Part shown: positions 1-64,000 of the stretch, one piece after another | Layout: every line of letters starts with the position of its first letter | Position numbering within the stretch: position 1 is the stretch's first letter | NCBI GenBank assembly: GCA_024697025.1 | Contig: JAILGH010000022.1 | Location: forward strand, 1 to 64,000 | DNA from: Pseudobutyrivibrio sp. | GTDB lineage: Bacteria; Bacillota; Clostridia; Lachnospirales; Lachnospiraceae | Length of the DNA: 64,000 nucleotides | Direction: 5' to 3' | Notes under the pieces: model-generated | What the model saw: the letters and a program-made list of their open reading frames with translations, nothing else | The model's database searches: none | Told to the model about the DNA's origin: nothing | Program-made: the position numbers and the translations under genes

Positions 1-116
1 TCGCTTGGAAGAAGGGCTCTTGCAACAAGCTTCAACTCATCTGACTCTATATCTGTCCTCTTAAGATTTGCATAATCACCATCTATGCTTACAACTGTGT
101 AATACCATGTTTCCAT
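1..116 (-). CDS. hypothetical protein, N-terminal part
   Basis: The ATG on the minus strand at 116 opens a frame that runs off the window edge; only the first 38 residues are visible, beginning METWYYTVVSIDGDYA and containing a charged LKRTDIESDELKLVARALLP stretch. No domain can be assigned from this fragment. It lies 29 bp downstream of the ACT-domain gene on the same strand and is probably cotranscribed with it. The start fits a purine-rich GAGAAAGGAATCGTAAG leader (AAAGGA). Function unknown. Confidence 0.55.
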   Translation of the reverse strand, partial: METWYYTVVSIDGDYANLKRTDIESDELKLVARALLPS

Positions 117-145
117 TCTTACGATTCCTTTCTCCTCTAATACAT

Positions 146-517
146 TTAGGCAATAACATATCCTGCTGCTTCAAGTACTTTAAGCGCCTTATCAAAATTC
201 TCTTCTTTTACCAATATATAATCCGTATTAAAGGTTGAAACAGCAAAAATACCTATCTTATTTTCAGCAAGTATAGCTGTTATCTTTGATAGTATCCCAA
301 TCAACGAAAACTCTAGCACGCCCTGAATGCGAAATCCTCGCCAAGCATCATCGCGGTCTATAACCTTCCCTGGTACATCCTCTGTCTTACACACTAAAGA
401 AAGTTCCTCATCTGTTTTTCCTACGAAAAAGAATTCTTTTTCAAGGTCAATATCAGATATATGGGATAATTTACAAATTGAAAATTGATAAGGTAATTTC
501 TTTAATTCAAGTTCCAT
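146..517 (-). CDS. ACT domain-containing protein
   Basis: A 123-residue protein with two ACT-like halves of the CASTOR/ACT_7 kind. The C-terminal half contains FSLIGILSKITAILAENKIGI, the typical glycine-turn and first helix of ACT domains that bind amino acids, and ends in FDKALKVLEAAGYVIA. The family usually regulates or senses amino acids; no catalytic domain is attached. I chose the ATG at 517 because AAGGA lies 8 bases upstream; an ATG at 541 would add eight residues but has no good ribosome binding site. It is followed by the partial gene at the left edge. Confidence 0.8.
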   Translation of the reverse strand: MELELKKLPYQFSICKLSHISDIDLEKEFFFVGKTDEELSLVCKTEDVPGKVIDRDDAWRGFRIQGVLEFSLIGILSKITAILAENKIGIFAVSTFNTDYILVKEENFDKALKVLEAAGYVIA

Positions 518-579
518 TTTTATTTCCTTCTTCAAACACACTCATCCTTGAAACGCAATGCTAACTTTTCAAATATCAA

Positions 580-813
580 TTACAAATTCTCCTGCAATTC
601 AAATCTATATTTTTGCTTCACATCTGGATATTTTACATGGTCTACTTCAGATAAAAACATTTCCTTAGGGCGAACCCAAAGTGAACCATCATCATACAAT
701 CTTCTGTAGACCACCATTTCCTCTTGCGTTTCTGAGTCAAAAGCTACATCCTCCACAAGATAATATTTCCCTTTAAAATGCTTATATACTCTGTGTAACT
801 CTAATTCTCTCAT
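580..813 (-). CDS. DUF1653 family protein
   Basis: A 77-residue protein matching the small DUF1653 family: ELHRVYKHFKGKYYLVEDVA, then the conserved TQEEMVVYRRLYDDGSLWVRP core with the Y-R-x-L-Y and W-x-R-P positions. The family is widespread and often found near regulatory or phosphatase genes; its function is not established. AGGAGG lies 4-5 bases before the ATG. A copy of the short dispersed repeat ends just upstream of the ribosome binding site, so the repeat sits between this gene and the isochorismatase-like gene. Confidence 0.85.
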   Translation of the reverse strand: MRELELHRVYKHFKGKYYLVEDVAFDSETQEEMVVYRRLYDDGSLWVRPKEMFLSEVDHVKYPDVKQKYRFELQENL

Positions 814-827
814 AATACCTCCTCATC

Positions 828-861
828 GATGGTCCTAGGGGACGGGGTTAGTGGTCCATTT
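828..861 (-). repeat. short dispersed repeat, copy 1
   Basis: On the minus strand this reads AAATGGACCACTAACCCC followed by GTCCCCTAGGACCATCGA. The core TGGACC-ACTAACCCCGTCCCCTA-GG(T/A)CCA recurs at 2266, 3853, 6614, 6651 and 13729, with a remnant at 2929. Ends are partly complementary, as in REP-type hairpins. This copy encodes the last residues (KWTTNPVP) and the TAG stop of the isochorismatase-like gene. Confidence 0.8.
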
Positions 862-1377
862 CATCATTGAAATAGCTTCATCTACAGATACGACTTGTGC
901 AAATCTTTTGGGCCACATCATTTCATTATAATATTTATACGTTGTCTCCCCATCCATGTAATCATTATCAAAAGTTGAATTTGTTTCCTTAGGAATAATT
1001 ACTTTGAAACCTCTTTCAAATGCAGATTTTACTGTTGCATCAATACAAAAATTCGTTTGCAATCCAACTATCATCAGGCTTTTATCTTCTAGTTCCTGCA
1101 AATAATTCACCAAATCCTTATTCCCAAAACAGCTGTTAATATTCTTGATAAAAATCTTGTCGGACACGTATGGAGCCACCTGATCGGCTATCTCAAAATC
1201 CACATCGCCTATAGAAAAACCTGTCCCAGAGCCATCATCGTGCTGAACATATATTATTTCAACATTATTTTCTCTTGCAGCATCAATAATTCGCCTGGTT
1301 TCTCTCAAGAAAACATCAAAATTATATAATCTACCATCTGTAATTCCTTTTTGAATGTCAATTACTAATAAGACCAT
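835..1377 (-). CDS. isochorismatase-family cysteine hydrolase
   Basis: A 180-residue cytoplasmic hydrolase of the isochorismatase/nicotinamidase superfamily. The catalytic triad is visible: Asp7 in VLLVIDIQKG, Lys78 in IFIKNINSCF and the nucleophile Cys111 in VGLQTNFCIDAT, preceded by the residues that form the cis-peptide turn. Substrate cannot be told from sequence; the family hydrolyses amides, nicotinamide or isochorismate. GGAG precedes the ATG by 6 bases. The final eight residues and the stop codon come from a dispersed repeat, so the native C-terminus has been replaced or extended. It belongs to the leftward run of small genes. Confidence 0.88.
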   Translation of the reverse strand: MVLLVIDIQKGITDGRLYNFDVFLRETRRIIDAARENNVEIIYVQHDDGSGTGFSIGDVDFEIADQVAPYVSDKIFIKNINSCFGNKDLVNYLQELEDKSLMIVGLQTNFCIDATVKSAFERGFKVIIPKETNSTFDNDYMDGETTYKYYNEMMWPKRFAQVVSVDEAISMMKWTTNPVP

Positions 1378-1416
1378 TTTTTACTCCATAAATCGCTTGC
1401 TAATAATATGCAGGCT

Positions 1417-2247
1417 CTACAAGCTCCAATTTACAGTATTTTCAATAAAATCATCTATCAACTGATTGATTTCTTCCGGTTTATCTGTATTTGAATTATG
1501 TCCTGCTCCTTCAATCCAGTGCAGTGGAATTCCGGTCTGCTTGTGCCAAGCCTTATTGTACCTAATACAAGAACCGGCATGGTCCTTCGTTCCGCAAATT
1601 AACATAGCAGGACATTTTATCTCGTATGGAAGATTCTCCTCAATTGCCTCCGCAAGAATTCGAAAACCTCCTCCGGCAAGTGCTGCATATCTCTTTTGAT
1701 CATTGTCATATGTCATCATGAAATCTAGCATAAGCGATCTTCCATATTCCGATGTGGCCACGCCTTTTGAACCTTGCTTTAATAGCATTTTCCAAGGATA
1801 ATGACGATATACAGGCTCCATTCTTTTTAATAACCATATCTCTATGCCCGTCATAAACTTTCTTTGTAATGGCGCAGAATCCACAGATACAAAGCCTTTC
1901 AACTTTTCCGGAAAAAGCTGTGCATACATTTGCCCAACATATCCCCCCATGGACTGTCCGATAATTATTGGCATATCAAATCCATTTTCTTTCAAAATCC
2001 CATTTAACCATTTTGCTTTATCCATAAGCGAAAAAGATAAATCAAATGGCCATGAAGAGGCATGCCCCGGCGCATCCCATACAAAAATGGGAAACTTACC
2101 TTCAAAAAATGCAATCTGCTTTTCAAAAAGTCTGTGATCAGCAGTAAGTCCAGGCAAAAACACAAGCTGACACTTTTTGTTTTCGGCATCCTTGTTTATC
2201 CAATAATGAATTTTCCCAAGATGTGTTTCATATACTTTTTCAGTCAT
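1417..2247 (-). CDS. alpha/beta hydrolase
   Basis: A 276-residue alpha/beta-fold hydrolase. The oxyanion segment is LVFLPGLTADHRLF, the nucleophile elbow GQSMGG places Ser at about residue 99, and the acid and base fit Asp222 (CGTKDHAG) and His250 (EGAGHNSNT). No signal peptide, so cytoplasmic. It may act as an esterase or similar hydrolase; the substrate is unknown. I chose the ATG at 2247, preceded by AAAAGGGGAAGAA; the longer frame would need a TTG at 2268 that falls next to the dispersed repeat and lacks a ribosome binding site. Cotranscription with the isochorismatase-like gene is likely. Confidence 0.88.
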   Translation of the reverse strand: MTEKVYETHLGKIHYWINKDAENKKCQLVFLPGLTADHRLFEKQIAFFEGKFPIFVWDAPGHASSWPFDLSFSLMDKAKWLNGILKENGFDMPIIIGQSMGGYVGQMYAQLFPEKLKGFVSVDSAPLQRKFMTGIEIWLLKRMEPVYRHYPWKMLLKQGSKGVATSEYGRSLMLDFMMTYDNDQKRYAALAGGGFRILAEAIEENLPYEIKCPAMLICGTKDHAGSCIRYNKAWHKQTGIPLHWIEGAGHNSNTDKPEEINQLIDDFIENTVNWSL

Positions 2248-2265
2248 ATTTCTTCCCCTTTTTAC

Positions 2266-2299
2266 CAAAATGGACCACTAACCCCGTCCCCTAGGTTCA
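2266..2299 (+). repeat. short dispersed repeat, copy 2
   Basis: Plus-strand sequence AAAATGGACCACTAACCCC then GTCCCCTAGGTTCAA. It is in the opposite orientation to copy 1. Read on the minus strand it encodes the terminal EPRGRG and the TAG stop of the YjbR-MGMT gene, so both orientations of the repeat have been adopted as gene ends. Confidence 0.8.
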
Positions 2300-2916
2300 A
2301 TTGCGTACTTTGTCAGGTCAACTCTACCATTAATGACTTCTATTCCATCGGCTTCTAGCAACTCTTTTTGAGCCCAAGCTCCGCCAAAAACGTACTCTCC
2401 GGCCAGTTCGCCCTTGGAATTTACCACCCTATAGCAGGGGATGTTCTCAAAATCCGGATTTTTGTGCAAAGCATTTCCAACTGCTCTGCACATTTTAGGG
2501 TTTCCTGCCATGGCTGCTACTTGAGCGTAAGTTGCCACCTTGCCCTTAGGGATTTTTTTCACAGCTTCGTATATGCGTTTTGTAGGACTATCTGTAACTA
2601 AATCATAGCTTTCAGCAATCATCCTTTTAATATCTTCTTCAGGGATGGAGCCATCCAGTATTACTGTATTCCAATGCTCTTTGTTTTGGTGATAACCTGG
2701 TATAACAGATTTGTAGGTGCGTCTCCAAAAATCTCTCCATTCTGGATCGCATTTTAAATTAAGACAAATGTGGCCATCCATTTCATATGTCCACAAAAAA
2801 GCCTTCTTGCTTGGTTTTACCCTAACAAGCTGCCAATTATCATCATGAAAAGGCGCATCCTGATACGTATATGCGAAAGTCAAACCATAAGCCAGAACTT
2901 CTTCGCGTGTTCTCAT
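2278..2916 (-). CDS. YjbR/MmcQ - MGMT fusion protein
   Basis: A 212-residue two-domain protein. Residues 1 to about 107 resemble the MmcQ/YjbR DNA-binding fold (KAFLWTYEMDGHICLNLKCDP, then SVIPGYHQNKEHWNTVILDG). Residues about 112-205 are an O6-methylguanine-DNA methyltransferase domain: KIPKGKVATYAQVA, the CRAVGNALHKNP helix and the active-site region IPCYRVVNSKGELAGEY. The acceptor Cys161 is present, but the usual PCHR is PCYR, so alkyl transfer is plausible rather than certain. It probably acts in alkylation repair. GGAGGAG precedes the ATG closely. The last residues come from the dispersed repeat. Confidence 0.88.
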   Translation of the reverse strand: MRTREEVLAYGLTFAYTYQDAPFHDDNWQLVRVKPSKKAFLWTYEMDGHICLNLKCDPEWRDFWRRTYKSVIPGYHQNKEHWNTVILDGSIPEEDIKRMIAESYDLVTDSPTKRIYEAVKKIPKGKVATYAQVAAMAGNPKMCRAVGNALHKNPDFENIPCYRVVNSKGELAGEYVFGGAWAQKELLEADGIEVINGRVDLTKYAIEPRGRG

Positions 2917-2928
2917 ATATCTCCTCCT

Positions 2929-2945
2929 CGATGGTCCTAGGTCCG
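2929..2945 (-). repeat. short dispersed repeat, remnant
   Basis: The minus strand reads CGGACCTAGGACCATCGA, matching only the distal end of copy 1 (CCTAGGACCATCGA). It lies directly after the stop codon of the SDR gene and just before the ribosome binding site of the YjbR-MGMT gene. Probably an internally deleted copy. Confidence 0.5.
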
Positions 2946-3737
2946 CTACAAACCTCCGATTTTTGTCTTAAGGATTTTTTTCCTTAAGCTGTTATCAAAA
3001 TAATATATTTTTTCCTTTTCCTCGTTTGGAACAATACAGCTATCATCCCATCCATATTTTCTGCAGAGAGCCTTATTGAAATCATAATGGGATACTGGTT
3101 TCTCCTCCGAGATATTTAGTATTCCAACATAATTATTTGAAGCAAGCTCTATTATTGCATCTGCCAATTCATTAACATCTACGATGCTAAACACAATATT
3201 ATTTGCCCTAATGTATTCCTCTCCAGAATCCACATGACTCTTTAATGCAAGACTCCTATTGTCCATTTTTCCATAAGGGTCAACGCCGTATATACTGCCA
3301 GGACGTACAATACAATAATTTGATAGCTTCTTAATTACACTTTCAGACTTAATCTTGCCATTGAAATAATGATAATTGTAGCTATCCTCGCCCCTAAAAA
3401 ATGGCTTTATGTCTTCCGACATATTTTTCTCATAGGCTACAGAAGTAGAGACAAATATGAATCTGGTATTACCTATCGCATTACATAAAACGGGCATCAC
3501 CTTATCTGCAATCTCTTCCTCCCGTTCATGGTTCATGACAGCCCAGATAATAACATCAGGTTTGTATTCATCCACCAAAGTAATCAATCTGTTAATATCA
3601 AAAACATCTTGTTTAATGAAATCGCTATCTCTTTTATTACTTGTATAAGTCCCCAAAACATCATGTCCGCTTTTCTTAAGCTTGTAATAGATTGTTCCTC
3701 CAAGAAATCCACTAGCCCCAATAATTAATGTCCGCAT
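2946..3737 (-). CDS. NAD(P)-dependent SDR / sugar epimerase-like
   Basis: A 263-residue extended short-chain dehydrogenase/reductase. The dinucleotide-binding motif GASGFLGG lies at residues 7-14, the segment FIFVSTSVAYE supplies the conserved Ser/Thr strand, and YHYFNGK gives the catalytic Tyr-x3-Lys. The shape RPGSIYG and the overall length resemble RmlD-type dTDP-4-dehydrorhamnose reductases and nucleotide-sugar epimerases, but no sugar-nucleotide cluster surrounds it, so the substrate is open. GGAGAG stands just before the ATG. It is the first gene of the leftward group. Confidence 0.85.
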   Translation of the reverse strand: MRTLIIGASGFLGGTIYYKLKKSGHDVLGTYTSNKRDSDFIKQDVFDINRLITLVDEYKPDVIIWAVMNHEREEEIADKVMPVLCNAIGNTRFIFVSTSVAYEKNMSEDIKPFFRGEDSYNYHYFNGKIKSESVIKKLSNYCIVRPGSIYGVDPYGKMDNRSLALKSHVDSGEEYIRANNIVFSIVDVNELADAIIELASNNYVGILNISEEKPVSHYDFNKALCRKYGWDDSCIVPNEEKEKIYYFDNSLRKKILKTKIGGL

Positions 3738-3852
3738 TTTCTCTCCAAAAATTTTATTCTAGAACAGTTTCGCTACAATATAAAAAAACAAAACAACTTC
3801 TGTTATTTTATCATATTATCGTTCTAATATGGTACTAGTGGTTGAGATTAAT
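3738..3852. other. divergent intergenic region
   Basis: AT-rich spacer between the leftward SDR gene and the rightward lipoprotein gene. It must hold the promoter of the leftward group; a GATAAAAT box on the minus strand is a possible -10 element, but no convincing -35 was found. The repeat copy at 3853 closes it on the right. Confidence 0.35.
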
Positions 3853-3880
3853 GGACCACTAACTCCGTCCCTTGGGTCCA
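3853..3880 (+). repeat. short dispersed repeat, copy 3
   Basis: Plus strand AATGGACCACTAACTCCG then TCCCTTGGGTCCA. It differs from copies 1 and 2 by C-to-T changes in the loop, while its ends TGGACC and GGTCCA are exactly complementary, consistent with a hairpin. It abuts the -35 box of the downstream promoter. Confidence 0.7.
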
Positions 3881-3882
3881 CT

Positions 3883-3911
3883 TTGACAAACAAAGTCAAA
3901 AATAGTAAATT
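3883..3911 (+). promoter_or_regulatory. sigma-A promoter of first lipoprotein gene
   Basis: TTGACA (3883-3888), a 17-base spacer and TAAATT (3906-3911). The same arrangement, including the bases around the -10 (AATAGTAAATTACCTTTTATAA), is conserved before the paralogous lipoprotein at 5718, which supports it as a real, shared control region. Confidence 0.75.
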
Positions 3912-3923
3912 ACCTTTTATAAT

Positions 3924-3958
3924 TTCTTGTGGACAACTTAAGATAACGGCCACAAGAA
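3924..3958 (+). promoter_or_regulatory. 5' leader hairpin, possible attenuator
   Basis: TTCTTGTGG (3924-3932) and CCACAAGAA (3950-3958) form a perfect 9-bp stem with a 17-base loop, followed by GTTTTTAATTT. It lies between the promoter and the ribosome binding site of the first lipoprotein gene and is absent from the otherwise similar leader of its paralogue. It could terminate transcription early; this is an inference from shape only. Confidence 0.5.
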
Positions 3959-3982
3959 GTTTTTAATTTGCGGAGGTATTTT

Positions 3983-4885
3983 ATGAAAAAGAATCTTTTT
4001 ACTATAATAATACTTAGCTGCATACTTATTGGTTGCGGCACTACACAAGAGAACGAAAAAATAGAGTTAGGTAGATCCTGGTCCGATATACAGCAGGAGG
4101 CATCGGAAGAATCTGAAGAAGGAGCTGGTTTAGATGAATTCAATGCACAAGATATTTTAAAGAAGGAATATGACGGTTTTGTAATCGCAGAATACACACC
4201 TGCAAAATATGAAAGTACCAAAGATGGAAAGCCTGATTATAGCGGTATATATGTAGATGAAGATGGCCCTGGTAGTTGTGATCTTATTAAACAACCCGAC
4301 GGAACATATTCTTTTTATATCGGCATGCACCGAGCCTTTGCTTTTAGTGGTACGGCAAAATATGTTTCAGAAGATATACTTTCCTTTACAGATGAATATA
4401 ATCACTGGAATGGAACTATAGAAGTCAAACCTCATTCGGCCACTGTTACTGCTAAAAACTCAGAGACCGAAGAATATATAGATCGCCAAGTCTATGATTC
4501 CTATATGTGGGATTATCCAGATTTATCGAATTATGTTGGCGAGTACAAGTATACCGATGAAGAAGGTAAAGAAACAATAATAACTGTAGGCTACGAAGAA
4601 TATAGAGAACCAATAATAACTGTCAATCAAGATAATGATACTTTTGAATTTCATCACTATGATGAAAATTCCCTCATACTAGTAGGTGAATTTAGTTATG
4701 ATGAGAACACATATGATAACCATGAAACCCTTGTAGCACTCTTCGAGCCACACGACGATGGACCATCTGATGACTATGCACAATTTGTAAAAAACACCTC
4801 AGGTCCAAAATACTTAATGATTGATAACAGTGGCAAACAAAGCAAACTATACTACAAAACTATGGTACCAAATGTACTTCATTAA
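3983..4885 (+). CDS. hypothetical lipoprotein
   Basis: A 300-residue exported lipoprotein of unknown function. The signal peptide MKKNLFTIIILSCILIGC ends in a lipobox LIGC with Cys18, so it should be anchored on the outer face of the membrane. An acidic linker follows, then a beta-rich body containing two related segments (PDYSGIYVDEDG and PDLSNYVGEYKYTDEEG), each followed by strand-like repeats, and the C-terminus IDNSGKQSKLYYKTM. I chose ATG 3983 because GGAGG stands 7 bases upstream. The gene at 5718 is a clear paralogue with the same promoter and the same C-terminus. Confidence 0.8.
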   Translation: MKKNLFTIIILSCILIGCGTTQENEKIELGRSWSDIQQEASEESEEGAGLDEFNAQDILKKEYDGFVIAEYTPAKYESTKDGKPDYSGIYVDEDGPGSCDLIKQPDGTYSFYIGMHRAFAFSGTAKYVSEDILSFTDEYNHWNGTIEVKPHSATVTAKNSETEEYIDRQVYDSYMWDYPDLSNYVGEYKYTDEEGKETIITVGYEEYREPIITVNQDNDTFEFHHYDENSLILVGEFSYDENTYDNHETLVALFEPHDDGPSDDYAQFVKNTSGPKYLMIDNSGKQSKLYYKTMVPNVLH

Positions 4886-4906
4886 AGCCAATATTCTTAA
4901 AAAATA

Positions 4907-4935
4907 TGGTCTGACAATGTATTTTTGCCAGACCA
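4907..4935. terminator. bidirectional-type terminator hairpin
   Basis: TGGTCTGACAA (4907-4917) pairs with TTGCCAGACCA (4925-4935), 11 bp with one A-C mismatch on the plus strand and a G-U pair on the minus strand. The T-run is better on the minus strand (ATATTTTTTAAG), which would serve the degraded minus-strand gene; it can also end the plus-strand lipoprotein transcript. Confidence 0.65.
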
Positions 4936-5021
4936 CATTTCTTATCTGATTCGTATATCCGTAAGTGCCACCTTAGTGCTTTGTCATTAAGGTTTGCCTA
5001 ATATTAGTACTTCGTTCCCTG

Positions 5022-5486
5022 CTACTTTTTAAGCCCTCCCGCAGCTTGCCCAGTAGCTTGCCCTGGATCTTTCACTTTATCCCTTTCAGTATTAAATTCT
5101 TCTTGGCCATAATTCAAGGTACTTTAGTATCGTCAATTGTTTTAACTAATTCTTCTTGTACTTGATTCTTATTGATTTTTTTCAATAACTCCTCATGAAT
5201 GGGCTTCTTATCATAATTCTCTATTTCGCTTTTGGGAATACGTATCGCATTTTTTAAGAGCAATGTTTGTTTTTCAGCAACTCCATCTTTAGCATTCTTA
5301 TTATTAACTTCAACGTTTAATTATCTTACACCCTTTTTTGTTCTGATTCTGCGTGGTAAAAGGGATATAGTAATCATCTTTAAAAGGTCCTACATAAGGC
5401 CTACCATGATTTTCAACATTTTTCTCAAATGATCCTTGCAAATAGTTATTATAAATTTTAGTTGGAATGTATATATCAATTTTCAT
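5022..5486 (-). pseudogene. frameshifted gene, possibly ToxN/AbiQ-like
   Basis: Three reading frames join into one protein on the minus strand: MKIDIYIPTKIYNNYLQGSF to a stop near 5319; then NVEVNNKNAKDGVAEKQ to TIDDTKVP; then TLNYGQEEFNTERDKVKDPG to GGLKK. Two frameshifts are needed, so the gene is broken. The ATG at 5486 has a good AGAGGTAG site, showing it was once expressed. The pattern RPYVGPFKDDYYIPFTT followed by LLLKNAIRIPKSEIENYD recalls the ToxN/AbiQ endoribonuclease family (RPYVG...Y..PLTS, then NL..MIPVP), but the match is from memory and the C-terminus does not fit. No antitoxin repeat array was seen. Codon use is very AT-rich. Confidence 0.45.
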
Positions 5487-5658
5487 AACTTCTACCTCTT
5501 TAAATTTGGATTCTCATCCTTTATAAATAGTTCAAAAAAAATTTTTATATTTTTTCCATTTAAAGAAGATTTTTCCTATAAAAAATCTCTTCATATAATT
5601 TTCAAACTATAAAATCATCAAGAAATAATTGTCCACGAACTCTACTATAAGCTATTCT

Positions 5659-5687
5659 TTGACAAATTCAGCTATAAATAGTAAATT
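5659..5687 (+). promoter_or_regulatory. sigma-A promoter of second lipoprotein gene
   Basis: TTGACA (5659-5664), a 17-base spacer and TAAATT (5682-5687), then ACCTTTTATAA, identical in layout to the promoter at 3883. The ribosome binding site GCGGAGGTATTTA follows almost directly, without the extra hairpin seen in the other leader. Confidence 0.75.
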
Positions 5688-5717
5688 ACCTTTTATAAAA
5701 TTTTGCGGAGGTATTTA

Positions 5718-6608
5718 ATGAGAAAAAAATATTTCACTTTAATATTGCTTGGCAGTTTGCTAATTGGATGTGGTTCAAATAAAGATACTGATAACAAAAA
5801 AACATCAGAACCAGACAATATAAAAGATACGCTGGAAACAAACTTAACTAACAGCCCTTTAGAAAATGAAAATAGTGTAAATACTAAAGACTTCAATGAC
5901 TATGTAACGGTAGATTATAAGCCCGCCAAAGTTACATCTGTTGATGATGGTCATCCAGATTATAGCGGTTGGTATATTTATGAATATGAGCAATGTGAGC
6001 CTAGCGAATATCTACATTTAAGAAAAGAACCTGACGGAACATATTCATGTAATATTTGGAACGACAGAGAATTTGACTTAGATGGCACAGCCAAATACGT
6101 TAATGATAATGTACTTTCCTTTGAAGGTGAAAGTGAATTTGGTGGAAATGGCACCATAGAAATTAATGAAGAATCGACAACAGTGAAAATCACTGATATA
6201 GAAAACCAAAACCATAATTATAAGCAAACATTTGACGTGGCTATTCCCGAACCTGATTTATCAAATTATTTAGGTGAATACACCTACACAGATGAAGCTG
6301 GAAGCAAGACAGTATTTCGTGTTGAAAATGATTGTTGGCCTACAATAACAATCTTGAAAAATGAAGAAGAAGAAATTTTTGAGCACACTTATTTAAATTC
6401 TGACCGAATATATGTTGACGAATTCACCGACAACAATGGTAATACTCGTGAACTATTAATAGCAAAACACCAACCGCATTACTACCAAAATTACATTCAA
6501 GAGTATGACGTTTTAGACTATGATTGTCCACGTTACCTTATTATCGATAACAGCGGAAAACAAAGCAAAATATACTACAAAACCATGAAGCCTGAAGTCT
6601 TACATTAG
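5718..6608 (+). CDS. hypothetical lipoprotein, paralogue of 3983 gene
   Basis: A 296-residue lipoprotein with signal peptide MRKKYFTLILLGSLLIGC (lipobox LIGC, Cys18), a low-complexity Asn/Thr/Glu linker, and a beta-rich body. It shares with the gene at 3983 the segments YKPAKVTSVDDGHPDYSGWY, PDLSNYLGEYTYTDEAG and the C-terminal IDNSGKQSKIYYKTMKPEVLH, so the two arose by duplication. The start at 5718 is set by GGAGG 7 bases upstream. Function unknown; position outside the membrane is inferred from the lipobox. The pseudogene now lies between the two copies. Confidence 0.8.
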   Translation: MRKKYFTLILLGSLLIGCGSNKDTDNKKTSEPDNIKDTLETNLTNSPLENENSVNTKDFNDYVTVDYKPAKVTSVDDGHPDYSGWYIYEYEQCEPSEYLHLRKEPDGTYSCNIWNDREFDLDGTAKYVNDNVLSFEGESEFGGNGTIEINEESTTVKITDIENQNHNYKQTFDVAIPEPDLSNYLGEYTYTDEAGSKTVFRVENDCWPTITILKNEEEEIFEHTYLNSDRIYVDEFTDNNGNTRELLIAKHQPHYYQNYIQEYDVLDYDCPRYLIIDNSGKQSKIYYKTMKPEVLH

Positions 6609-6613
6609 CGCCA

Positions 6614-6642
6614 AATGGACCATTGCCCCCGTCCCCTAGGTC
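6614..6642 (+). repeat. short dispersed repeat, copy 4
   Basis: AAATGGACCATTGCCCCCG then TCCCCTAGGTCCAAAA, with exactly complementary ends TGGACC and GGTCCA. It is the first of two copies in direct tandem between the convergent lipoprotein and dctP-like genes, where it could also act as a weak hairpin terminator. Confidence 0.75.
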
Positions 6643-6650
6643 CAAAATCG

Positions 6651-6682
6651 CAAAATGGTCCACTAACCCCGTCCCCTAGGAC
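6651..6682 (+). repeat. short dispersed repeat, copy 5
   Basis: AAAATGGTCCACTAACCCC then GTCCCCTAGGACTA, 37 bases after copy 4. The left end is TGGTCC instead of TGGACC and the right end GGACTA instead of GGTCCA, so both ends have changed together and the stem is largely kept. It ends three bases before the stop codon of the minus-strand gene. Confidence 0.75.
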
Positions 6683-6684
6683 TA

Positions 6685-7695
6685 CTAGTAGGCCAAAATC
6701 TTTTCGATGGTATCCATATAGTCGCCACAGTACTTTTCATACAAGCCGCTCATGGCGTCGCGGAACTTCTTCTTTTCCTCGGTGCTGAGGGTGATTACCT
6801 GGGTGCCGTGAGACATTGCTATCTTTCGAGACTCTTCCTCTCGCTCTGTCCAAAGCTTTCTTTCAAAGAAAGCTGATTCCTTGGCACATTCCTGAATAAT
6901 AGCACGGTCGTCATCATCAAGCATCTCCCAGACCACCTTAGAGCATACCTGCATCTCAGGGATGCGGACATGTTCATCCATAGTGTAGTACTTGGCAAGC
7001 TTGTAGTGATTCATCGCCTCGTAGGATGGCCAGTTGTTTTCTGCCCCATCTACAATTCCTTTTTCAAGGGCTCTATAAACATCTGAATAAACTATCTCCA
7101 CTGGCTTGGCGCCCAATGCCGAAATCATATCTGCCATAATGGTAGACTCTTGCACACGGATATTCATACCTGCACAATCCTCTATGCAAGTAATTGGCTT
7201 ATCTACGCTGTAAAAATTACGAGCACCAGCATCATACCAAGAGAGACCAACCAAATCATAGGCTGATACCTTGTCTTTAAATTCGTCGCCAATTTCTCCA
7301 TCTAATACTCGCCACATATGGTCTGAATCATCATACAAATATGGGAGCAAAAGCACGTTCATCTCAGGAATGCGCTCTGCTAACTGCGAAGTAGACACTC
7401 TTGCAAAGGCCACGCCGCCATACTTCATCTGATTGATAACCTCAGCCTCACTGCCAAGCTCTGCCTCGCACTTAACCTGTATTTTAATTCTGCCATCAGT
7501 GCGCTCGTACACCAAGTCAGCAAAGCGCTTATCCCCCTGAGTTGTTGGGTAATCGCTAGTCTGATTGTCTGCATAGTAAAAAACATACTCTGGCGCTTTT
7601 TCAGTTGGCTTTCTAAATCCGATTAGCCATATAGCCACCGCAACCATAGCCGCTAAAAAAATTATTAGAAATGCTATCAACAACTTTCTTTTCAT
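6685..7695 (-). CDS. TRAP-type substrate-binding protein (DctP family)
   Basis: A 336-residue DctP-family extracytoplasmic binding protein held by an N-terminal hydrophobic segment (residues about 5-25, no lipobox Cys, so probably a signal anchor). Family marks are LRVQEST-like MNIRVQESTIMADMISALGAKPVEI, then VYRALEKGIVDGAENNW. The ATG overlaps the stop of the response regulator gene by 4 bases (ATGA). It is the last gene of the cluster and is separated from the dctPQM genes by the two-component system, which suggests that it passes ligand to the sensor kinase rather than to the permease; this is inference. Confidence 0.85.
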   Translation of the reverse strand: MKRKLLIAFLIIFLAAMVAVAIWLIGFRKPTEKAPEYVFYYADNQTSDYPTTQGDKRFADLVYERTDGRIKIQVKCEAELGSEAEVINQMKYGGVAFARVSTSQLAERIPEMNVLLLPYLYDDSDHMWRVLDGEIGDEFKDKVSAYDLVGLSWYDAGARNFYSVDKPITCIEDCAGMNIRVQESTIMADMISALGAKPVEIVYSDVYRALEKGIVDGAENNWPSYEAMNHYKLAKYYTMDEHVRIPEMQVCSKVVWEMLDDDDRAIIQECAKESAFFERKLWTEREEESRKIAMSHGTQVITLSTEEKKKFRDAMSGLYEKYCGDYMDTIEKILAY

Positions 7696-8477
7696 TGGCC
7701 AATTACTCCGTTCCTGTAATCGCTAGGTGTCATTCCTGTCACCCTCTTAAAAACTCTAGCAAAATAATTTGGGTCTCTATACCCAGAAATAAATCCAATA
7801 TCCTTGATATTGATGTCCGGATTTGCAAGAAACTTCTTTGCCTTTTCAATCCTAAGCTCATTTAAATAAACAATAAAACTTTTGCCAAACTTTTCTTTAA
7901 ACAATTTGCAAAAATAAACCTCTGAATATCCTAAAACTCCAGCAACATCCTGAAGTGAAATATCCTCTTTGTAATGTTCATCAATATAATTTTTGGTTTC
8001 CTTAACAATAACACTAGAGCGCTTGTAGTTAGGTCCATCTGCCATGGACATGTCTATCTCTTCTTCTACTAGCGTATTCCTAACTTTGTCTATACCACTA
8101 TTTTTATCTGCAATGCTAAAGGCCTCTTCAAAAGCCGCTATTATATCCTCATCAGCGCCTGGCTTTAATAAATAGTCCAAAGCCTTTACTCCTATAGCCT
8201 TTTTGGCATAGCTAAACTCATCAAAGGCAGTTAAAAATATAATACTGCAAACCTGATCTAGCCTTCTAATTTCCTCGGCAGCCTCAAGGCCGCTCTTACC
8301 TGGCATGGAAATATCTAAAAGTGCGATTTGGCAATTATTATTCTTAAACAATTCAACCGCCTCAACACCATTTTTTGCAACGTATATCTCAACCTGCTCT
8401 GGAAAAAAGCTGTTTATTTTCTTGGATATAACCTGCCTTTCAATAGGCTCGTCATCAGCGATAAGTACTCTATACAT
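7692..8477 (-). CDS. response regulator, AraC-type (YesN-like)
   Basis: A 261-residue two-component response regulator. The receiver domain (1-120) has the acidic pocket ADDE (residues 8-10), phosphoacceptor Asp55 in LLDISMPG, Thr in FLTAFDEF and Lys in LLKPGAD. The C-terminal 100 residues form an AraC/XylS DNA-binding domain with two helix-turn-helix units (ISLQDVAGVLGYSEVYFCKLF and INIKDIGFISGYRDPNYFARVF). Such regulators bind direct repeats about 21 bp apart; a matching repeat lies at 13540-13570 before the dctP promoter. It lies 21 bp after the kinase gene, its evident partner. Confidence 0.93.
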   Translation of the reverse strand: MYRVLIADDEPIERQVISKKINSFFPEQVEIYVAKNGVEAVELFKNNNCQIALLDISMPGKSGLEAAEEIRRLDQVCSIIFLTAFDEFSYAKKAIGVKALDYLLKPGADEDIIAAFEEAFSIADKNSGIDKVRNTLVEEEIDMSMADGPNYKRSSVIVKETKNYIDEHYKEDISLQDVAGVLGYSEVYFCKLFKEKFGKSFIVYLNELRIEKAKKFLANPDINIKDIGFISGYRDPNYFARVFKRVTGMTPSDYRNGVIGQ

Positions 8478-8498
8478 CAGTATTTCCCCCCTGGTGAT

Positions 8499-9995
8499 TT
8501 AAGTATCGCATATACGATAAGGAATGGTAATCTTAATTGAAGTTCCCTCACCATCTATGCTATCAATCTCCATGGTGGCGTCAGGATACATAGCCTTAAT
8601 TCTGCCATTGATATTTCCCATACCAATTCCCATGGATTCGTCTTCTATTTCTTGTCCCTCAAGAGACCTTCTAATCTTATCCAAAGTCTCTTTATCAATA
8701 CCCTTTCCTGTATCGGTCACGGAAAGGATTAAATAATCTTCCTGTCTTAAAACATCAACAAATACATAGCCCCCCTCAACCTTTGGAGAAATGCCATGTA
8801 TAATACTATTTTCAATTAATGGCTGCAAAGTAAACGTAGGCACCAAAACCTTCTCGGCATCAAGGGTGCATTTTTCAACATACTTTACTCTATCGCCAAA
8901 ACGCATCTTTTGCAGATACATGTAGTCGCTTGCAACTTTAAGCTCCTTGGATAAAGGTACCTCTATATCCTGATTCTTGAGATTATATCTAAAGATAGAA
9001 CTAAGGGCCTTTATCATCTGTTCAGTAGTCTTGGCCCCCTCAAGATTTGCCATTCCATCAATTACATTTAAAGTATTAAACAAAAAGTGCGGATTGATTT
9101 GATTCTTTAATAACTCAAGATTCATGGCGTCAAGCTGCTTTTCCACCTCAAGAGTCTGAACCTCCTGAGCGTGAAGCTGATCTAGAGCCTCTCTTCTCTT
9201 TTCAAGAGCCATAATATATTCGCCTGTGGCGTACTTCATCTTGTTAAATGCCGCCACAAGCTCACCTAATTCATCCTTATTATCAGAATGAACATCAGGT
9301 ATAAAAAAGTCATTTGCCGCAATTCTTCTAGATGCATTAGCAAGCATAAGTACAGGTTCAGTAATAGACTTGTACATCATTCTTGATATTTCAAATACTG
9401 CCGAAAACAAAATCAAACTTAAAGTTATGGCAATAATTGGAACCGCATAAACTCTAGGAATAATCTCCTTATAGGCACCATTGCTTTCCTTCAAGGTCAT
9501 ATCTACAAACTTCTGGGAATAGCTATACAGGTAGTCCTGCATATTATAGACAGAATAAAGCTTTGCTACATAGGTCTTCTTGTCCATTCCACCAGCCAAA
9601 ATCTCGTCTCTATCCTCACAGTATACGTCGTAACATGTCTTAAGTGAAAATAGCTGGGCATAGCGATTCTCGCCTAAATGAGTATAGTCAAGCTTTAACG
9701 CATCTATAGCCTTTTTAGTGTCCTCCATCGACTCCTTCAACTCCGTTTTATTTTCATCAGAGTCAGTGTTAATGTATGCACCAAAACAATCCCTTTCCCT
9801 ATCGATAGCCGCGATAATCTCTCCACTCTTGGAGTTGTCATCCATGATATCGTTTACATCAATAACAAATAGCTTTATAAGCACAAAGTCAAAAGCTATC
9901 GCAATAATGATTGTCAGAAAGACGCTTCCCGTAAATAATTTAATTTTATCTTTGATTTTTACCTTAGCCCAAAAAGAATTTAATTTTTTCATCAT
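8499..9995 (-). CDS. sensor histidine kinase (YesM-like)
   Basis: A 498-residue membrane kinase of the LytS/YesM His_kinase type. Transmembrane segments at about 20-45 and 183-204 bracket an extracellular helical domain; a HAMP domain (about 205-260) and a coiled coil follow. The phosphoacceptor His303 is in NQINPHFLFNTLN, and the ATPase domain has LQPLIENSIIHG and DTGKGID plus GIGMGNINGRI. It should phosphorylate the adjacent AraC-type regulator. The ATG at 9995 has no clear ribosome binding site; two hairpins precede it, so translation may depend on upstream structure. Confidence 0.93.
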   Translation of the reverse strand: MMKKLNSFWAKVKIKDKIKLFTGSVFLTIIIAIAFDFVLIKLFVIDVNDIMDDNSKSGEIIAAIDRERDCFGAYINTDSDENKTELKESMEDTKKAIDALKLDYTHLGENRYAQLFSLKTCYDVYCEDRDEILAGGMDKKTYVAKLYSVYNMQDYLYSYSQKFVDMTLKESNGAYKEIIPRVYAVPIIAITLSLILFSAVFEISRMMYKSITEPVLMLANASRRIAANDFFIPDVHSDNKDELGELVAAFNKMKYATGEYIMALEKRREALDQLHAQEVQTLEVEKQLDAMNLELLKNQINPHFLFNTLNVIDGMANLEGAKTTEQMIKALSSIFRYNLKNQDIEVPLSKELKVASDYMYLQKMRFGDRVKYVEKCTLDAEKVLVPTFTLQPLIENSIIHGISPKVEGGYVFVDVLRQEDYLILSVTDTGKGIDKETLDKIRRSLEGQEIEDESMGIGMGNINGRIKAMYPDATMEIDSIDGEGTSIKITIPYRICDT

Positions 9996-10004
9996 TTTTA
10001 AAAT

Positions 10005-10064
10005 AAGACAGCGAATAGTTACTCTTAAAGTATATCGCTGTCTTAACTAAATTTCTATTTAGTT
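10005..10064 (-). terminator. double hairpin between ycxB-like and kinase genes
   Basis: Two stems in series on the minus strand: AACTAAAT/ATTTAGTT (10045-10064), then AAGACAGCGA/TCGCTGTCTT (10005-10014 with 10035-10044) followed by ATTTTAAAAA. They lie between the transporter genes and the kinase gene and could cause partial termination or mark an mRNA processing point, lowering regulator expression relative to the transporter. Confidence 0.6.
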
Positions 10065-10065
10065 T

Positions 10066-10536
10066 TTATCTTCTTAGCTTATTTAATAAGAATTCGTAAA
10101 ACTCTTCTCTCTTATCTCCCAGCTGTCTATTGGAAATCATGTATCCGTGGTTGTTATCAGACATGACAACTATCATATTTTTCTGCTTTATCGCATTTGC
10201 GATTTTGTTCCACTTAATGTCCTGATGCTTTCCCATACTATCAACGTGGAGTCCCTGTTCATCAAACAAGAGGTCCACTTGCTTTGGAAGATTCTCAAGC
10301 TGTTTTACACTGCGACCGTATATTGCAAGAGGTTGAATTACTGGAAACAGCATACATCCGAAGAGCATAGCCATTTTATTAATGTCACCGGCAGTACTCC
10401 AAAATTTGAGGGTAAGTGCAAATACTGCCACAGTAAAGATGATATTTATAACACCTATAAAAGAGCGATATGTTTTGGTCATTGCTATCAACCATAAATC
10501 TTTTGGTTTTACATCGGATGTATATCTGTATTCCAT
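10066..10536 (-). CDS. YcxB-like membrane protein
   Basis: A 156-residue protein with two transmembrane segments (about 30-50 and 60-78) followed by a YcxB-like C-terminal domain: LLFDEQGLHVDSMGKHQDIKW, then AIKQKNMIVVMSDNNHGYMI and RQLGDKREEFYEFLLNKL. The function of YcxB proteins is not known. GGGAG lies 9 bases before the ATG. It sits between the TRAP permease gene and the kinase gene and is probably cotranscribed with the transporter. Confidence 0.75.
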   Translation of the reverse strand: MEYRYTSDVKPKDLWLIAMTKTYRSFIGVINIIFTVAVFALTLKFWSTAGDINKMAMLFGCMLFPVIQPLAIYGRSVKQLENLPKQVDLLFDEQGLHVDSMGKHQDIKWNKIANAIKQKNMIVVMSDNNHGYMISNRQLGDKREEFYEFLLNKLRR

Positions 10537-10554
10537 AAAGTAAATCTCCCTTTT

Positions 10555-11847
10555 TTACGCAAATAAATTTGGTAACAACATGCTTATCTCTGGTACAAAT
10601 GTAAGAAGTAGCAAAACAACAATCATGCAAAGATAAAATGGAAGTGTGGCTTTTACAACCCTCTCCATCTTTACCTTACCAACAGCGGAGCCGATAAATA
10701 ATACCGCACCAACTGGTGGAGTCAAAAGACCGATACCACAGTTAAGAATAAGCATGATTCCAAACTGAATAGGATGAATTCCAATGGACTGTGCAATTGG
10801 AAGAAGAATTGGTGTTGCTATCAAAATGATAGGTGCCATATCCATGATGCATCCTAACACAAGTAATATCAGATTAAGCAACAATGCAATTAAAATAGGA
10901 TTGCGAGTAAGTCCTATAATTGCATTAGCTGCAATGTCTGGAACATGAAGTGTTGTTAAGCAAAATCCAAAGATACTTGATGTAGAAATAAGGATAAGTA
11001 CGATTGAAAGTGTATCAACACACTGCTCAAGTGTCTTCCATACTCCCTTTAAATCAAGTCCCTTGTATATAAACACGCTGACGATAAGGCTGTAGATAAC
11101 TGCGATTGCAGCTGACTCTGTAGCAGTGAACACACCACCTACTACACCAACAACTACAATAACAATTGCAGCCAAGGCCCATATAGACACACCAAACTGT
11201 TTAATAAATGCCTTGAAGCTAAACTTTTCACCCTTTGGATAGTTTCTCTTCTTTGAAATAATGTATGAGCCGACCATCAGTGAAATTGCAAGCAATGCTC
11301 CTGGGATGTATCCAGCCAAAAATAAACTTCCAACTGAAATTCCACCGGCACTCATTGCATAGATAACCATGTTGTGGCTAGGAGGAACCAAGAGTCCCTC
11401 GCAAGATGATGTGATTGTAACGGCTGTAGAAAAATCATCATCATATCCCTGCTCTACCATCATTGGAATAAGGATACTTCCAAGGGAAGCTGTGTCAGCT
11501 GCTGCCGAGCCAGAAATACCACCGAAGAAATATGAAGCAACGATATTAACCATCGCCATTCCACCGGTCATCCATCCTACGCAGGAGTTGGCTAGGGCAA
11601 TCAGTTTTTCCGATATACCTCCACTTCCCATTATGCATCCCATCGTTATAAAAAATGGTACCGCCATCAAACTAAATGAGCTAATTCCTTTTACCATCTG
11701 TTGACATACAGTTGTAAGTGGAAGCCCTTGATATAACAAACAAATTATTGAAGATATAGCTACCGCATATGCGATTTGGAATCTCAGCATAACCAGTACA
11801 AGAAAGCTGATAAGCAATATTGCAATAGCTGTTCCGTTTATCGCCAT
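10555..11847 (-). CDS. dctM: TRAP transporter large permease
   Basis: A 430-residue DctM-family integral membrane protein with about a dozen hydrophobic segments, the normal size for the family. Typical motifs are VPFFITMGCIMGSGGI, FGGISGSAAADTASLGSIL, LLVPPSHNMVIY and GLLTPPVGAVLF, which form the sodium-driven transport core. It works with the small permease and the DctP binding protein to import an organic acid, such as a dicarboxylate, a keto acid or a sugar acid. Its start overlaps the stop of the dctQ gene (TAATG). Operon order is dctP-dctQ-dctM. Confidence 0.95.
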   Translation of the reverse strand: MAINGTAIAILLISFLVLVMLRFQIAYAVAISSIICLLYQGLPLTTVCQQMVKGISSFSLMAVPFFITMGCIMGSGGISEKLIALANSCVGWMTGGMAMVNIVASYFFGGISGSAAADTASLGSILIPMMVEQGYDDDFSTAVTITSSCEGLLVPPSHNMVIYAMSAGGISVGSLFLAGYIPGALLAISLMVGSYIISKKRNYPKGEKFSFKAFIKQFGVSIWALAAIVIVVVGVVGGVFTATESAAIAVIYSLIVSVFIYKGLDLKGVWKTLEQCVDTLSIVLILISTSSIFGFCLTTLHVPDIAANAIIGLTRNPILIALLLNLILLVLGCIMDMAPIILIATPILLPIAQSIGIHPIQFGIMLILNCGIGLLTPPVGAVLFIGSAVGKVKMERVVKATLPFYLCMIVVLLLLTFVPEISMLLPNLFA

Positions 11848-12371
11848 TACTTATTATCCCCCTTTACTAATATGCTTTTGATATGATTGTATAGTGACTC
11901 CAATTCAAATATAAACATTGCAACACCTGCTACAGGAACTGGAAAATACATCCAGAATCTTGATACATTTGGCATGCTTATATATGAACCTTTTCCACCG
12001 ATAGTCACTGCATAATTCCATCCAACAACAATCATTATGATTGCAAGTGCTAGTACGCAGACATCATTAAAGATGTCGAGACCTTTTATAACTTTGCTTG
12101 GTAGATATGAATCAAGTGCTGTCATACGTATGTGTGCGCCCCGCCTGATGGCGAGAGCTGCTGATAAAACTGCCATGTATGCCATTAGAGTAAGAACAAC
12201 TTCCTCACTCCATGATGGATCAGGAATAAAACTAATATATCTTCCTGCCACACAAAAGCTGGTAATCAATATATCTGCCACAAGAAATAACTTGCAGATA
12301 AATAACATAACCTTATACGTAACATCATATAAAGGCTTGATTTTGTCTACTTTACTAAAAAAGACTTCCAT
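11847..12371 (-). CDS. dctQ: TRAP transporter small permease
   Basis: A 174-residue DctQ-family protein with four transmembrane segments. The region WSEEVVLTLMAYMAVLSAALAIRRGAHIR carries the family signature (W-x-E-E and R-G-x-H-I-R). It docks the binding protein to the large permease. It lies 14 bp after dctP and shares its stop region with dctM by a one-base overlap, so translation of the two permease genes is probably coupled. Confidence 0.93.
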   Translation of the reverse strand: MEVFFSKVDKIKPLYDVTYKVMLFICKLFLVADILITSFCVAGRYISFIPDPSWSEEVVLTLMAYMAVLSAALAIRRGAHIRMTALDSYLPSKVIKGLDIFNDVCVLALAIIMIVVGWNYAVTIGGKGSYISMPNVSRFWMYFPVPVAGVAMFIFELESLYNHIKSILVKGDNK

Positions 12372-12385
12372 AAAACCTCTTTTCC

Positions 12386-13459
12386 TTACTGCATATCTAC
12401 TATCTGCTTATAAAGATCTTCCTGACCCTTAATGTTGTCATCAACTACCTTCTTAACAGCATCCTGCCATGGCTTGATATCTTCAACTTCGATGATGTTT
12501 ACGTTATCAGCCTTAAGCTCGTCAAGTACCTCATTTTCCTTCTGCTCAGAAATTGAAAGGTTGTATGACTGTGCTGCTCTACCAGCATCCTTAAGTACCT
12601 TCTGCTGGTCTGCTGAAAGCTTATCCCATGCTGCATCTGTAATGATGATTTCTGTTGCACCGATTGTATGACCATCAAGAATCATGTAAGGTGCAACCTC
12701 TGGGAATGCATTAGACTTGTAGTTTGCGATTGGCTGCTCAGCGCCATCAACTACACCTGTCTGGAGTGATGAATAAAGGTCTGTGAAAGGTACAACTGTT
12801 GGAGATGCTCCAAGTCCCTTTGCAAGACCTTCCATAACTGGGTCTTCAGAAACACGAAGCTTCATTCCCTTGAATGAGCTGATATCCTTTATTTCATCCT
12901 TTGTAAAGAAATGACGGAAACCTTCTTCGCCATAGAAAATACCTCTAATTCCTAAGCCAGCTTCTGCAGGCTCATCAAGAAATTCTGCTGCTAAATCAGA
13001 TGTAGCAAAATTCCAGTAATGCTCGCGACTTACAAATGTGTAAGGAAGTGAAAGAAGCATAGACTTCTTTGCACCGTATGGTGTCAATGAGAATGCTGAA
13101 ATTCTTGAAATGTCAATTGTTCCAGCTCCACCCATCATGCTGTCAAGAACGTCCTTCTCTGCACCAAGTACACCGCTGGCCTGAAGGTCGATTTTAATTG
13201 AGCCATTAGATCTTGTCTCAACTTCTTCCTTGAATTTCTGATCTACCATACCAACAATAGAGTCAAGAGGATTAACCTCTGCCATTACAAGTGTAACCTC
13301 AGCATCTGTTGATGTTGTTGCATCATCCTTTTCTGCAGAAGTGCTTGCTGTAGCATCTGTTGTTGCTGCTGGTTCCTCTGGAGCCTTAACACCACATGCT
13401 GTAAGAGCAAAAACTGTGGTTGCTGCCAATAGAAGCGATAAAATTTTCTTTTTCATCAT
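12386..13459 (-). CDS. dctP: TRAP transporter substrate-binding protein
   Basis: A 357-residue DctP-family binding protein with a lipoprotein signal: a hydrophobic stretch ending LTAC with Cys22, then a Thr/Ala/Asp-rich linker. Family motifs are FKGMKLRVSEDPVMEGLAKGLGASP and FTDLYSSLQTGVVDGAEQP, which include the conserved arginine that binds a substrate carboxylate. GGGAGG stands 8 bases before the first ATG. It is the first and probably most expressed gene of the transporter operon; the promoter and a regulator-type direct repeat lie just upstream. Confidence 0.95.
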   Translation of the reverse strand: MMKKKILSLLLAATTVFALTACGVKAPEEPAATTDATASTSAEKDDATTSTDAEVTLVMAEVNPLDSIVGMVDQKFKEEVETRSNGSIKIDLQASGVLGAEKDVLDSMMGGAGTIDISRISAFSLTPYGAKKSMLLSLPYTFVSREHYWNFATSDLAAEFLDEPAEAGLGIRGIFYGEEGFRHFFTKDEIKDISSFKGMKLRVSEDPVMEGLAKGLGASPTVVPFTDLYSSLQTGVVDGAEQPIANYKSNAFPEVAPYMILDGHTIGATEIIITDAAWDKLSADQQKVLKDAGRAAQSYNLSISEQKENEVLDELKADNVNIIEVEDIKPWQDAVKKVVDDNIKGQEDLYKQIVDMQ

Positions 13460-13506
13460 AAAAGTAACCTCCCTAAAAAATGTAACTTTATTAGTTCTTT
13501 AAAATA

Positions 13507-13535
13507 ATTATAGGTTATAAATTTTCAGCTAAAAA
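13507..13535 (-). promoter_or_regulatory. dctP promoter
   Basis: The minus strand has TATAAT (13512-13507) with a 17-base spacer from TTTTTA (13535-13530). The -10 is perfect and the -35 is poor, the usual picture for an activator-dependent promoter. It lies about 48 bases before the dctP start codon. Confidence 0.6.
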
Positions 13536-13539
13536 TCGG

Positions 13540-13570
13540 ACATTCTTAAGATTCGCTAGTACATTCTTAA
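13540..13570 (-). promoter_or_regulatory. 21-bp direct repeat, likely AraC-type operator
   Basis: ACATTCTTAA occurs at 13540-13549 and again at 13561-13570, a period of exactly 21 bp (two helical turns); on the minus strand it reads TTAAGAATGT twice. The proximal half ends four bases before the weak -35 box of dctP. AraC-type regulators bind such repeats and touch RNA polymerase from this position, so the regulator at 7692-8477 is the natural candidate. Confidence 0.65.
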
Positions 13571-13643
13571 TAATTGGTCCAAAAAATGCTATTTATATAA
13601 TCATCTTTTAACAAACTCATAATGTTTGCATTATTTTTTTGGA

Positions 13644-13684
13644 CAAAAAATAATCCTAGGACTTACCTTTAGTCCTAGGATTAT
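13644..13684 (-). terminator. terminator of flavoprotein gene
   Basis: ATAATCCTAGGACT (13650-13663) and AGTCCTAGGATTAT (13671-13684) form a perfect 14-bp stem with a 7-base loop; on the minus strand it runs into TTTTTTG. It ends transcription from the flavoprotein gene before the TRAP control region. Confidence 0.85.
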
Positions 13685-13728
13685 CTAATCAATAAATCTA
13701 TTTAATTATTTTCCGTTTGCAAACCGAA

Positions 13729-13758
13729 AAAATGGACCACTAACCCCGTCCCCTAGGG
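13729..13758 (+). repeat. short dispersed repeat, copy 6
   Basis: AAAATGGACCACTAACCCCG then TCCCCTAGGGTCA. It touches the TGA stop of the flavoprotein gene, whose last bases are part of the repeat edge. This is the rightmost copy seen; no further copies were noticed in the remaining 50 kb. Confidence 0.8.
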
Positions 13759-14385
13759 TCATTTTCCATCTGCAAAGCATGTAAAGGCTTCAGTCTCTAC
13801 AGCTGGCAAACCATATTTTTCCTTGGCGTCTGCAAATGCCTTAATCATAAATGACATGTTGCGGGCAAGATTGCGCATTGTCTGCAATCCTTCCAAATCC
13901 TTCTTAACATCCTCAGGGGAGTTACCATGTACCTGATTCCAATATGTGCTTGATGCAACAGGCATGCCGCTGATTGTAAAATACTTATTGATTGCATCAA
14001 ATGTAGGTGTACTGCCGCCGCGTCTGCAGCTAACCACTGCTGCTCCCACCTTCATTTGCTTGTTGAAATGAGTACTGAAAAACAGTCTATCTAAGAATGA
14101 AAGAATCGCCCCATTAGGTGATGCATAGTAAACTGGGCTTCCAACCACAAGACCGTCCGCCGCTTCAAACTTGGCTGCAATTTCATTTACCATATCATCT
14201 GTAACGCATTTGCCATTGGCAAAACAGTAACCACAGCCAACACAGCCTTTGATTGTCTTACTTCCTACCTGAACAATCTCTGTCTCAACTCCCTCAGCCT
14301 TAAATACCTCAACCATTTCCTCCAATGCTGTGGCAGTGCAGCCGTTGCTCTTTGCACTACCGTTCAAAATTAGTACCTTTGCCAT
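13759..14385 (-). CDS. iron-sulfur flavoprotein / NADPH-dependent FMN reductase
   Basis: A 208-residue flavodoxin-fold protein. The N-terminal LILNGSAKSNGCTATAL binds FMN phosphate, GCVGCGYCFANGKC holds four cysteines (48, 51, 54 and 60) in the compact pattern of iron-sulfur flavoproteins, and VVGSPVYYASPNGAILSFLDR is the family FMN-binding loop. It is probably a cytoplasmic electron-transfer protein or reductase; partners are unknown. Its terminator lies at 13644-13684, so it is transcribed separately from the TRAP genes. Confidence 0.9.
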   Translation of the reverse strand: MAKVLILNGSAKSNGCTATALEEMVEVFKAEGVETEIVQVGSKTIKGCVGCGYCFANGKCVTDDMVNEIAAKFEAADGLVVGSPVYYASPNGAILSFLDRLFFSTHFNKQMKVGAAVVSCRRGGSTPTFDAINKYFTISGMPVASSTYWNQVHGNSPEDVKKDLEGLQTMRNLARNMSFMIKAFADAKEKYGLPAVETEAFTCFADGK

Positions 14386-14431
14386 TTTTATCCTCCTTTT
14401 TACATATCACTTTATATTTCTATAAAGTATT

Positions 14432-14457
14432 AAAGCGGCACCTTATGGCACCGCTTG
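14432..14457 (-). terminator. terminator of XRE gene
   Basis: On the minus strand AAGCGG-TG-CC, loop ATAA, GG-TG-CCGCTT, then TAATACTTT. The stem is 8 bp around a 2-base internal mismatch. It follows the XRE gene stop by 18 bases. Confidence 0.6.
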
Positions 14458-14475
14458 TGTACAAATATTAACTTG

Positions 14476-14835
14476 TTATGAAGCATTGGCATTGCTGTAG
14501 CCGCCCATTTCAGCCTCAAGATTAACAAGCTCTTTAGCACGTACCAATAACAAATGTCTGTTGTCCTCGCTGAGGGCATCAAAATATTCATTAAGCTTTT
14601 TTCGCTGTACGTCCTTTTCTCTGCCTGCATATCCAAAGCCAAGAATTTCTTCCTTGCGACAATGCAACGTCATGCAAAGTCCTTCGACTATATCTGGAGT
14701 AGGCATCGTGCGCCCCGATTCCCATGTGGATACGGTAACATGGCTTACTCCAAAAATCTTACCCAACTGAGCTTGAGTAAGGCCAGCATTCTGTCTAAGA
14801 AATTTTATGTTGTTTCCTATGTTGTTTTTGCTCAT
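14476..14835 (-). CDS. XRE-family transcriptional regulator
   Basis: A 119-residue DNA-binding protein. Residues about 8-62 are a Cro/CI helix-turn-helix (NIKFLRQNAGLTQAQLGKIF, then GVSHVTVSTWESGRTMPTPD). The C-terminal part is helical and has no obvious ligand domain. It lies 24 bp downstream of the PspC-like gene and is likely in one transcript with it, so it may control that membrane protein or the stress response it belongs to. Targets are not known. Confidence 0.88.
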   Translation of the reverse strand: MSKNNIGNNIKFLRQNAGLTQAQLGKIFGVSHVTVSTWESGRTMPTPDIVEGLCMTLHCRKEEILGFGYAGREKDVQRKKLNEYFDALSEDNRHLLLVRAKELVNLEAEMGGYSNANAS

Positions 14836-14859
14836 TGTACCTCCTTACACCTGAAATAA

Positions 14860-15051
14860 TCAGTCCCTAGGCTTGTCCTCCATGATTATGGCTGCAATGA
14901 TGTAAGCAAGTATTCCGCAACCACCAATCAATACAAAAACAACCCAAGCAAGACGAACTATTGTAGGATCCACATCGAAGTATTCTGCGATACCTCCACA
15001 TACTCCACAAATCTTTCTGTCATAACTCTTGTATAACCTCTTTGTACTCAT
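14860..15051 (-). CDS. PspC domain protein
   Basis: A 63-residue PspC-family protein: KRLYKSYDRKICGVCGGIAEYF is the conserved cytoplasmic start and VDPTIVRLAWVVFVLIG plus CGILAYIIAAIIM form the hydrophobic membrane part. PspC proteins sense envelope stress or regulate phage-shock-type responses. It is the first gene of a two-gene unit with the XRE regulator. Length is that of the single-domain form. Confidence 0.9.
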   Translation of the reverse strand: MSTKRLYKSYDRKICGVCGGIAEYFDVDPTIVRLAWVVFVLIGGCGILAYIIAAIIMEDKPRD

Positions 15052-15211
15052 ATTTCCTTCCCCATTTTAAAAATTATTAGTTAATCAGCCAAATAATAAG
15101 CATTCATTACTTATTATCTACATTCTAATATATTTTGTGAATTTTGAAAACACAATGTTAAATAATTATGGGTTTAATTAACTTATTAGTGAATAATGTT
15201 CTTCTAGCACC

Positions 15212-15243
15212 TACAAAACGAGGGCAGCCAAGCCGCCCTCGTC
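15212..15243 (-). terminator. terminator of GH3 cluster
   Basis: The minus strand reads CGAGGGCGGC, loop TTGG, CTGCCCTCG, then TTTTG. A strong GC-rich stem about 46 bases after the stop of the anchored GH3 gene; it closes the leftward GH3 transcript. Confidence 0.85.
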
Positions 15244-15289
15244 TAAATATGAATCTTTAGTTTGCAAGTTTATTAAATTAATATCTATC

Positions 15290-18223
15290 TTAATTTTCCT
15301 CTACGACAGGAGCCATTTCCTTTTTAGCTTTGCGATACTTCATAAAAGCTCTGCATGCAAGGAATAAAATCAATGCTATAAGAAGTGCTGCTACTAAGTA
15401 AACAATCTTAACCCATGTAGGTGCACCAGCCTTAACGCTTGCATCATAAGCACGGCTGTTTACTGTTGTGTAAAGAATGTTCTTAGAAGCCTGACGCATT
15501 GCAATTACAGATGTTGCAGATGTCTGATCTGTAACTGTTGACTGTGGAGTAGGATATGTTGCAAGCATAAGATCGCAACCATTTCTAATCATTCTGTCTG
15601 AATCCTGGTATCCGTATCCACCAAAGTAATCTGTCTCTGCAAGGCCTCTGAATCCCCACTCATCACGAAGAACTGTGTTAAGAAGTTCTGGACAAGCTTC
15701 AGCTGGAACTGTACCAATGTTGTTGAATGCAACCATTGTTGCAGCTGGGTTAGCATTCTTAAATGCAATTTCAAATGACTTGAGATAAATCTCTCTAAGT
15801 GACTGCTCGTTGAGCCATGTGCAAAGGAATCCTGTTCTGTTAGTTTCCTGATCGTTTGTGGCAAAGTGCTTTACGTAAGAGTATACACCGTGGTCTCTAG
15901 CACCTGCTACTGCGTTTGCACACATCCAACCTGCAAGAACACCATCCTCTGAGTAGTACTCAAAGTTACGTCCTGCAAATGCAGATCTGTGAGTATTTGT
16001 AGCTGGAGCATACCAACCAGAAACATCCATCTCGTTTGCCATCTGACCGATAGAATCGCCAAATGCATGTGCTAAATCCTTGTTCCATGTGCAAGCAATC
16101 ATTACAGCTGCTGGGAATCCGATAGAACCCTGACCAGTAAAGTTGTTGTTGATAGAAGCAGGACCGTCGCAATCGTAAGTCATAATCTTTCCGATTGACT
16201 CTACTGCTGATGTCTCATATCCACCAAGAGAGATAAGACTATTCATATCATCTACTGTAAGCTCATCAAGAAGCTCATCCCACTTAGCATCATCGTAATC
16301 AACACCGCGTAAATCCTCAAGCTTAACGCCGTTCTTTGCACCAGTTACTGGCATCTCATCAGAATCGTTGTTGTAAGCTGTTGGGTCATAGTTAATTTCA
16401 TTGAAATATGTAGCCTTGAGCTCATCGCCCATTTCGAAGCTTGTAGGAGCTGCTGTTGCCTCAGCATAGTTTGCAAATCCATCCTTACGTGAAAGATATG
16501 TAAAGTTTTCACCCTTTGCAAAATCAAACTGATTTGTTGCTGCTACCTGATCTGACTCTCGCTTGTTTGAAGAATCATAAACTACATCTGATGCAACATT
16601 AACTGTCTCTGTTGCAATCTTGTTGTGTGAATCTGCATTGATTGAGATTTCATAATCTCCTGCCTCAAGTACATAGCAACCCTTGCCGTCAGCATCGTAA
16701 GAAGCCATCTCTTCTACTGGGAATGAGATTGAAACTGTCTCTGATGCGCCTGGTTCAATTATGCCTGTCTTAGCAAACTCAATAAGGTTTGCTGCAGACT
16801 TTTCGATACCACCATTTGTGTATGGAGGATTGTAGTAAACTTCTACAACGTCCTTACCAGCAACATCGCCAGTATTTTTAACTGTAACATCAAAGGAAAT
16901 TGTCTTTCCATCGTTGTTTACAGCACCCATTTCCTGCTCAAATGTTGTGTAAGACAATCCATAACCAAATGGATAAACCACCTGTGAATCATAATCAAAT
17001 TCCATGTTACCAGCTGCTGCTTCTGCTGCTGCGGTCTCATAGTATCTGTAGCCTACATAAATACCCTCTACGTAGTTAACGAATGTTGGATAAGACATTC
17101 CGCCTTCAGCGAACATATTCTCATATCCAAATTCAGACATATTTGTATAATCAAAATCACCAAAGTTGTTTGCATTTGGTGTGGCAAGAAGATCTGCTAC
17201 AAATGTATCAGCTGTCTTACCTGAAGGATTTACCTGTCCAGCAATAATCTTTCCAAGGCCATCAAAACCAGTTTGGCCTGTACCTGGGCAGTAGAGAACT
17301 GACTTAATCTGAGAATACTCATTTACAAAGCCAAGCTCCATAGCGTTTGCTGCGTTAACAATAACGATAACATTGTCATAATCAGATGTTACCTGATCAA
17401 GAAGTGCCTTCTCTCTGTTTGAAAGCTCAAGATAATGCTTAGAAGCATCAAGGTCGTCCTCATACTCTGAGTAGCGAACACCTGTGATACCAAACATTCC
17501 AGAACCATCATCATGGAATGTATCCTCGCCATCATAAGATGTAGGAAGGTCTGCACCCTCACCACCTGAACGAGCGATGAAGAAAATAGCAGTATCTGAG
17601 TAATTCTTAGCTGACTCGAATAAGTCACCGTACTCATCAACCTTTGGCTCAGGAATTGTCCAGTCCTGACCCATCATACCAACTGAAGGTCTTGTATCTC
17701 TCCAAGTTGTGTAGAAATCAACAAGGTCCTTATTATACTCAATACCAGCGTCCTCAAGTCCCTGTAAGAATGAAACTGTAGGATAAGCTGCTGAAAGTGA
17801 GCCTGAACCTGTACCACCATATACTGGGTTTGTTGAAGACCAACCAAATACATTAACCTTTGCTCCCTCTGCAAGTGGAAGTGCTGCAGAATCATTCTTT
17901 AAAAGAACGACACCTTCTTCAGCTATCTGAGTACAAAGTTCCTTTGCCTCATCAATAGAAGCTTCAGAAATAGAACCACCACCCATTGCCATGTTAATCA
18001 TGGAATTCATTGGGACTAACAAAATGTTGCTTACTACAATAACAAGTGTAAGCGCAAATGCAAGCCATGCCTGCTTTCTTACCAAGCCCTTTAATGGCTT
18101 CTTAAATTTGATTGCCACAATTGTAAGGATAATAGCAAGGGCAAGAACTACGCCGATGATTATCAATTGTGGTGTAATTGCTTGAAGGACCTTTTTCACG
18201 TCCTCAGGATTAATACCTAACAT
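15290..18223 (-). CDS. membrane-anchored GH3 beta-glycosidase, permuted
   Basis: A 977-residue glycoside hydrolase family 3 protein with transmembrane segments near residues 20-40, 50-72 and 936-957; the basic loops KFKKPLKGLVRK and KYRKAKK place the catalytic part outside the cell. Domain order is inverted: the GH3 C-terminal domain (EEGVVLLKNDSAALPL to YPFGYGLSYTTFE) comes first, then a fibronectin-like domain, then the GH3 N-terminal barrel (YDCDGPASINN, GRNFEYYSEDGVLAG, YVKHFATNDQE). The nucleophile should be Asp at about 865 in ETDYFGG, where most relatives have SDW or TDW. It probably releases glucose or xylose from oligosaccharides at the cell surface. Inverted GH3 enzymes are known from rumen bacteria. 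Confidence 0.93.
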   Translation of the reverse strand: MLGINPEDVKKVLQAITPQLIIIGVVLALAIILTIVAIKFKKPLKGLVRKQAWLAFALTLVIVVSNILLVPMNSMINMAMGGGSISEASIDEAKELCTQIAEEGVVLLKNDSAALPLAEGAKVNVFGWSSTNPVYGGTGSGSLSAAYPTVSFLQGLEDAGIEYNKDLVDFYTTWRDTRPSVGMMGQDWTIPEPKVDEYGDLFESAKNYSDTAIFFIARSGGEGADLPTSYDGEDTFHDDGSGMFGITGVRYSEYEDDLDASKHYLELSNREKALLDQVTSDYDNVIVIVNAANAMELGFVNEYSQIKSVLYCPGTGQTGFDGLGKIIAGQVNPSGKTADTFVADLLATPNANNFGDFDYTNMSEFGYENMFAEGGMSYPTFVNYVEGIYVGYRYYETAAAEAAAGNMEFDYDSQVVYPFGYGLSYTTFEQEMGAVNNDGKTISFDVTVKNTGDVAGKDVVEVYYNPPYTNGGIEKSAANLIEFAKTGIIEPGASETVSISFPVEEMASYDADGKGCYVLEAGDYEISINADSHNKIATETVNVASDVVYDSSNKRESDQVAATNQFDFAKGENFTYLSRKDGFANYAEATAAPTSFEMGDELKATYFNEINYDPTAYNNDSDEMPVTGAKNGVKLEDLRGVDYDDAKWDELLDELTVDDMNSLISLGGYETSAVESIGKIMTYDCDGPASINNNFTGQGSIGFPAAVMIACTWNKDLAHAFGDSIGQMANEMDVSGWYAPATNTHRSAFAGRNFEYYSEDGVLAGWMCANAVAGARDHGVYSYVKHFATNDQETNRTGFLCTWLNEQSLREIYLKSFEIAFKNANPAATMVAFNNIGTVPAEACPELLNTVLRDEWGFRGLAETDYFGGYGYQDSDRMIRNGCDLMLATYPTPQSTVTDQTSATSVIAMRQASKNILYTTVNSRAYDASVKAGAPTWVKIVYLVAALLIALILFLACRAFMKYRKAKKEMAPVVEEN

Positions 18224-18296
18224 TCTCTCTTCTCCTTCCTTTTAATAAAGAATTAAAAGTAAATATTTATCTAAAGAGCTCTGCTCTTAAAGATCA

Positions 18297-18857
18297 TTAA
18301 TTTTCCTTTTCTACCTTTGGTGTCTCTGGGAATATCACTTTGTTAACAAAGAAGAATACAACCATTGATACACCGCCGTTAAGTACTGTTGTTCCGATGT
18401 TGTAAAGTGCTGGAGCGACATACTTACCTGCCACTGCAACCCATACACAGTTGATTGAGTTAACAATACATGTGATTAAAATAAAGGCTGCGACATACCA
18501 TGCAATCTGCTTTCCTGGCTTATCGTGATTGCGGAAAACCCAAAGCTTTTGGATTGGGAAATTGATGCACTCACCAATTACCATTGCAATCATGTAAGCT
18601 ACAAAATATGCAAGACCACCGTGGGCCTGGTCATATCCCAAGATGTTCCACTGGAATTTCTCTCCAAAAAGTGTCACCGGAATTCCTGGCCATCCAAAGG
18701 CTTTGTCACCTAGAAATGCAAAGGCCGCTGGCAAAAATGTAAGCAATAAATACTTGAATACAGTAATCAGATTGCTGACTATTACAAACAAACCACCTTC
18801 ACGAATCCACTTTGCAGCCCCGGGATGCTTTTCAGCAAAATTGTTCCAAAAATTCAT
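18297..18857 (-). CDS. GtrA-like membrane protein
   Basis: A 186-residue protein with four hydrophobic segments. The stretch YMIAMVIGECINFPIQKLWVF, followed by a basic loop, resembles GtrA/DPMS-like flippase-associated proteins, in which N-F-x-x-x-(R/K)-x-W-V-F is conserved. GtrA proteins are thought to move lipid-linked sugars; here it is flanked by two GH3 enzymes. ATG 18857 is preferred because AAGGAG lies 7 bases upstream; a longer form from 18887 has no site. Confidence in the family is moderate. Confidence 0.75.
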   Translation of the reverse strand: MNFWNNFAEKHPGAAKWIREGGLFVIVSNLITVFKYLLLTFLPAAFAFLGDKAFGWPGIPVTLFGEKFQWNILGYDQAHGGLAYFVAYMIAMVIGECINFPIQKLWVFRNHDKPGKQIAWYVAAFILITCIVNSINCVWVAVAGKYVAPALYNIGTTVLNGGVSMVVFFFVNKVIFPETPKVEKEN

Positions 18858-18896
18858 TTCAAATCTCCTTATAAAAACAGTTTCCACTCATCCAGC

Positions 18897-18917
18897 CCTT
18901 CCCCCCATAGGGGAAGG
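18897..18917. other. intergenic hairpin
   Basis: CCTTCCCC (18897-18904) and GGGGAAGG (18910-18917) pair around a 5-base loop, in the gap between the GH3 gene at 18925 and the GtrA-like gene. There is no T-run, so it is more likely an mRNA stability or processing element than a terminator. Confidence 0.5.
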
Positions 18918-18924
18918 CAAGGGT

Positions 18925-21285
18925 TTACTCAACATGATTAAGACGTTTCTCATATTTTTTATTCGCTCTACGGTTTCTGAAGAAGCCTCCAATTACACCA
19001 CCAAGTCCCTTAAAGAAATGTCCGTTTGCAATGGTTACAATGCTTTCTGCCATCTCACGGCTAACCATTCCGCCTGTCATCTTGCTCATTGCTCTAAATG
19101 GCATGTTGTAGATAAACATGATGTTCAAATCAGGGATACCCTTCTCATAGGATTTATCAAGCTTGCTCTTTAATATCTTGTAAACCTTACGGCAAAGTCC
19201 GCTCTTGGCGTCCTTCATCTGGCAAAGGGCATCGTTGATATCAAGAGGTCCAACCTTTTCCTCTGGAAGAGCCTTTGCATAAAGCTTTTCAAACTCTTCG
19301 TAGTGAACATTTCTAACCATTCCTGACTTATAGCTTGGAAGTGTATCGATGTCATAAGGAAGCTCTGCGATTGTTCCCTCTTTTGCAATCTCTCCTGTAA
19401 GCTTGATGTCGGCTACTGATGCTCCTACGTATATCTGATAATCGCCACCTTCAATCTCCCACTTGTTAGAAACAGTTGAAAAATAACGAAAAGTCTTGTC
19501 GTCAAAAGGAATCTCCACATCTACTGACTGTCCTGCTCTTATCCATACCTTCTTGAAGCCCTTTAACTCCTTCTTTGGACGGATAAGCCCTGACTGGTTC
19601 TTGCCCACATAAAGCTGTGCTATCTCAGCACCATCTCGACTACCAGTGTTGGTGATTGTAAATTTAACTCCAGTATCTGAAACTGAAATATTTGCATACT
19701 CAAATGTTGTATAGCTAAGTCCAAATCCAAATGGGAACTGAACTGCAACGTCTGCTGTATCGTAATAACGATATCCAATAAATGGTCCCTCTCGGTACTG
19801 AAGGTTTCTCTTTTCTGTACCTGCGTAGTTAACAATTGAGCAATCTGCATATGCAAATGGATAAGACTCTGAAAGCTTACCAGTAGGAATCTCCTTGCCA
19901 GTGATAATGTCAAGTAACGCTGATGCTCCTGCCTGACCAGTTAAATATCCATGAAGTAAAGCCTGAAGATTGTCTATCCATGGCATCTTAACAGCAGAGC
20001 CTGCACTCATAACACCTACGATGTGCTTGTTGTATACTGTAAGGCCTTCAAGCTCCTTGATTTGATACTCAGGAACATCCATTGACATTCTGTCGCCACC
20101 CTCTGACTCAGCAATTTCATCCAAGCCAAAGAAGAACAAAACAACCTCTGCCTCTTCTGGATTATCGACTACAGTAAGGTCATAGTTTTCAATCTGCTCT
20201 GCTATAGTCTCAACCTTTGTTGAATTAACCTGTGAGCTACCTGAGCCCTGATAACGAGGCTTATCAACAAATGGTCCTTTCAAACAAACCTTAGTGCCTG
20301 ACTTAAGAGGTAAAATTGCGTCATCATTCTTTAAAAGAACAGCTGAATTAACAGAAGCCTTTCTTGCAATCGCATGATGTGCCTCAGCGTCAAATCCCTT
20401 AGAATGATCATTTTCTCTAAAGTAAATAGCTGCCTCTATTATTGGAAGAATAGCCTTATCTATCTCAGCCTCAGTGATTCTTCCCTCACCTTCTGTAGCA
20501 GCCTTAATAACCTCTCTTGCTGAATCAAGACCTGGATTTGGCATCTCAACATTGGATTGGCATTTAACGCCTGCAACGTGGTCATTACTAGCACCCCAGT
20601 CAGTAACAACAATGCCATCAAATCCCCATTCGTCTCTAAGAATATCTACTAGCAAGTGCTCATTTTCATTTGCATACTTACCATTAACTTCGTTGTAAGA
20701 AGACATTATGCTCTTGGCACCGCCTTCCTTAACTGCTATTTCAAATGCAGTAAGATAAATCTCTCGAAGTGTACGCTCATCAACAACAGCATTCATTGCC
20801 ATTCGTCTGTACTCACGAGAATTAACAGCAAAATGCTTTGGACAAGAATAAACATGCTTACTCTGGATTCCTCTCACATAAGCGGCTGCCATCTTACCAG
20901 CAAGAATTGGGTCTTCGCTGAAGTACTCAAAGTTACGTCCACAAAGTGGTGAGCGCTTCATGTTAAGTCCAGGACCTAGAAGCACATCTACATCTTGTGC
21001 AACTGCCTCTTCACCAAGTGCTGCACCAATTTCCTCTCCAATTGAAGGGTCCCAGCTGTTTGCAACTGTTGCTGCTGTTGGAAAACATGTAGCTGGAAGC
21101 GATGCGTTAAGTCCTAAGTGATCTCCTGCTCCCTCCTGACGGCGCACACCGTGAGGGCCATCAGAAAATGTAATTGAATTAATTCCAAGTCTTGGAATAT
21201 CTCTTGATTCCCATTCATTTTTTCCGCTAAGAAGTGCGGCCTTCTCCATCAATGTAAGCTTTGAAATAATTTCTTTAGCGTCCAT
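18925..21285 (-). CDS. GH3 beta-glycosidase
   Basis: A 786-residue family 3 glycoside hydrolase in the normal domain order. Barrel domain: LTLMEKAALLSGKNEWES, TFSDGPHGVRRQ, CGRNFEYFSEDP, substrate-binding Lys150-His151 in CPKHFAVNS and nucleophile Asp229 in GIVVTDWGASND. The second domain (NSAVLLKNDDAILPL to FPFGFGLSYTTFE) and a fibronectin-like domain (AEIAQLYVGKNQSGLIRPKKELKGF) follow, then a helical extension of about 100 residues ending in basic sequence. No signal peptide, so cytoplasmic, cleaving imported beta-glucosides or xylosides. GGAGGAATC precedes the ATG. First gene of the GH3 unit. Confidence 0.95.
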   Translation of the reverse strand: MDAKEIISKLTLMEKAALLSGKNEWESRDIPRLGINSITFSDGPHGVRRQEGAGDHLGLNASLPATCFPTAATVANSWDPSIGEEIGAALGEEAVAQDVDVLLGPGLNMKRSPLCGRNFEYFSEDPILAGKMAAAYVRGIQSKHVYSCPKHFAVNSREYRRMAMNAVVDERTLREIYLTAFEIAVKEGGAKSIMSSYNEVNGKYANENEHLLVDILRDEWGFDGIVVTDWGASNDHVAGVKCQSNVEMPNPGLDSAREVIKAATEGEGRITEAEIDKAILPIIEAAIYFRENDHSKGFDAEAHHAIARKASVNSAVLLKNDDAILPLKSGTKVCLKGPFVDKPRYQGSGSSQVNSTKVETIAEQIENYDLTVVDNPEEAEVVLFFFGLDEIAESEGGDRMSMDVPEYQIKELEGLTVYNKHIVGVMSAGSAVKMPWIDNLQALLHGYLTGQAGASALLDIITGKEIPTGKLSESYPFAYADCSIVNYAGTEKRNLQYREGPFIGYRYYDTADVAVQFPFGFGLSYTTFEYANISVSDTGVKFTITNTGSRDGAEIAQLYVGKNQSGLIRPKKELKGFKKVWIRAGQSVDVEIPFDDKTFRYFSTVSNKWEIEGGDYQIYVGASVADIKLTGEIAKEGTIAELPYDIDTLPSYKSGMVRNVHYEEFEKLYAKALPEEKVGPLDINDALCQMKDAKSGLCRKVYKILKSKLDKSYEKGIPDLNIMFIYNMPFRAMSKMTGGMVSREMAESIVTIANGHFFKGLGGVIGGFFRNRRANKKYEKRLNHVE

Positions 21286-21305
21286 ATGATTCCTCCATTT
21301 AGTCC

Positions 21306-21389
21306 GCTGGTTACGTCCACAAGCCTAATAGATACTTCGCTCACTAAAATGTTACGCTCCAGTATCATTAGAGCTTGTTGACTACCAGC
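21306..21389. repeat. 84-nt imperfect inverted repeat
   Basis: GCTGGTTACGTCCACAAGC...TAATAGATAC at the left is nearly complementary to GTATCATTA...GCTTGTTGACTACCAGC at the right, with a 26-base centre that is itself partly complementary. It lies in the leader of the GH3 gene. It may be a structured leader or a small non-coding mobile element. Confidence 0.55.
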
Positions 21390-21444
21390 TCACATAAATT
21401 CTTGTCTCACTTCAATGAAACCAAAAACTTAAATATAAAATATC

Positions 21445-21470
21445 ATCTGGCAACAAAAAAAGTTGCCCTG
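21445..21470 (-). terminator. terminator of GHKL kinase gene
   Basis: On the minus strand GGCAAC, then a T-run of seven, then GTTGCC (21449-21467). Only 6 bp of stem, but it follows the kinase stop codon by about 40 bases and contains a strong T-run. Moderate support. Confidence 0.45.
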
Positions 21471-21507
21471 AAGGATAACTTGTCAAAATCCTAGGACAAC
21501 TTGTAAA

Positions 21508-22872
21508 TCACTTGGCATTCTTGTTGGATAACAGCACCTTTACCTTAAACCAACCATCATCATAAGATACTTTCATGGCACCGTCATATTTCTCAGCTAC
21601 CTGGGATATTGACTTTAGGCCGAAGCCGTGCTTAACATTATCTTCCTTTGTAGTTCTGGGTAAGTTGTTATTTCTAAAAAAACGTCTAGTCTGATTTTTC
21701 TTTAAACGTACATTAGTACCGTCTGAATAGTTTTCACATTCGATTATTATAAATTGATTTCTCGCTCTGACAGAAAAGCTTATCAACCTCTTTTCTTCAT
21801 CTTCCACCTGCTGGGTGGCTTCTATTGCGTTGTCTAGCAAATTACCAAACAACGAACATATATCTTTTACGTGGATGTCCGCCAGCAAATCGCCATCCAC
21901 CATTGCATTCAAATTAATTCCTTTCTTCTGGCATTGTAAGCTTTTGGTAGTAAGGATAACATCCATTACCCTGTTGCCTGTGTTCATGAAGGATTCTTGG
22001 ATAGCTATGGCCTGTTCCATATCCTCCAGAACCTCCGCTCGCCTTGCTGGGTCATCCTCATTCTTAAGAGCCATAACATAATGCTTCATGTCATGCATCT
22101 CTTTTCTCAAGGCCTCGGAATTATCTACCGCCAGCTTGTACTGCTCATACTGCTTTTGGAATAATTGATTGATGGCATCATTTTCATTTTTCGCCGCCAT
22201 CTCGTTTCTTCGTCCCATCTCGGTCATCAGCATCAGCAAACCTCCGAAGTCAACCAGAGTTCTGACGTAAAGCATATTTTCCGTTGCCGAGAAAGGAGTT
22301 CTCGTATTGATAAAGCTGATGTTTGACATTATAAAGGCACCAATACCTGTTGCCAAAACACCCATCAACTCTCTATTGTTAACATTTAGATTACGAGTTG
22401 GGGAAATATTATCACGCTCTATTCGGTAATAAATTATATATGTGCAGGCGTAAACAATAATCATTATGATTACTGAATCGATAATCTCTTCCCTTTCTAT
22501 AAGGTGCACATACCAAACGTAGAGCTGATTGTAAAGACTGGCTGCAAACTCAGCCAAAACAAAAGCGTGGGTGGTAATAACCCCACAATCCTTTGGTTTG
22601 ATATCAAGCACCACATACAAGGACAAATACATAAGTGCCACTGCTGCAATCATACTTGGTATCCAAAAACCAATAGGAAGTAAGCCTGCCACATACTGAA
22701 AAAATACTTGTACAACTAAGGTGACAACACATTGAATTGCAAAGTCTTTATTAGTGGAACGCCTTTTGTAGATATTAAAATAAACAAAAACCGCCAGCCA
22801 TTCAGCTAAAGCGGTAAATAATCTTGGTGTATCCTGCAATTTTACAGGATCAATAAATGCTGTGAAGTCCAT
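21508..22872 (-). CDS. GHKL-type sensor kinase (AgrC-like)
   Basis: A 454-residue membrane protein. The first 220 residues hold about six transmembrane segments; a coiled helix with KEMHDMKHYVMALK carries the likely phosphoacceptor His of the SpoOB/AgrC type (motif H-D-x-K-H). The C-terminal GHKL ATPase has SLFGNLLDNAIEA and KHGFGLKSI. It partners with the LytTR regulator 10 bp upstream. AgrC-like kinases often sense peptides, but no peptide precursor or AgrB-like processing gene was seen nearby, so the signal is unknown. Confidence 0.9.
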   Translation of the reverse strand: MDFTAFIDPVKLQDTPRLFTALAEWLAVFVYFNIYKRRSTNKDFAIQCVVTLVVQVFFQYVAGLLPIGFWIPSMIAAVALMYLSLYVVLDIKPKDCGVITTHAFVLAEFAASLYNQLYVWYVHLIEREEIIDSVIIMIIVYACTYIIYYRIERDNISPTRNLNVNNRELMGVLATGIGAFIMSNISFINTRTPFSATENMLYVRTLVDFGGLLMLMTEMGRRNEMAAKNENDAINQLFQKQYEQYKLAVDNSEALRKEMHDMKHYVMALKNEDDPARRAEVLEDMEQAIAIQESFMNTGNRVMDVILTTKSLQCQKKGINLNAMVDGDLLADIHVKDICSLFGNLLDNAIEATQQVEDEEKRLISFSVRARNQFIIIECENYSDGTNVRLKKNQTRRFFRNNNLPRTTKEDNVKHGFGLKSISQVAEKYDGAMKVSYDDGWFKVKVLLSNKNAK

Positions 22873-22882
22873 AGTATCCCCT

Positions 22883-23587
22883 TTATAAAATATCTTCGGT
22901 TAAAGCCGACATAAATTCCTTTTTTCGAGCACGGCTAATTGGAAGAGATATCTTATGCGGTAAATACACATACTCCTTCTGAACCGCCTCCACAAACGAG
23001 AGATTGATTAAATAGGCATTATGGCATTTGCTAAAGCCATGGTCGGCAAGCATTTCCTCAAACTTCTTAAGAGGACCTAGTGTAGTATAATCCGCCTCCT
23101 CGCAATGGATAATAACATTATTTCGCTGGCTTTCAATGTAATAAATGGTGTCGCAATCCAGCTTTATTTGTTTATCCTCAACAGAAACCTTTATATATAC
23201 ATGCTGCCTCTTTGCCTTTACCCTAGTGATAGCCTTGTCAAAAAGCTGCTCAAACTGAGGATAAGGCACTGGCTTTAGGACGTACCCTAAAGCATCAACA
23301 GCATACCCCTGAACGGCATACTGAACGGTTGATGTTATAAAAATGATAATAACATCTGAATCCAACTTGCGGATTTTCTCTGCCGCAGCCATGCCGTCCA
23401 AATGTTTCATCTGGATATCTAAAAGCACAATATCGTACTGGCTTTTATAATCATCGACTATATCGATTCCATCTAAAACATGGGTAATAGAAAACTGTTC
23501 CTTATGACTATTACCATATTTATTTATGTAATTCTTTAGGAGCGATGCCTGCTCCACTTCGTCTTCTACTATGCAAATGTTAATCAT
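22883..23587 (-). CDS. LytTR-family response regulator (AgrA-like)
   Basis: A 234-residue response regulator. The receiver domain begins MINICIVEDEVEQASLL, with the phosphoacceptor Asp in VLLDIQMKHLDG and Lys in VLKPVPY. The C-terminal LytTR domain (about 135-230) has IKLDCDTIYYIESQRN and FSKCHNAYLINLSFVEAVQ, and binds DNA as paired repeats about 21 bp apart. The start at 23587 is chosen because the receiver fold begins there; 16 further residues are possible upstream, and no ribosome binding site settles it. It is paired with the GHKL kinase. Confidence 0.9.
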   Translation of the reverse strand: MINICIVEDEVEQASLLKNYINKYGNSHKEQFSITHVLDGIDIVDDYKSQYDIVLLDIQMKHLDGMAAAEKIRKLDSDVIIIFITSTVQYAVQGYAVDALGYVLKPVPYPQFEQLFDKAITRVKAKRQHVYIKVSVEDKQIKLDCDTIYYIESQRNNVIIHCEEADYTTLGPLKKFEEMLADHGFSKCHNAYLINLSFVEAVQKEYVYLPHKISLPISRARKKEFMSALTEDIL

Positions 23588-23662
23588 GGTAATAAAAATA
23601 TCACAAGTAAATCCAAAATTAAAGATTGTGCGCAAACGAATTTTGTGTTATATATTTTGCAC

Positions 23663-25714
23663 TTAATCAATCTTAAACTGGTTAATCGCACCCTTAAGGC
23701 TTTCAGCATTAGCTCTACTTGATTCTGCCAATCTTTCGATATTTACTGAAACATCAGAAGCCTGAGTATTCTTTCCGAGAATGTTAGTTACACCCTCAGT
23801 ATTCTCAACAGAGGCATCATTAACAGATGTAATTCCTCTTGCGATTTCATTAATAGAATCAGAAAGGGATTCCATAGCTTCTCCAATATCAGTAACAGCC
23901 TTCTTAATCTCTAGGATTCCTTCATCGTAATGCTTACTCTGGTCAGCAAATACTTGGAAACTAGACATTACATCACTCTTAATATATTCTATAAGCTTTG
24001 TAACTTGATCACGTACGCTAGATACTGACTTGTTACTTGCAGCAACAATTTCTGTGATATTCATAGCTGTCTCTTTAGACTGGTCAGCAAGCTGTCCAAT
24101 CTCACCTGCTACTACCGCAAAGCCCTTACCAGCTTCACCTGCTCTTGCAGCCTCGATAGAAGCATTAAGAGAAAGAAGGTTGGTTTGAGAGGTGATAGAC
24201 ATAATATCCTCAGCCAAAGCGTTGATTTGTTCAACGGCCTTCAAGCTTTCAAGAGCTTCTTGCATGTTGACCATAGTCTCCTGCAAGGTTGCTGTGTTGT
24301 TCTCGATTTCAGTATCAATCTTTTCGTTCATCTCGGTTGCAGAATCAATAAGCTTCTGAGAATCGTTCTCGCCAGCCTCAACCTTTTCAGTAACCATAGT
24401 AACAAGATTTACGATATTATTAATCTCTTCATGAATAGATTCGATAGAATCATTTGTCTCGTTAATCTTTACAGAAAGGTTATCTGCAATGTCTCTATTT
24501 TCAGAGGTAACTTCACCTAAGAGACTAGAAGCATTGTTCAAATCCCTCGAGCTTTCACTTAAGGAACCACTACAATCCTTGAACAATCCTACCGCCTCAT
24601 TTAAGGTATCAATAACCTCTTGAGTACACCTTGCCAGTTTACCAATTTCATCCTTACGCTTTGACAAAGATGTCAAATCTTTATTTGCAGTGATATCATG
24701 GTCAGCCACCCTAGAAATTGCCTTTTCAACCTTTCCTATAGGCTTAATCAATATATTAATGATAATAGATAAAATAACAGCTATGGCGATAATAACGATA
24801 ACTGCCATTAACATAATTAGATTTGACGCATCGGAAGCTGATGCATAAAGTTCATCTTCTTCGGCACCTACAAATAACAGCCAATCCTGCTGTGGCAAAT
24901 ACTTAAAGTAACCTAACATACTCTTGCCAGTACCTGCCTGCACATAGTTTATTGTTCCTTCAGTGGCATCGCCGTACTCACCGTTTGTCAACTTAGTAAC
25001 TATTTCAACTATAGCTGGATTCTCACTTGCAAGTGTAATCTCTTCAGGATTCGTTGAATAGAAAACCTGATTTGATGATACGCTAGTTAAAACTACTTCC
25101 TGATTTTCACCAATCTGAATACTCTGAAGCAATTCATAAAACTCTGTTTTATCTAACTCAACACTTGAATATCCGACAAATTCACCATTAACATATGAGC
25201 TACATGTGGCAATAATAGTAATATCATTTGTAGCAGGAGAAACAACCGTTATAAGTCCATACATTGGTACACCGCCAGAGCTATTGTACAATTCTTTCAA
25301 AAATGCAACTGTATCCGGATCATTTTGATATCCCACTAGACTACTAATTGAATCTACAAGAACCAGACCGTCGTCATTTGCATAGAAAACACTAAGCAAA
25401 TTTGGAACTACATGGGAGAATTTTTCCGTCCAAGTTTGCGCTGCACTAATTACCTCTGGATCTTGCTCTGCTACCAACATGTTTTGGAACTGATCAGTTG
25501 CCATATAACCATCTATATAGGCATACTCTTTTTCCATAAAACGGTTTAGTTGCTCAACGTTAGAATTAACAGTTCCTGCCAATTGATTTACAGCCTCTGT
25601 CTTCATAACGCTAAAAATCTTATAAGCCGCAAGCATACTTAGTATTGCCACGCCTATAATAGTAGCAATGACTACAAATACAGTAATTTTTGTGGATAGT
25701 TTCTTAGTCTTCAT
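23663..25714 (-). CDS. methyl-accepting chemotaxis protein
   Basis: A 683-residue chemoreceptor: transmembrane helix about 9-33, an extracellular Cache-type sensor (about 35-280), a second transmembrane helix near 285-308, HAMP, then a long coiled-coil signalling domain. The hairpin tip is the conserved [20 protein letters not shown], followed by [18 protein letters not shown]. It controls CheA. The downstream gene at 25733 is a close paralogue: the signalling halves are nearly the same, while the sensor halves have diverged. It is the second gene of a likely transcript starting with that paralogue; no che genes are nearby. Confidence 0.95.
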
Positions 25715-25732
25715 ACACTCCTCCTACTCTAA

Positions 25733-27787
25733 CTAATCATCAAGCTTAAACTGATTAATAGCGCCCTTAAGGCTTTCAGCGTTAACTTTACTTGATTCAG
25801 CAAGCCTTTCAATATTTACAGAAACATCTGATGCCTGAGTATTCTTTCCGAGAATGTTTGTAACGCCTTCAGTATTCTCAAGAGATGCATCGTTAACTGA
25901 TGTAATTCGTCTTGCAATTTCATCTATAGAGCCACTAAGTGAACCCATAGCCTCACCAATCTCAGTAACTGCCTTCTTAATCTCTACAATACCCTCATCA
26001 TAGTGTTTACTCTGGTCTGCAAACACTTCGAAGCTAGACATAACATCGTTCTTAATATATTCAATAAGTCTTGTAACCTGGTCACGAACATTTGAAACAG
26101 ACTTATTACTTGCAGTAACTATCTCAGTAATATTCATAGCAGTTTCTTTAGACTGGTCTGCAAGCTGTCCAATTTCACCAGCTACTACTGCAAAGCCTTT
26201 ACCCGCTTCACCCGCTCTTGCAGCTTCAATAGAGGCATTAAGTGAAAGAAGGTTTGTCTGAGATGTAATTGACATAATGTCCTCAGCTAATACATTGATT
26301 TGTTCAACGGCCTTCAAGCTTTCAAGAGCTTCTTGCATATTGACCATTGTCTCCTGTAATGTAGCCATGTTAGTTTCGATTTCCGCATCAATCTTCTCAT
26401 TGATTTCGCTTGCAGAATCGATAAGTTTCTGAGAATCACTTTCTCCTGCCTCAACCTTTTCAGAAACTGTATTTACAAGGTTTACAATATTATCTATCTC
26501 TTCGTGAATAGACTCGATAGAGTCATTGGTTTCATTTATCTTTACTGAAAGATTATCAGCTATCTCTTTATTTTCTACGGTAACCTCACCAAGTAGCTTA
26601 GAGGCATTATTAAGGTCTAAAGAACTTTCGCTTAAGGCTCCACTACAATCTCTAAATAGGCCAACCGCCTCATTTAAGGTATCAATAACCTCCTGAGTAC
26701 AGGTTGCCAACTTACCAATTTCATCAGAGCGCTTTGAAAGAACCGAAAGATCTTTGTTAGTGGAAATATTGTGTTCAGCAACTCGTGCAAGTGCAGTTTC
26801 AACCTTTCCGATTGGTTTAATCAAAGAACCAATAATAAATGCCAAAACTACAGCGATAATAATTATGACAACTACACCCATGGTTACAACCAACCTAGAT
26901 GATGCAGCAGCAGATGCATATAACTCTTCTTCATCAGCGCCTGTGAAAAGTAACCATCCTCGTTCTGGCAGATACTGATAGTAACCAAGCATTGTCTTTC
27001 CAGTTGAAGGCTGAGTATAGTTAATAATTCCAGACTCCTCACCATTTTGAGCTCTTGCTATGGCTTCTTGAACTGCAGGATTTTCGCTCTGAAGTGCTAT
27101 TTCCTCGGCATTGTTTGAATAATAGACGATTGGATCAGCAACACCTGTTAAAACAACCTCTTGGTTATCAGCAATATAGGTACCATCCAACAATCCATAT
27201 AGCTCTGTCTTATCTAACTCTAAGCAAGCATAACCTGCGTATTGTTTACCCTTGTAGCAAGAACGTGCTACTACTAAAGTAACCGCTGCCTCTTCTCCTG
27301 TAGATATAGAGTCTGCTACAATTGTCATACTATAAATAGGAACACCTTCTGAACTTCCATATAAACCACTTAGAAACTCAACTGTCTCTGGAGGGTTCTG
27401 ATAGCCTCTCTTTAAACCAATTGAATCTAGAATAATCATACCGTCTGCCCTTGAATAGAAAACAGAAAGTACATTAGGAACAACTTCCTGATATGATTCT
27501 GTCCATACTTGCGCAGCCTCAACCGATGCCTCGTCATGGTCAGCATTAATCATATCTTTCATTGTTGTAGAAGCAGCATAACCATCTACATAAGCATTTT
27601 GCTTTTCGATGTATCGCTGGAGCTGCTGAGTGTTAGAACCAATCATACCGGTCAACTCTGAAACAGCTTCCTGCTTCATAACGCCATAAATATTGTATGA
27701 AGCCAATAAACTAAGGGTTACTACGCCAATAACTGTAGCGATAACTACAAATAATGTGATTCTAGTAGATAGCTTTTTAATCTTCAT
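25733..27787 (-). CDS. methyl-accepting chemotaxis protein
   Basis: A 684-residue chemoreceptor with the same plan as its neighbour: transmembrane helix at the N-terminus, Cache-type extracellular sensor (WTESYQEVVPNVLSVFYSR, GYYQYLPERGWLLFTGADEEE), second transmembrane helix, HAMP and the signalling coiled coil with [23 protein letters not shown] 27787 is preferred because GGAGAGG lies just before it; a start at 27820 would add 11 residues without a site. Tandem duplication with later divergence of the sensor domain suggests two related ligands. Confidence 0.95.
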   Translation of the reverse strand: MKIKKLSTRITLFVVIATVIGVVTLSLLASYNIYGVMKQEAVSELTGMIGSNTQQLQRYIEKQNAYVDGYAASTTMKDMINADHDEASVEAAQVWTESYQEVVPNVLSVFYSRADGMIILDSIGLKRGYQNPPETVEFLSGLYGSSEGVPIYSMTIVADSISTGEEAAVTLVVARSCYKGKQYAGYACLELDKTELYGLLDGTYIADNQEVVLTGVADPIVYYSNNAEEIALQSENPAVQEAIARAQNGEESGIINYTQPSTGKTMLGYYQYLPERGWLLFTGADEEELYASAAASSRLVVTMGVVVIIIIAVVLAFIIGSLIKPIGKVETALARVAEHNISTNKDLSVLSKRSDEIGKLATCTQEVIDTLNEAVGLFRDCSGALSESSLDLNNASKLLGEVTVENKEIADNLSVKINETNDSIESIHEEIDNIVNLVNTVSEKVEAGESDSQKLIDSASEINEKIDAEIETNMATLQETMVNMQEALESLKAVEQINVLAEDIMSITSQTNLLSLNASIEAARAGEAGKGFAVVAGEIGQLADQSKETAMNITEIVTASNKSVSNVRDQVTRLIEYIKNDVMSSFEVFADQSKHYDEGIVEIKKAVTEIGEAMGSLSGSIDEIARRITSVNDASLENTEGVTNILGKNTQASDVSVNIERLAESSKVNAESLKGAINQFKLDD

Positions 27788-27921
27788 ATAACCTCTCCTA
27801 CTCCCAGTAAATGAATTCAATCATTAAAGGTACTATAGCAGACATTTCAGAAAATTCTGTGTCTTTTTCACGACTATTCAGTTTTTTTGTGATTTTGTTA
27901 AAGAATTTTCCATTGAAGCAC

Positions 27922-27953
27922 AAAAAAAGAGCCCTAGCACACAGCTAGAGCCC
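27922..27953 (-). terminator. terminator of dinB unit
   Basis: The minus strand reads GGGCTCTAGC, loop TGTGT, GCTAGGGCTC, then TTTTTTTG: a 10-bp stem with two G-U pairs and a T-run of seven. It follows the small gene at 28026 and ends the dinB transcript. Confidence 0.88.
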
Positions 27954-28025
27954 TTGTAAATTCAGCTTTTTGAGATTTTATATCAATAAAGACATATGTC
28001 TTGTTGTTCTTGTGAAAAAAATAAT

Positions 28026-28448
28026 CTATGCTAAATGCTTTTCAAATAATTTGTCGCCCTCTGGACTACACATACTGCAAGTCTTGGCAACAATCTTTTC
28101 AAGCTCAATCTTTTCATCTGCAAAACCTTCAAAAACTGTACCATTATATGTCAAGCCAACTGCAGTTGAAATATTCTTGTACTTGGTAATGCGAGTTGTA
28201 ATCTTGTCGTAGGTACCAAAAACCTGAAGGGTCATAAATATTTTCTCAAGGCCCTTGTAGTCCTTGTCCTCTACCAGCTGCCCCACCTTTGAATAAAGTA
28301 ATGAGGACTCGTAGTCTTCATTTTGAGCATATTTATCGATAAAGTCTAATAAATTTTGGCCTAGGTTGACAATGAAAAGTGATTCCTTGTCACCGCCAAG
28401 CTGTTCTTGAACTATTCCTATTTTTCTTCGAGTGCGTACTGTAATCAT
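28026..28448 (-). CDS. hypothetical protein downstream of dinB
   Basis: A 140-residue soluble protein that I do not recognise. It starts MITVRTRRKIGIVQEQLGGD and is mostly helical in the first half; a pair of cysteines (TCSMC) lies near the C-terminus in VAKTCSMCSPEGDKLFEKHLA. No signal peptide or membrane segment. It lies 24 bp after the DNA polymerase IV gene and before the terminator, so it is cotranscribed with dinB and might relate to the damage response; this is context only. Confidence 0.6.
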   Translation of the reverse strand: MITVRTRRKIGIVQEQLGGDKESLFIVNLGQNLLDFIDKYAQNEDYESSLLYSKVGQLVEDKDYKGLEKIFMTLQVFGTYDKITTRITKYKNISTAVGLTYNGTVFEGFADEKIELEKIVAKTCSMCSPEGDKLFEKHLA

Positions 28449-28471
28449 GTGCTCTCCCTTTTCCTTAATAA

Positions 28472-29713
28472 TTATTTATTCCTGTTCTGTTCTTGTTTCG
28501 CCCTATGCATGCGATTTACCCTACTAGATGTATCCATGGTGCTAGCCCGCTGAACTGCACCATTTCCGAATCGGCCTCGGATGGAATCCAAGGTGGAATC
28601 CAAAGCTTTGCGCTTTTCCTTACCGTCGTCTTCAAATAGTGATATTTGCTCAAACCCATCTCTATCTATATCAGTAAGCGCAAGGCCCACTAAACGAAGA
28701 GGTTGCCCTTGCCAGCTTTCTTTAATAAGCTGCCTGGCCGTTTTATAAATAATATCCGTTACATCTGTAGGCTCTGAAAGCTTTTTCTGGTGGGACTTGT
28801 TTACAAAATCCAAGTTCCTAAAAGTGACAGAAACGCATCCGCATTTGCCGCCATCGGCTCTCATTCTTGCCGAAACTATATCAGCCTGAGCAAGGAGAAT
28901 CTTGTTAATCTCCTCTAGCTCTACTAAGTCATCCTCCACAGTAGTCTCTGCAGAGTAACCCTTGGCATCCTCCGGCTCATCCACAACTGGCGAGTCATCT
29001 ATGCCATTGGCATAATTATGAAAATGCATGGCTCCACGCTCACTAAATATAAGCGCTAGCTGCTCAAGTGGCGTGTTGGCCAGCTGACCAATTGTAGTGA
29101 TGTTTAGACTCTTGAGCTTGACTGCTGATGACTTGCCGCAGGTAAACAAATCTCCCACTGGGAGTGGCCACATCTTGGCGGGTATCTCCTCTGGAAATAA
29201 GGTGTGTACCTTGTTTGGCTTTTCAAAGTCACTGGCCATCTTGGCAAGAAGCTTGTTGCTGCTGACACCAACATTAACTGTAAACCCAAGCTCGTTATAT
29301 ATCCTATCCTTTATCTCATAAGCCGTCGCAATTGGGTCAGGATAGATTAAATGCATCCCTGACATATCAAGGAAAACCTCGTCTATGGAAAAGGATTGCA
29401 TTGTAGGAGTATATTCCTGGCAAATACTTTTGAAGGCCCTAGAACACCTAACATACCAATCAAAATTGGAATGGGCTATCACAAGATTGGGGCATTTTCT
29501 AAGAGCCAAGCTAACGGGCTCTCCTGTGACAATACCGTATTTCTTGGCTGGTATTGACTTAGCTGCCACAATTCCAGTTCTAGAATTAGGGTCTCCTCCA
29601 ACAATAGATGGCACTTCACGCAAATCAGGCCCACCGTTCATAAGCTGTTCTACGGCGGACCATGATACAAATGCACTATTTACATCAATGTGAAATATCA
29701 ATCTATCGACCAT
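28472..29713 (-). CDS. dinB: DNA polymerase IV (Y-family)
   Basis: A 413-residue Y-family DNA polymerase for translesion synthesis. The palm carboxylates are Asp10 (FHIDVNSAF) and Asp111-Glu112 (QSFSIDEVFLDMSG); VNVGVSSNKLLAKMAS and GDLFTCGKSSAVKLKSLNI form the thumb and little-finger entry. The motif DVNSAFVSW instead of DMDAFF is typical of Gram-positive members. The C-terminus is a basic, disordered tail (SSRVNRMHRAKQEQ) and no clear beta-clamp motif was picked out except QISLFEDD near residue 365, which fits QxxLF. Followed by a small unknown gene. Confidence 0.93.
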   Translation of the reverse strand: MVDRLIFHIDVNSAFVSWSAVEQLMNGGPDLREVPSIVGGDPNSRTGIVAAKSIPAKKYGIVTGEPVSLALRKCPNLVIAHSNFDWYVRCSRAFKSICQEYTPTMQSFSIDEVFLDMSGMHLIYPDPIATAYEIKDRIYNELGFTVNVGVSSNKLLAKMASDFEKPNKVHTLFPEEIPAKMWPLPVGDLFTCGKSSAVKLKSLNITTIGQLANTPLEQLALIFSERGAMHFHNYANGIDDSPVVDEPEDAKGYSAETTVEDDLVELEEINKILLAQADIVSARMRADGGKCGCVSVTFRNLDFVNKSHQKKLSEPTDVTDIIYKTARQLIKESWQGQPLRLVGLALTDIDRDGFEQISLFEDDGKEKRKALDSTLDSIRGRFGNGAVQRASTMDTSSRVNRMHRAKQEQNRNK

Positions 29714-29777
29714 ATATTCTCCGCTTTTAGTTTGTACCGTTATTCTACCACAATTTTTCTAAGGTTTTAAGACACTT

Positions 29778-29786
29778 ATGCTATAA
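29778..29786 (+). promoter_or_regulatory. extended -10 promoter of radical SAM gene
   Basis: TGCTATAAT, an extended -10 element with a perfect TATAAT (29781-29786), 33 bases before the start codon. No good -35 was found, which the TG extension can offset. Confidence 0.6.
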
Positions 29787-29818
29787 TTAATGGAAATTTA
29801 ATGCTTTAGAGGATTTCA

Positions 29819-30721
29819 ATGGATTATATATCTCTTTCAGATTATTTAAAAAATAAATATGGCACCAAGGTCTACAAGCTTTCTTTGACCAGTGGATGCA
29901 CCTGCCCAAATCGCGATGGCACAATCAGTACCGGCGGATGTATCTTTTGCTCTGAGGGAGGCTCTGGTGATTTTGCTGCAGCTGGCGATTCCTTGAATGA
30001 ACAAATAAACTCTGCCAAGGCCTTGGTAGATAGCAAGATTTCTTCCAAAATCCCTGCTTCAGAGCGAAAATATATCGCTTATTTTCAATCCTTTACTAAT
30101 ACTTACGGCAACCAAAAATACCTGATGCAGATTTTTAAGGAGGTTCTTGATTATCCTGAGATAGTTGGTCTTTCCATCGGCACTAGGCCAGACTGCCTAT
30201 CTGATGAAATGATTCACTTTCTTTCTAAATTGAACGAAACCAAAGAAGTTTGGGTAGAGCTTGGCCTACAGACCATACATGAAAATACAGCTAGACTTAT
30301 CAACCGAGGCTATGAGCTTCCTGTGTTTGAAGATTCTTATAAGAGGCTTACTGATGCAGGACTCAAGGTCGTGGTTCATGTAATACTTGGCCTTCCAGGC
30401 GAGAGTGATGAGGATATGCTAAAAACTATAAGCTATCTTGCAAAGCTTTCCCCTACCCTATTTGGCATCAAGCTTCAGCTCCTTCATGTATTAAAGGGCA
30501 CTAAGTTAGCTGAAATGTATGAGGACGAGCCCTTTAGGATTTTTGAGTTGGAGGAGTATTGTCACCTAGTGTGCAAATGCTTAAAGCTCCTTCCTAAGGA
30601 GACTGTCATACACCGCCTCACTGGCGATGGGCCTAAGAAACTTCTCATTGCACCCTTATGGAGTGGCAACAAGAAGCCTGTAATTAATACCATGAGAAAA
30701 ATAATAGCCATGGAGAAATAA
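29819..30721 (+). CDS. radical SAM protein, TIGR01212/YhcC family
   Basis: A 300-residue radical SAM enzyme. The iron-sulfur cluster motif is the family variant CTCPNRDGT...GGCIFC (cysteines near 27-29, 41 and 44), followed by YIAYFQSFTNTYG, VGLSIGTRPDC and VWVELGLQTIHENTARLINRGY. The family is widespread; its substrate is not settled. AGAGGA precedes the ATG by 5-6 bases. It is divergent from dinB and the only plus-strand gene between 6.6 and 60 kb. Confidence 0.92.
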   Translation: MDYISLSDYLKNKYGTKVYKLSLTSGCTCPNRDGTISTGGCIFCSEGGSGDFAAAGDSLNEQINSAKALVDSKISSKIPASERKYIAYFQSFTNTYGNQKYLMQIFKEVLDYPEIVGLSIGTRPDCLSDEMIHFLSKLNETKEVWVELGLQTIHENTARLINRGYELPVFEDSYKRLTDAGLKVVVHVILGLPGESDEDMLKTISYLAKLSPTLFGIKLQLLHVLKGTKLAEMYEDEPFRIFELEEYCHLVCKCLKLLPKETVIHRLTGDGPKKLLIAPLWSGNKKPVINTMRKIIAMEK

Positions 30722-30732
30722 TCCATGGCTAT
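30704..30732. terminator. hairpin between convergent genes
   Basis: ATAGCCATGG (30704-30713) pairs with CCATGGCTAT (30723-30732), loop AGAAATAAT; the stop codon of the radical SAM gene lies in the loop. The weak AT-rich tail on both sides suggests a bidirectional terminator between this gene and the end of the cobalamin operon. Confidence 0.6.
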
Positions 30733-30817
30733 ATATAATACATTTGATATTTTCGACTGTCTATTATCTAATATCTTTAAGTCTTGATGTGCAATCTTCA
30801 ATATATTGCTTTGGCTA

Positions 30818-31855
30818 CTAGCATAAACCTTCAAGAGCCGAAAGCAATCCTTCATTTTCATTATGCTGTTTTACAGCAATTCTATAGTATCCTTTTTCAA
30901 GTCCTGCATAATCGCTACAATCACGAATCAAAATATTGTAAAGCAATAAATTTTCCTTTAAAGTCTTATTCTCAGATTTAAACAAAATATAGTTTGCATC
31001 AGAATTGAAAACCTTTAGCTTTAAATCCTTTAGGCCATCTGAAAGAAACTCTCGCTCCTTTTCTATCAGTTCTACCGCCTCATCTATGTACTCTAGATGC
31101 TTCAGACATTCTACTCCCGCCATCTGAGCAAAAATAGACAAATTCCATTCTGGCAAATGAGATTTGATAGTATCAGCAATAGATTTTCTAGAACAAAGAG
31201 CATATCCCAACCTAACACCTGGGATTGCAAAGGATTTGGTAAAAGCTCTAAGAACTATAAGTGACTTATGACTTACTATATTATAGGCAAGGGAACATTC
31301 CTTTTCTTTGCCTGTAAGTGGTAGGAAGCATTCGTCCACCACCAAAATTGTGCCTGCCTTTTCACAGGCTTTAATAACCTCTGTTAAAACTGCTTTTTCC
31401 ATCAACAATCCATTTGGATTATTTGGGTTGGTCAAAAACAGTAAGTTTGGTCGCTCAACTAAGATTGTCTCTGTAATACTCTGATATATTGCAAAATCAT
31501 TTTCAGCTAAAAGTTGATGCTTAATAATTGTACAGTTAGGCACTGCACCTTTTAGACATATCTCATATCCTAAAAAACAAGGGGAAACTATCATAGCCTT
31601 CTTTGGATGATAGGCATGACATATAGCCATAACAAGCTCTGAGGCCCCGTTTCCATATACCACATCGTCTCTCATAATATCAAATATCTTGGATGTTGAT
31701 TCCACAAGCTTTTCGTGGAGAATATCCGGATATTTGCTAGCATACTTTGTTGCCTCTGAAAGAACCCACTGCACTTCCTGGGGTACCCCAAGAGGATTTA
31801 AATTAACTGAGAAATCATAGTAGATATTATTTCTATAAATATCTCCACCGTGCAT
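30818..31855 (-). CDS. cobD: threonine-phosphate decarboxylase CobD-like
   Basis: A 345-residue pyridoxal-phosphate enzyme of the HisC/CobD fold. It begins MHGGDIYRNNIYYDFSVNLNPLG, the classic CobD start; LLFLTNPNNPNG and VVDECFLPL bind the cofactor, and Lys in LRAFTKSFAIPGVRLGYAL forms the Schiff base. It makes (R)-1-amino-2-propanol phosphate from threonine phosphate for CbiB, or acts as a related aminotransferase. ATG 31855 has AAGGAG 6 bases before it; the longer frame from 31921 runs through two hairpins and is rejected. Last gene of the cobalamin operon. Confidence 0.88.
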   Translation of the reverse strand: MHGGDIYRNNIYYDFSVNLNPLGVPQEVQWVLSEATKYASKYPDILHEKLVESTSKIFDIMRDDVVYGNGASELVMAICHAYHPKKAMIVSPCFLGYEICLKGAVPNCTIIKHQLLAENDFAIYQSITETILVERPNLLFLTNPNNPNGLLMEKAVLTEVIKACEKAGTILVVDECFLPLTGKEKECSLAYNIVSHKSLIVLRAFTKSFAIPGVRLGYALCSRKSIADTIKSHLPEWNLSIFAQMAGVECLKHLEYIDEAVELIEKEREFLSDGLKDLKLKVFNSDANYILFKSENKTLKENLLLYNILIRDCSDYAGLEKGYYRIAVKQHNENEGLLSALEGLC

Positions 31856-31866
31856 AAATAACTCCT

Positions 31867-31927
31867 TAATTGCTAAACTTCCAGCAATTACTCTCCTTGT
31901 GAGGATCACTATTTTTCCCACAAGGAG
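31867..31927 (-). promoter_or_regulatory. paired hairpins ahead of cobD
   Basis: Reading leftward: CTCCTTGTG/CACAAGGAG (31919-31927 with 31893-31901), then TAATTGCT/AGCAATTA (31867-31890), whose base lies directly before the AAGGAG site of cobD. Note that the first stem contains an AAGGAG-like strand. They could control cobD translation or protect the upstream mRNA; there is no T-run for termination. Confidence 0.5.
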
Positions 31928-31993
31928 TCAAAATATTACTCCTATTGAATACTAACATCTTTTTGGAAATAAAAGTCGAAATCCTTAGATATA

Positions 31994-33007
31994 TCACAGT
32001 TTACACATAGAAAGTTTAAAAAGAACCAAAATAACTATAGCTGAACATAGAAATTCTGATGCAAACATCAACTTGTTTGCTCTTTTAATATCTTCTAGCT
32101 CAATAACTCTAACACTGTCTCCTATATATGGCTTAGACACAACCTTTCCAAAATAGCTGGCTGGACCAGCTAGTCTAAGACCTAAAGCCCCTGCGCAAAC
32201 ACTTTCTGTCTGGGCAGAATTTGGGCTTGAGTGATTAAATCTATCTCTTAAAAAAATCTTCAGCGCCATTGCCTGGCTATAATTCTTTCCAAGAAAAATA
32301 CAAGCGATAATCATAAGCCATCCGCTGACTCTCGATGGTATAAAATTCACCACATCATCAAGCCTAGCAGCTGCATGGCCAAAGTCCACATACTTGTCAT
32401 TCTTGTATCCCACCATGGAATCCATGGTATTGATTGCCTTGTAAATAAACCCAAGAATAGGCCCACCAACAGCAAGATAAAGCATAGGTGCTATAACACC
32501 ATCTGAGGTATTCTCAGCAACTGTCTCAACTGCCGCCTTGATAACACCAGTCTCCTCTAAAGTAGCGGTGTCTCTTCCAACAATCATGGAAACTGCAGCC
32601 CTTCCGGCCTGCAATCCCTCTGTCTTTAAGGCATGATAAACCTTCATGCTCTCCACATAAAGGCTCTTTGCAGCTAGACAATAATAAGTCATAACTGCTT
32701 CTATGACTATTCCAAGATAAATATTGATTTTATAAGCGGCAAACAAAAGGCCAAAGGCAACCAACCCTGTCACCAAAATAACTATGACAACAAGTAATCT
32801 GCCAAGCCTTCTCTTACGTATACTCAATGAGCCAACGTCAAGATTCTTCTCTGCCAAATCTAGAAAATATTCAGTTAGCCCTCCTATCATATTTCCAATC
32901 CATCTGATAGGATGAGGCCACCCCATTGGATCACCTAAGAAAAGATCTAGGAGAAAGCCCGCTATAAACGCCGTCAGATGATAAATCAAAAGTATATCCC
33001 TCGCCAT
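31994..33007 (-). CDS. cbiB: adenosylcobinamide-phosphate synthase
   Basis: A CbiB/CobD-type membrane protein of about 337 residues with several transmembrane helices. Signatures are LLDLFLGDPMGWPHPIRWIGN, VGRDTATLEETGVIKAAVETVAENTSDGV and FNHSSPNSAQTESVCAGAL. It joins the aminopropanol linker to adenosylcobyric acid. The first ATG (33007) overlaps the upstream phosphatase gene by 77 bases and has a weak site; a TTG at 32989, with GAGGG 8 bases before it, is a good alternative start. Cobalamin operon. Confidence 0.92.
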   Translation of the reverse strand: MARDILLIYHLTAFIAGFLLDLFLGDPMGWPHPIRWIGNMIGGLTEYFLDLAEKNLDVGSLSIRKRRLGRLLVVIVILVTGLVAFGLLFAAYKINIYLGIVIEAVMTYYCLAAKSLYVESMKVYHALKTEGLQAGRAAVSMIVGRDTATLEETGVIKAAVETVAENTSDGVIAPMLYLAVGGPILGFIYKAINTMDSMVGYKNDKYVDFGHAAARLDDVVNFIPSRVSGWLMIIACIFLGKNYSQAMALKIFLRDRFNHSSPNSAQTESVCAGALGLRLAGPASYFGKVVSKPYIGDSVRVIELEDIKRANKLMFASEFLCSAIVILVLFKLSMCKL

Positions 33008-33506
33008 TTTCTACATGATATGAATAGTACTCTCCGCCAAAGAGCGAACTAAGAATAGCCATTATGGTACCACCGTGAACAACAGCAGTAATGTTTTGGT
33101 ATTCTCTGGACTCTTTAAGCATTCGACTATATCCAACCATTGTACGGATAGTAGCCTCCTCTGGGCTTTCACCACCTGGAAATGCCTCGCGTCCGCCGCC
33201 GTCAATCCAAGATTGATAGAGAGGATTTTCAGAGAGTCCCTTGTAGTTCTTGCCTTCAAAGTCACCAAAATCTGTCTCTCTAAGATCCTCAATTATATGT
33301 ATTTGTGATTGGGGATAAATAATCTCTGCTGTGCGAATGCATCGCGCAAGAGGACTAGAAAAAACTATATCCGCCTCTGGATAGATGCGATTTCTAATCT
33401 CATTTTCCCCCTCTAAATTCATTTGCTCGTCAGTAATACCGATATAACGTTTTTCATAATTCCCCGCCGTTTTACCGTGGCGAATAAGAGTAATCTTTTT
33501 ATCCAT
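32931..33506 (-). CDS. cobC: alpha-ribazole phosphatase-like histidine phosphatase
   Basis: A 191-residue histidine phosphatase. The catalytic motif LIRHGKT lies at about residues 7-13, IVFSSPLARCIRTAEII supplies the second arginine, RETDFGDFEGK the acid region and VVHGGT the second histidine. In this setting it should dephosphorylate alpha-ribazole 5'-phosphate or adenosylcobalamin 5'-phosphate. It follows the mini-CobU gene directly and overlaps the cbiB frame. Other phosphatase substrates cannot be excluded from sequence. Confidence 0.85.
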   Translation of the reverse strand: MDKKITLIRHGKTAGNYEKRYIGITDEQMNLEGENEIRNRIYPEADIVFSSPLARCIRTAEIIYPQSQIHIIEDLRETDFGDFEGKNYKGLSENPLYQSWIDGGGREAFPGGESPEEATIRTMVGYSRMLKESREYQNITAVVHGGTIMAILSSLFGGEYYSYHVENGEGYTFDLSSDGVYSGLSPRSFLR

Positions 33507-33838
33507 TATTTAATCCTCTGTCCTATTCCGCACACCACTCTGTGTACTTCTGTCGCATCCTTAGCAAGCTCAACCAGAATTCGCCCGGTGGCCTCCCGCC
33601 AAAGTCTATCATCAGCCTCCATGGGAACTACTCCGTTACCAATCTCATCTGCGATGATAACCCAAGTGCCCTCCTTGGTGGCCTCTCTTATTTCATCCAA
33701 AATCTCGTATGGCTTCTTCAACTCAGACAACCTCTTTTTTACAAATAAATGAAGTTGATTAAAGTACTTTGCCTCAGGGAAATTGTCCCTGGCATACCCA
33801 GTTTTGCCCTGATAGCTACCGCCAATTACAAGAACCAT
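33506..33838 (-). CDS. short CobU-like P-loop protein
   Basis: A 110-residue protein with a CobU-type start, MVLVIGGSYQGKTGYA (Walker A), and a CobU-type end: ADEIGNGVVPMEADDRLWREATGRI, then VVCGIGQRIK. It lacks the middle of CobU, including the region that holds the guanylylated histidine, and is little more than half the length of normal CobU. A full CobU is encoded two genes upstream. The start at 33838 is set by GGAGG 5 bases before the ATG and overlaps the end of cobS by 23 bases. Possibly a kinase-only or regulatory form. Confidence 0.78.
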   Translation of the reverse strand: MVLVIGGSYQGKTGYARDNFPEAKYFNQLHLFVKKRLSELKKPYEILDEIREATKEGTWVIIADEIGNGVVPMEADDRLWREATGRILVELAKDATEVHRVVCGIGQRIK

Positions 33839-34592
33839 ATATACCTCCAATAGCCACTGCAACAGCAGCAAGTACCTCTGCGTTGCATACAAACCATCCG
33901 GCTAGATCGCCTGTGATTCCTCCAAACTTTGAGTAGGCTGTATATAAATAATAAACTAAAGCCACAAATAATCCTAGTAAAACAGCTGTAAAATACCACT
34001 GAAACATAAAAGTTGCCATGGCAGAAACCACAACAAACTGAATTGCCAAAAGAATCATTACTGTAGTTCCACCAGCTGTTTTGGCCTCAGTATTTAATAG
34101 GCCATCATTCTTTGCCTTCTTGTATTTTACTACACATATGCCACTAATTGCTCGTGAAATAAAAAAAATAAATATCCAAGCAATAAATCCTGCTCTATTC
34201 ATGGAATGAACAGCTGCAAAACCAATGCCCCCAAGTATCACAAGCTTTATTATAGCAAAAGCTCCTACATGAGAATCCTTTAAAATCTCTAGTCGTCTCT
34301 CCTTATCCTGCCAAGATGACAGTGCATCACTAGTATCCATAAATCCATCCAAATGAAATCCACCAGTGACGATTAAAGGAATGACAAGGACTATTATCGT
34401 AAATACGATATGCTCTATATTAAATTTATCACATAATAGCAGCCAACCATATTCCAATGCGCCTATAACAGCACCTATCCATGGGAAAAATACTAGATGG
34501 AACTTCATGTCCTCTGTTCCCCAATTAAACCTTGGCATAGGGATTCTAGAATACAGTGAAAATGCTACCGCTATTGATTTTAAAATTTTCAT
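33816..34592 (-). CDS. cobS: adenosylcobinamide-GDP ribazoletransferase
   Basis: A 258-residue polytopic membrane protein of the CobS family. It has the signature TGGFHLDGFMDTSDALSSWQDKERRLEILKDS split here around the catalytic aspartates (H-L-D-G-F-x-D-T-x-D), then HVGAFAIIKL. It joins alpha-ribazole to adenosylcobinamide-GDP in the last step of the nucleotide loop. It starts directly after the CobU stop codon. Cobalamin operon. Confidence 0.94.
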   Translation of the reverse strand: MKILKSIAVAFSLYSRIPMPRFNWGTEDMKFHLVFFPWIGAVIGALEYGWLLLCDKFNIEHIVFTIIVLVIPLIVTGGFHLDGFMDTSDALSSWQDKERRLEILKDSHVGAFAIIKLVILGGIGFAAVHSMNRAGFIAWIFIFFISRAISGICVVKYKKAKNDGLLNTEAKTAGGTTVMILLAIQFVVVSAMATFMFQWYFTAVLLGLFVALVYYLYTAYSKFGGITGDLAGWFVCNAEVLAAVAVAIGGIYGSCNWR

Positions 34593-35165
34593 CTATGCTT
34601 CCTTTTCTTGCTTTACAGGTACGCCAACCACCACTTCATAAACCTCGTCTGCTAAGTGGGCGATTTCTTCATTTACCTGCCCCAAAGCCTTTAAATAATT
34701 TTTGGTGCCTACATCGTATTCATTGCCATCATCAAACACATTGTTAGATACTACCACAAGAGATATTCTCTCGTTGTTAAGCTCCTTGATGTCGCTAAGA
34801 ATCTTTTCAACTGTATCATCAGCTGAGTTTATCTCTCCGTCTCTAAACATCTCATTGGCAACTAAGTTGGACATACACTCTAGCAATACAACAGAATGAG
34901 GCCCCGTTGCATCAGTTGAAAAATCACCCGAATCGATTTGAATGATTTCTGGTAACGCCTCATAAACATCTACAGAATGCTCTAAGGTAACAAAGCCCTT
35001 ACCGCTTCTTAAGCTTCTATGCTTTTCCACTCTGGCCTTGGACTCCTCGTCCTTAGCATCCATCGTTGCCAGATAATATTTGTTTCTATGCTTTGACCTA
35101 CAAACATAGTCCTCCGCAAATGCGGATTTACCACTACTGCTTCCTCCGTAAATTAAAGTTAGCAT
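34593..35165 (-). CDS. cobU: adenosylcobinamide kinase/guanylyltransferase
   Basis: A 190-residue bifunctional enzyme. Walker A GGSSSGKSAFAED lies at residues 7-19; ATMDAKDEESKARVEKHRSLR holds the His that carries GMP and the family R-x-x-x-H-R pattern; VVVSNNVFDDGNEYD corresponds to the E-V-G-x-G-I-V-P loop in altered form. It phosphorylates adenosylcobinamide and adds GMP. That altered loop (SNNVFDDG) contrasts with the short CobU-like protein at 33506, which keeps a canonical-looking GNGVVP loop. Confidence 0.9.
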   Translation of the reverse strand: MLTLIYGGSSSGKSAFAEDYVCRSKHRNKYYLATMDAKDEESKARVEKHRSLRSGKGFVTLEHSVDVYEALPEIIQIDSGDFSTDATGPHSVVLLECMSNLVANEMFRDGEINSADDTVEKILSDIKELNNERISLVVVSNNVFDDGNEYDVGTKNYLKALGQVNEEIAHLADEVYEVVVGVPVKQEKEA

Positions 35166-35191
35166 TCATCTACCACCTTTACTGTAAGCAA

Positions 35192-36271
35192 TCATTTTGA
35201 AAAGTTCTCATACTGCTCCACTCCCGAGTCTCCAAACTTTAAAGCATTGTGGAACACCTCGTCAGTGATTTTTAAAAGGGATGCCATCATAACAGCTCCA
35301 GCACCTTCGCCAACCGCCATGTTTGCATCCAACACAGAAGGCAAGTTAAGCTTACTTGCAAGCTTCTGTGACACAGGCTCTTTGCTGATATGTGAAGGGA
35401 TTAAATAATCCTTGGCATTATCTATTAATCTATCTGCTACAAGAGCCGAGATTTGGCTTAACATTCCATCTATGATAATTGGAACCTTATACAAGCCTCC
35501 ACCGATAACTACTCCTGTCATAGCAGCAAGCTCCAAGCCTCCAAAATTGGCACATATCTCCACTGGAGAAAGACCGTTATACTTGGCAAGTGCCATAGCA
35601 ACTACAGCACGCTTCCTACTAAAAGCTTCATCGTCAAGGCCTGCTCCTCGACCTGTAACTGCCTCAGCATTTAAATCAAGCAAATATCCTGCCATAACAG
35701 CAGCAGAGGTTGTATTTCCTATTCCCATCTCTCCGAGAAGAATGACGTTGTAACCCTCATCCTTGCTGTCCTTAACTAAATCCATTCCCACCTGAACAGC
35801 CCGTGAAAACTCTTCGATAGTCATAGCCGGTTGTTTTAAAAAATTGCATGTGCCATACTTTACTCTTCGATTAAGAGTATATGGTACTTCGCTGGCATAA
35901 TTGATTCCCACATCTACTGAAAGAATATCTATACCTAGGGTGCGGGCCATTATGCCTGATGTGGTAAGCCCTCTACCGATATTGGTGGCGCACACTCTTG
36001 TTACATCCTGGCTTGTCTGAGACACTCCCTCTTCCACTATTCCATGGTCACCACAGCATACAATAAGTCGCATATTGGAAAAATCAGGATACTCTAGCCC
36101 TTGGATAGCCCCTATCTTTGAGTGCAAATCCTCTAAGCTTCCAAGGCTATCAATTGGCTTTGAAACCCTATCCCAGCTATCCTTTATTTTTCTGATTGCC
36201 GATTTGTCAACTGGTTCAATGAAAAGCTTACTTTCCAAAATATCCTCAAACAAATATCTAGTTTCGCCCAT
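35192..36271 (-). CDS. cobT: nicotinate-nucleotide-DMB phosphoribosyltransferase
   Basis: A 359-residue CobT, the usual length. Motifs: VSKPIDSLGSLEDL at the start, CGDHGIVEEGVSQTSQDVT, LLGEMGIGNTTSAAVMAGYL and the catalytic glutamate in NMAVGEGAGAVM. It makes alpha-ribazole phosphate from dimethylbenzimidazole (or another base) and nicotinate mononucleotide. No bza or bluB gene for the lower ligand is in the window, so the base is probably taken up or replaced. Its start overlaps the end of cbiA by 14 bases. Confidence 0.95.
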   Translation of the reverse strand: MGETRYLFEDILESKLFIEPVDKSAIRKIKDSWDRVSKPIDSLGSLEDLHSKIGAIQGLEYPDFSNMRLIVCCGDHGIVEEGVSQTSQDVTRVCATNIGRGLTTSGIMARTLGIDILSVDVGINYASEVPYTLNRRVKYGTCNFLKQPAMTIEEFSRAVQVGMDLVKDSKDEGYNVILLGEMGIGNTTSAAVMAGYLLDLNAEAVTGRGAGLDDEAFSRKRAVVAMALAKYNGLSPVEICANFGGLELAAMTGVVIGGGLYKVPIIIDGMLSQISALVADRLIDNAKDYLIPSHISKEPVSQKLASKLNLPSVLDANMAVGEGAGAVMMASLLKITDEVFHNALKFGDSGVEQYENFSK

Positions 36272-37595
36272 ATTTTTTCATTGCCTCCACAAAATCATCT
36301 ACAAACTTTGGTGACGAAGGATAATACAAATGTGGGAACCCCATAAATGAGTTGCCAGACTTGTGAATGCATTGCCAGCTGCGATTACCAGTTGGCTTTG
36401 TAGCAACTAGGCTATCACCGTTATTATCAGAATCATAATAATGGAATTCGTGACCTTTGATTGCCACACCGTCTCCACTTATTGTAACATAGCCAAAGCG
36501 AACAAGCTTGCCTTTCCAAATGGCACTTCCATCAATAGCCCCAACCATGTTGTAAACCTTGCCGCTTTCGTCGGTAATGCTATTAAGAAGATACATAAAT
36601 CCGCCGCACTCAGCCAGCACTGGCATGCCTTTATCCAAAGCCCGTTTAATATCTGCCTTTATGCTTGCCCTCGTCGAAAGCTGTTGCAAATAATTTTCCG
36701 GATATCCACCACCTAACAATATTCCAGATATCCCCTCTGGAAGCTTGCTATCATTAAGCGGTGAAAACTCCACTATCTTTACTCCATGAGATTTTAGCAT
36801 CTCTATGTTTTCCCGATAATAAAAGCAAAACGCCTCATCCCTAGCTATAGCCAGTTTAACTGGATTCGCATTTGCGATATTTTTTGAGGCGATTTTTACA
36901 TCTAAATCCGTTGCAGAACCTGCAATAGAAAGAAGCTTATCAATATCAATCCCTTCTGATACCAGAAGTGCTTCTTCCTGTAATTTATCCTGTAAGTCCA
37001 ACACCTCATCTGGCAATACCAGCCCTAAATATCTGCTAGAAAGCTCCATATCCTTTTTCTCTAGAACCGTGCCAAGGCAAGTGATTCCAAGTTCACTTTC
37101 GATTAGCGGTGCAAGAACATCTCCAAAACTTTTACTTGTTTTGTTAAGAATAACCGCCTTAATCAGATTGCAGTTGTCATAATCTAAGAATCCCTTTATC
37201 TGTGCAATAATTGACCTACCAGCTCCCTTTGCATCTATAACAAGCACAATAGGTGTATTTAAAACTCTGGCTAAATCATAGGACGAGCCTACAAGCTCTA
37301 CTCCGCCAATGCCATCGTAGAGCCCCATGACTCCTTCAATCACTGCTATATCACCAGAATATTCCTTTACAAAAAGCTCCTTGGTTACCTCGTCTTCAGT
37401 GAAAAATGTATCCAAGTTGCCCGATGGGATTCCAATTACATTCCTATGAAACATTGGATCAATATAGTCCGGGCCACACTTAAAGCTACATGGCTCTAAG
37501 CCCTTAGTCTTAAGGGCTGATAAAAGTCCGCATGTAATTGTAGTCTTTCCGCTGCCACTGTGGGGCGCAGCCAACATGATTCTAGGATGATTCAT
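36258..37595 (-). CDS. cbiA: cobyrinate a,c-diamide synthase
   Basis: A 445-residue glutamine-dependent amidase. The N-terminal ATP-binding domain has PHSGSGKTTITCGLL and CGPDYIDPMFH; the C-terminal class-I glutamine amidotransferase domain has the nucleophile Cys in VLAECGGFMYLL and the GGYPE region (LLGGGYPENYL). It amidates cobyrinate at positions a and c. ATG 37595 is chosen, with GGAG 6 bases upstream; the stop codon of the preceding fusion gene lies one base before it, so translation is coupled. Confidence 0.95.
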   Translation of the reverse strand: MNHPRIMLAAPHSGSGKTTITCGLLSALKTKGLEPCSFKCGPDYIDPMFHRNVIGIPSGNLDTFFTEDEVTKELFVKEYSGDIAVIEGVMGLYDGIGGVELVGSSYDLARVLNTPIVLVIDAKGAGRSIIAQIKGFLDYDNCNLIKAVILNKTSKSFGDVLAPLIESELGITCLGTVLEKKDMELSSRYLGLVLPDEVLDLQDKLQEEALLVSEGIDIDKLLSIAGSATDLDVKIASKNIANANPVKLAIARDEAFCFYYRENIEMLKSHGVKIVEFSPLNDSKLPEGISGILLGGGYPENYLQQLSTRASIKADIKRALDKGMPVLAECGGFMYLLNSITDESGKVYNMVGAIDGSAIWKGKLVRFGYVTISGDGVAIKGHEFHYYDSDNNGDSLVATKPTGNRSWQCIHKSGNSFMGFPHLYYPSSPKFVDDFVEAMKKYGRN

Positions 37596-37596
37596 T

Positions 37597-39666
37597 CTAT
37601 TCTCCAATGTTAAAAGTAACTATATAAACTGGGTTCTGCCCCTGCATCACAGAGTAGTCTCCAGCCTTTTTTGCTTTGCTGACAGATAGCTGTACCGTAT
37701 CTGCATCCTCAATACCAAAGCTTTTAAGCACATGATTAATCTCGCCTATTGTCTCCAAAGTCACAGCGTTTACCACCACTTTAATTGGTGTATGAAGGCT
37801 CTTTAGATGACTAATAATCTCCTCTAATCTTCCGCCACTTCCACCGATAAAAACATGAGTTGGCACCGGCAAATCATTAAGCACATCTGGTGCCGCACCA
37901 GAAATTAGAGTTACATTATCCACCCTAAAGTTGGCAAGATTTTTCTTGATTAAGTCGCAAGCCTCTTCCTTTATCTCAATGGCATAGACCTTGATGGTGG
38001 AATCTAAAAGGCCAAGCTCCACTGCCACTGAACCACTGCCACTTCCTATATCATAAACTACGGCATTTTCTGTTACCTGCAGCTTGCATATAGAAAGAGC
38101 GCGTACCTCCTCTTTGGACATTGGCACCTTGTCTCTTAAAAATGCTTCATCTTTAAGTCCTGGAACTAGCACCTTGCCTTTCCATTTTTTATTAATTATC
38201 AAAACAGTTGAAAGGCCATCCTCATTAAAGTTAGAGCACTGCTCTGCAGAAAGTTTAGCTAGCTTTTCATCTGCATAAAGGTTGGTTCCAACGAAAATTA
38301 TAAATTTGCCCTTATCCTCTTTTTCTAGGGCAAGTAGTATTTCTCCAATTTCTCTAACATCCTTGCTGCCTGATGTAAGGATAAATGTGCGCTCATTAAA
38401 TGACGCTGCCTGTATCAATGCTGGGCGCCATACAGCTTCTTTAACTCCATGGGCACTTAAAAGCTTGGCATCCTGCCAATTAAAACCAGTCTTTGCTGCC
38501 ATAGCCGATACCGATGAAATCCCAGGCAACACCTTTACAGATACAAAGTTGGTTTCCTCAAAAGCTTGCTTAAGCTTGGTTGCACCACTATAAAATCCAG
38601 TATCCCCAGACAAGAGTACCACTGCACTCTTAGTTCCATACTTGTGCTCTGCGGCGATTTCTTCCATACAAGGAATTATATCCTTTGCCAAGTAATATGG
38701 ATACTTCTTACCCTTAGTCTCTATTCCAACAAGCATCCTTGGTGCGCCAAAAATGTAGTCTGCACCTTCGATAGCTTTAACAACCTCAAGGGTAACGCTT
38801 GAAAATCCCATACCAAATCCAGCCAAGCTTACTTGCATCTTAAAGCCTTTAGATGCAGTATCATTCGTATATGCGGATGGCTCTGTCATAGGCATATTAT
38901 CAAATCCAAACAGCTTGCTTAGCTTATCTATAACCTGATTAAAGCTTAGCCCTTCTACCTTTTCCTCAGGTCGCCTTATTACAAAACACTTTATTCCAAG
39001 GGCATTGGCAGCCTGAATACGCTCTGCCTCTCCACCACTTCTGCCGCTTTCTTTAAGCACCATTATCTTGGCATCACACTCTCTTAAAAAAGCTACATTC
39101 ATAGCCTTAGAAAATGGACCTTGCATTGCAATAATCTGATTGCCCTTTAAGCCCTGCTCTTTACAAAGCTCAAGACTTTCAGTATTTGGAATTACCCTTG
39201 CAATAATCCTTTCCTTAATTGCATCACTTTGGCAAAAGGTTGAAAGCTCCTTGCTTCCTGTGGTAAGAAAAATATTCCCTTGGGTGTTTTCCAATGCCAA
39301 GGCGCAATCTGATGCAGAGTCAAAAAAGGTGCACTGACTTACATCTACCTCATCCTCTTCCCTGGATAGTCTAAAGAAAGGTACTGTCTTATATTTAAAG
39401 AGACTATTTTCAATCTCTGTTTTTACAACCTCTGCAAATGGATGTGTTGCATCAACAATGGCATCTGGACACTCGCATTTATAGAGCTCCACCATCTTGT
39501 CTGCATCCATTCTTCCGGCGTGAATCTGAATACAGTCGGACTCCTCTATTGGCTCTTTGCCATACTCTGTAGCAACGCAGTAAATGCAAAGCACATCCTT
39601 TTTGGCCAAGGCCTGTGCCAGCTTTCGTCCCTCTGTAGTTCCGCCAAAAATAATAACCTTATTCAT
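37597..39666 (-). CDS. CbiJ-CbiE-CbiT triple fusion
   Basis: A 689-residue protein carrying three corrin enzymes. Residues 1 to about 250 are precorrin-6A reductase CbiJ/CobK (VIIFGGTTEGRKLAQAL, IVDATHPFAEVV, LTTGSKEL). Residues about 278-470 are methyltransferase CbiE (VSLAGFGMGFSSVT, VLLSGDTGFYSGA, VLPGISSVSAMAAKTG). Residues about 485-689 are CbiT (VPMSKEEVRALSICKL, VYDIGSGSGSVAVELG, IFIGGSGGRLEEI). CbiET fusions (CobL type) are common; joining CbiJ to them puts reduction, methylation and decarboxylation in one chain. Overlaps cbiH by 8 bases. Confidence 0.93.
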   Translation of the reverse strand: MNKVIIFGGTTEGRKLAQALAKKDVLCIYCVATEYGKEPIEESDCIQIHAGRMDADKMVELYKCECPDAIVDATHPFAEVVKTEIENSLFKYKTVPFFRLSREEDEVDVSQCTFFDSASDCALALENTQGNIFLTTGSKELSTFCQSDAIKERIIARVIPNTESLELCKEQGLKGNQIIAMQGPFSKAMNVAFLRECDAKIMVLKESGRSGGEAERIQAANALGIKCFVIRRPEEKVEGLSFNQVIDKLSKLFGFDNMPMTEPSAYTNDTASKGFKMQVSLAGFGMGFSSVTLEVVKAIEGADYIFGAPRMLVGIETKGKKYPYYLAKDIIPCMEEIAAEHKYGTKSAVVLLSGDTGFYSGATKLKQAFEETNFVSVKVLPGISSVSAMAAKTGFNWQDAKLLSAHGVKEAVWRPALIQAASFNERTFILTSGSKDVREIGEILLALEKEDKGKFIIFVGTNLYADEKLAKLSAEQCSNFNEDGLSTVLIINKKWKGKVLVPGLKDEAFLRDKVPMSKEEVRALSICKLQVTENAVVYDIGSGSGSVAVELGLLDSTIKVYAIEIKEEACDLIKKNLANFRVDNVTLISGAAPDVLNDLPVPTHVFIGGSGGRLEEIISHLKSLHTPIKVVVNAVTLETIGEINHVLKSFGIEDADTVQLSVSKAKKAGDYSVMQGQNPVYIVTFNIGE

Positions 39667-40411
39667 ACCTATATCCCCTTGGAGTCACTAACTTATCTCC
39701 CATAATTTTGGTTTTGGAATTGCCAATGAAAACTGTGGTAAACATATTTACTTGCATATCTCTAAGCTCTGACAAAGTACAAACCTGGCTACTTTGCCCA
39801 TCCCTTCCAATATTTTCCACAAAGCCACAAGCCCTATTAGGCAAGGCCCCTGCAGCAAGCATAATGTCACATGCTTTTTGCAAATAATCATGCCTCTTGT
39901 GGCTAGATGGATTGTACAAAACTATAGCAAAATCTCCTGCAATGGCCGCCCTCAAACGCTTTTCAATTAGTTCCCATGGAGTGAGCAAATCAGAAAGGCT
40001 TATTAAACAAAAATCATGATTTATTGGCGCACCTAAAACTGCCGCCCCAGAAATTGCGGCTGTCACACCAGGAATAACAGTGATATTATCCTGAGTAAAA
40101 TCCGCATTTACGTATTCTGGCAAAAGTTCAAACATTGGCGCTGCCATACCGTATATGCCAGCATCACCACTGCATATGAAGGCCACATCCTTACCCTCCA
40201 AGGCAAAATCAAAGCAAGCCTTGCAGCGCTCAATCTCCTGACGCATAGGGGTGGTAAAGAATTCCTTGTCAGAAAAATGCTCTTTAACCAAGTCGATATA
40301 CACAGTGTATCCCACTATAACATCAGCCTCTTCCATTACTGCAAACGCTTCTGATGTCATCATGCTTTTGTGTCCTGGGCCCATGCCCACAATGTAAATT
40401 TGTCCTGCCAT
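39659..40411 (-). CDS. cbiH: cobalt-precorrin-3B C17-methyltransferase
   Basis: A 250-residue tetrapyrrole methylase. IYIVGMGPGHKSMMTSEA is the N-terminal SAM-site glycine loop; VAFICSGDAGIYGMAAPMFEL and VIPGVTAAISGAAVLGAPINHDF are characteristic of CbiH, the enzyme that contracts the ring and methylates C17. ATG 40411 lies two bases after the stop of cbiG. No domain fusion is present; some relatives carry an extra C-terminal iron-sulfur or amidase part, which is absent here. Confidence 0.94.
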   Translation of the reverse strand: MAGQIYIVGMGPGHKSMMTSEAFAVMEEADVIVGYTVYIDLVKEHFSDKEFFTTPMRQEIERCKACFDFALEGKDVAFICSGDAGIYGMAAPMFELLPEYVNADFTQDNITVIPGVTAAISGAAVLGAPINHDFCLISLSDLLTPWELIEKRLRAAIAGDFAIVLYNPSSHKRHDYLQKACDIMLAAGALPNRACGFVENIGRDGQSSQVCTLSELRDMQVNMFTTVFIGNSKTKIMGDKLVTPRGYRYE

Positions 40412-40413
40412 AA

Positions 40414-41346
40414 TTAATTCCAATCTATATCAAGCTCAACTCGCTTTGCCTCTGCTAAGGTAATTCCATCCTTGGCAATTTTATCTTGAATTAAAATACC
40501 ATTTTCCCCTGCGGCCTTAAGGGCAGCTCGCTCACATACATTCCCAACTCCTACTGTATCCTTTACAAAATCAGATTCTGCAAAGTCCCCTTCAACCATC
40601 TCAAGCTCATCAGCTGAATATACCATAAACTTTGCACCATAATACTGAGCCAGTTTTATAAGACCAATCTCATCTTCCTTAGCATCTATAGTTGCAATGG
40701 CATAAAGCTTATCAAACAAAGTTCGCTCATCGTATATCTCATTTAAAAAATCATATAGCTCATCAAATGTCTTGCCCTTCTTGCAGCCCATTCCAAGAAT
40801 CATTCTCTTTGGTACAAGCTTCAGACCTTCCACCTCAATGTAATCCTCTGTCTCAGTAATATTGGTGTCTGCCCCTGACAAGGCTTTACCATTTATCTTT
40901 TTAATCAACTCACGATTTGTGATTTTCAAACCATTTTTCTTGGCAAATACATCTACCGCAAATACGTTATTAATATCAGTTGCTGTAGTTATAACCACAT
41001 GAGAATCAATGGCTTTGGCAATTTCCTTAGCCAAATCGTTGGCTCCGCCAAAATGCCCTGACAAAACAGGTATAACATTAAGCCCCAACTCATCAACAGC
41101 AATCACTGGTGGGTCTAATAACTTATCCGATACAAAAGGTGCAATAGACCTAACTGCAATCCCTAAAGAACCAATAAACAAAATAGGCAAATGCACATCA
41201 AAAGAATCACTAATCCAGTCATTTAATGAAAAATCCTCTGGCTTTTCTTCCAAGATGCAACTAGACAAACTATCTTTTAGCTTATCCTTAAGCTTCCTAC
41301 CATTTTCAGTAAAATAAGCAACTCTAAGAACCTGTTTTCCTACCAT
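40414..41346 (-). CDS. cbiG: cobalt-precorrin-5A hydrolase
   Basis: A 310-residue CbiG. The central domain has LPILFIGSLGIAVRSIAPFVSDKLLDPPVIAVDE and VIPVLSGHFGGANDLAKEIA, split here into the G-x-x-G and S-G-H-x-G-G motifs; the C-terminal domain starts LVPKRMILGMGCKKGKTFDEL and contains SADELE and VGNVCERAALKAAG. It opens the delta-lactone ring and releases acetaldehyde in the anaerobic pathway, so the route here is oxygen-independent. Confidence 0.94.
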   Translation of the reverse strand: MVGKQVLRVAYFTENGRKLKDKLKDSLSSCILEEKPEDFSLNDWISDSFDVHLPILFIGSLGIAVRSIAPFVSDKLLDPPVIAVDELGLNVIPVLSGHFGGANDLAKEIAKAIDSHVVITTATDINNVFAVDVFAKKNGLKITNRELIKKINGKALSGADTNITETEDYIEVEGLKLVPKRMILGMGCKKGKTFDELYDFLNEIYDERTLFDKLYAIATIDAKEDEIGLIKLAQYYGAKFMVYSADELEMVEGDFAESDFVKDTVGVGNVCERAALKAAGENGILIQDKIAKDGITLAEAKRVELDIDWN

Positions 41347-41363
41347 AATTCTCCTTTCTGATA

Positions 41364-42122
41364 TTAAATCTTAGGCTTTCTAAATCCAGTTTCAAACTCC
41401 GGGTCATAAAGCTTTGAAAGAGCATATCCAGATTTAGAAATAACATCTCCTACCAAAATCACCGCAAGATTCTTGATACCGTGTGCCTTGCCAGTTTCCG
41501 CCAAGGTACCTACAGTACAAATATATTTTTCCTCCTCCGGCCATGAAGCCTTATAAACAATTGCCGCAGGAGTATCCTTGCTATAACCACCATCAATAAG
41601 TCTTTTCGACAACTCATCAAGCATTCCACTGCTAAGATAAATTGCCATGGATGCACCGTGGGCCGCAAAGCTTTCTATTGATTCCTTTTCAGGCACACTA
41701 GTACGACCTTCCATCCTTGTAATAATAAGGGACTGGCTAATCTCAGGTAGTGTGTACTCTAAATTAAGGCTTGCGGCTGCGCCAAAGCATGCACTGACTC
41801 CAGGACAGCTTTCATAAGCTATTCCATTGTCATCTAAAACCTTCATCTGCTCCACCACCGCCCCATAAATACTTGGTTCACCTGTGTGAAGGCGCACAAC
41901 ATTTAAACCCTTTTTAACCGCCTCTAGCATCACTGCTGTCACCTCATCCAAGGTCATAGTGGCACTGTTGTAAATCTTGCAATTCGTATTTGCGTAATCT
42001 AAAAGTTCAGGATTAACTAGAGAGCCAGCGTAAATTATCACATCAGCCTGCTCTAGCAATTTCATTCCTCTAACCGTTATTAAATCTGCGGCTCCACAGC
42101 CTGCACCAACAAAATAAACCAT
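41364..42122 (-). CDS. cbiF: cobalt-precorrin-4 C11-methyltransferase
   Basis: A 252-residue tetrapyrrole methylase with MVYFVGAGCGAADLITVRGM at the start, IYAGSLVNPELL, VVRLHTGEPSIYGAVVEQM and CPGVSACFGAAASLNLEYTLPE. These fit CbiF/CobM, which methylates C11. It lies between cbiD and cbiG in the operon with short spacers (9 and 17 bases). Confidence 0.95.
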   Translation of the reverse strand: MVYFVGAGCGAADLITVRGMKLLEQADVIIYAGSLVNPELLDYANTNCKIYNSATMTLDEVTAVMLEAVKKGLNVVRLHTGEPSIYGAVVEQMKVLDDNGIAYESCPGVSACFGAAASLNLEYTLPEISQSLIITRMEGRTSVPEKESIESFAAHGASMAIYLSSGMLDELSKRLIDGGYSKDTPAAIVYKASWPEEEKYICTVGTLAETGKAHGIKNLAVILVGDVISKSGYALSKLYDPEFETGFRKPKI

Positions 42123-42131
42123 ACTATTATC

Positions 42132-43247
42132 CTATATCATTTCCTCAATAACTTTAACTGCCCCTTTAGACTTTGACAAAATACCATAATCATTTGAATA
42201 TAAAATACATTCGAGCTTAAGAGCTCCACCGCATCTAAAGTCCAGATAAAACAAAATCTTTTCCATGGCATTTGCCATAGTCTCTTCTAAAATACCATTG
42301 GCCTCGATTATCTTTAGGGCTTCCTCTGTATTAAGACAGTCTAAAACATCCCTTGCCACCTGGCCATCGCAGCCAGCGCGCAAAGCACAGCTTGCAAGGA
42401 TTTCCATTCTTGCATCCGCCTCATGAGAATGGGTATTCATAATGCCTCCAGCCACTTTTATCATCTTTCCTATGTGGCCAGTGAGTAGTATTCCCTCAAA
42501 TCCCATCTGCTTTGCCATATCAACTGTCTCACCTATAAAGTTAGAACACTTTACGCTTTTATCCAAATCATAGCCAAACTTATCTAGCATAAACTTCTGC
42601 CCATAATTACCTGGAGATACTGCCACCCAGTTATGGCCCAAAGCCTTCTTTTGAGATAACTCAACCTTGATTGTATCCACCAAAGCCTTATTGCTCATTG
42701 GCTCCACAATCCCGGTAGTTCCAAGAATAGAAATCCCACCTTCGATTCCAAGCCTCGGATTAAAAGTGTGGCCAGCCAAATCCTTACCCTCAGGAACAGA
42801 AATGATTACATTTAAGGTGCCATTAAAATCAAGTAGATTACACACCTCAAGGACTTCTTTTTCAATCATTTCTCTTGGCACGTGATTTATCGCCGCATTT
42901 CCCACAGGCTGATCAAGTCCCGGAAGCGTAACTCTTCCAACACCTTCTCCTCCATCAATAATAACCTTCGCTTTGCCAGATAGTGCTTCAGAGTTTTCCT
43001 CCGCCACTGTGACTGTCGCCACCACATGTGCTCCCGTTGTCACGTCCGGGTCATCGCCACCATCCTTTATCACAGCACAGGTTACCTGATTGCCATTTCT
43101 TTCAATGTCCACTATTTCAGCATCAAACATCACCCCCGCAGGAGTCTCTATCTCTATCCTATTCTTACAGCTTCCGCTCAGCAACATATACGCCGCCGCC
43201 TTCGCAGCCGCAGCCGAACAGCTCCCAGTTGTAAATCCCTTCCTCAA
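42132..43247 (-). CDS. cbiD: cobalt-precorrin-5B C1-methyltransferase
   Basis: A 371-residue CbiD, which methylates C1 in the anaerobic pathway. It starts LRKGFTTGSCSAAAAKAAAYML, typical of the family. The TTG at 43247 is the likely start: AGGAGG stands 6 bases before it and overlaps the stop codon of cbiC. An upstream in-frame ATG at 43280 would lie inside cbiC and has no site. Other motifs are GGEGVGRVTLPGLDQPVGNAAINHVPR in pieces, ILGTTGIVEPMSNKALVDTI and GHIGKMIKVAGGIMNTHS. Confidence 0.93.
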   Translation of the reverse strand: MRKGFTTGSCSAAAAKAAAYMLLSGSCKNRIEIETPAGVMFDAEIVDIERNGNQVTCAVIKDGGDDPDVTTGAHVVATVTVAEENSEALSGKAKVIIDGGEGVGRVTLPGLDQPVGNAAINHVPREMIEKEVLEVCNLLDFNGTLNVIISVPEGKDLAGHTFNPRLGIEGGISILGTTGIVEPMSNKALVDTIKVELSQKKALGHNWVAVSPGNYGQKFMLDKFGYDLDKSVKCSNFIGETVDMAKQMGFEGILLTGHIGKMIKVAGGIMNTHSHEADARMEILASCALRAGCDGQVARDVLDCLNTEEALKIIEANGILEETMANAMEKILFYLDFRCGGALKLECILYSNDYGILSKSKGAVKVIEEMI

Positions 43248-43257
43248 GGCTTCCCTC

Positions 43258-43887
43258 CTATAATGAATACAGCAGTGCATTTACAATGGCTGCTGCTATG
43301 TTGCTGCCACCCTTTCGGCCGCGGTTGATAATGTAAGGTACATCTGATTCAAGGAATAATTCCTTGGCAGCCACAACGTTAACAAATCCAACCGGAACTC
43401 CAATTACAAATTCTGGTGTAAACCTTCCAGCCTCCATCATCTCATAAAGACTGATGAGCGCCGTCGGTGCATTTCCAATGGCAAATATAACTGGCTTGCC
43501 AATCTCAGCTGCCCGCTCCATTGATACGGTAGCTCTAGTGACCTGTCGCTCTTTAGCTTCGGCTGCCACAGCCTCGTCGGCCATAAAGCAGTGCACCTGA
43601 CCTCCGAATGAGGCTAACCTAGTCTTGTTGATGCCTGCCTTGGTCATATTGGTGTCGGTAACAATATCAGCGCCTGATTTAATAAGCTCATGGGCAATCT
43701 GTATTGCATCCTTGGAGTAGCACATAGTCTTGGCGTAATCAAAATCGGCGCTGGTGTGAATCACTCGCTTAGTCACTGGCTCTTCTATTGGATTAAGCTC
43801 AATTCCCATAGTCTGAAGCTCCTGCCCGATGATTTCAAAGCTTCGTTTTTCTATTTCATTTGGTAAGACAAATTCTATTTTATCCAA
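43258..43887 (-). CDS. cbiC: cobalt-precorrin-8 methylmutase
   Basis: A 209-residue CbiC/CobH. Motifs: RVIHTSADFDYAKTMCYSK with the catalytic His, IVTDTNMTKAGINK, FAIGNAPTALISLYEMMEAG and VIGVPVGFVNVVAAKELF. It moves a methyl group from C11 to C12 and gives cobyrinate. The protein ends in RGRKGGSNIAAAIVNALLYSL. Upstream of cbiD with coupled translation. Confidence 0.95.
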   Translation of the reverse strand: MDKIEFVLPNEIEKRSFEIIGQELQTMGIELNPIEEPVTKRVIHTSADFDYAKTMCYSKDAIQIAHELIKSGADIVTDTNMTKAGINKTRLASFGGQVHCFMADEAVAAEAKERQVTRATVSMERAAEIGKPVIFAIGNAPTALISLYEMMEAGRFTPEFVIGVPVGFVNVVAAKELFLESDVPYIINRGRKGGSNIAAAIVNALLYSL

Positions 43888-43905
43888 AATTCACTCCTAC
43901 AAATC

Positions 43906-45411
43906 CTAGTCTTCCTTGTTCAAAATCCGATAAACTGCCGCCATATCAATATTATCTCTCACAACCTGAGCCAGCTTATCGTACTGGCCTTCCTTAAAGG
44001 CCTGATAGTCAAAATCTGCATCAGCCCCTAAGGTGCAGCCCTTCGTATTTGCGATATTATTTACAAGTAAAAATGCCAGGTCCTCATTATCAAAAATTCC
44101 ATGGACGTAAGTTCCAAGGACATTTCCCCTTTGAAGAAGAATAATATTGCCCTCTTCATCCCTTTCTACAACCATATCTGGCTCATCTAAATCAAGGTCC
44201 GAAAATCCATTGTGTATCTCGTAACCTACAAACTCTCTTCCAGACAAATCCTTAAAGAATCCCTTTAAATCATCGAAACAATCCTCAGTCTGGCTGCGGT
44301 ATTTCTGTCCAGATAATCTGGTAGTTAAAGGAAGTAATTCCAAGCCACGAATGCTACCTCCCTCTTCAACCACATCTGGGTCTGTAACCATATTTCCAAG
44401 TATTTGAAAGCCTCCGCAAATACCAACCACCGGTGAAGACTTGGCAAAGCGCTTTACAGCTGCCTCCATCCCAGATTCACGCATCCATCTAAGGTCAGCA
44501 ATTGTATTCTTGCTGCCAGGAATAACCACAAGTTCTGCACCTTCAATTTCCCTTGGATTTGTAATGAATCTCACCTGCACATTGGGTATACTTTCAAATG
44601 GCGCCAGATCAGTAAAGTTTGAAATCCTTGGCAGTCGAACAACCGCTATATCCACCACTACATTTTCAACTTCCCCAAAATTATTTCTAAGCCTCTCGCT
44701 AAGGCTATCCTCGTCATCTATCTGCAGCCTAGTGTATGGAACTGTACCAATAACAGGCACCTTTCCCATATCCTCAAGCATCTCTATTCCCGAATCAAGT
44801 AAAGTCTTATCTCCGCGGAATTTGTTTATCACAAGCCCCTTAACTCTATCTCTTTCCTTTGGCTCTAGAAGCTCCAAGGTACCAAGTAACTGTGCGAATA
44901 CTCCGCCTCTATCGATGTCTCCAACAAGTAAAACAGGAGCGTCCACAAGCTCTGCCATTCCCATATTTACAATATCATCCGCCTTTAGATTGATTTCAGC
45001 TGGGGAGCCTGCCCCCTCTATCACTATAACATCTGCCATCTCTTCTAGCTTATGAAATGCCTTCAAGATATCAGGAATCAATTTCTTCTTGTACGCAAAA
45101 TAATCTCTGGCAGACATATTTCCCATAACTTCGCCGTTTACAATCACCTGGGAGCCTATGTCATTAGTAGGCTTTAACAAAATAGGGTTCATGTAGACAC
45201 TAGGCGCCACACCGGCACACTCTGCCTGCATAGCCTGAGCCCTTCCAAGCTCCAATCCGTCTGCCGTAACAAAGGAGTTAAGGGCCATGTTTTGAGATTT
45301 GAAAGGCATAACCTTCAAACCGTCCTGTTTAAATATTCTACATAGGGCCCCTACTAGTAAGCTCTTGCCAACATTTGACATTGTGCCCTGAACCATAATT
45401 ACTTTTGCCAT
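43906..45411 (-). CDS. cbiP: cobyric acid synthase
   Basis: A 501-residue CbiP/CobQ glutamine-dependent amidase. The ATP-binding start is [20 protein letters not shown], followed by [25 protein letters not shown] and [19 protein letters not shown]; the amidotransferase domain has Cys in [15 protein letters not shown] and the late YVHGIFDN histidine. It adds four amide groups to adenosylcobyrinate diamide. Its substrate needs an adenosyltransferase that is not in this operon. Confidence 0.96.
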
Positions 45412-45420
45412 ATATACCCC

Positions 45421-46218
45421 TTATTTGGATTTCAAAATCGACTCTAGTCCCTTGGCATACTGCCACATAGATTCCACCAAAGGTGCCCCCGTGCCCTTTT
45501 TCATGTGATAAATCTCCTCAATCTGTGGACCAGTTATAACCTCATTTGGCTTTCCGATTTTAACAACCTTTCCTCCATCCACAGCCACAACATAATCCGC
45601 CACCGCTGGGACAAACTCCAGCTCATGAATGGACATTAAAACTGCTATATTCTTCTCTCTTGCCAACCTTTTAATTACCGACAAAATATCTATCTTAAAC
45701 TGGATATCTAAAAATGACGTTGGTTCATCTAATATCAAAACCTTTGGCTCCTGACAAATTGCTCTTGCAAGCATCACTCGCTGCTTTTGCCCATCACTTA
45801 TTTTCATAAAATCCTTGTCAGCCACATTTTTAGCCCCAACTAACTTAATGGCCTCTTCTACCCTTTCAAGATCCTCCTTAGCAAGAAGCCCCAGCCTTCC
45901 AGTATAAGGATATCTACCGGTAGCCACCACTTCATAAGCGCTCATAAGCTCTGGCCTAACTGGCTCTGTTGTAACCATTGAAAGAGTCTTTGCCAAATCC
46001 TCTTCAGATAAATTCTCCTCATCATTTCCAAGGACAAATACCTTGCCCTCAAGCTTTTGAATCTGCCTAACAATGGTCTTTAATACCGTGGATTTGCCGG
46101 CTCCATTTGGCCCAATTAAAGCCACAATATCCCCCTGCTCAACCGTAAAGGTGGCCTGCTCAATAACTGGATTCTTATAACCCACAGTCAAAGACTGTAA
46201 ATCTATACCTTTAGCCAT
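45421..46218 (-). CDS. corrinoid/iron-type ABC transporter ATPase
   Basis: A 265-residue ATPase of the FecE/BtuD class. Walker A GPNGAGKST is near residue 36, the signature is ISDGQKQRVMLARA (a variant of LSGGQ), and Walker B is VLILDEPTSFLD, followed by the H-loop His in LMSIHELEF. It energises the permease encoded next to it; the two genes overlap by 8 bases. The operon suggests a cobalamin, cobinamide or other tetrapyrrole cargo. Confidence 0.93.
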   Translation of the reverse strand: MAKGIDLQSLTVGYKNPVIEQATFTVEQGDIVALIGPNGAGKSTVLKTIVRQIQKLEGKVFVLGNDEENLSEEDLAKTLSMVTTEPVRPELMSAYEVVATGRYPYTGRLGLLAKEDLERVEEAIKLVGAKNVADKDFMKISDGQKQRVMLARAICQEPKVLILDEPTSFLDIQFKIDILSVIKRLAREKNIAVLMSIHELEFVPAVADYVVAVDGGKVVKIGKPNEVITGPQIEEIYHMKKGTGAPLVESMWQYAKGLESILKSK

Positions 46219-47224
46219 GGGAAACCTCCCTACGTTTAATAATCAGATATATAACCACTGGCCCAAGGCCCAAGGCTGTAATAGCACTGATGCTCAATTC
46301 TCTAGGTGCAAATGCCGTTCTTGCAATGCAATCACAAATGAGAGTGATAATTGCTCCGCCCAAAAATGTTGCAGGAATCATCACTATGGGCTTTGCAGTT
46401 TTCAAAATTGATTTCATAATGTGAGGCACCGCTATACCTATAAAAGATATTGGCCCAGCAAAAGCTGTTACAGTTGCCGAAAGTATACTTGAAAACAAAA
46501 TCAAAAGAATTCTAAGCCTTTTAATGTTCACCCCCATATTTCTAGCGTATGCCTCTCCCAACTGATAGGCTCCAATTGGTTTAGAAATATAAAAGGTAAA
46601 TAATAATGTCACAAAAACTATGATTACAGAAATAATCACATCGTCCCAGGCAATTCCAGAAAAGCTGCCTAAAGACCAGTTGTGGAGATTAACAATGTTG
46701 CTGTCATCCGCAAATGCGATAACGAATTCCGTAATTGCGGAACAGATATATCCAATCATGACTCCACACACAACTAGAAATGACATGTTTTTGACTTTGT
46801 TTGCAAGTATCATAACAAAGCCCATTGATAACAATGAGCCAATAAAAGCTGCTATAACCATTCCCATGGAGCTTATGTATACCCCTTGGCTTAAAAGTCC
46901 AACCATCACAAGGGCAACTATCAGCTTAGCTCCAGAAGAAATACCAAGCACATAAGGTCCAGCAATTGGATTTCCAAAAAAGATTTGAAGCAAAAATCCA
47001 GAAGTTGCCAGGGCGCCGCCAAGAACTATGGCCGCAATAACCCTAGGCAATCTAATAGAAATAATAATCTTTCCAAGATAAACATCCCCTGGATTAACCA
47101 GCGATTTAATAATGTCCTTCACCCTAATGTCAGCACTGCCCATGCCAACAGTAATGATGAACAACATAAATAGCACCACTATCATTATCCCAAATATTAA
47201 CCCATAACGTCTGCTATTATTCAC
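46211..47224 (-). CDS. corrinoid/iron-type ABC transporter permease
   Basis: A 337-residue permease of the BtuC/FecCD type with about ten transmembrane helices. Motifs include IRLPRVIAAIVLGGALATSGFLLQ, NPIAGPYVLGISSGAKL and FIGIAVPHIMKSI, where most relatives have a FVGLIVPH loop that meets the ATPase. The GTG at 47224 has GGGGGA 7 bases upstream and overlaps the stop of the binding-protein gene (GTGAATAA); a TTG at 47239 is less likely. Confidence 0.9.
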   Translation of the reverse strand: MNNSRRYGLIFGIMIVVLFMLFIITVGMGSADIRVKDIIKSLVNPGDVYLGKIIISIRLPRVIAAIVLGGALATSGFLLQIFFGNPIAGPYVLGISSGAKLIVALVMVGLLSQGVYISSMGMVIAAFIGSLLSMGFVMILANKVKNMSFLVVCGVMIGYICSAITEFVIAFADDSNIVNLHNWSLGSFSGIAWDDVIISVIIVFVTLLFTFYISKPIGAYQLGEAYARNMGVNIKRLRILLILFSSILSATVTAFAGPISFIGIAVPHIMKSILKTAKPIVMIPATFLGGAIITLICDCIARTAFAPRELSISAITALGLGPVVIYLIIKRREVSHG

Positions 47225-48740
47225 TCTGGCTTCCCCCAAGTTTATAAATGTAAGTCAAATTTTTGTCCTTATCATTCAAAATAATATTTACATCCTCTAT
47301 AAATTCTGCCACATCTCCGCTCTGTTGGAAATAGCCCTTATCCAAACAATATACTTTACCTGACTTTACGGCCTTAAAATCCCTTAAAATTTCAGCCTTA
47401 GATAAAAGCTCTTCTAGACTTTCCAACTCTCCTACTATGGTGCTGTTATATATTAAAATATCTGCATCAACAGCTCCCATATAAAAATCTTCCGCAGTTA
47501 TTTTCATGTTAGAAACCGCATTGTCCTCAGTCACTTCCAAATCCTTTGGCACATAAACACCGCCGGCCATATCAATCATAGAAGTAATGTAATCCCCTGG
47601 CTTTCTAACACTAATCATACCATTAGAATCCACAGTAAAAAATGCAACTGTCTTTCCTGTATTTTCAAAATCAGAAATATTCTTTACTCGCTTTTTCTGG
47701 GCATTGAAAAAATTCTCCGCAATCTCAGTTTTGCCATAAATAAGTCCATATAGCTTTATCCACTCCACCCTACCAAGTGGACTTTTCTCGTAGCTTGAAC
47801 GTTCTACAATTACTGGTATACCAAGGGACTCTAGCTTTTCTTTAACCTCAGGATTGTGGTAGATCATGGTATTTTCAATAGCTAAATTGCAATTATCAGA
47901 AACCAACAATTCATAGTCCGGAGCAGAATACTTGCCTGCGTACAAGATATCATCTGATTCCATTCTATCTACAGCTTCATCAATATACCAGTCTTCCTCC
48001 TCTGTGCCAGTAAACTTGATATTATCAAGAGCGCTAATACTAGCTATCAAATCCATTACCGAAGTTGAAACTAAATAGGTGCTGTCTACATCAGAAAGAT
48101 ACACCACGTTTTTAGATACGCCAGCTGGTTTCTTTGCAATCGAGCCAAAAAGAATATACTGAGGGCTTTCATCCCCTCCAATTGTTATAAATGAATATGC
48201 ATTTCCTTTTGCATCTGAGTAGTAGTCAACTGCATATTCCTTGGCATATTCTAAGACCATGGAACCCGTCTTTGTCAAATTGCCTAGACTTACTGGCTCA
48301 TCCTTAGACTCTACAGCATCAACTTTCTCTTCTTCTTTGCCAACATCTGTCTGTTTGTCTGGGCTAAAAACAGTGATGGTGTACTCTATCTCATGAGGCA
48401 CACTCATGGCGGTTGTATCTGCAATTACCGTAAATGGCTTATCAAATTCCTCAAATGGTATTACAAATACGGAATTTGCTCCAGCTTCAGCGCTGTTATC
48501 ATAGCGCACTTCATCTACAATCATATAATCGTAGTTTGAGCTAGACCAAATCAACTCAACTGATTTATCTGCCCCTTCTTTATAAACCTCTGCAGGAGAA
48601 TTAACAGATGCTCTTCCACTTCCGCCTTCTAGCGTCACTTGACACTGGTAAGTATTTTTTTCTATCTTGTTATTATTAATATAGCTGCAGCCAGTGAGCA
48701 AAATTGCTATGGCCGCAGCTAATACTGTTACTCTTTTCAT
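47217..48740 (-). CDS. ABC binding lipoprotein with extra N-terminal domain
   Basis: A 507-residue lipoprotein (lipobox LTGC, Cys18). Residues about 30-150 form a beta-rich domain (CQVTLEGGSGRASVNSPAEV, IWSSSNYDYMIVD) that resembles NEAT-type or similar tetrapyrrole-binding folds; residues about 165-500 are a BtuF/FecB class III binding protein (ISVRKPGDYITSMIDMAGG, ADILIYNSTIVGELESLEELL, VYCLDKGYFQQSGD). It supplies ligand to the permease and ATPase. The added domain makes it longer than usual BtuF; it may take ligand from the small lipoprotein upstream. Family naming of the N-domain is tentative. Confidence 0.83.
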   Translation of the reverse strand: MKRVTVLAAAIAILLTGCSYINNNKIEKNTYQCQVTLEGGSGRASVNSPAEVYKEGADKSVELIWSSSNYDYMIVDEVRYDNSAEAGANSVFVIPFEEFDKPFTVIADTTAMSVPHEIEYTITVFSPDKQTDVGKEEEKVDAVESKDEPVSLGNLTKTGSMVLEYAKEYAVDYYSDAKGNAYSFITIGGDESPQYILFGSIAKKPAGVSKNVVYLSDVDSTYLVSTSVMDLIASISALDNIKFTGTEEEDWYIDEAVDRMESDDILYAGKYSAPDYELLVSDNCNLAIENTMIYHNPEVKEKLESLGIPVIVERSSYEKSPLGRVEWIKLYGLIYGKTEIAENFFNAQKKRVKNISDFENTGKTVAFFTVDSNGMISVRKPGDYITSMIDMAGGVYVPKDLEVTEDNAVSNMKITAEDFYMGAVDADILIYNSTIVGELESLEELLSKAEILRDFKAVKSGKVYCLDKGYFQQSGDVAEFIEDVNIILNDKDKNLTYIYKLGGSQSE

Positions 48741-48747
48741 TAAAAGA

Positions 48748-49332
48748 TTATTCCTCTTCAGAAGATTCTACAGGGTTTGAAACCTTAACCTTGTGGTCAT
48801 ACCAAGTACCCTTGGTACCGATTAAAGCTAAATCAAACTCTTCATCGATAGCAGCTACCGGTACATCAAATCCATTTACCTCTTCTGTTGTACCGTCATC
48901 GTACTCTACTGTATCAACTGTTGGCTGAAGAATACCCTCTGTATCCCCCTCGGCATCAGCAGCAAGTCCTGGATATAGATTAACAATATTCTTTGAAGTA
49001 AGAGAAATGTGGACTGTTCCAACACCATCTTTTACTGTGAGTGTTCCTTTGTCATTTAAAGCCTCGTTAACATGGAACATACTGCTGTCTGTAGTAAAGT
49101 CTACTTCATAAACTCCGTCAGCTAAATCTAATATAGCTGTATTAGCTTCAGCAACTGAAGTAGGTTCCTCTGGCTTGTCCTCTGCCTCTGCAGGAGCTTC
49201 CTCGCTTACCTCTTCTGAAACTGTCTCTTCAGCAACCTCCTGCTCTTGAATAGTCGCTGAATCATTATTACTTCCACAAGCTGTACATGCCACTAGACAT
49301 GCAAGCATAATTCCTAAAAATTTTCTTTTCAT
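48748..49332 (-). CDS. small acidic lipoprotein, NEAT-like domain
   Basis: A 194-residue lipoprotein (lipobox CTAC, Cys19) with a long Glu/Ala linker, then one beta-rich domain: LADGVYEVDFTTDSSMFHVNE, LTVKDGVGTVHISLTSKNIVNLYPG and WYDHKVKVSN. The layout, beginning with a D-G-x-Y strand and ending in a binding edge, recalls NEAT haem-binding domains, but the usual Tyr pair cannot be confirmed. It lies between the exported cobaltochelatase and the binding protein, so it may hold or pass tetrapyrroles at the cell surface. Inference from context. Confidence 0.7.
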   Translation of the reverse strand: MKRKFLGIMLACLVACTACGSNNDSATIQEQEVAEETVSEEVSEEAPAEAEDKPEEPTSVAEANTAILDLADGVYEVDFTTDSSMFHVNEALNDKGTLTVKDGVGTVHISLTSKNIVNLYPGLAADAEGDTEGILQPTVDTVEYDDGTTEEVNGFDVPVAAIDEEFDLALIGTKGTWYDHKVKVSNPVESSEEE

Positions 49333-49352
49333 TTTTTGCCTCTAATCTTTGT

Positions 49353-50555
49353 TTATTTTAATGCTGCCTTTGTATGCTCTACATAAATCTTTTGAACAGC
49401 CTCGATTTCACCTAAGCCTGCAATCTGGCAATCAATTGACTCAAAATCGCCTGCTGCTGTAAACATAGACTTCCATGAATCCTCATCGTCACCTGCCATA
49501 TCGTTGTTTGCGTGATCACCAGCAACAACCATAAGTGGTCTAAGAACAACCTTTGTATATCCAGCCGCCTTAACAGCCTCAATAATATTCTCGCAAGCTG
49601 TCTCCTCAGGCTCACCCTCTACTGTTCCGATGTATACGTTGTCATATCCAAGCTTATCCATCTGAGTCTGCATCTGAGAATATGTAACCTTCGCTGTGTG
49701 ACTTGTACCATGTCCCATAAATACAAATGCTACACCATCCTTTGCAGCTGCCTCTATTGAAGCAAAGTTTCCATCAGCAACTGCCTGAGCAACTACTGCC
49801 TTTGCAACATTCTTCTTGTCAGCGTTAATATCATTTGCATCTGCTCCAACCTGTCCAAGCAATGGCTCAGCAATCTTTACTGAATCAAACTTGTCGCTAT
49901 AGCTTTCTACAGCTGCTGCCAAATCATCATACTCAGCGCCGTGCATAAGGTGTGTAGGCTGAACTACAAGAGTCTTAACACCGTTTGCCACAGCTCTATC
50001 TAATGCCTGCTCCACATTATCAATCTTCTCATCATCACGTGCCTGAATATGATTAATGATAATCTGTGATGTAAATGCTCTGCGAACTGACCAATTTGGA
50101 TTTGCCTTTGCGATGGCCTTTTCTACTCCACCGATGTCAGCTGCTCTGCTATCATTAAATGATGTACCAAAACTTACAACAAGGATTTCCTTCTCGCCGA
50201 TTTCATCCTGATTTAAAGGATCATCTGCAGAAGCATCACCTGTATCTCTACCAAAGTAATCAGGGTCAGCGTTCTCGCCTTCAACTAATTCCTTCTGGGC
50301 ATCTGTAAGATTATCCCAAGCCTGCTTAGCTGCGGCACACTGCTCATCTGTACTGTCATTGCGCTCTTGAACGTAAATAGCATCAATAAGTGCTGCACAA
50401 TTATCTGCTGCCACTTGATCTTCATCCTCCTGTGAAATTTCCACTGCCTCTTGCTCTGTCTCAGGTGCAGTTGGCTTCTTGGATGTGTCACCACATGCCA
50501 TAAATGAACTTGCAACCATAACCATAGCAAGTCCAAACACTAATTGTTTCTTCAT
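49353..50555 (-). CDS. cbiK: sirohydrochlorin cobaltochelatase, lipoprotein form
   Basis: A 400-residue CbiK with an added export part. Residues 1-21 are a lipoprotein signal peptide (lipobox SFMAC, Cys21), followed by an acidic linker and a helical piece (residues about 45-95). The chelatase begins EILVVSFGTSFNDSRAADIGG; metal-site residues are visible in QPTHLMHGAEYDD, FMGHGTSHTA, GTVEGEPEET and VVAGDHANNDMAGDD. It inserts cobalt into sirohydrochlorin, but the lipobox puts it outside the cytoplasm, away from the later enzymes. First gene after the riboswitch; GGAGG precedes ATG 50555. Confidence 0.92.
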   Translation of the reverse strand: MKKQLVFGLAMVMVASSFMACGDTSKKPTAPETEQEAVEISQEDEDQVAADNCAALIDAIYVQERNDSTDEQCAAAKQAWDNLTDAQKELVEGENADPDYFGRDTGDASADDPLNQDEIGEKEILVVSFGTSFNDSRAADIGGVEKAIAKANPNWSVRRAFTSQIIINHIQARDDEKIDNVEQALDRAVANGVKTLVVQPTHLMHGAEYDDLAAAVESYSDKFDSVKIAEPLLGQVGADANDINADKKNVAKAVVAQAVADGNFASIEAAAKDGVAFVFMGHGTSHTAKVTYSQMQTQMDKLGYDNVYIGTVEGEPEETACENIIEAVKAAGYTKVVLRPLMVVAGDHANNDMAGDDEDSWKSMFTAAGDFESIDCQIAGLGEIEAVQKIYVEHTKAALK

Positions 50556-50597
50556 TATAATTTCCTCCATAATGAAAATATATGCAGACTCAAAAAT

Positions 50598-50620
50598 TAA
50601 AAAAGGGCCCAAGTGGACCC
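50598..50620 (-). terminator. riboswitch expression-platform terminator
   Basis: On the minus strand GGGTCC, loop ACTT, GGGCCC, then TTTTTTAATTTTT. It lies between the cobalamin aptamer and cbiK, the position expected for ligand-induced termination. Confidence 0.85.
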
Positions 50621-50672
50621 TAACAATCATAATAAATTAAGATTCGAAGTCCGCAAATCATTAATTGTAAGA

Positions 50673-50838
50673 TTAGGCAGGTCTCCTGACTTCGATCAAC
50701 GCTTGCTTTCCCTTCCCAATAAAACTCAGTGTTTTTGAAAGCAAACTCCCTAACACAGTGACGGCTTCGTTCTGGATTCTCACCAGATTCCCTTTTCACC
50801 CATACTACTTCGTATAAACGAAACATATGGACACCTTA
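50673..50838 (-). ncRNA. cobalamin riboswitch
   Basis: The minus strand contains the hallmarks of the cobalamin aptamer in order: AAGGTGTCC..., GGGTGAAAAGGGAATCTGG, TGAGAATCCAGAACG, AGCCGTCACTGTG (B12-box region with the CACTG), and the 3' AGTCAGGAGACCTGCC. Length about 165 nt, within the normal range. It precedes a terminator and the cbiK-to-cobD operon, so cobalamin should shut the operon off. Confidence 0.95.
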
Positions 50839-50851
50839 ATCCCTATGAAAC

Positions 50852-50880
50852 ATATTATATTTTTTCGCCTCTTAGGTCAA
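50852..50880 (-). promoter_or_regulatory. promoter of cobalamin operon
   Basis: TTGACC (50880-50875), a 17-base spacer and TAATAT (50857-50852) on the minus strand; the overlapping TATAAT gives a 15-base spacer. It starts 5 bases after the stop codon of the GGDEF-EAL gene and lies just ahead of the riboswitch. Confidence 0.8.
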
Positions 50881-50884
50881 ACCT

Positions 50885-52633
50885 TTATTCATTAGAAATA
50901 GACACAATTACAACCTCTAATGCCACTGCTTTCGTCAGCTCATTTTTTCCTATTGCCTTCAAAAATACATCAACAAGGAATTTTCCCTCATGGCTATTCT
51001 GTAACCTCTCCCATTTACCAGATTCAAAGCACTTATCAACTGCCTCCATAAATCGTGGTTCCGGCATCCTTTTAATCAATATTTTACCAGTGCCCAAATC
51101 CTCTTTATTGATAAACTCTGTATTGAGCAAAAACATGGCATAGGTCTTGTTGTACCTTAGAATCTCTAGCTGGCCATCAACTATTTCTATTACCCCCATA
51201 GGGTGTGGGCCAAAGAAATTATCAGGATCAATTTGATATTCCTCATCAATATCCGGTTCAATCAAGTTAGCCTTACTGATTAGTTCGTAGTACTTTGACT
51301 CACTAACTTCCTCTGTAGGATTTCCGATACTTGTTTTAATAATCAAATGCTTGTTTTCAAGAGAATTTGGCTTGCCCCAATAGTAACCCTGCATTTTATT
51401 TGCACCAATTTCTCTTAAAAATCTAGCTTGTTCTATTGTCTCAACACCCTCTATGACTGTATCTATATCAAGCTTTGTAATCATCTGGACCAATTCCTTC
51501 ATGATTACATGATTCTTCTTGGACTCAGCAAATTCTCGCATGAATCTCATATCAAACTTGATTGTGTCAAAATCAAAGCTTTGCAGCATGTTAAGAGATG
51601 AATAGCCACTGCCAAAATCATCCATCCAAATCTTAAAGCCCGCAGCATGAACCTTTGCAATCTGCTCCTGCAAAAAATCTTTATCTAGTGTTGATGCACT
51701 CTCTGTTACCTCAAGAGTAATCAAACTTGGATCTATATTTGCAAACCTAACTCGTTTTAAAATCTCTCCAACTATATCGCATAAATGAAAATCATATTTT
51801 GAAATGTTAATAGATACAGGAATAACCGGAAGCCCCAAACTCTTGGTATGGTTCATATCAGCAAGAGCCATCTCCACAATGTGCAAATCCAAAAGATGTA
51901 TCAGTTTGGCATCTTCTAGCACATAGATAAACTCGTCCGGTGGAATTATTCCCTCCGTAGGGTCAATCCATCTAGCAAGGGCCTCTTCATCACAGATCTT
52001 GCCGTTAACCGAACGAATAATTGGCTGGTAATATGGCCTTATCCATTTTTCCTCTATAGCTTTTTCGAAATTATTTAAGACATAAATAACTCTATTAGAC
52101 CTTTTATGTAACTCCTCGTCATAAAAAGTGTACGTACAAACGTGAACACCCTTTTCCTTATCGCTGGCAAGCTTTGCTCTATCGCAGGCGGTACTTGCAC
52201 TTACATCCTCAAAAGACATAGGATAAATGCCTGCATGTACCGGCAACGTTCTTCCGTCATTAACGTGTTTAAAATCCTTAAAAATGGCAAGGAGCTTGTC
52301 CTCAATCCCCTCCTCATCGCCAAAAGCCGCAAAATGATCCTGCCCCATTCTGCCGCAGCATTTTACGGAAAAATGGTTCTCCAACACTTTGGCAAAAGCA
52401 ATCAGCAAATTGTCCCCTTCCTTTAGCCCATACTTTTCGTTAAAGAACTTCATTCCCTTTAAATCAAAATACAGCATAACAGGACGCTTGCCATCAGCCA
52501 CCATCAACTTTTTGCCTGCGTCCGCCAACTGCAAAAAATAGGACATATTAGGCAAACTCGTCAGTGTATCAAACTGATTTTCTCGAATAAGGCGCTTATT
52601 CCTTTCTACTCTCTCTAACTCATTCATAGCCAT
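50885..52633 (-). CDS. EAL phosphodiesterase with degenerate GGDEF domain
   Basis: A 582-residue cyclic-di-GMP protein. The GGDEF domain (about 25-180) has GQDHF in place of the active motif, so it should not make cyclic-di-GMP. The EAL domain (about 195-440) keeps CDEEALARW, VSINISKYDF, LEVTES, WMDDFGSGYSS, IKFDMRFM and VIEGVET, so phosphodiesterase activity is likely. A PAS-like tail (about 470-575: GVIEIVDGQLEILRYNKTYAMF) follows. No membrane segment. ATG 52633 has GGAGG 6 bases upstream. A TATAAT on the minus strand at 52693 is a possible promoter; the large palindrome lies farther upstream. Confidence 0.92.
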   Translation of the reverse strand: MAMNELERVERNKRLIRENQFDTLTSLPNMSYFLQLADAGKKLMVADGKRPVMLYFDLKGMKFFNEKYGLKEGDNLLIAFAKVLENHFSVKCCGRMGQDHFAAFGDEEGIEDKLLAIFKDFKHVNDGRTLPVHAGIYPMSFEDVSASTACDRAKLASDKEKGVHVCTYTFYDEELHKRSNRVIYVLNNFEKAIEEKWIRPYYQPIIRSVNGKICDEEALARWIDPTEGIIPPDEFIYVLEDAKLIHLLDLHIVEMALADMNHTKSLGLPVIPVSINISKYDFHLCDIVGEILKRVRFANIDPSLITLEVTESASTLDKDFLQEQIAKVHAAGFKIWMDDFGSGYSSLNMLQSFDFDTIKFDMRFMREFAESKKNHVIMKELVQMITKLDIDTVIEGVETIEQARFLREIGANKMQGYYWGKPNSLENKHLIIKTSIGNPTEEVSESKYYELISKANLIEPDIDEEYQIDPDNFFGPHPMGVIEIVDGQLEILRYNKTYAMFLLNTEFINKEDLGTGKILIKRMPEPRFMEAVDKCFESGKWERLQNSHEGKFLVDVFLKAIGKNELTKAVALEVVIVSISNE

Positions 52634-52734
52634 ACATGCCCTCCAAAGACACAACAGCTATCCTCCCCAGCACACGGCTCAAATTGAATTATAACCAATA
52701 AATATGGATATATTGTGGACACTTTGTGGCTGTC

Positions 52735-53344
52735 GTTACTATTCGCAGTTATTCTTTAATTCTCTAGGGGGCGACTCCTGCCACGTAGTTATAGGTGAAT
52801 TAGAACAGAATAATAGATTCTCTTGTTGCTGCAAATGTAGCTTTAAGTGGGTGTCCTTTCATTGATTTTGCACTTTGAAGCTACTGTATGTACGGATCAG
52901 ACACTTTAAGATTACATAATTCCCCTATAAGGTATATGGACCCTAGTTGCCTTCATGTTACATTCATCAAGTGTAATTAAGAAAATGAGTTTTGGAGATA
53001 TGGGCACCAGTCAAGATTCACATCCATGTTCAACTTTCCTTGACCTCGCCGTCCTTGGCTCGGTCTGCCCATATCTTTCAAAACTCATTTTCTATTCCAC
53101 TAGATTCATTCCACAAATCAGGCAACTAGGGTCCATACACCTTTATAGGGGAATCTACTTTATATAGAGTGTGTCTGATCCATACATACTGTAGCGAAAG
53201 AAGTGCAAATAATTGAAAGAACACCCACAATAAAGAAAGCTACATGCAGCAACTATAGAGAATCATTATTCTGTGATTGAACCTATAACTACGTGGCAGG
53301 AGTCTCCCCAAGAAAATTAAATCTAAAAGACTGCGAATAGTAAC
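52735..53344. other. 610-nt imperfect palindrome, possible structured RNA
   Basis: The whole gap between the GGDEF-EAL gene and the TetM-like gene is a giant inverted repeat with arms 52735-53005 and 53067-53344. Uninterrupted complementary blocks include 15 bp (52735-52749 with 53330-53344), 24 bp (52773-52796 with 53281-53304), 11 bp (52894-52904 with 53171-53181), 12 bp (52919-52930 with 53143-53154), 18 bp (52935-52952 with 53120-53137) and 15 plus 10 bp next to the centre. The 61-nt centre can form smaller hairpins. No open frame of note is inside. It may be a structured RNA, a fold-back mobile element or a long-decayed inverted duplication. Confidence 0.8.
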
Positions 53345-53358
53345 AGAGGCACTTTCAA

Positions 53359-55923
53359 CTATTTAATATCATAGGCTTCTCGAAGCTCTATGGCTTTGCG
53401 CTCTACTTCAGCAATAAACTCTCTAGAAGATAGCAGCTTAGCGCCAGCGCCTCTAATGATAACCTGCTCCATTCCATCAGATGTGACAACCGTTATATCG
53501 TATTTCTTGCCGTGCTCGTGAGTGAAGCGCTCTATATAGGCATCTGCCGTCTGGGCTTCCGCAGTAAACACCTGATGGATGTTGAGATAATCTGAGGCAG
53601 TCACCTCATGCCTCTTCACCTTGTAGGCATCAAAAACCGCAATTACGTTATAGTCTGTCATAGCCTTGTAGTTGCTTAATATATCAAGAAGCTTTCCACG
53701 GGCTCCATCTAGATTTATATCCAACACTTCCTTAAGCTCGGGCCAAGCATAGATAAGGTTGTAGCCATCTACCAAGAGGTATTTATCCCTAGGCTTGATT
53801 TCCTTAGGTGCCTTATAGACATAGTCAGAATCCACTCTTCTTACATGGCTACCATCGCCGTAATGCCAACCCTTTTTAGGGTTTTTCCCATGGTTGCTAT
53901 GGGTTGCGCTATACAATATTTTATCTATCTCATCTGGGTCCAACCACTCATCAACATCATGGTTCATTCGCTTGCCTGCTGGAATCTCTAGGTCATCATC
54001 CACAGTCTTATCCTTTAGGCAAGGCACATGGCATCGCTCCTTTACCTGCTGCCAAGGCACAATTTCCGCAGAGCCATGACTACAAAATACCGATGCAGCT
54101 GGATTGTCAACGTTGCTATCCGGATTATAACCTGAAGCTTCAATCACCTCCTCAGGGTTGTGACATTCATCGTATCCGTCATAAACCAATGAGATTCTGC
54201 CCTCGCCCTTTGAAAAGGTTGCAAGCTCCACCTGATAATTCCTAATGGTGGCTGCTGGTGCACGACCAGTTATTGTTGATACTCCATTTTCCTCTGTTGG
54301 TGCCTCAAAGCTTCCCTTAAGATTTTGGATATCAGTCATAACACGACCTATCTGACCTGATGGCACCGTAATTACGAATCTAAAATAAGGCTCCAAAATC
54401 TTGGTACCAACCTCCATAAGTCCCTGTCGAATTGCTCTATAAGAGGCCTCTCTAAAGTCACCACCCTCTGTATGCTTAATGTGAGCCCGTCCTCCTACAA
54501 TAGTGTATTTAACATCTGTTAACGGTGCTCCAATTGCAACTCCTAGATGCTCCTTCTCCAAAATATGGGTTGTGATAAGCCTTTGCCAGTTAAGAGCCAG
54601 TTCGTCTGTGGAAACATCTGTATCCACTACAATTCCACTGCCACTTTCAAGAGGCTCCATCAAAATATGGGCCTCCGCATAATGACGAAGTGGTTCAAAA
54701 TGACCTACCCCCTCAACCGCATTTGCGATAGTCTCCTTATATAAAACACCGCACTCCTGAAACTCAACCTTTAGACCAAGCTCCTTTTCAATTCGTGCAG
54801 TTAAAATCTCTGTCTGTACCTGCCCCATAAGATTTAACTTAATCTGATCTAAAGCAGAATCCCAAGTAACCTTTAGTGAAGGGTCCTCTTCATTTAAAGC
54901 CATAAGCTTTGGAAATGCCACCCTAGGAACAGTATCATCCAAAAAACAAATCTGATACTGAAGGACAGGTGTAAGTGTAAGCTCAGGCCTGTCATCTTCC
55001 ACTCCAAGGCCCTGGCCCACGTATGTTTCCTTTGGTCCAACCAAGGCAACTAGCTGTGATACCCCTGCCTCATCAACCTGCTGGTACTTAAGGCCAGAAT
55101 AAATACGAATCTGGTCCACCTTTTCCCCATTAGGCAATACCTGCTTAACCTTGATTTTGCCTGATGTAAGCTTTACAAAAGTAAGCCTTGTGTCTCTTCC
55201 AAGACTTTCAATCTTATAAACTCGCCCGCCAAAAGGCTCCTCTGATAATCCTTGAAGGCTATTAGCCATCTCTTTTTCCAGTGCCGCTATCAGCTTAAGC
55301 AAATCATCTACGCCCTGATTCTTAAGAGCAGAGCCTGATAGAATCGGAAAAATCTTTCTATCTAAAATAAGCTGATTAACAGTAGCAAAAGAAAGCTTGC
55401 CTTCCTCTAAGTATTCATCCATGGCGCATTCGTCCTCAGATGCAATGGCCTCAGCATCATCGTAAAACACACAGTTATCTGCAAGCTCAGCTTTAATACC
55501 AGCTAACAACTCCTCTCTATCGCAATCTGGCATATCCATTTTGTTAATAAAAATAATTGTAGGAATATTGAATTTTTCTAAGAGAGAAAAAAGAGTCTTG
55601 GTATGAGGCTGAACTCCTGCCGTACCACTGATTAAAAGAATTGCTCCATCTAAGGCCCAAAGAGCGCGCTCAGTTTCCGCAGCAAAATCCACATGCCCCG
55701 GAGTATCAAGCAATGTAATCATAGAGCCATCATAATCAAACACAGCTTGCTTAGAATATATGGTGATTCCTCTAGTCTTTTCCTGGGAATCTGTATCTAA
55801 AAAAGCGTCACCATGGTCAACACGACCAATGGACGCTATTTTACCCCCGTTATATAAAATTGCTTCCGATAATGTAGTTTTGCCCGCATCTACGTGGGCC
55901 ATTATTCCCCAAGTTGAATTCAT
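53359..55923 (-). CDS. TetM-like translation GTPase fused to NYN nuclease
   Basis: An 854-residue fusion. The first 640 residues have the EF-G/TetM order: G domain with AHVDAGKTTLSEA, DTPGHVDFAAE, INKMDMP and SGSALKNQ, then domains II-V (IVPWQ and the IV-V region with TVPSGQIGRVMTDIQNLKGSF). After a charged linker, residues about 705-850 are a YacP/Rae1-type NYN domain: LLVDGYNLIYAW, VFDAYKV, TADAYIERF and TSDGMEQ supply the metal-binding aspartates. The TetM part binds the ribosome A site and Rae1 cleaves mRNA there, so ribosome-linked RNA cleavage is a natural guess. ATG 55923 has AAAGG 9 bases upstream. Third gene after argS and rsmF. Confidence 0.93.
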   Translation of the reverse strand: MNSTWGIMAHVDAGKTTLSEAILYNGGKIASIGRVDHGDAFLDTDSQEKTRGITIYSKQAVFDYDGSMITLLDTPGHVDFAAETERALWALDGAILLISGTAGVQPHTKTLFSLLEKFNIPTIIFINKMDMPDCDREELLAGIKAELADNCVFYDDAEAIASEDECAMDEYLEEGKLSFATVNQLILDRKIFPILSGSALKNQGVDDLLKLIAALEKEMANSLQGLSEEPFGGRVYKIESLGRDTRLTFVKLTSGKIKVKQVLPNGEKVDQIRIYSGLKYQQVDEAGVSQLVALVGPKETYVGQGLGVEDDRPELTLTPVLQYQICFLDDTVPRVAFPKLMALNEEDPSLKVTWDSALDQIKLNLMGQVQTEILTARIEKELGLKVEFQECGVLYKETIANAVEGVGHFEPLRHYAEAHILMEPLESGSGIVVDTDVSTDELALNWQRLITTHILEKEHLGVAIGAPLTDVKYTIVGGRAHIKHTEGGDFREASYRAIRQGLMEVGTKILEPYFRFVITVPSGQIGRVMTDIQNLKGSFEAPTEENGVSTITGRAPAATIRNYQVELATFSKGEGRISLVYDGYDECHNPEEVIEASGYNPDSNVDNPAASVFCSHGSAEIVPWQQVKERCHVPCLKDKTVDDDLEIPAGKRMNHDVDEWLDPDEIDKILYSATHSNHGKNPKKGWHYGDGSHVRRVDSDYVYKAPKEIKPRDKYLLVDGYNLIYAWPELKEVLDINLDGARGKLLDILSNYKAMTDYNVIAVFDAYKVKRHEVTASDYLNIHQVFTAEAQTADAYIERFTHEHGKKYDITVVTSDGMEQVIIRGAGAKLLSSREFIAEVERKAIELREAYDIK

Positions 55924-55980
55924 CAATACTAACCTTTCACAAGCTATATTTTACTGACCATCAAACGTAGCCATAATAAT

Positions 55981-57300
55981 TTACATAAGTCTAAGTCCCT
56001 TTGGATAGTGATTCTTGATTTGTCCCTTAACAGCCTTTCCCCATCCAACTGAATAACCATCTACAGTAATCAAAGTCCATCCATCTTTAACATCACCATA
56101 GAGTGACTGCCCTCGAAGGAAATTCTGTATTTCTGCAGAGTCTTTACTTAAATTAAATGTATTTTTAACTTCATCGCTCTTTAGGGCTAAAGCTAATGCA
56201 TGACTAGGTTCAAAACGATTTTTCTTAAGGGTACCAAGGAACAATCCTCCTCTTAAGACATGAAGTTTTGAGAAGTCAGGACAACCTTTTGGAAGATGAT
56301 ACAACAAATCCCCCAGCAATAACAGATTGTCTTTGATAGGCTCATTTAGCGCCTCTTTTGCAAATATTAAATAATCATTTAATATTTTATCGTTAATCTT
56401 TTTAAGGGAAATCTCATCTCTAATGACTCTGCATGCCTGGCCTCGACCATCGTCTGCCTTCTCTAAAAGAGCTGCGTAATGTCCCTCTCCCTTAACCTGA
56501 TGTGGCCAGAGTCTACATTCTTTAATAAGACTCATATCTGGATGACGACTAATAAAGTCAGCAACAGCCTCCTCGTCCTCAAGCTTAGCAAAGGTACAGG
56601 TGCTGTAGCACAATCTACCACCTGGCACTAGCATCTCATAGGCTCTATCTAAAATCTCTGCCTGACGGTTGGCGCACATTTCTACCGATTCAAGTGACCA
56701 CTCCTGACAGGCATCATGATTTTTTCTAAACATACCCTCACCTGAGCAAGGTGCATCAACCATTATCTTGTCAAAGTACTCTATGAAATTCTCTGCCAAC
56801 TTGTCTGGATACTCAGAGGTTACAATGGCATTTCTAATGCCAAGCCTTTCTATATTCTCAGAGAGAATCTTAGCTCTGTTTTTCATTGGCTCGTTGGAAA
56901 CCAGTATACCCTCACCCTGTAGGTATCCGGCTATTTGGGTTGATTTGCCCCCAGGGGCTGCGCATAAATCAAGACAATAATCTCCAGGTTCAGGTGAAAG
57001 CATCTCCACTGGAAGCTGTGCAGATGCATCCTGAATGTAGAAAACACCTGCCTGATGGTATGGATGTAATCCAGGCCTTGATTCATCATCGTAATAGTAG
57101 CCATTTGGACTCCACTCCACCTGCTCCTTAATAATCCCTGCCATTGCTGTGGCAGCTGCCTTATCAGCCTTAATAGGATTGAATCTAAGGGCTGATATCT
57201 TGTTCTCGTCGTAAGAACGCAAAAACGCATGGAAGTCTGGACCTAAGTCCTGCTCCATGCGATTAACAAAATCAATTGGTAAAAATGAATGTTCAGACAT
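55981..57300 (-). CDS. rsmF: rRNA cytosine-C5 methyltransferase (RsmF/RsmB type)
   Basis: A 439-residue NOL1/NOP2/Sun-family SAM methyltransferase. SAM-binding motif CLDLCAAPGGKSTQIAG, then MVDAPCSGEGMFRK and the catalytic Cys in YSTCTFAKLEDEEA. The C-terminal part (about 290-439) is the RNA-binding region of RsmF-type enzymes (WTLITVDGYSVGWGKAVKGQIKNHYPKGLR). It probably methylates 16S rRNA; the exact cytosine cannot be read from sequence. Its ATG overlaps the argS stop by one base. Confidence 0.9.
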   Translation of the reverse strand: MSEHSFLPIDFVNRMEQDLGPDFHAFLRSYDENKISALRFNPIKADKAAATAMAGIIKEQVEWSPNGYYYDDESRPGLHPYHQAGVFYIQDASAQLPVEMLSPEPGDYCLDLCAAPGGKSTQIAGYLQGEGILVSNEPMKNRAKILSENIERLGIRNAIVTSEYPDKLAENFIEYFDKIMVDAPCSGEGMFRKNHDACQEWSLESVEMCANRQAEILDRAYEMLVPGGRLCYSTCTFAKLEDEEAVADFISRHPDMSLIKECRLWPHQVKGEGHYAALLEKADDGRGQACRVIRDEISLKKINDKILNDYLIFAKEALNEPIKDNLLLLGDLLYHLPKGCPDFSKLHVLRGGLFLGTLKKNRFEPSHALALALKSDEVKNTFNLSKDSAEIQNFLRGQSLYGDVKDGWTLITVDGYSVGWGKAVKGQIKNHYPKGLRLM

Positions 57301-59060
57301 TACATACGCTCCGGTGCTTTGAAACCAAGAAGGTCGATTGCCTTTTCAAGAACATCCTTAGTAAGGCATAAAAGCTTCAAGTAGCTAGCCTTAACAGCCT
57401 CGTCCTCCTCAGCCAAAATCTTTGTATCATGATAAAACTTGTTGAATGCATTTGCCAAATCATAGATATAAGCACAAATCTTGTGAGGAGCCATATCCTC
57501 ATATGCACTATTTAAAGCTGCCATAAACTTAGTAAGCTCAAGCTGGAGACCTCTTTCAGACTCTGAGTGAGCTGGAAGAATAGCACCATCAGATGTGCTA
57601 ACTCCTGCCTTAGCAAGAATTGACTTACATCTAACTATTGTATAAAGGATGTATGGGCCTGTGTTACCCTCAGATGAAGTAAATCTATCGATATCAAAGA
57701 TGTAATCCTTTGATGCCTGATTTGAGAGGTCACCATACTTAACTGCTGAAAGACCAACTATCTTAGCAGTGTTATCTGCATCCTCATCATTCATTGTACC
57801 ATTCTCTTTAATCTTCTCAAGCATCTTCTCTTCTACTTCTGAAAGGAGATACTCAAGTCTCATAACGCCACCCTGACGTGTCTTAAATGGCTTGCCATCC
57901 TTGCCGTTCATAGTACCAAATCCTACGAAGTAAAGGTTAGTGCTTTCTGGAACGATGCCTGTCTTCTTGGCGCATCTAAACACCTGTGTAAAGTAAAGCT
58001 CCTGACGCTTGTCTACTACATAGACAATGGAATCTGGATTGTAATCCTTCATTCTCCAAACCATAGTAGCAAGATCTGTTGTATTGTAAAGAGATGCACC
58101 GTCTGACTTAAGAATCATACAAGGTGGAACCTCTTTTGTATCGGTATCCTCTTTAACGTCTACTACAAGAGCCCCCTCAGAGATATAAGCAAAGCCATCA
58201 TCCTTCATCTTCTGAACCATATCTGGAATATAAGGCTGAGCATCGCTTTCACCCTTCCAAAGGTCAAAAGTAACATCAAGCTTCTCATAGTTTCTCTTAA
58301 GGTCAGAAACTGACACATTAAGGATGTGTGAAAGAAGTGCCTGATAACCCTTGCGACCATGCTGAAGTTCGTATGTAGCTGTCATAGCAGCCTCCTTATA
58401 AGCCTCATCCTCTTTGGATTTGCCTGATGCACAAGGATAAATCTCCTCAAGCTCTGAAATAGTAAATGGAGCCTCTGTTGGGTATTCTCCATCATAATTC
58501 TCATCAAAATATACAAGCTCTGGCTTGCGAAGCTTAAGCTCTGTGATAATAAGTCCCATCTGAAGACCCCAGTCTCCAAGATGCACATCACCGATAACCT
58601 CGTCGCCCATGAATCGAGCTGTACGCTTGATTGACTCACCGATAATAGCAGAACGAAGGTGGCCAACGTGAAGTGGCTTAGCAACGTTTGGTCCGCCGTA
58701 ATCAATCATAATCTTCTTAGGTGAAGCTACCTTATCCACTCCAAAACGCTCTGTGTCATCAGCCATACCAGAAACGAAACTTGCAATAAACTCATCTGAA
58801 AGATTGATATTTATAAATCCAGGAGGACATGCCTCGCACTTTGAAAACATGGCATTGCCAGCAAGCTTTTCTACCACCTCGTTTGCAATGGCAATAGGTG
58901 CCTTCTTGTATTCCTTTGCTGCAGCCATAGCCCCATTACACTGGAACTGGCAAAGGTCTGGTCTGTTAGAAAGGCTAACCATACCATATTTCTCATCGTA
59001 ATCGCATGCTTTGAAGCCCTCTACAACCACTTCCTTAATCTGCTGAAGAATCTCTTTCAT
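57300..59060 (-). CDS. argS: arginyl-tRNA synthetase
   Basis: A 586-residue class I tRNA synthetase. The N-terminal Arg-specific domain is followed by the HIGH-type motif in GGPNVAKPLHVGHLRSA, the KMSK-equivalent region FKTRQGGVMRLEYLL and the DALR anticodon-binding domain near the C-terminus (SAYEDMAPHKICAYIYDLANAF). It charges tRNA-Arg. It heads a translation-related operon with rsmF and the TetM-NYN gene. Promoter at 59128-59156. Confidence 0.97.
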   Translation of the reverse strand: MKEILQQIKEVVVEGFKACDYDEKYGMVSLSNRPDLCQFQCNGAMAAAKEYKKAPIAIANEVVEKLAGNAMFSKCEACPPGFININLSDEFIASFVSGMADDTERFGVDKVASPKKIMIDYGGPNVAKPLHVGHLRSAIIGESIKRTARFMGDEVIGDVHLGDWGLQMGLIITELKLRKPELVYFDENYDGEYPTEAPFTISELEEIYPCASGKSKEDEAYKEAAMTATYELQHGRKGYQALLSHILNVSVSDLKRNYEKLDVTFDLWKGESDAQPYIPDMVQKMKDDGFAYISEGALVVDVKEDTDTKEVPPCMILKSDGASLYNTTDLATMVWRMKDYNPDSIVYVVDKRQELYFTQVFRCAKKTGIVPESTNLYFVGFGTMNGKDGKPFKTRQGGVMRLEYLLSEVEEKMLEKIKENGTMNDEDADNTAKIVGLSAVKYGDLSNQASKDYIFDIDRFTSSEGNTGPYILYTIVRCKSILAKAGVSTSDGAILPAHSESERGLQLELTKFMAALNSAYEDMAPHKICAYIYDLANAFNKFYHDTKILAEEDEAVKASYLKLLCLTKDVLEKAIDLLGFKAPERM

Positions 59061-59127
59061 ATTGTCCTCCGTCTAATCATATATAATAATGAAATAATCA
59101 AAGTGTCTATACGACCTACGAAGTGGA

Positions 59128-59156
59128 ATTATACCATAAAATACTGTTGCCTACAA
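59128..59156 (-). promoter_or_regulatory. argS operon promoter
   Basis: TTGTAG (59156-59151), a 17-base spacer ending TATGG, and TATAAT (59133-59128) on the minus strand, with a TGG extension next to the -10. It lies about 68 bases before the argS start; no T-box leader was recognised in the short leader. Confidence 0.75.
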
Positions 59157-59189
59157 TTGTTCTATTATCATTTAACACGTAAAGCAAAT

Positions 59190-60044
59190 TTATAATATTG
59201 TAATCTGTTTTACAGGGCTATCTTCCGTTTTTACTATTTCATCCATCGCTTGTGTGTTGGTTATAATATATTTAGACTTAATTATATTTTTCAATTCACC
59301 ATATGGAATTATAAAATCAAACTCGCCACCTTGACCATGTGGCGCCAAATCGTATTCGTTAAAAATTATATTAAGCCCATTGTCATTAATCGTCCATGTG
59401 ATTTTGTCATCACTAATCATTTCTTCAAATAATTCTGTTGCTTGTTTAATATCGCTACTTTTATAGTTTTCACCATTATTGCAATTATAGTAATTCCAGT
59501 ATTCAAATTCTGGATTTATCTCATAAATTTTTTCAGCTATTATTTTTGCCAATCGTGTTTTGTTATTTACAATATCTGATAGTTTGATAATTTTCCCATC
59601 GTTAGGATTATAGACAGACGCATAGGTAAAATAATAACCATGCGGACCACCTAAATCATATGATAAATCATACTTTACAATAAATAACTGTTCGTCAAAT
59701 CTAGATATACTTGCTTCTATACAGTAGTAAATATCACAATCCGAAAGAGAATTATCAGAAAAATCGCCAGGAATATGTTCTTCAAAATCTTCCTTCCAAT
59801 CAATATTGAACTTATCAATGACAGGTTTCAATTTAGGATACTTAGACTGCATCTCTTCAGATAGTTGCATCACGGGATAGCATCCCTTTGCCATCGTCGC
59901 ATCATTATATTTTACCTCAATATTATGATTTTGAATTGTAAGCTTGGGGTTAGATGTCACCGAAGAAACGCGATGATTTCCACATCCTACTAGCAAAAAC
60001 GGAAATACAGATAGAATCATAATTGTCAAAAATCTTTTTATCAT
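59190..60044 (-). CDS. DUF3298-like lipoprotein
   Basis: A 284-residue lipoprotein (signal MIKRFLTIMILSVFPFLLVGC, lipobox LVGC). The C-terminal half has the DUF3298/DUF4163 pattern: YDLSYDLGGPHGYYFTYASVYN, DGKIIKLSDIVNN and FNEYDLAPHGQGGEFDFIIPYGEL. The domain is common in cell-surface and RsiV-like proteins; RsiV relatives bind lysozyme, but that cannot be assumed here. ATG 60044 is used; a TTG at 60056, with GGAGGAG before it, is an equally good start. Paralogue of the gene at 60617. Confidence 0.82.
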   Translation of the reverse strand: MIKRFLTIMILSVFPFLLVGCGNHRVSSVTSNPKLTIQNHNIEVKYNDATMAKGCYPVMQLSEEMQSKYPKLKPVIDKFNIDWKEDFEEHIPGDFSDNSLSDCDIYYCIEASISRFDEQLFIVKYDLSYDLGGPHGYYFTYASVYNPNDGKIIKLSDIVNNKTRLAKIIAEKIYEINPEFEYWNYYNCNNGENYKSSDIKQATELFEEMISDDKITWTINDNGLNIIFNEYDLAPHGQGGEFDFIIPYGELKNIIKSKYIITNTQAMDEIVKTEDSPVKQITIL

Positions 60045-60104
60045 ATATACTTTCAAATCTCCTCCTTTTCTTGTCAACAGTCTTTATTTTTTTTACTTAT
60101 ATCT

Positions 60105-60132
60105 GTTTGTCCTTTGACTAATAAGCTATAAT
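60105..60132 (+). promoter_or_regulatory. promoter of thioesterase gene
   Basis: TTGTCC (60105-60110), a 16-base spacer and TATAAT (60127-60132), 37 bases before the start codon on the plus strand. Confidence 0.7.
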
Positions 60133-60168
60133 CAATATTGAAAACTTATAATGAAAGGAGCATTCTTT

Positions 60169-60546
60169 ATGTTAGAAGTAGGAATGAAGGGACGTGCTGA
60201 GACAGCCGTTACAATCGACAACACAGCAAAAGCTTTTACAAGCGGTGCATTGGAGGTTTTCGCCACCCCTGCCATGATTTCACTTATGGAGGAGACTTGC
60301 TGGAAAATGATTCAGCCAGAGCTTGAAGAAGGTCTTGGCTCCGTAGGCACCAAGGTTAATGTTAGCCATATGGCTCCTAGCTCCATCGGCAAAACCATCG
60401 TTTGTGATGCTACATTAATCGAAATAGACGGTAGGCGTCTGACCTTTGAAGTGGTATGCTCTGACGAAAAAGGAATGGTGGGTATGGGCACCCATGAACG
60501 CTTCATTATAAATAACGATAAATTTATGGCAAAAGCCAACGGATAA
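60169..60546 (+). CDS. FlK-like acyl-CoA thioesterase
   Basis: A 125-residue hot-dog fold protein of the FlK/PaaI-like thioesterase group. The likely catalytic residues match FlK: Thr in VFATPAMISLMEETCW, Glu in the same helix and His in VNVSHMAPSSIG. The C-terminal strands (GRRLTFEVVCSDEKGMVGMGTHERF) complete the fold. It should hydrolyse a short acyl-CoA; FlK acts on fluoroacetyl-CoA, but ordinary relatives have other substrates. ATG 60169 has AAGGAG 8 bases upstream. Confidence 0.88.
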   Translation: MLEVGMKGRAETAVTIDNTAKAFTSGALEVFATPAMISLMEETCWKMIQPELEEGLGSVGTKVNVSHMAPSSIGKTIVCDATLIEIDGRRLTFEVVCSDEKGMVGMGTHERFIINNDKFMAKANG

Positions 60547-60559
60547 ATAATAAATAAAA

Positions 60560-60600
60560 CAGTGACTCGGCGACAGATAAATCTAAGTCGCCTTGCACTG
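60560..60600. terminator. bidirectional terminator
   Basis: CAGTG and CACTG (60560-60564 with 60596-60600) enclose GGCGAC/GTCGCC (60569-60574 with 60587-60592) and an AT-rich loop. It separates the convergent thioesterase and lipoprotein genes; T-rich stretches follow on the plus strand (CTCTTTATTTT) and on the minus strand. Confidence 0.8.
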
Positions 60601-60616
60601 CTCTTTATTTTGTGTC

Positions 60617-61576
60617 CTATTTTTTTATCTTTTCTGTCGAAAGTTCTTTTTCCTTAACTATCTTTGACATGTCTTGTGAATTAGTCATGATATATTGAGG
60701 CTTAACAACTCTGGCTAAGTCATCTCCATCTATTAAGATTTCTGGGTCTCCATCCGCATAGCTTGTTATCTCATAGTCCGAAAAACTAATAAGAAGTCCG
60801 TCACCAGTGATTGACCAGGTAAAGCTATCTTTATCAATTTTATCTTTAAGTCGGTTATCTATTTCATCTGCAAAATCATAGCTTATTTTTTGCTCATCCA
60901 ATTTATCGATAAGTAACTTTACAAACTTGTCCTTATCATTAATTACATCTGACAACTTAACTATTTCACCCGAGTTTGGATCTATGTTAAAATTCTCATA
61001 CCAATGACTAGGATGTGCACCACCTGTAAACGCCTCGTTATAAGTAGAGATTGTAAATAAAACACCATCAGTCCTATCTACAGATGCATATATATCATGG
61101 TTCATATTATAAAAATAATCCTTATCATCATCAGATGCTTCTTCTATTTGACTTAACACATATGAAAAGCTATCATCTACTTCCTTTTTCCACTCATCAT
61201 TTTTTGAATCAATCATGTCTTTTAGTTTAGGGTACTTTGTAGACATTTCATTAGAGAGAGTTATTTCAGGATATTTTCCACTAAAACGCGTATTATCTCC
61301 CTCTTTATTTTCACAAGAATGCTTTGCTATTGTTACCCTAGGATTGGACATATCAGCATCCAAATCCACGTTAGGCTCTATTTCAGGAACCTCTTCTTCA
61401 ACATCCGCCTGAGTGTTTTCTTCACTTACTGGCTCTTCTTTAATGATTTCATCTACGTCTTCAGTTACATTGGCCTCTACTGGCTCTTCAACAGTCTCTT
61501 TTGACTGAGTACCACAACCAATTAATGAAAACGTAAATACGATAGTTAATAATAATCCTAATGTTCTTTTTGCCAT
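60617..61576 (-). CDS. DUF3298-like lipoprotein
   Basis: A 319-residue lipoprotein (lipobox LIGC, Cys21) with a long Glu/Val-rich linker (residues about 25-75). The rest is DUF3298-like: YPEITLSNEMSTKYPKLKDMID, YNEAFTGGAHPSHWYENFNID, GEIVKLSDVINDKDKF and ISFSDYEITSYADGDPEILI. The C-terminus PQYIMTNSQDMSKIVKE corresponds to KYIITNTQAMDEIVKT in the gene at 59190, so the two are duplicates. The insertion of the thioesterase gene between them is on the other strand. Function unknown. Confidence 0.83.
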   Translation of the reverse strand: MAKRTLGLLLTIVFTFSLIGCGTQSKETVEEPVEANVTEDVDEIIKEEPVSEENTQADVEEEVPEIEPNVDLDADMSNPRVTIAKHSCENKEGDNTRFSGKYPEITLSNEMSTKYPKLKDMIDSKNDEWKKEVDDSFSYVLSQIEEASDDDKDYFYNMNHDIYASVDRTDGVLFTISTYNEAFTGGAHPSHWYENFNIDPNSGEIVKLSDVINDKDKFVKLLIDKLDEQKISYDFADEIDNRLKDKIDKDSFTWSITGDGLLISFSDYEITSYADGDPEILIDGDDLARVVKPQYIMTNSQDMSKIVKEKELSTEKIKK

Positions 61577-61643
61577 TATTCTACCCTTTCATATAATTAT
61601 ATTTTATATATAAAGAATGGTATTATTAAATATACCCTAGTCA

Positions 61644-62357
61644 TTATTTTTTATTCAAGTCATTCTTAATAAATGAAGTAAATTCAATATCTTTACTTGG
61701 GTATTTGTTTATCAAATCCAAATACTCATCATTTGAAACTTCATTTGATTCATCTAAGAAATCCTCTTCTGTCACCCTATAATTATAAATTAAACCGCTA
61801 ACAATATGTGTTGCTATGGCTTCTTTAAACTTTAAATTCTCTCCATCAAAATCATAGAATGCATCAACATCTATCGCACCATCCTGATAGTAATCACAAG
61901 AATGAATTGTACCATCTTCCGCAATATGATAGTCATCCATTCCCTCAGCGGCTGCAACTAAAAAGGCTTTTCCTTCCTTAATCGTATATATGTTATATAT
62001 ATTCCCCCTGTCTATATGCCCTAACAGAATTTCATCTATCCCATCACCATTTATATCCATAAGCGCATAGCCGTAATCATATTGATACCGTATATTCAAA
62101 TCTCCAAACTTAGTTGAAATACCAGTTTGTTTAATTTCTTTATCCTCATCTTTTAACTCGCCTTTAACATATAAAGCGGCAGTTTCAACTATCTCTAAAT
62201 ACTCTTCTGGTAAACCTTCAGAATTTATATTTATAGATTTTCTTGATGAGACATCTTCTGTCTGCTTTGGTTTAACTTCAGTCTCTTTACTCCCACAAGC
62301 TGTCACTACCATTAGCAATAGCAAGGCTGATAGTACTAGGTATACTCGCTTTTTCAT
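61644..62357 (-). CDS. hypothetical lipoprotein
   Basis: A 237-residue lipoprotein (signal MKKRVYLVLSALLLLMVVTAC, lipobox VTAC). The body has a calcium-loop-like or FG-GAP-like segment, YALMDINGDGIDEILLGHID, followed by IYNIYTIKEGKAFLVAAAEGM, HIAEDGTIH and a C-terminus KYPSKDIEFTSFI. It is a paralogue of the gene at 62523, which has the same segments. The D-x-N-G-D-G-x-D-E stretch can bind calcium. Function unknown; likely surface-exposed. Confidence 0.78.
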   Translation of the reverse strand: MKKRVYLVLSALLLLMVVTACGSKETEVKPKQTEDVSSRKSININSEGLPEEYLEIVETAALYVKGELKDEDKEIKQTGISTKFGDLNIRYQYDYGYALMDINGDGIDEILLGHIDRGNIYNIYTIKEGKAFLVAAAEGMDDYHIAEDGTIHSCDYYQDGAIDVDAFYDFDGENLKFKEAIATHIVSGLIYNYRVTEEDFLDESNEVSNDEYLDLINKYPSKDIEFTSFIKNDLNKK

Positions 62358-62429
62358 ATTTTTTACTCCTTTTAAATCTTTACTCAGACTCTAAAACACA
62401 TATTTCTTACTTGCTTCTTATTAAGTTAG

Positions 62430-62472
62430 AAAAAGCCCTCTTTAGACATATTTATATGACTAAAAAGGACTT
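62430..62472 (-). terminator. terminator of lipoprotein gene
   Basis: On the minus strand AAGTCCTTTTTAG and CTAAAGAGGGCTT form a 13-bp stem with G-U pairs; inside, CATAT/ATATG adds 5 bp around a 2-base loop; TTTTTC follows. Strong intrinsic terminator about 50 bases after the stop at 62523. Confidence 0.85.
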
Positions 62473-62522
62473 CATATAAAAGTTTAAATTATAAAAGAAT
62501 GAAAGACATATATATTAAGTGT

Positions 62523-63299
62523 TTACTGTATAAAAGGTGTAAATTCAATGGCTTCTGCTGAATACTTTCCAGTGATTTCAGCATACTTCTTCTCTGAAAT
62601 CTTGTTTGACAAGTCGGTAAAAGGCTCTTTCTCTGTGTAATACCAATTTACTTCATCTGAACCTTCCTTAGGAGCAGTGAATACAGACTCAATAAGCTTC
62701 AATTCCTTGTCATCAAGCTTGTAGTAGTTGTACGCTGTGTCTGTTGCCCCACCTGAAGCAACGTTTCCAATTGTACCATCCTCAGCAATGAAATAACTAT
62801 CACGCTGTCCACCGTTTGCTAAGACATACATCATCTCACCATCTTTTAGTGTATAGATATTGAAAACTGCACCATCCCATCCATCAAAACCAGGTGTCCC
62901 GTTTCTACCTAAGAGAAGCTCATCTGAACCATCTCCATCAAGATCCTTAAGTGCATATCCAACAGTTGTATCTCCTGGAACCATACCAAACTCTGTACAA
63001 ACGCCATTGTCCTCAAGTTCCATAAGATCATCTCCGTACTCGCCTGCAGCAGCCTTTGCTGCCATTTCAACTATAGAAGCATATTTCTCTGGTAAAGCTG
63101 ATGTATCAACAGTTTCCACATCTTTAGAAGTGGTATCATCAGCCTCTGTATTTTCAGTTGTTGTACCCTCCACTGGAGCTGCCTGAGTCTCTTCCTGTGG
63201 GGCAGTCTCTGGCTCTTCTACTTGAGCCTGCTGGCCACAACCTACAAGTGCCATTGCTAACATTGCAGTTGATAAAGCAAAGCATACATTTTTTTTCAT
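62523..63299 (-). CDS. hypothetical lipoprotein, paralogue of 61644 gene
   Basis: A 258-residue lipoprotein (lipobox LVGC, Cys21) with a Glu/Thr/Ala-rich linker to about residue 65. The body repeats the plan of the gene at 61644: GYALKDLDGDGSDELLLGRNG, VFNIYTLKDGEMMYVLA, FIAEDGTIGN and the end KYSAEAIEFTPFI. The D-x-D-G-D-G-x-D-E loop is a typical calcium-binding pattern. AAAGGAGATTTAG precedes the ATG. The two genes each have their own terminator, so they are expressed separately. Confidence 0.8.
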   Translation of the reverse strand: MKKNVCFALSTAMLAMALVGCGQQAQVEEPETAPQEETQAAPVEGTTTENTEADDTTSKDVETVDTSALPEKYASIVEMAAKAAAGEYGDDLMELEDNGVCTEFGMVPGDTTVGYALKDLDGDGSDELLLGRNGTPGFDGWDGAVFNIYTLKDGEMMYVLANGGQRDSYFIAEDGTIGNVASGGATDTAYNYYKLDDKELKLIESVFTAPKEGSDEVNWYYTEKEPFTDLSNKISEKKYAEITGKYSAEAIEFTPFIQ

Positions 63300-63356
63300 A
63301 ATCTAAATCTCCTTTCTCAGCGACAAGACGAAGAACTTTTAGTGTAAAAATCAAAC

Positions 63357-63436
63357 AAAAAGCCCCTTAAATCGTCTTGCTGAGTGTAATTCTATCAAAC
63401 TTACAATTTGATATCCAACGATTTAAGAGACTTTTA
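63357..63436 (-). terminator. branched terminator of P-II gene
   Basis: AAAGTCTCTTAAATCGT and ACGATTTAAGGGGCTTT pair over 17 bp (with G-U pairs) on the minus strand and run into TTTTTG. The large apical part contains a second hairpin, ATCAAA/TTTGAT. The size, about 80 nt, is unusual for a simple terminator. Confidence 0.75.
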
Positions 63437-63488
63437 GAAACATTTAATAGTTTTTAATACTTATTTTACAATTATTATTAGTCGAAGA

Positions 63489-63992
63489 TTATTCTACATC
63501 CTGTAAAGCTGCGAAGTCTTCCTCACCTGTACGAATTTTAACAACCTGCTCTACGTCGTATACGAAAATCTTACCATCCCCGATGTGACCTGTGTAAAGT
63601 ACCTTCTTTGCTGTGTCGATAACAGCCTTAACTGGAACCTTGCATACAACAACGTCCACCCTGATTTTTGGAAGAAGTGATGGCTCTACAGCGACACCTC
63701 TGTAGTACTCTGGCGCACCCTTCTGTACACCACAACCCATTACATGAGATACTGTCATACCTGTGATGCCAAGCTTCATAAGAGCGTTCTTAAGTTTCTC
63801 AAGGTTACGCTCTCTGCAAAGGATTTCTACCTTTGTCATACGAGGCTTGCCGCTTGTTGTAATCTGTGATGGAGCATACTCAACCTCAACAGCCTCATCC
63901 ATAGAAGCAAGGCCAGCTGCTTCAAGAGTTTCTGTAATAAGGTTTGCTGTCTCATCATCAAGTTCGTCTGTATCAAAGTCATCCTCAAGCAT
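63489..63992 (-). CDS. P-II family nitrogen regulator, N-terminally extended
   Basis: A P-II signalling protein. From residue 52 it has the GlnB fold: MTKVEILCRERNLEKLKNALM, the T-loop with GAPEYYRGVAVEPSLLPKIRVDVV (Tyr next to the uridylylation position) and the C-terminal TGHIGDGKIFVYDVEQVVKIRTGE signature. Residues 1-51 are acidic and unlike normal GlnB. The frame remains open upstream of the ATG to the window edge, so this may be the end of a larger protein, for example an ammonium-transporter fusion. It should bind 2-oxoglutarate and ATP/ADP. Confidence 0.85.
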   Translation of the reverse strand: MLEDDFDTDELDDETANLITETLEAAGLASMDEAVEVEYAPSQITTSGKPRMTKVEILCRERNLEKLKNALMKLGITGMTVSHVMGCGVQKGAPEYYRGVAVEPSLLPKIRVDVVVCKVPVKAVIDTAKKVLYTGHIGDGKIFVYDVEQVVKIRTGEEDFAALQDVE

Positions 63993-64000
63993 GTTAAATC

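Follow-up and report, generated by a model that had tools for sequence, protein, structure and literature searches.

The 610-nt palindrome at 52735–53344 of the window (the whole 64,000-nt stretch of Pseudobutyrivibrio DNA that was analysed) is best read, with a probability of roughly 0.55, as one copy of a mobile, dispersed family of MITE/REP-like palindromes at gene 3′ ends, with an apex, Rfam RF01731 (TwoAYGGAY), that is probably under selection and perhaps binds CsrA, and with arms that would be kept paired at the DNA level. By computation, the family has many copies, is present or absent at the same place in different species, is built of modules, and carries an apex that inverts and is conserved at resident sites. 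The modules are a conserved apex with inner arms, locus-specific outer arms that are nonetheless paired, and, in some species, shared ends.

The original prediction of a long inverted repeat with extended blocks was correct, and the repeat lies far beyond chance, the local alignment of one arm to the other scoring 239 against at most 25 in 20 shuffles. The features of the element and its surroundings are as follows.

52735..53344, minus strand: entire quasi-palindrome, its strand set by the RF01731 apex
52735..53005, no strand assigned: left arm, 271 nt, from the block search
53067..53344, no strand assigned: right arm, 278 nt, from the block search
52735..52749, plus strand: inverted end GTTACTATTCGCAGT
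53330..53344, minus strand: inverted end GTTACTATTCGCAGT, opposite side
52768-52796/53281-53309: paired block of 29 nt, 97%
52880-52904/53171-53195: paired block of 25 nt, 92%
52929-52952/53120-53143: paired block of 24 nt, 96%
52735-52749/53330-53344 and 52980-52994/53079-53093: perfect 15-nt blocks
52956..53115, minus strand: apex, RF01731 TwoAYGGAY, 62.5 bits (gathering 43) in the covariance-model scan
53051..53056, minus strand: first hexaloop AAGGAC (A replaces Y), from the sequence and the RF01731 alignment
53022..53027, minus strand: second hexaloop ATGGAT, within ACATGGATGT, from the sequence and the RF01731 alignment
53359..55926, minus strand: gene for an EF-G/tetracycline-protection-like GTPase with a C-terminal NYN_YacP domain, stop codon 14 nt from the element
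50885..52654, minus strand: gene for a GGDEF-EAL protein on the other side, with the element upstream of it

As anticipated, the palindrome fills the gap between two minus-strand genes and has no coding content; a 70-aa ORF (52955-53167, plus strand) spans the apex but has no support as a gene. Across 52600-53460, a simple consensus scan, with other promoter types outside its reach, gave no promoter-like or terminator-like site. The GTPase–NYN_YacP fusion scores under the resistance-gene cut-offs, and the 3′ part of its gene is present in 29/29 genus genomes. Elsewhere in the window, a Cobalamin riboswitch (50659-50853, minus strand, 83.3 bits) lies directly upstream of a 425-aa ORF (49353-50630), whose product we take to resemble a CbiK-type cobaltochelatase.

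Folded as RNA, the 610-nt element reaches minimum free energies of −334.1 (minus strand, z −24.2) and −315.3 kcal/mol (plus strand, z −25.2), with 0/20 shuffles as low in either case, which bears out the expectation that the two strands fold almost identically. The internal loops had also been described as evenly spaced, and this does not extend to the family: across 81 copies the mismatches are unevenly spaced, with near-random spacing in the inner arms and, in the outer arms, 43 perfect runs of at least 25 against 13.8 expected from shuffles. We therefore rejected an even mismatch spacing that caps perfect runs (by palindrome cleavage, for example), as the long outer-arm runs exceed the shuffles.

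The apex has the two hairpins and AYGGAY-type hexaloops of RF01731, and the motif was recovered at 19/20 loci scanned with Rfam. TwoAYGGAY is rated as probably RNA and not cis-regulatory in a table of PMC2864571. The suggestion of a structured RNA stands in part, in that an RNA-like motif is present as this known apex, but the comparison with the ROOL, GOLLD and OLE models gave no match in the window at gathering (the whole-window Rfam scan yielded Cobalamin and TwoAYGGAY alone) and the arms are not enriched in G·U. Among 116 distinct apexes, 70 contain at least two ANGGA motifs and 22 contain none, with a mean per apex of 1.55 on the Rfam strand against 0.14 on the opposite strand. In 18/20 genomes the Rfam strand gives the better fold of single apexes; the consensus energy of the apex alignment is nearly strand-equal (−63.1 vs −62.8). 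Beside the hexaloops, G·A mispairs outnumber C·T mispairs by 54 to 11 in 61 stems whose first two pairs are Watson–Crick, and by 77 to 18 in 80 stems when this filter is removed, a strand-specific sign. Hexaloop stems at the level of the class have 6-8 G·U and 0-3 A·C pairs. Those of the genus and family have no clear excess of G·U over A·C, which leaves RNA-level selection of the apex short of proof. An exact apex pattern search of the genome contig collection returned 0 matches.

The search for further copies in the same genome (G000, 2.71 Mb, 110 contigs) found many scattered relatives: 39 BLAST matches for the element plus short flanks and 15 RF01731 matches, giving about 15 copies of the repeat. 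RF01731 matches are present in 27/29 Pseudobutyrivibrio genomes, with a maximum of 49 in G022 (E 0.001), and these relatives exclude a recent private inverted duplication, one of the origins first considered. Matches are sparser further out, at 8/146 genomes of the order sample (7 over the cut-off) and 36/391 of the class sample (27 over the cut-off). Arm pairing exceeds the shuffled control in 56/57 genus copies, the remaining copy being broken by a contig end, and the spans of these 57 copies reach 850 nt; relatives taken together cover about 210–850 nt. In four other genera of the family, sixteen copies measure 211-356 nt, and three loci from two more distant genomes have no long arms. In 20 aligned copies from G022, a conserved middle of roughly 470-500 nt is flanked by arm bases that are copy-specific yet still paired; in G000 the variable paired part, which separates inner arms from 15-nt ends, is shorter. 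One locus (L016, G000:C3 near 42203-42546) has kept its arms and lost the RF01731 apex by internal deletion.

At the site of the window copy, 26 of 28 informative other species have nothing palindromic within 800 nt that scores above 32, and two (G011 and G022) have an element of their own, with scores of 223 and 275. An Rfam scan of 20 of these loci is in agreement.

Both inverted ends GTTACYATTCACAGT are recognisable, taken as within 7 mismatches in total, in 19/65 listed copies (G000, G014, G022 and G011), so terminal inverted repeats common to copies, as in MITEs, are found in this subset; copies in G002 and G003 are without them. No target-site duplication is visible at the window copy, in agreement with the original prediction, and an exact 8-bp duplication was found in 1/19 copies with recognisable ends (L165). 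Partial direct matches at length 8 are in weak excess in the 19 copies (p 0.063); including ten of the 192-bp elements described below gives p 0.016, uncorrected for ten lengths, and among lengths 3 to 12 the excess occurs at 8 only. Together with the exact case at L165, this suggests old 8-bp target duplications. Scattered copies with target duplications and no covariation had been named as the mark of a transposon remnant: the dispersal is there, but the duplications are mostly not visible and arm covariation exists, without G·U enrichment. Among the three origins initially proposed, a fold-back, MITE-like element fits best, given the dispersal, the partly common inverted ends and a site that is occupied in some relatives and empty in others.

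The same ends GTTACYATTCACAGT are shared by elements of about 192 bp that carry their own sequence-variable paired stems. In these (L378-L383, L385-L388, L395), the ends GTTACTATTCACAGT form a closing stem with inner hairpins inside. Three match RF01699 (Clostridiales-1) weakly, the best at 29.3 bits (gathering 48). The 192-bp elements occur also in G010, where the RF01731 scan gave no match.

The element matched nothing among 50,697 phage and 72,556 plasmid records at E 1e-5; the exact 15-mer end was found in 21 viral-contig stretches. An IS4-type element sits between such ends in G003. Its transposase as the mover of the palindromes was weakened as a candidate, as relatives of this IS4-type element begin at CAATGTCATTAAG inside different inverted flanks, and the ends therefore look like an IS4 target. 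The G003 transposase has no match in G000, and no transposase owning the palindrome's ends was established. IS4-type insertion sequences with inner ends like CAATGTCATTAAG lie within unrelated inverted flanks, some of them terminator-like, and two of the sites have flanks like TwoAYGGAY arms; from these sequences, the IS4-type elements seem to target hairpin tips. The IS4-type sites are as follows.

L399, L400, L401: ends near 1259, 1215 and 1319
L416, L419: further sites
L377, 7794-9503: element with PF01609 and NF033592
L392, from 1043: site with ATTCACAGT in direct orientation flanking both sides

The copies lie at gene 3′ ends. Of 95 classified copies, 31 lie between convergent genes, 56 between tandem genes and 8 between divergent genes, against 14, 119 and 19 nearby gene pairs, respectively. 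Median distances from the hairpin base are 5 nt to a stop codon (n=118) and 98.5 nt to a gene start (n=72), and the core has no preferred orientation relative to tandem genes (24 same, 32 opposite). This closeness to stop codons, the convergent excess and the random orientation are what would be expected of a REP-like hairpin that stabilises or ends the messages of flanking genes irrespective of its orientation, with the apex loops serving another binder. We consider such a role unlikely, though worth keeping in view: terminator-like hairpins are already in place outside the element for the genes that flank L265, L281 and L288, the window copy has no terminator-like site, and the conservation of the apex is left unexplained.

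That conservation, and the inversion of the apex, emerge from 11 orthologous pairs in close species. In six pairs the apexes have the same orientation, with 91.1-99.3% collinear identity. Four have collinear flanks around a clean inversion of the apex, with 96.6-100% identity when inverted and 80.6-86.0% when collinear (one of the four, L267/L276, being judged from a single flank). In the remaining pair, L265/L281, the site is taken by a distinct and shorter element. Flank counts are available for seven of the pairs, in which 9/1042 sites changed in the oriented apex and 166/2608 in the flanks (p 1.4e-15); without L293/L301, which contributes 70 of the 166 flank changes, the counts are 7/894 and 96/2222 (p 4.5e-8). 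In L273/L283, apex and flanks are equally changed (2/150 vs 5/338). By these sequence comparisons, the apex is strongly conserved at resident sites in either orientation. Ectopic gene conversion is unneeded as an explanation of the apex similarity between close species, with most oriented orthologous apexes being 96.6-100% identical; it may contribute over longer times.

The dispersal, the common inverted ends, the one exact 8-bp duplication and the weak excess of partial ones could also be expected of plain MITE remnants, functionless non-autonomous copies mobilised in trans whose conserved parts reflect only recent spread. We find this improbable, as the apex is far more conserved than the flanks at orthologous resident sites and the apex family is found in many Clostridia families without such ends.

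The arms tell a different story from ordinary RNA helices. The ratio of G·U to A·C is 159:118 (about 1.35) in the inner arms, 174:252 (0.7) in the outer arms (beyond 235 nt from the centre, Rfam strand) and 138:99 in the aligned apexes. Helices of control RNAs from the same genus (RNase P, lysine riboswitch, S10 leader and tRNA) give 18:1; this control is small, and its model-based alignment favours standard pairs. Copy by copy, the outer arms of 95 copies have more A·C than G·T on the Rfam strand in 48 and the reverse in 17, with 30 ties; an excess of A·C on this strand is an excess of G·U on the opposite one. Four uninverted orthologous pairs contain 12 double changes that preserve Watson–Crick pairs, five of them within 10 bp. 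The proposed check for arm covariation therefore had a divided outcome: covariation exists, but it lacks the G·U enrichment of control RNAs, which points to DNA-level copying between the arms. The pattern suggests that arm pairing is not maintained by ordinary RNA-level selection.

Passages in PMC8604942 and PMC8794818 describe template switching between inverted repeats, which homogenises arms and inverts spacers. In our preferred reading of a dispersed palindrome paired at the DNA level, template switching during replication would copy one arm from the other, so that the arms stay paired, and would occasionally invert the tip; the apex inversion is what such switching would be expected to do. 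No selection for a 600-nt RNA helix would be involved. Several observations count against this reading: the exact 8-bp duplication occurs in only 1/19 copies, G002 and G003 lack the ends, no transposase could be assigned to them, the promoter scan was empty, the core is near-randomly oriented among tandem genes, the apex consensus folds almost equally on both strands, and the outer-arm excess of A·C is unaccounted for.

Paired arms without G·U enrichment, the strand-specific G·A mispairs at the hexaloops and the apex inversion might also be produced by a folded single-stranded DNA site, in the manner of an integron attC or a phage hairpin, at which a recombinase or replication protein recognises one hairpin strand and leaves the helices free in sequence and without G·U. 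G·A mispairs are tolerated by DNA too. We regard such a site as quite unlikely, as no recombinase is linked to the element, template switching alone explains the arms and the inversion, and the hexaloop stems at class level are more RNA-like in their pairs. No better placed is a large structured non-coding RNA with long helices selected as RNA across the whole 610 nt, which would account for the very stable fold on both strands and for the 12 double changes, but is hard to reconcile with arm G·U to A·C ratios so far below those of control RNAs, with apex inversion, with arm lengths that vary greatly between copies even at one site (352 vs 700 nt) and with the empty promoter scan.

The selected part of the element, in the reading we prefer, would be a two-hairpin RNA whose AYGGAY hexaloops bind CsrA, to which we give a little under an even chance. 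The CsrA consensus is RUACARGGAUGU. The hexaloops of the apex resemble CsrA sites, and the window copy presents GGA within hairpin loops as CsrB-type RNAs do; its own promoter and terminator were not found by the simple consensus scan of 52600-53460. TwoAYGGAY has been proposed as a CsrA binder by motif match in a section of PMC4333381. A CsrA gene is present in the same genome (G000:C83:27962-28117), in 28/29 genus genomes, and, in the order sample, in 8/8 RF01731-positive genomes against 98/146 overall. Within the class Clostridia it is present in 25/30 RF01731-positive and 9/47 negative genomes (p 2.6e-8), the positives being called at E 0.001 and some falling below the RF01731 cut-off. The five class positives without CsrA include G446 (95% complete) and G488 (98% complete); in family f31, CsrA is missing from the positive and present in both negatives examined. 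This co-occurrence may come largely from shared ancestry. The csrA gene of G022 is followed, after about 370 nt, by a TwoAYGGAY copy (G022:C1:229517-229672 and 230041-230200).

If the apex does bind CsrA, correctly oriented copies that are transcribed would act as local or titrating CsrA sites, at odds again slightly short of even. The near-random, flipping orientation of the core is not predicted by a CsrA site serving its host mRNA. A far more speculative scheme, which we think has little chance of being right, makes the tip of each of the dozens of 3′-end copies an invertible switch that would toggle the AYGGAY loops between strands by inversion coupled to replication, presenting or hiding predicted CsrA sites in through-running transcripts and so forming a scattered, heritably variable array that titrates CsrA.

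The family borders on several known systems. The apexes of this element and its relatives pass the RF01731 gathering score, but that model covers 168 positions, whereas here it forms the invertible tip of palindromes of up to ~850 nt that are dispersed in many copies. The GGA-bearing hexaloops and the accompanying CsrA genes recall CsrB-type sRNAs. Those RNAs are encoded by few stand-alone genes with many sites each; here the copies are numerous, each has about two sites, and no promoter was recognised. Dispersal, lack of coding content, inverted ends and location near gene 3′ ends are shared with bacterial MITEs and with REP/REPIN sequences. REPs are given as 20-40 bp in a passage of PMC3733652, a short unit that differs from the 610 nt here and the range of sizes among relatives. 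From REP/REPIN and MITEs alike, the element is further set apart by its Rfam core, its locus-specific paired arms and target duplications that are mostly not visible. A likeness to RF01699 runs through the 192-bp elements of the genus, with their GTTACYATTCACAGT ends and sequence-variable paired stems; these match that model weakly and are without the TwoAYGGAY core. Finally, arm homogenisation, clustered compensatory changes and spacer inversion are features of template-switch inverted repeats, but the cases in the relevant passages of PMC8604942 and PMC8794818 have short loops or spacers, in contrast with an apex of at least 150 nt within arms of hundreds of nucleotides here. In the literature searched, which did not extend to the supplement of PMC2864571, we found no account of dispersal or palindromes of TwoAYGGAY, of arm evolution at the DNA level or of tip inversion, and novelty is not claimed.

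With its known and conserved RNA-like tip, this dispersed palindrome amounts to more than junk and to less than a new RNA class. Covariation is widely taken to prove RNA structure. The long hairpin studied here covaries, yet it lacks the G·U signature of control RNAs and its tip inverts, so that its arms are better explained by DNA-level copying; strong conservation is confined to the apex. The Rfam orphan TwoAYGGAY is tied to dispersed palindromic elements, with Clostridiales-1 perhaps a second such case through the shared ends, and pairs of related species allow arm homogenisation and inversion to be measured. Should the apex bind CsrA, regulatory RNA sites in these Clostridia would be coming from mobile repeats.
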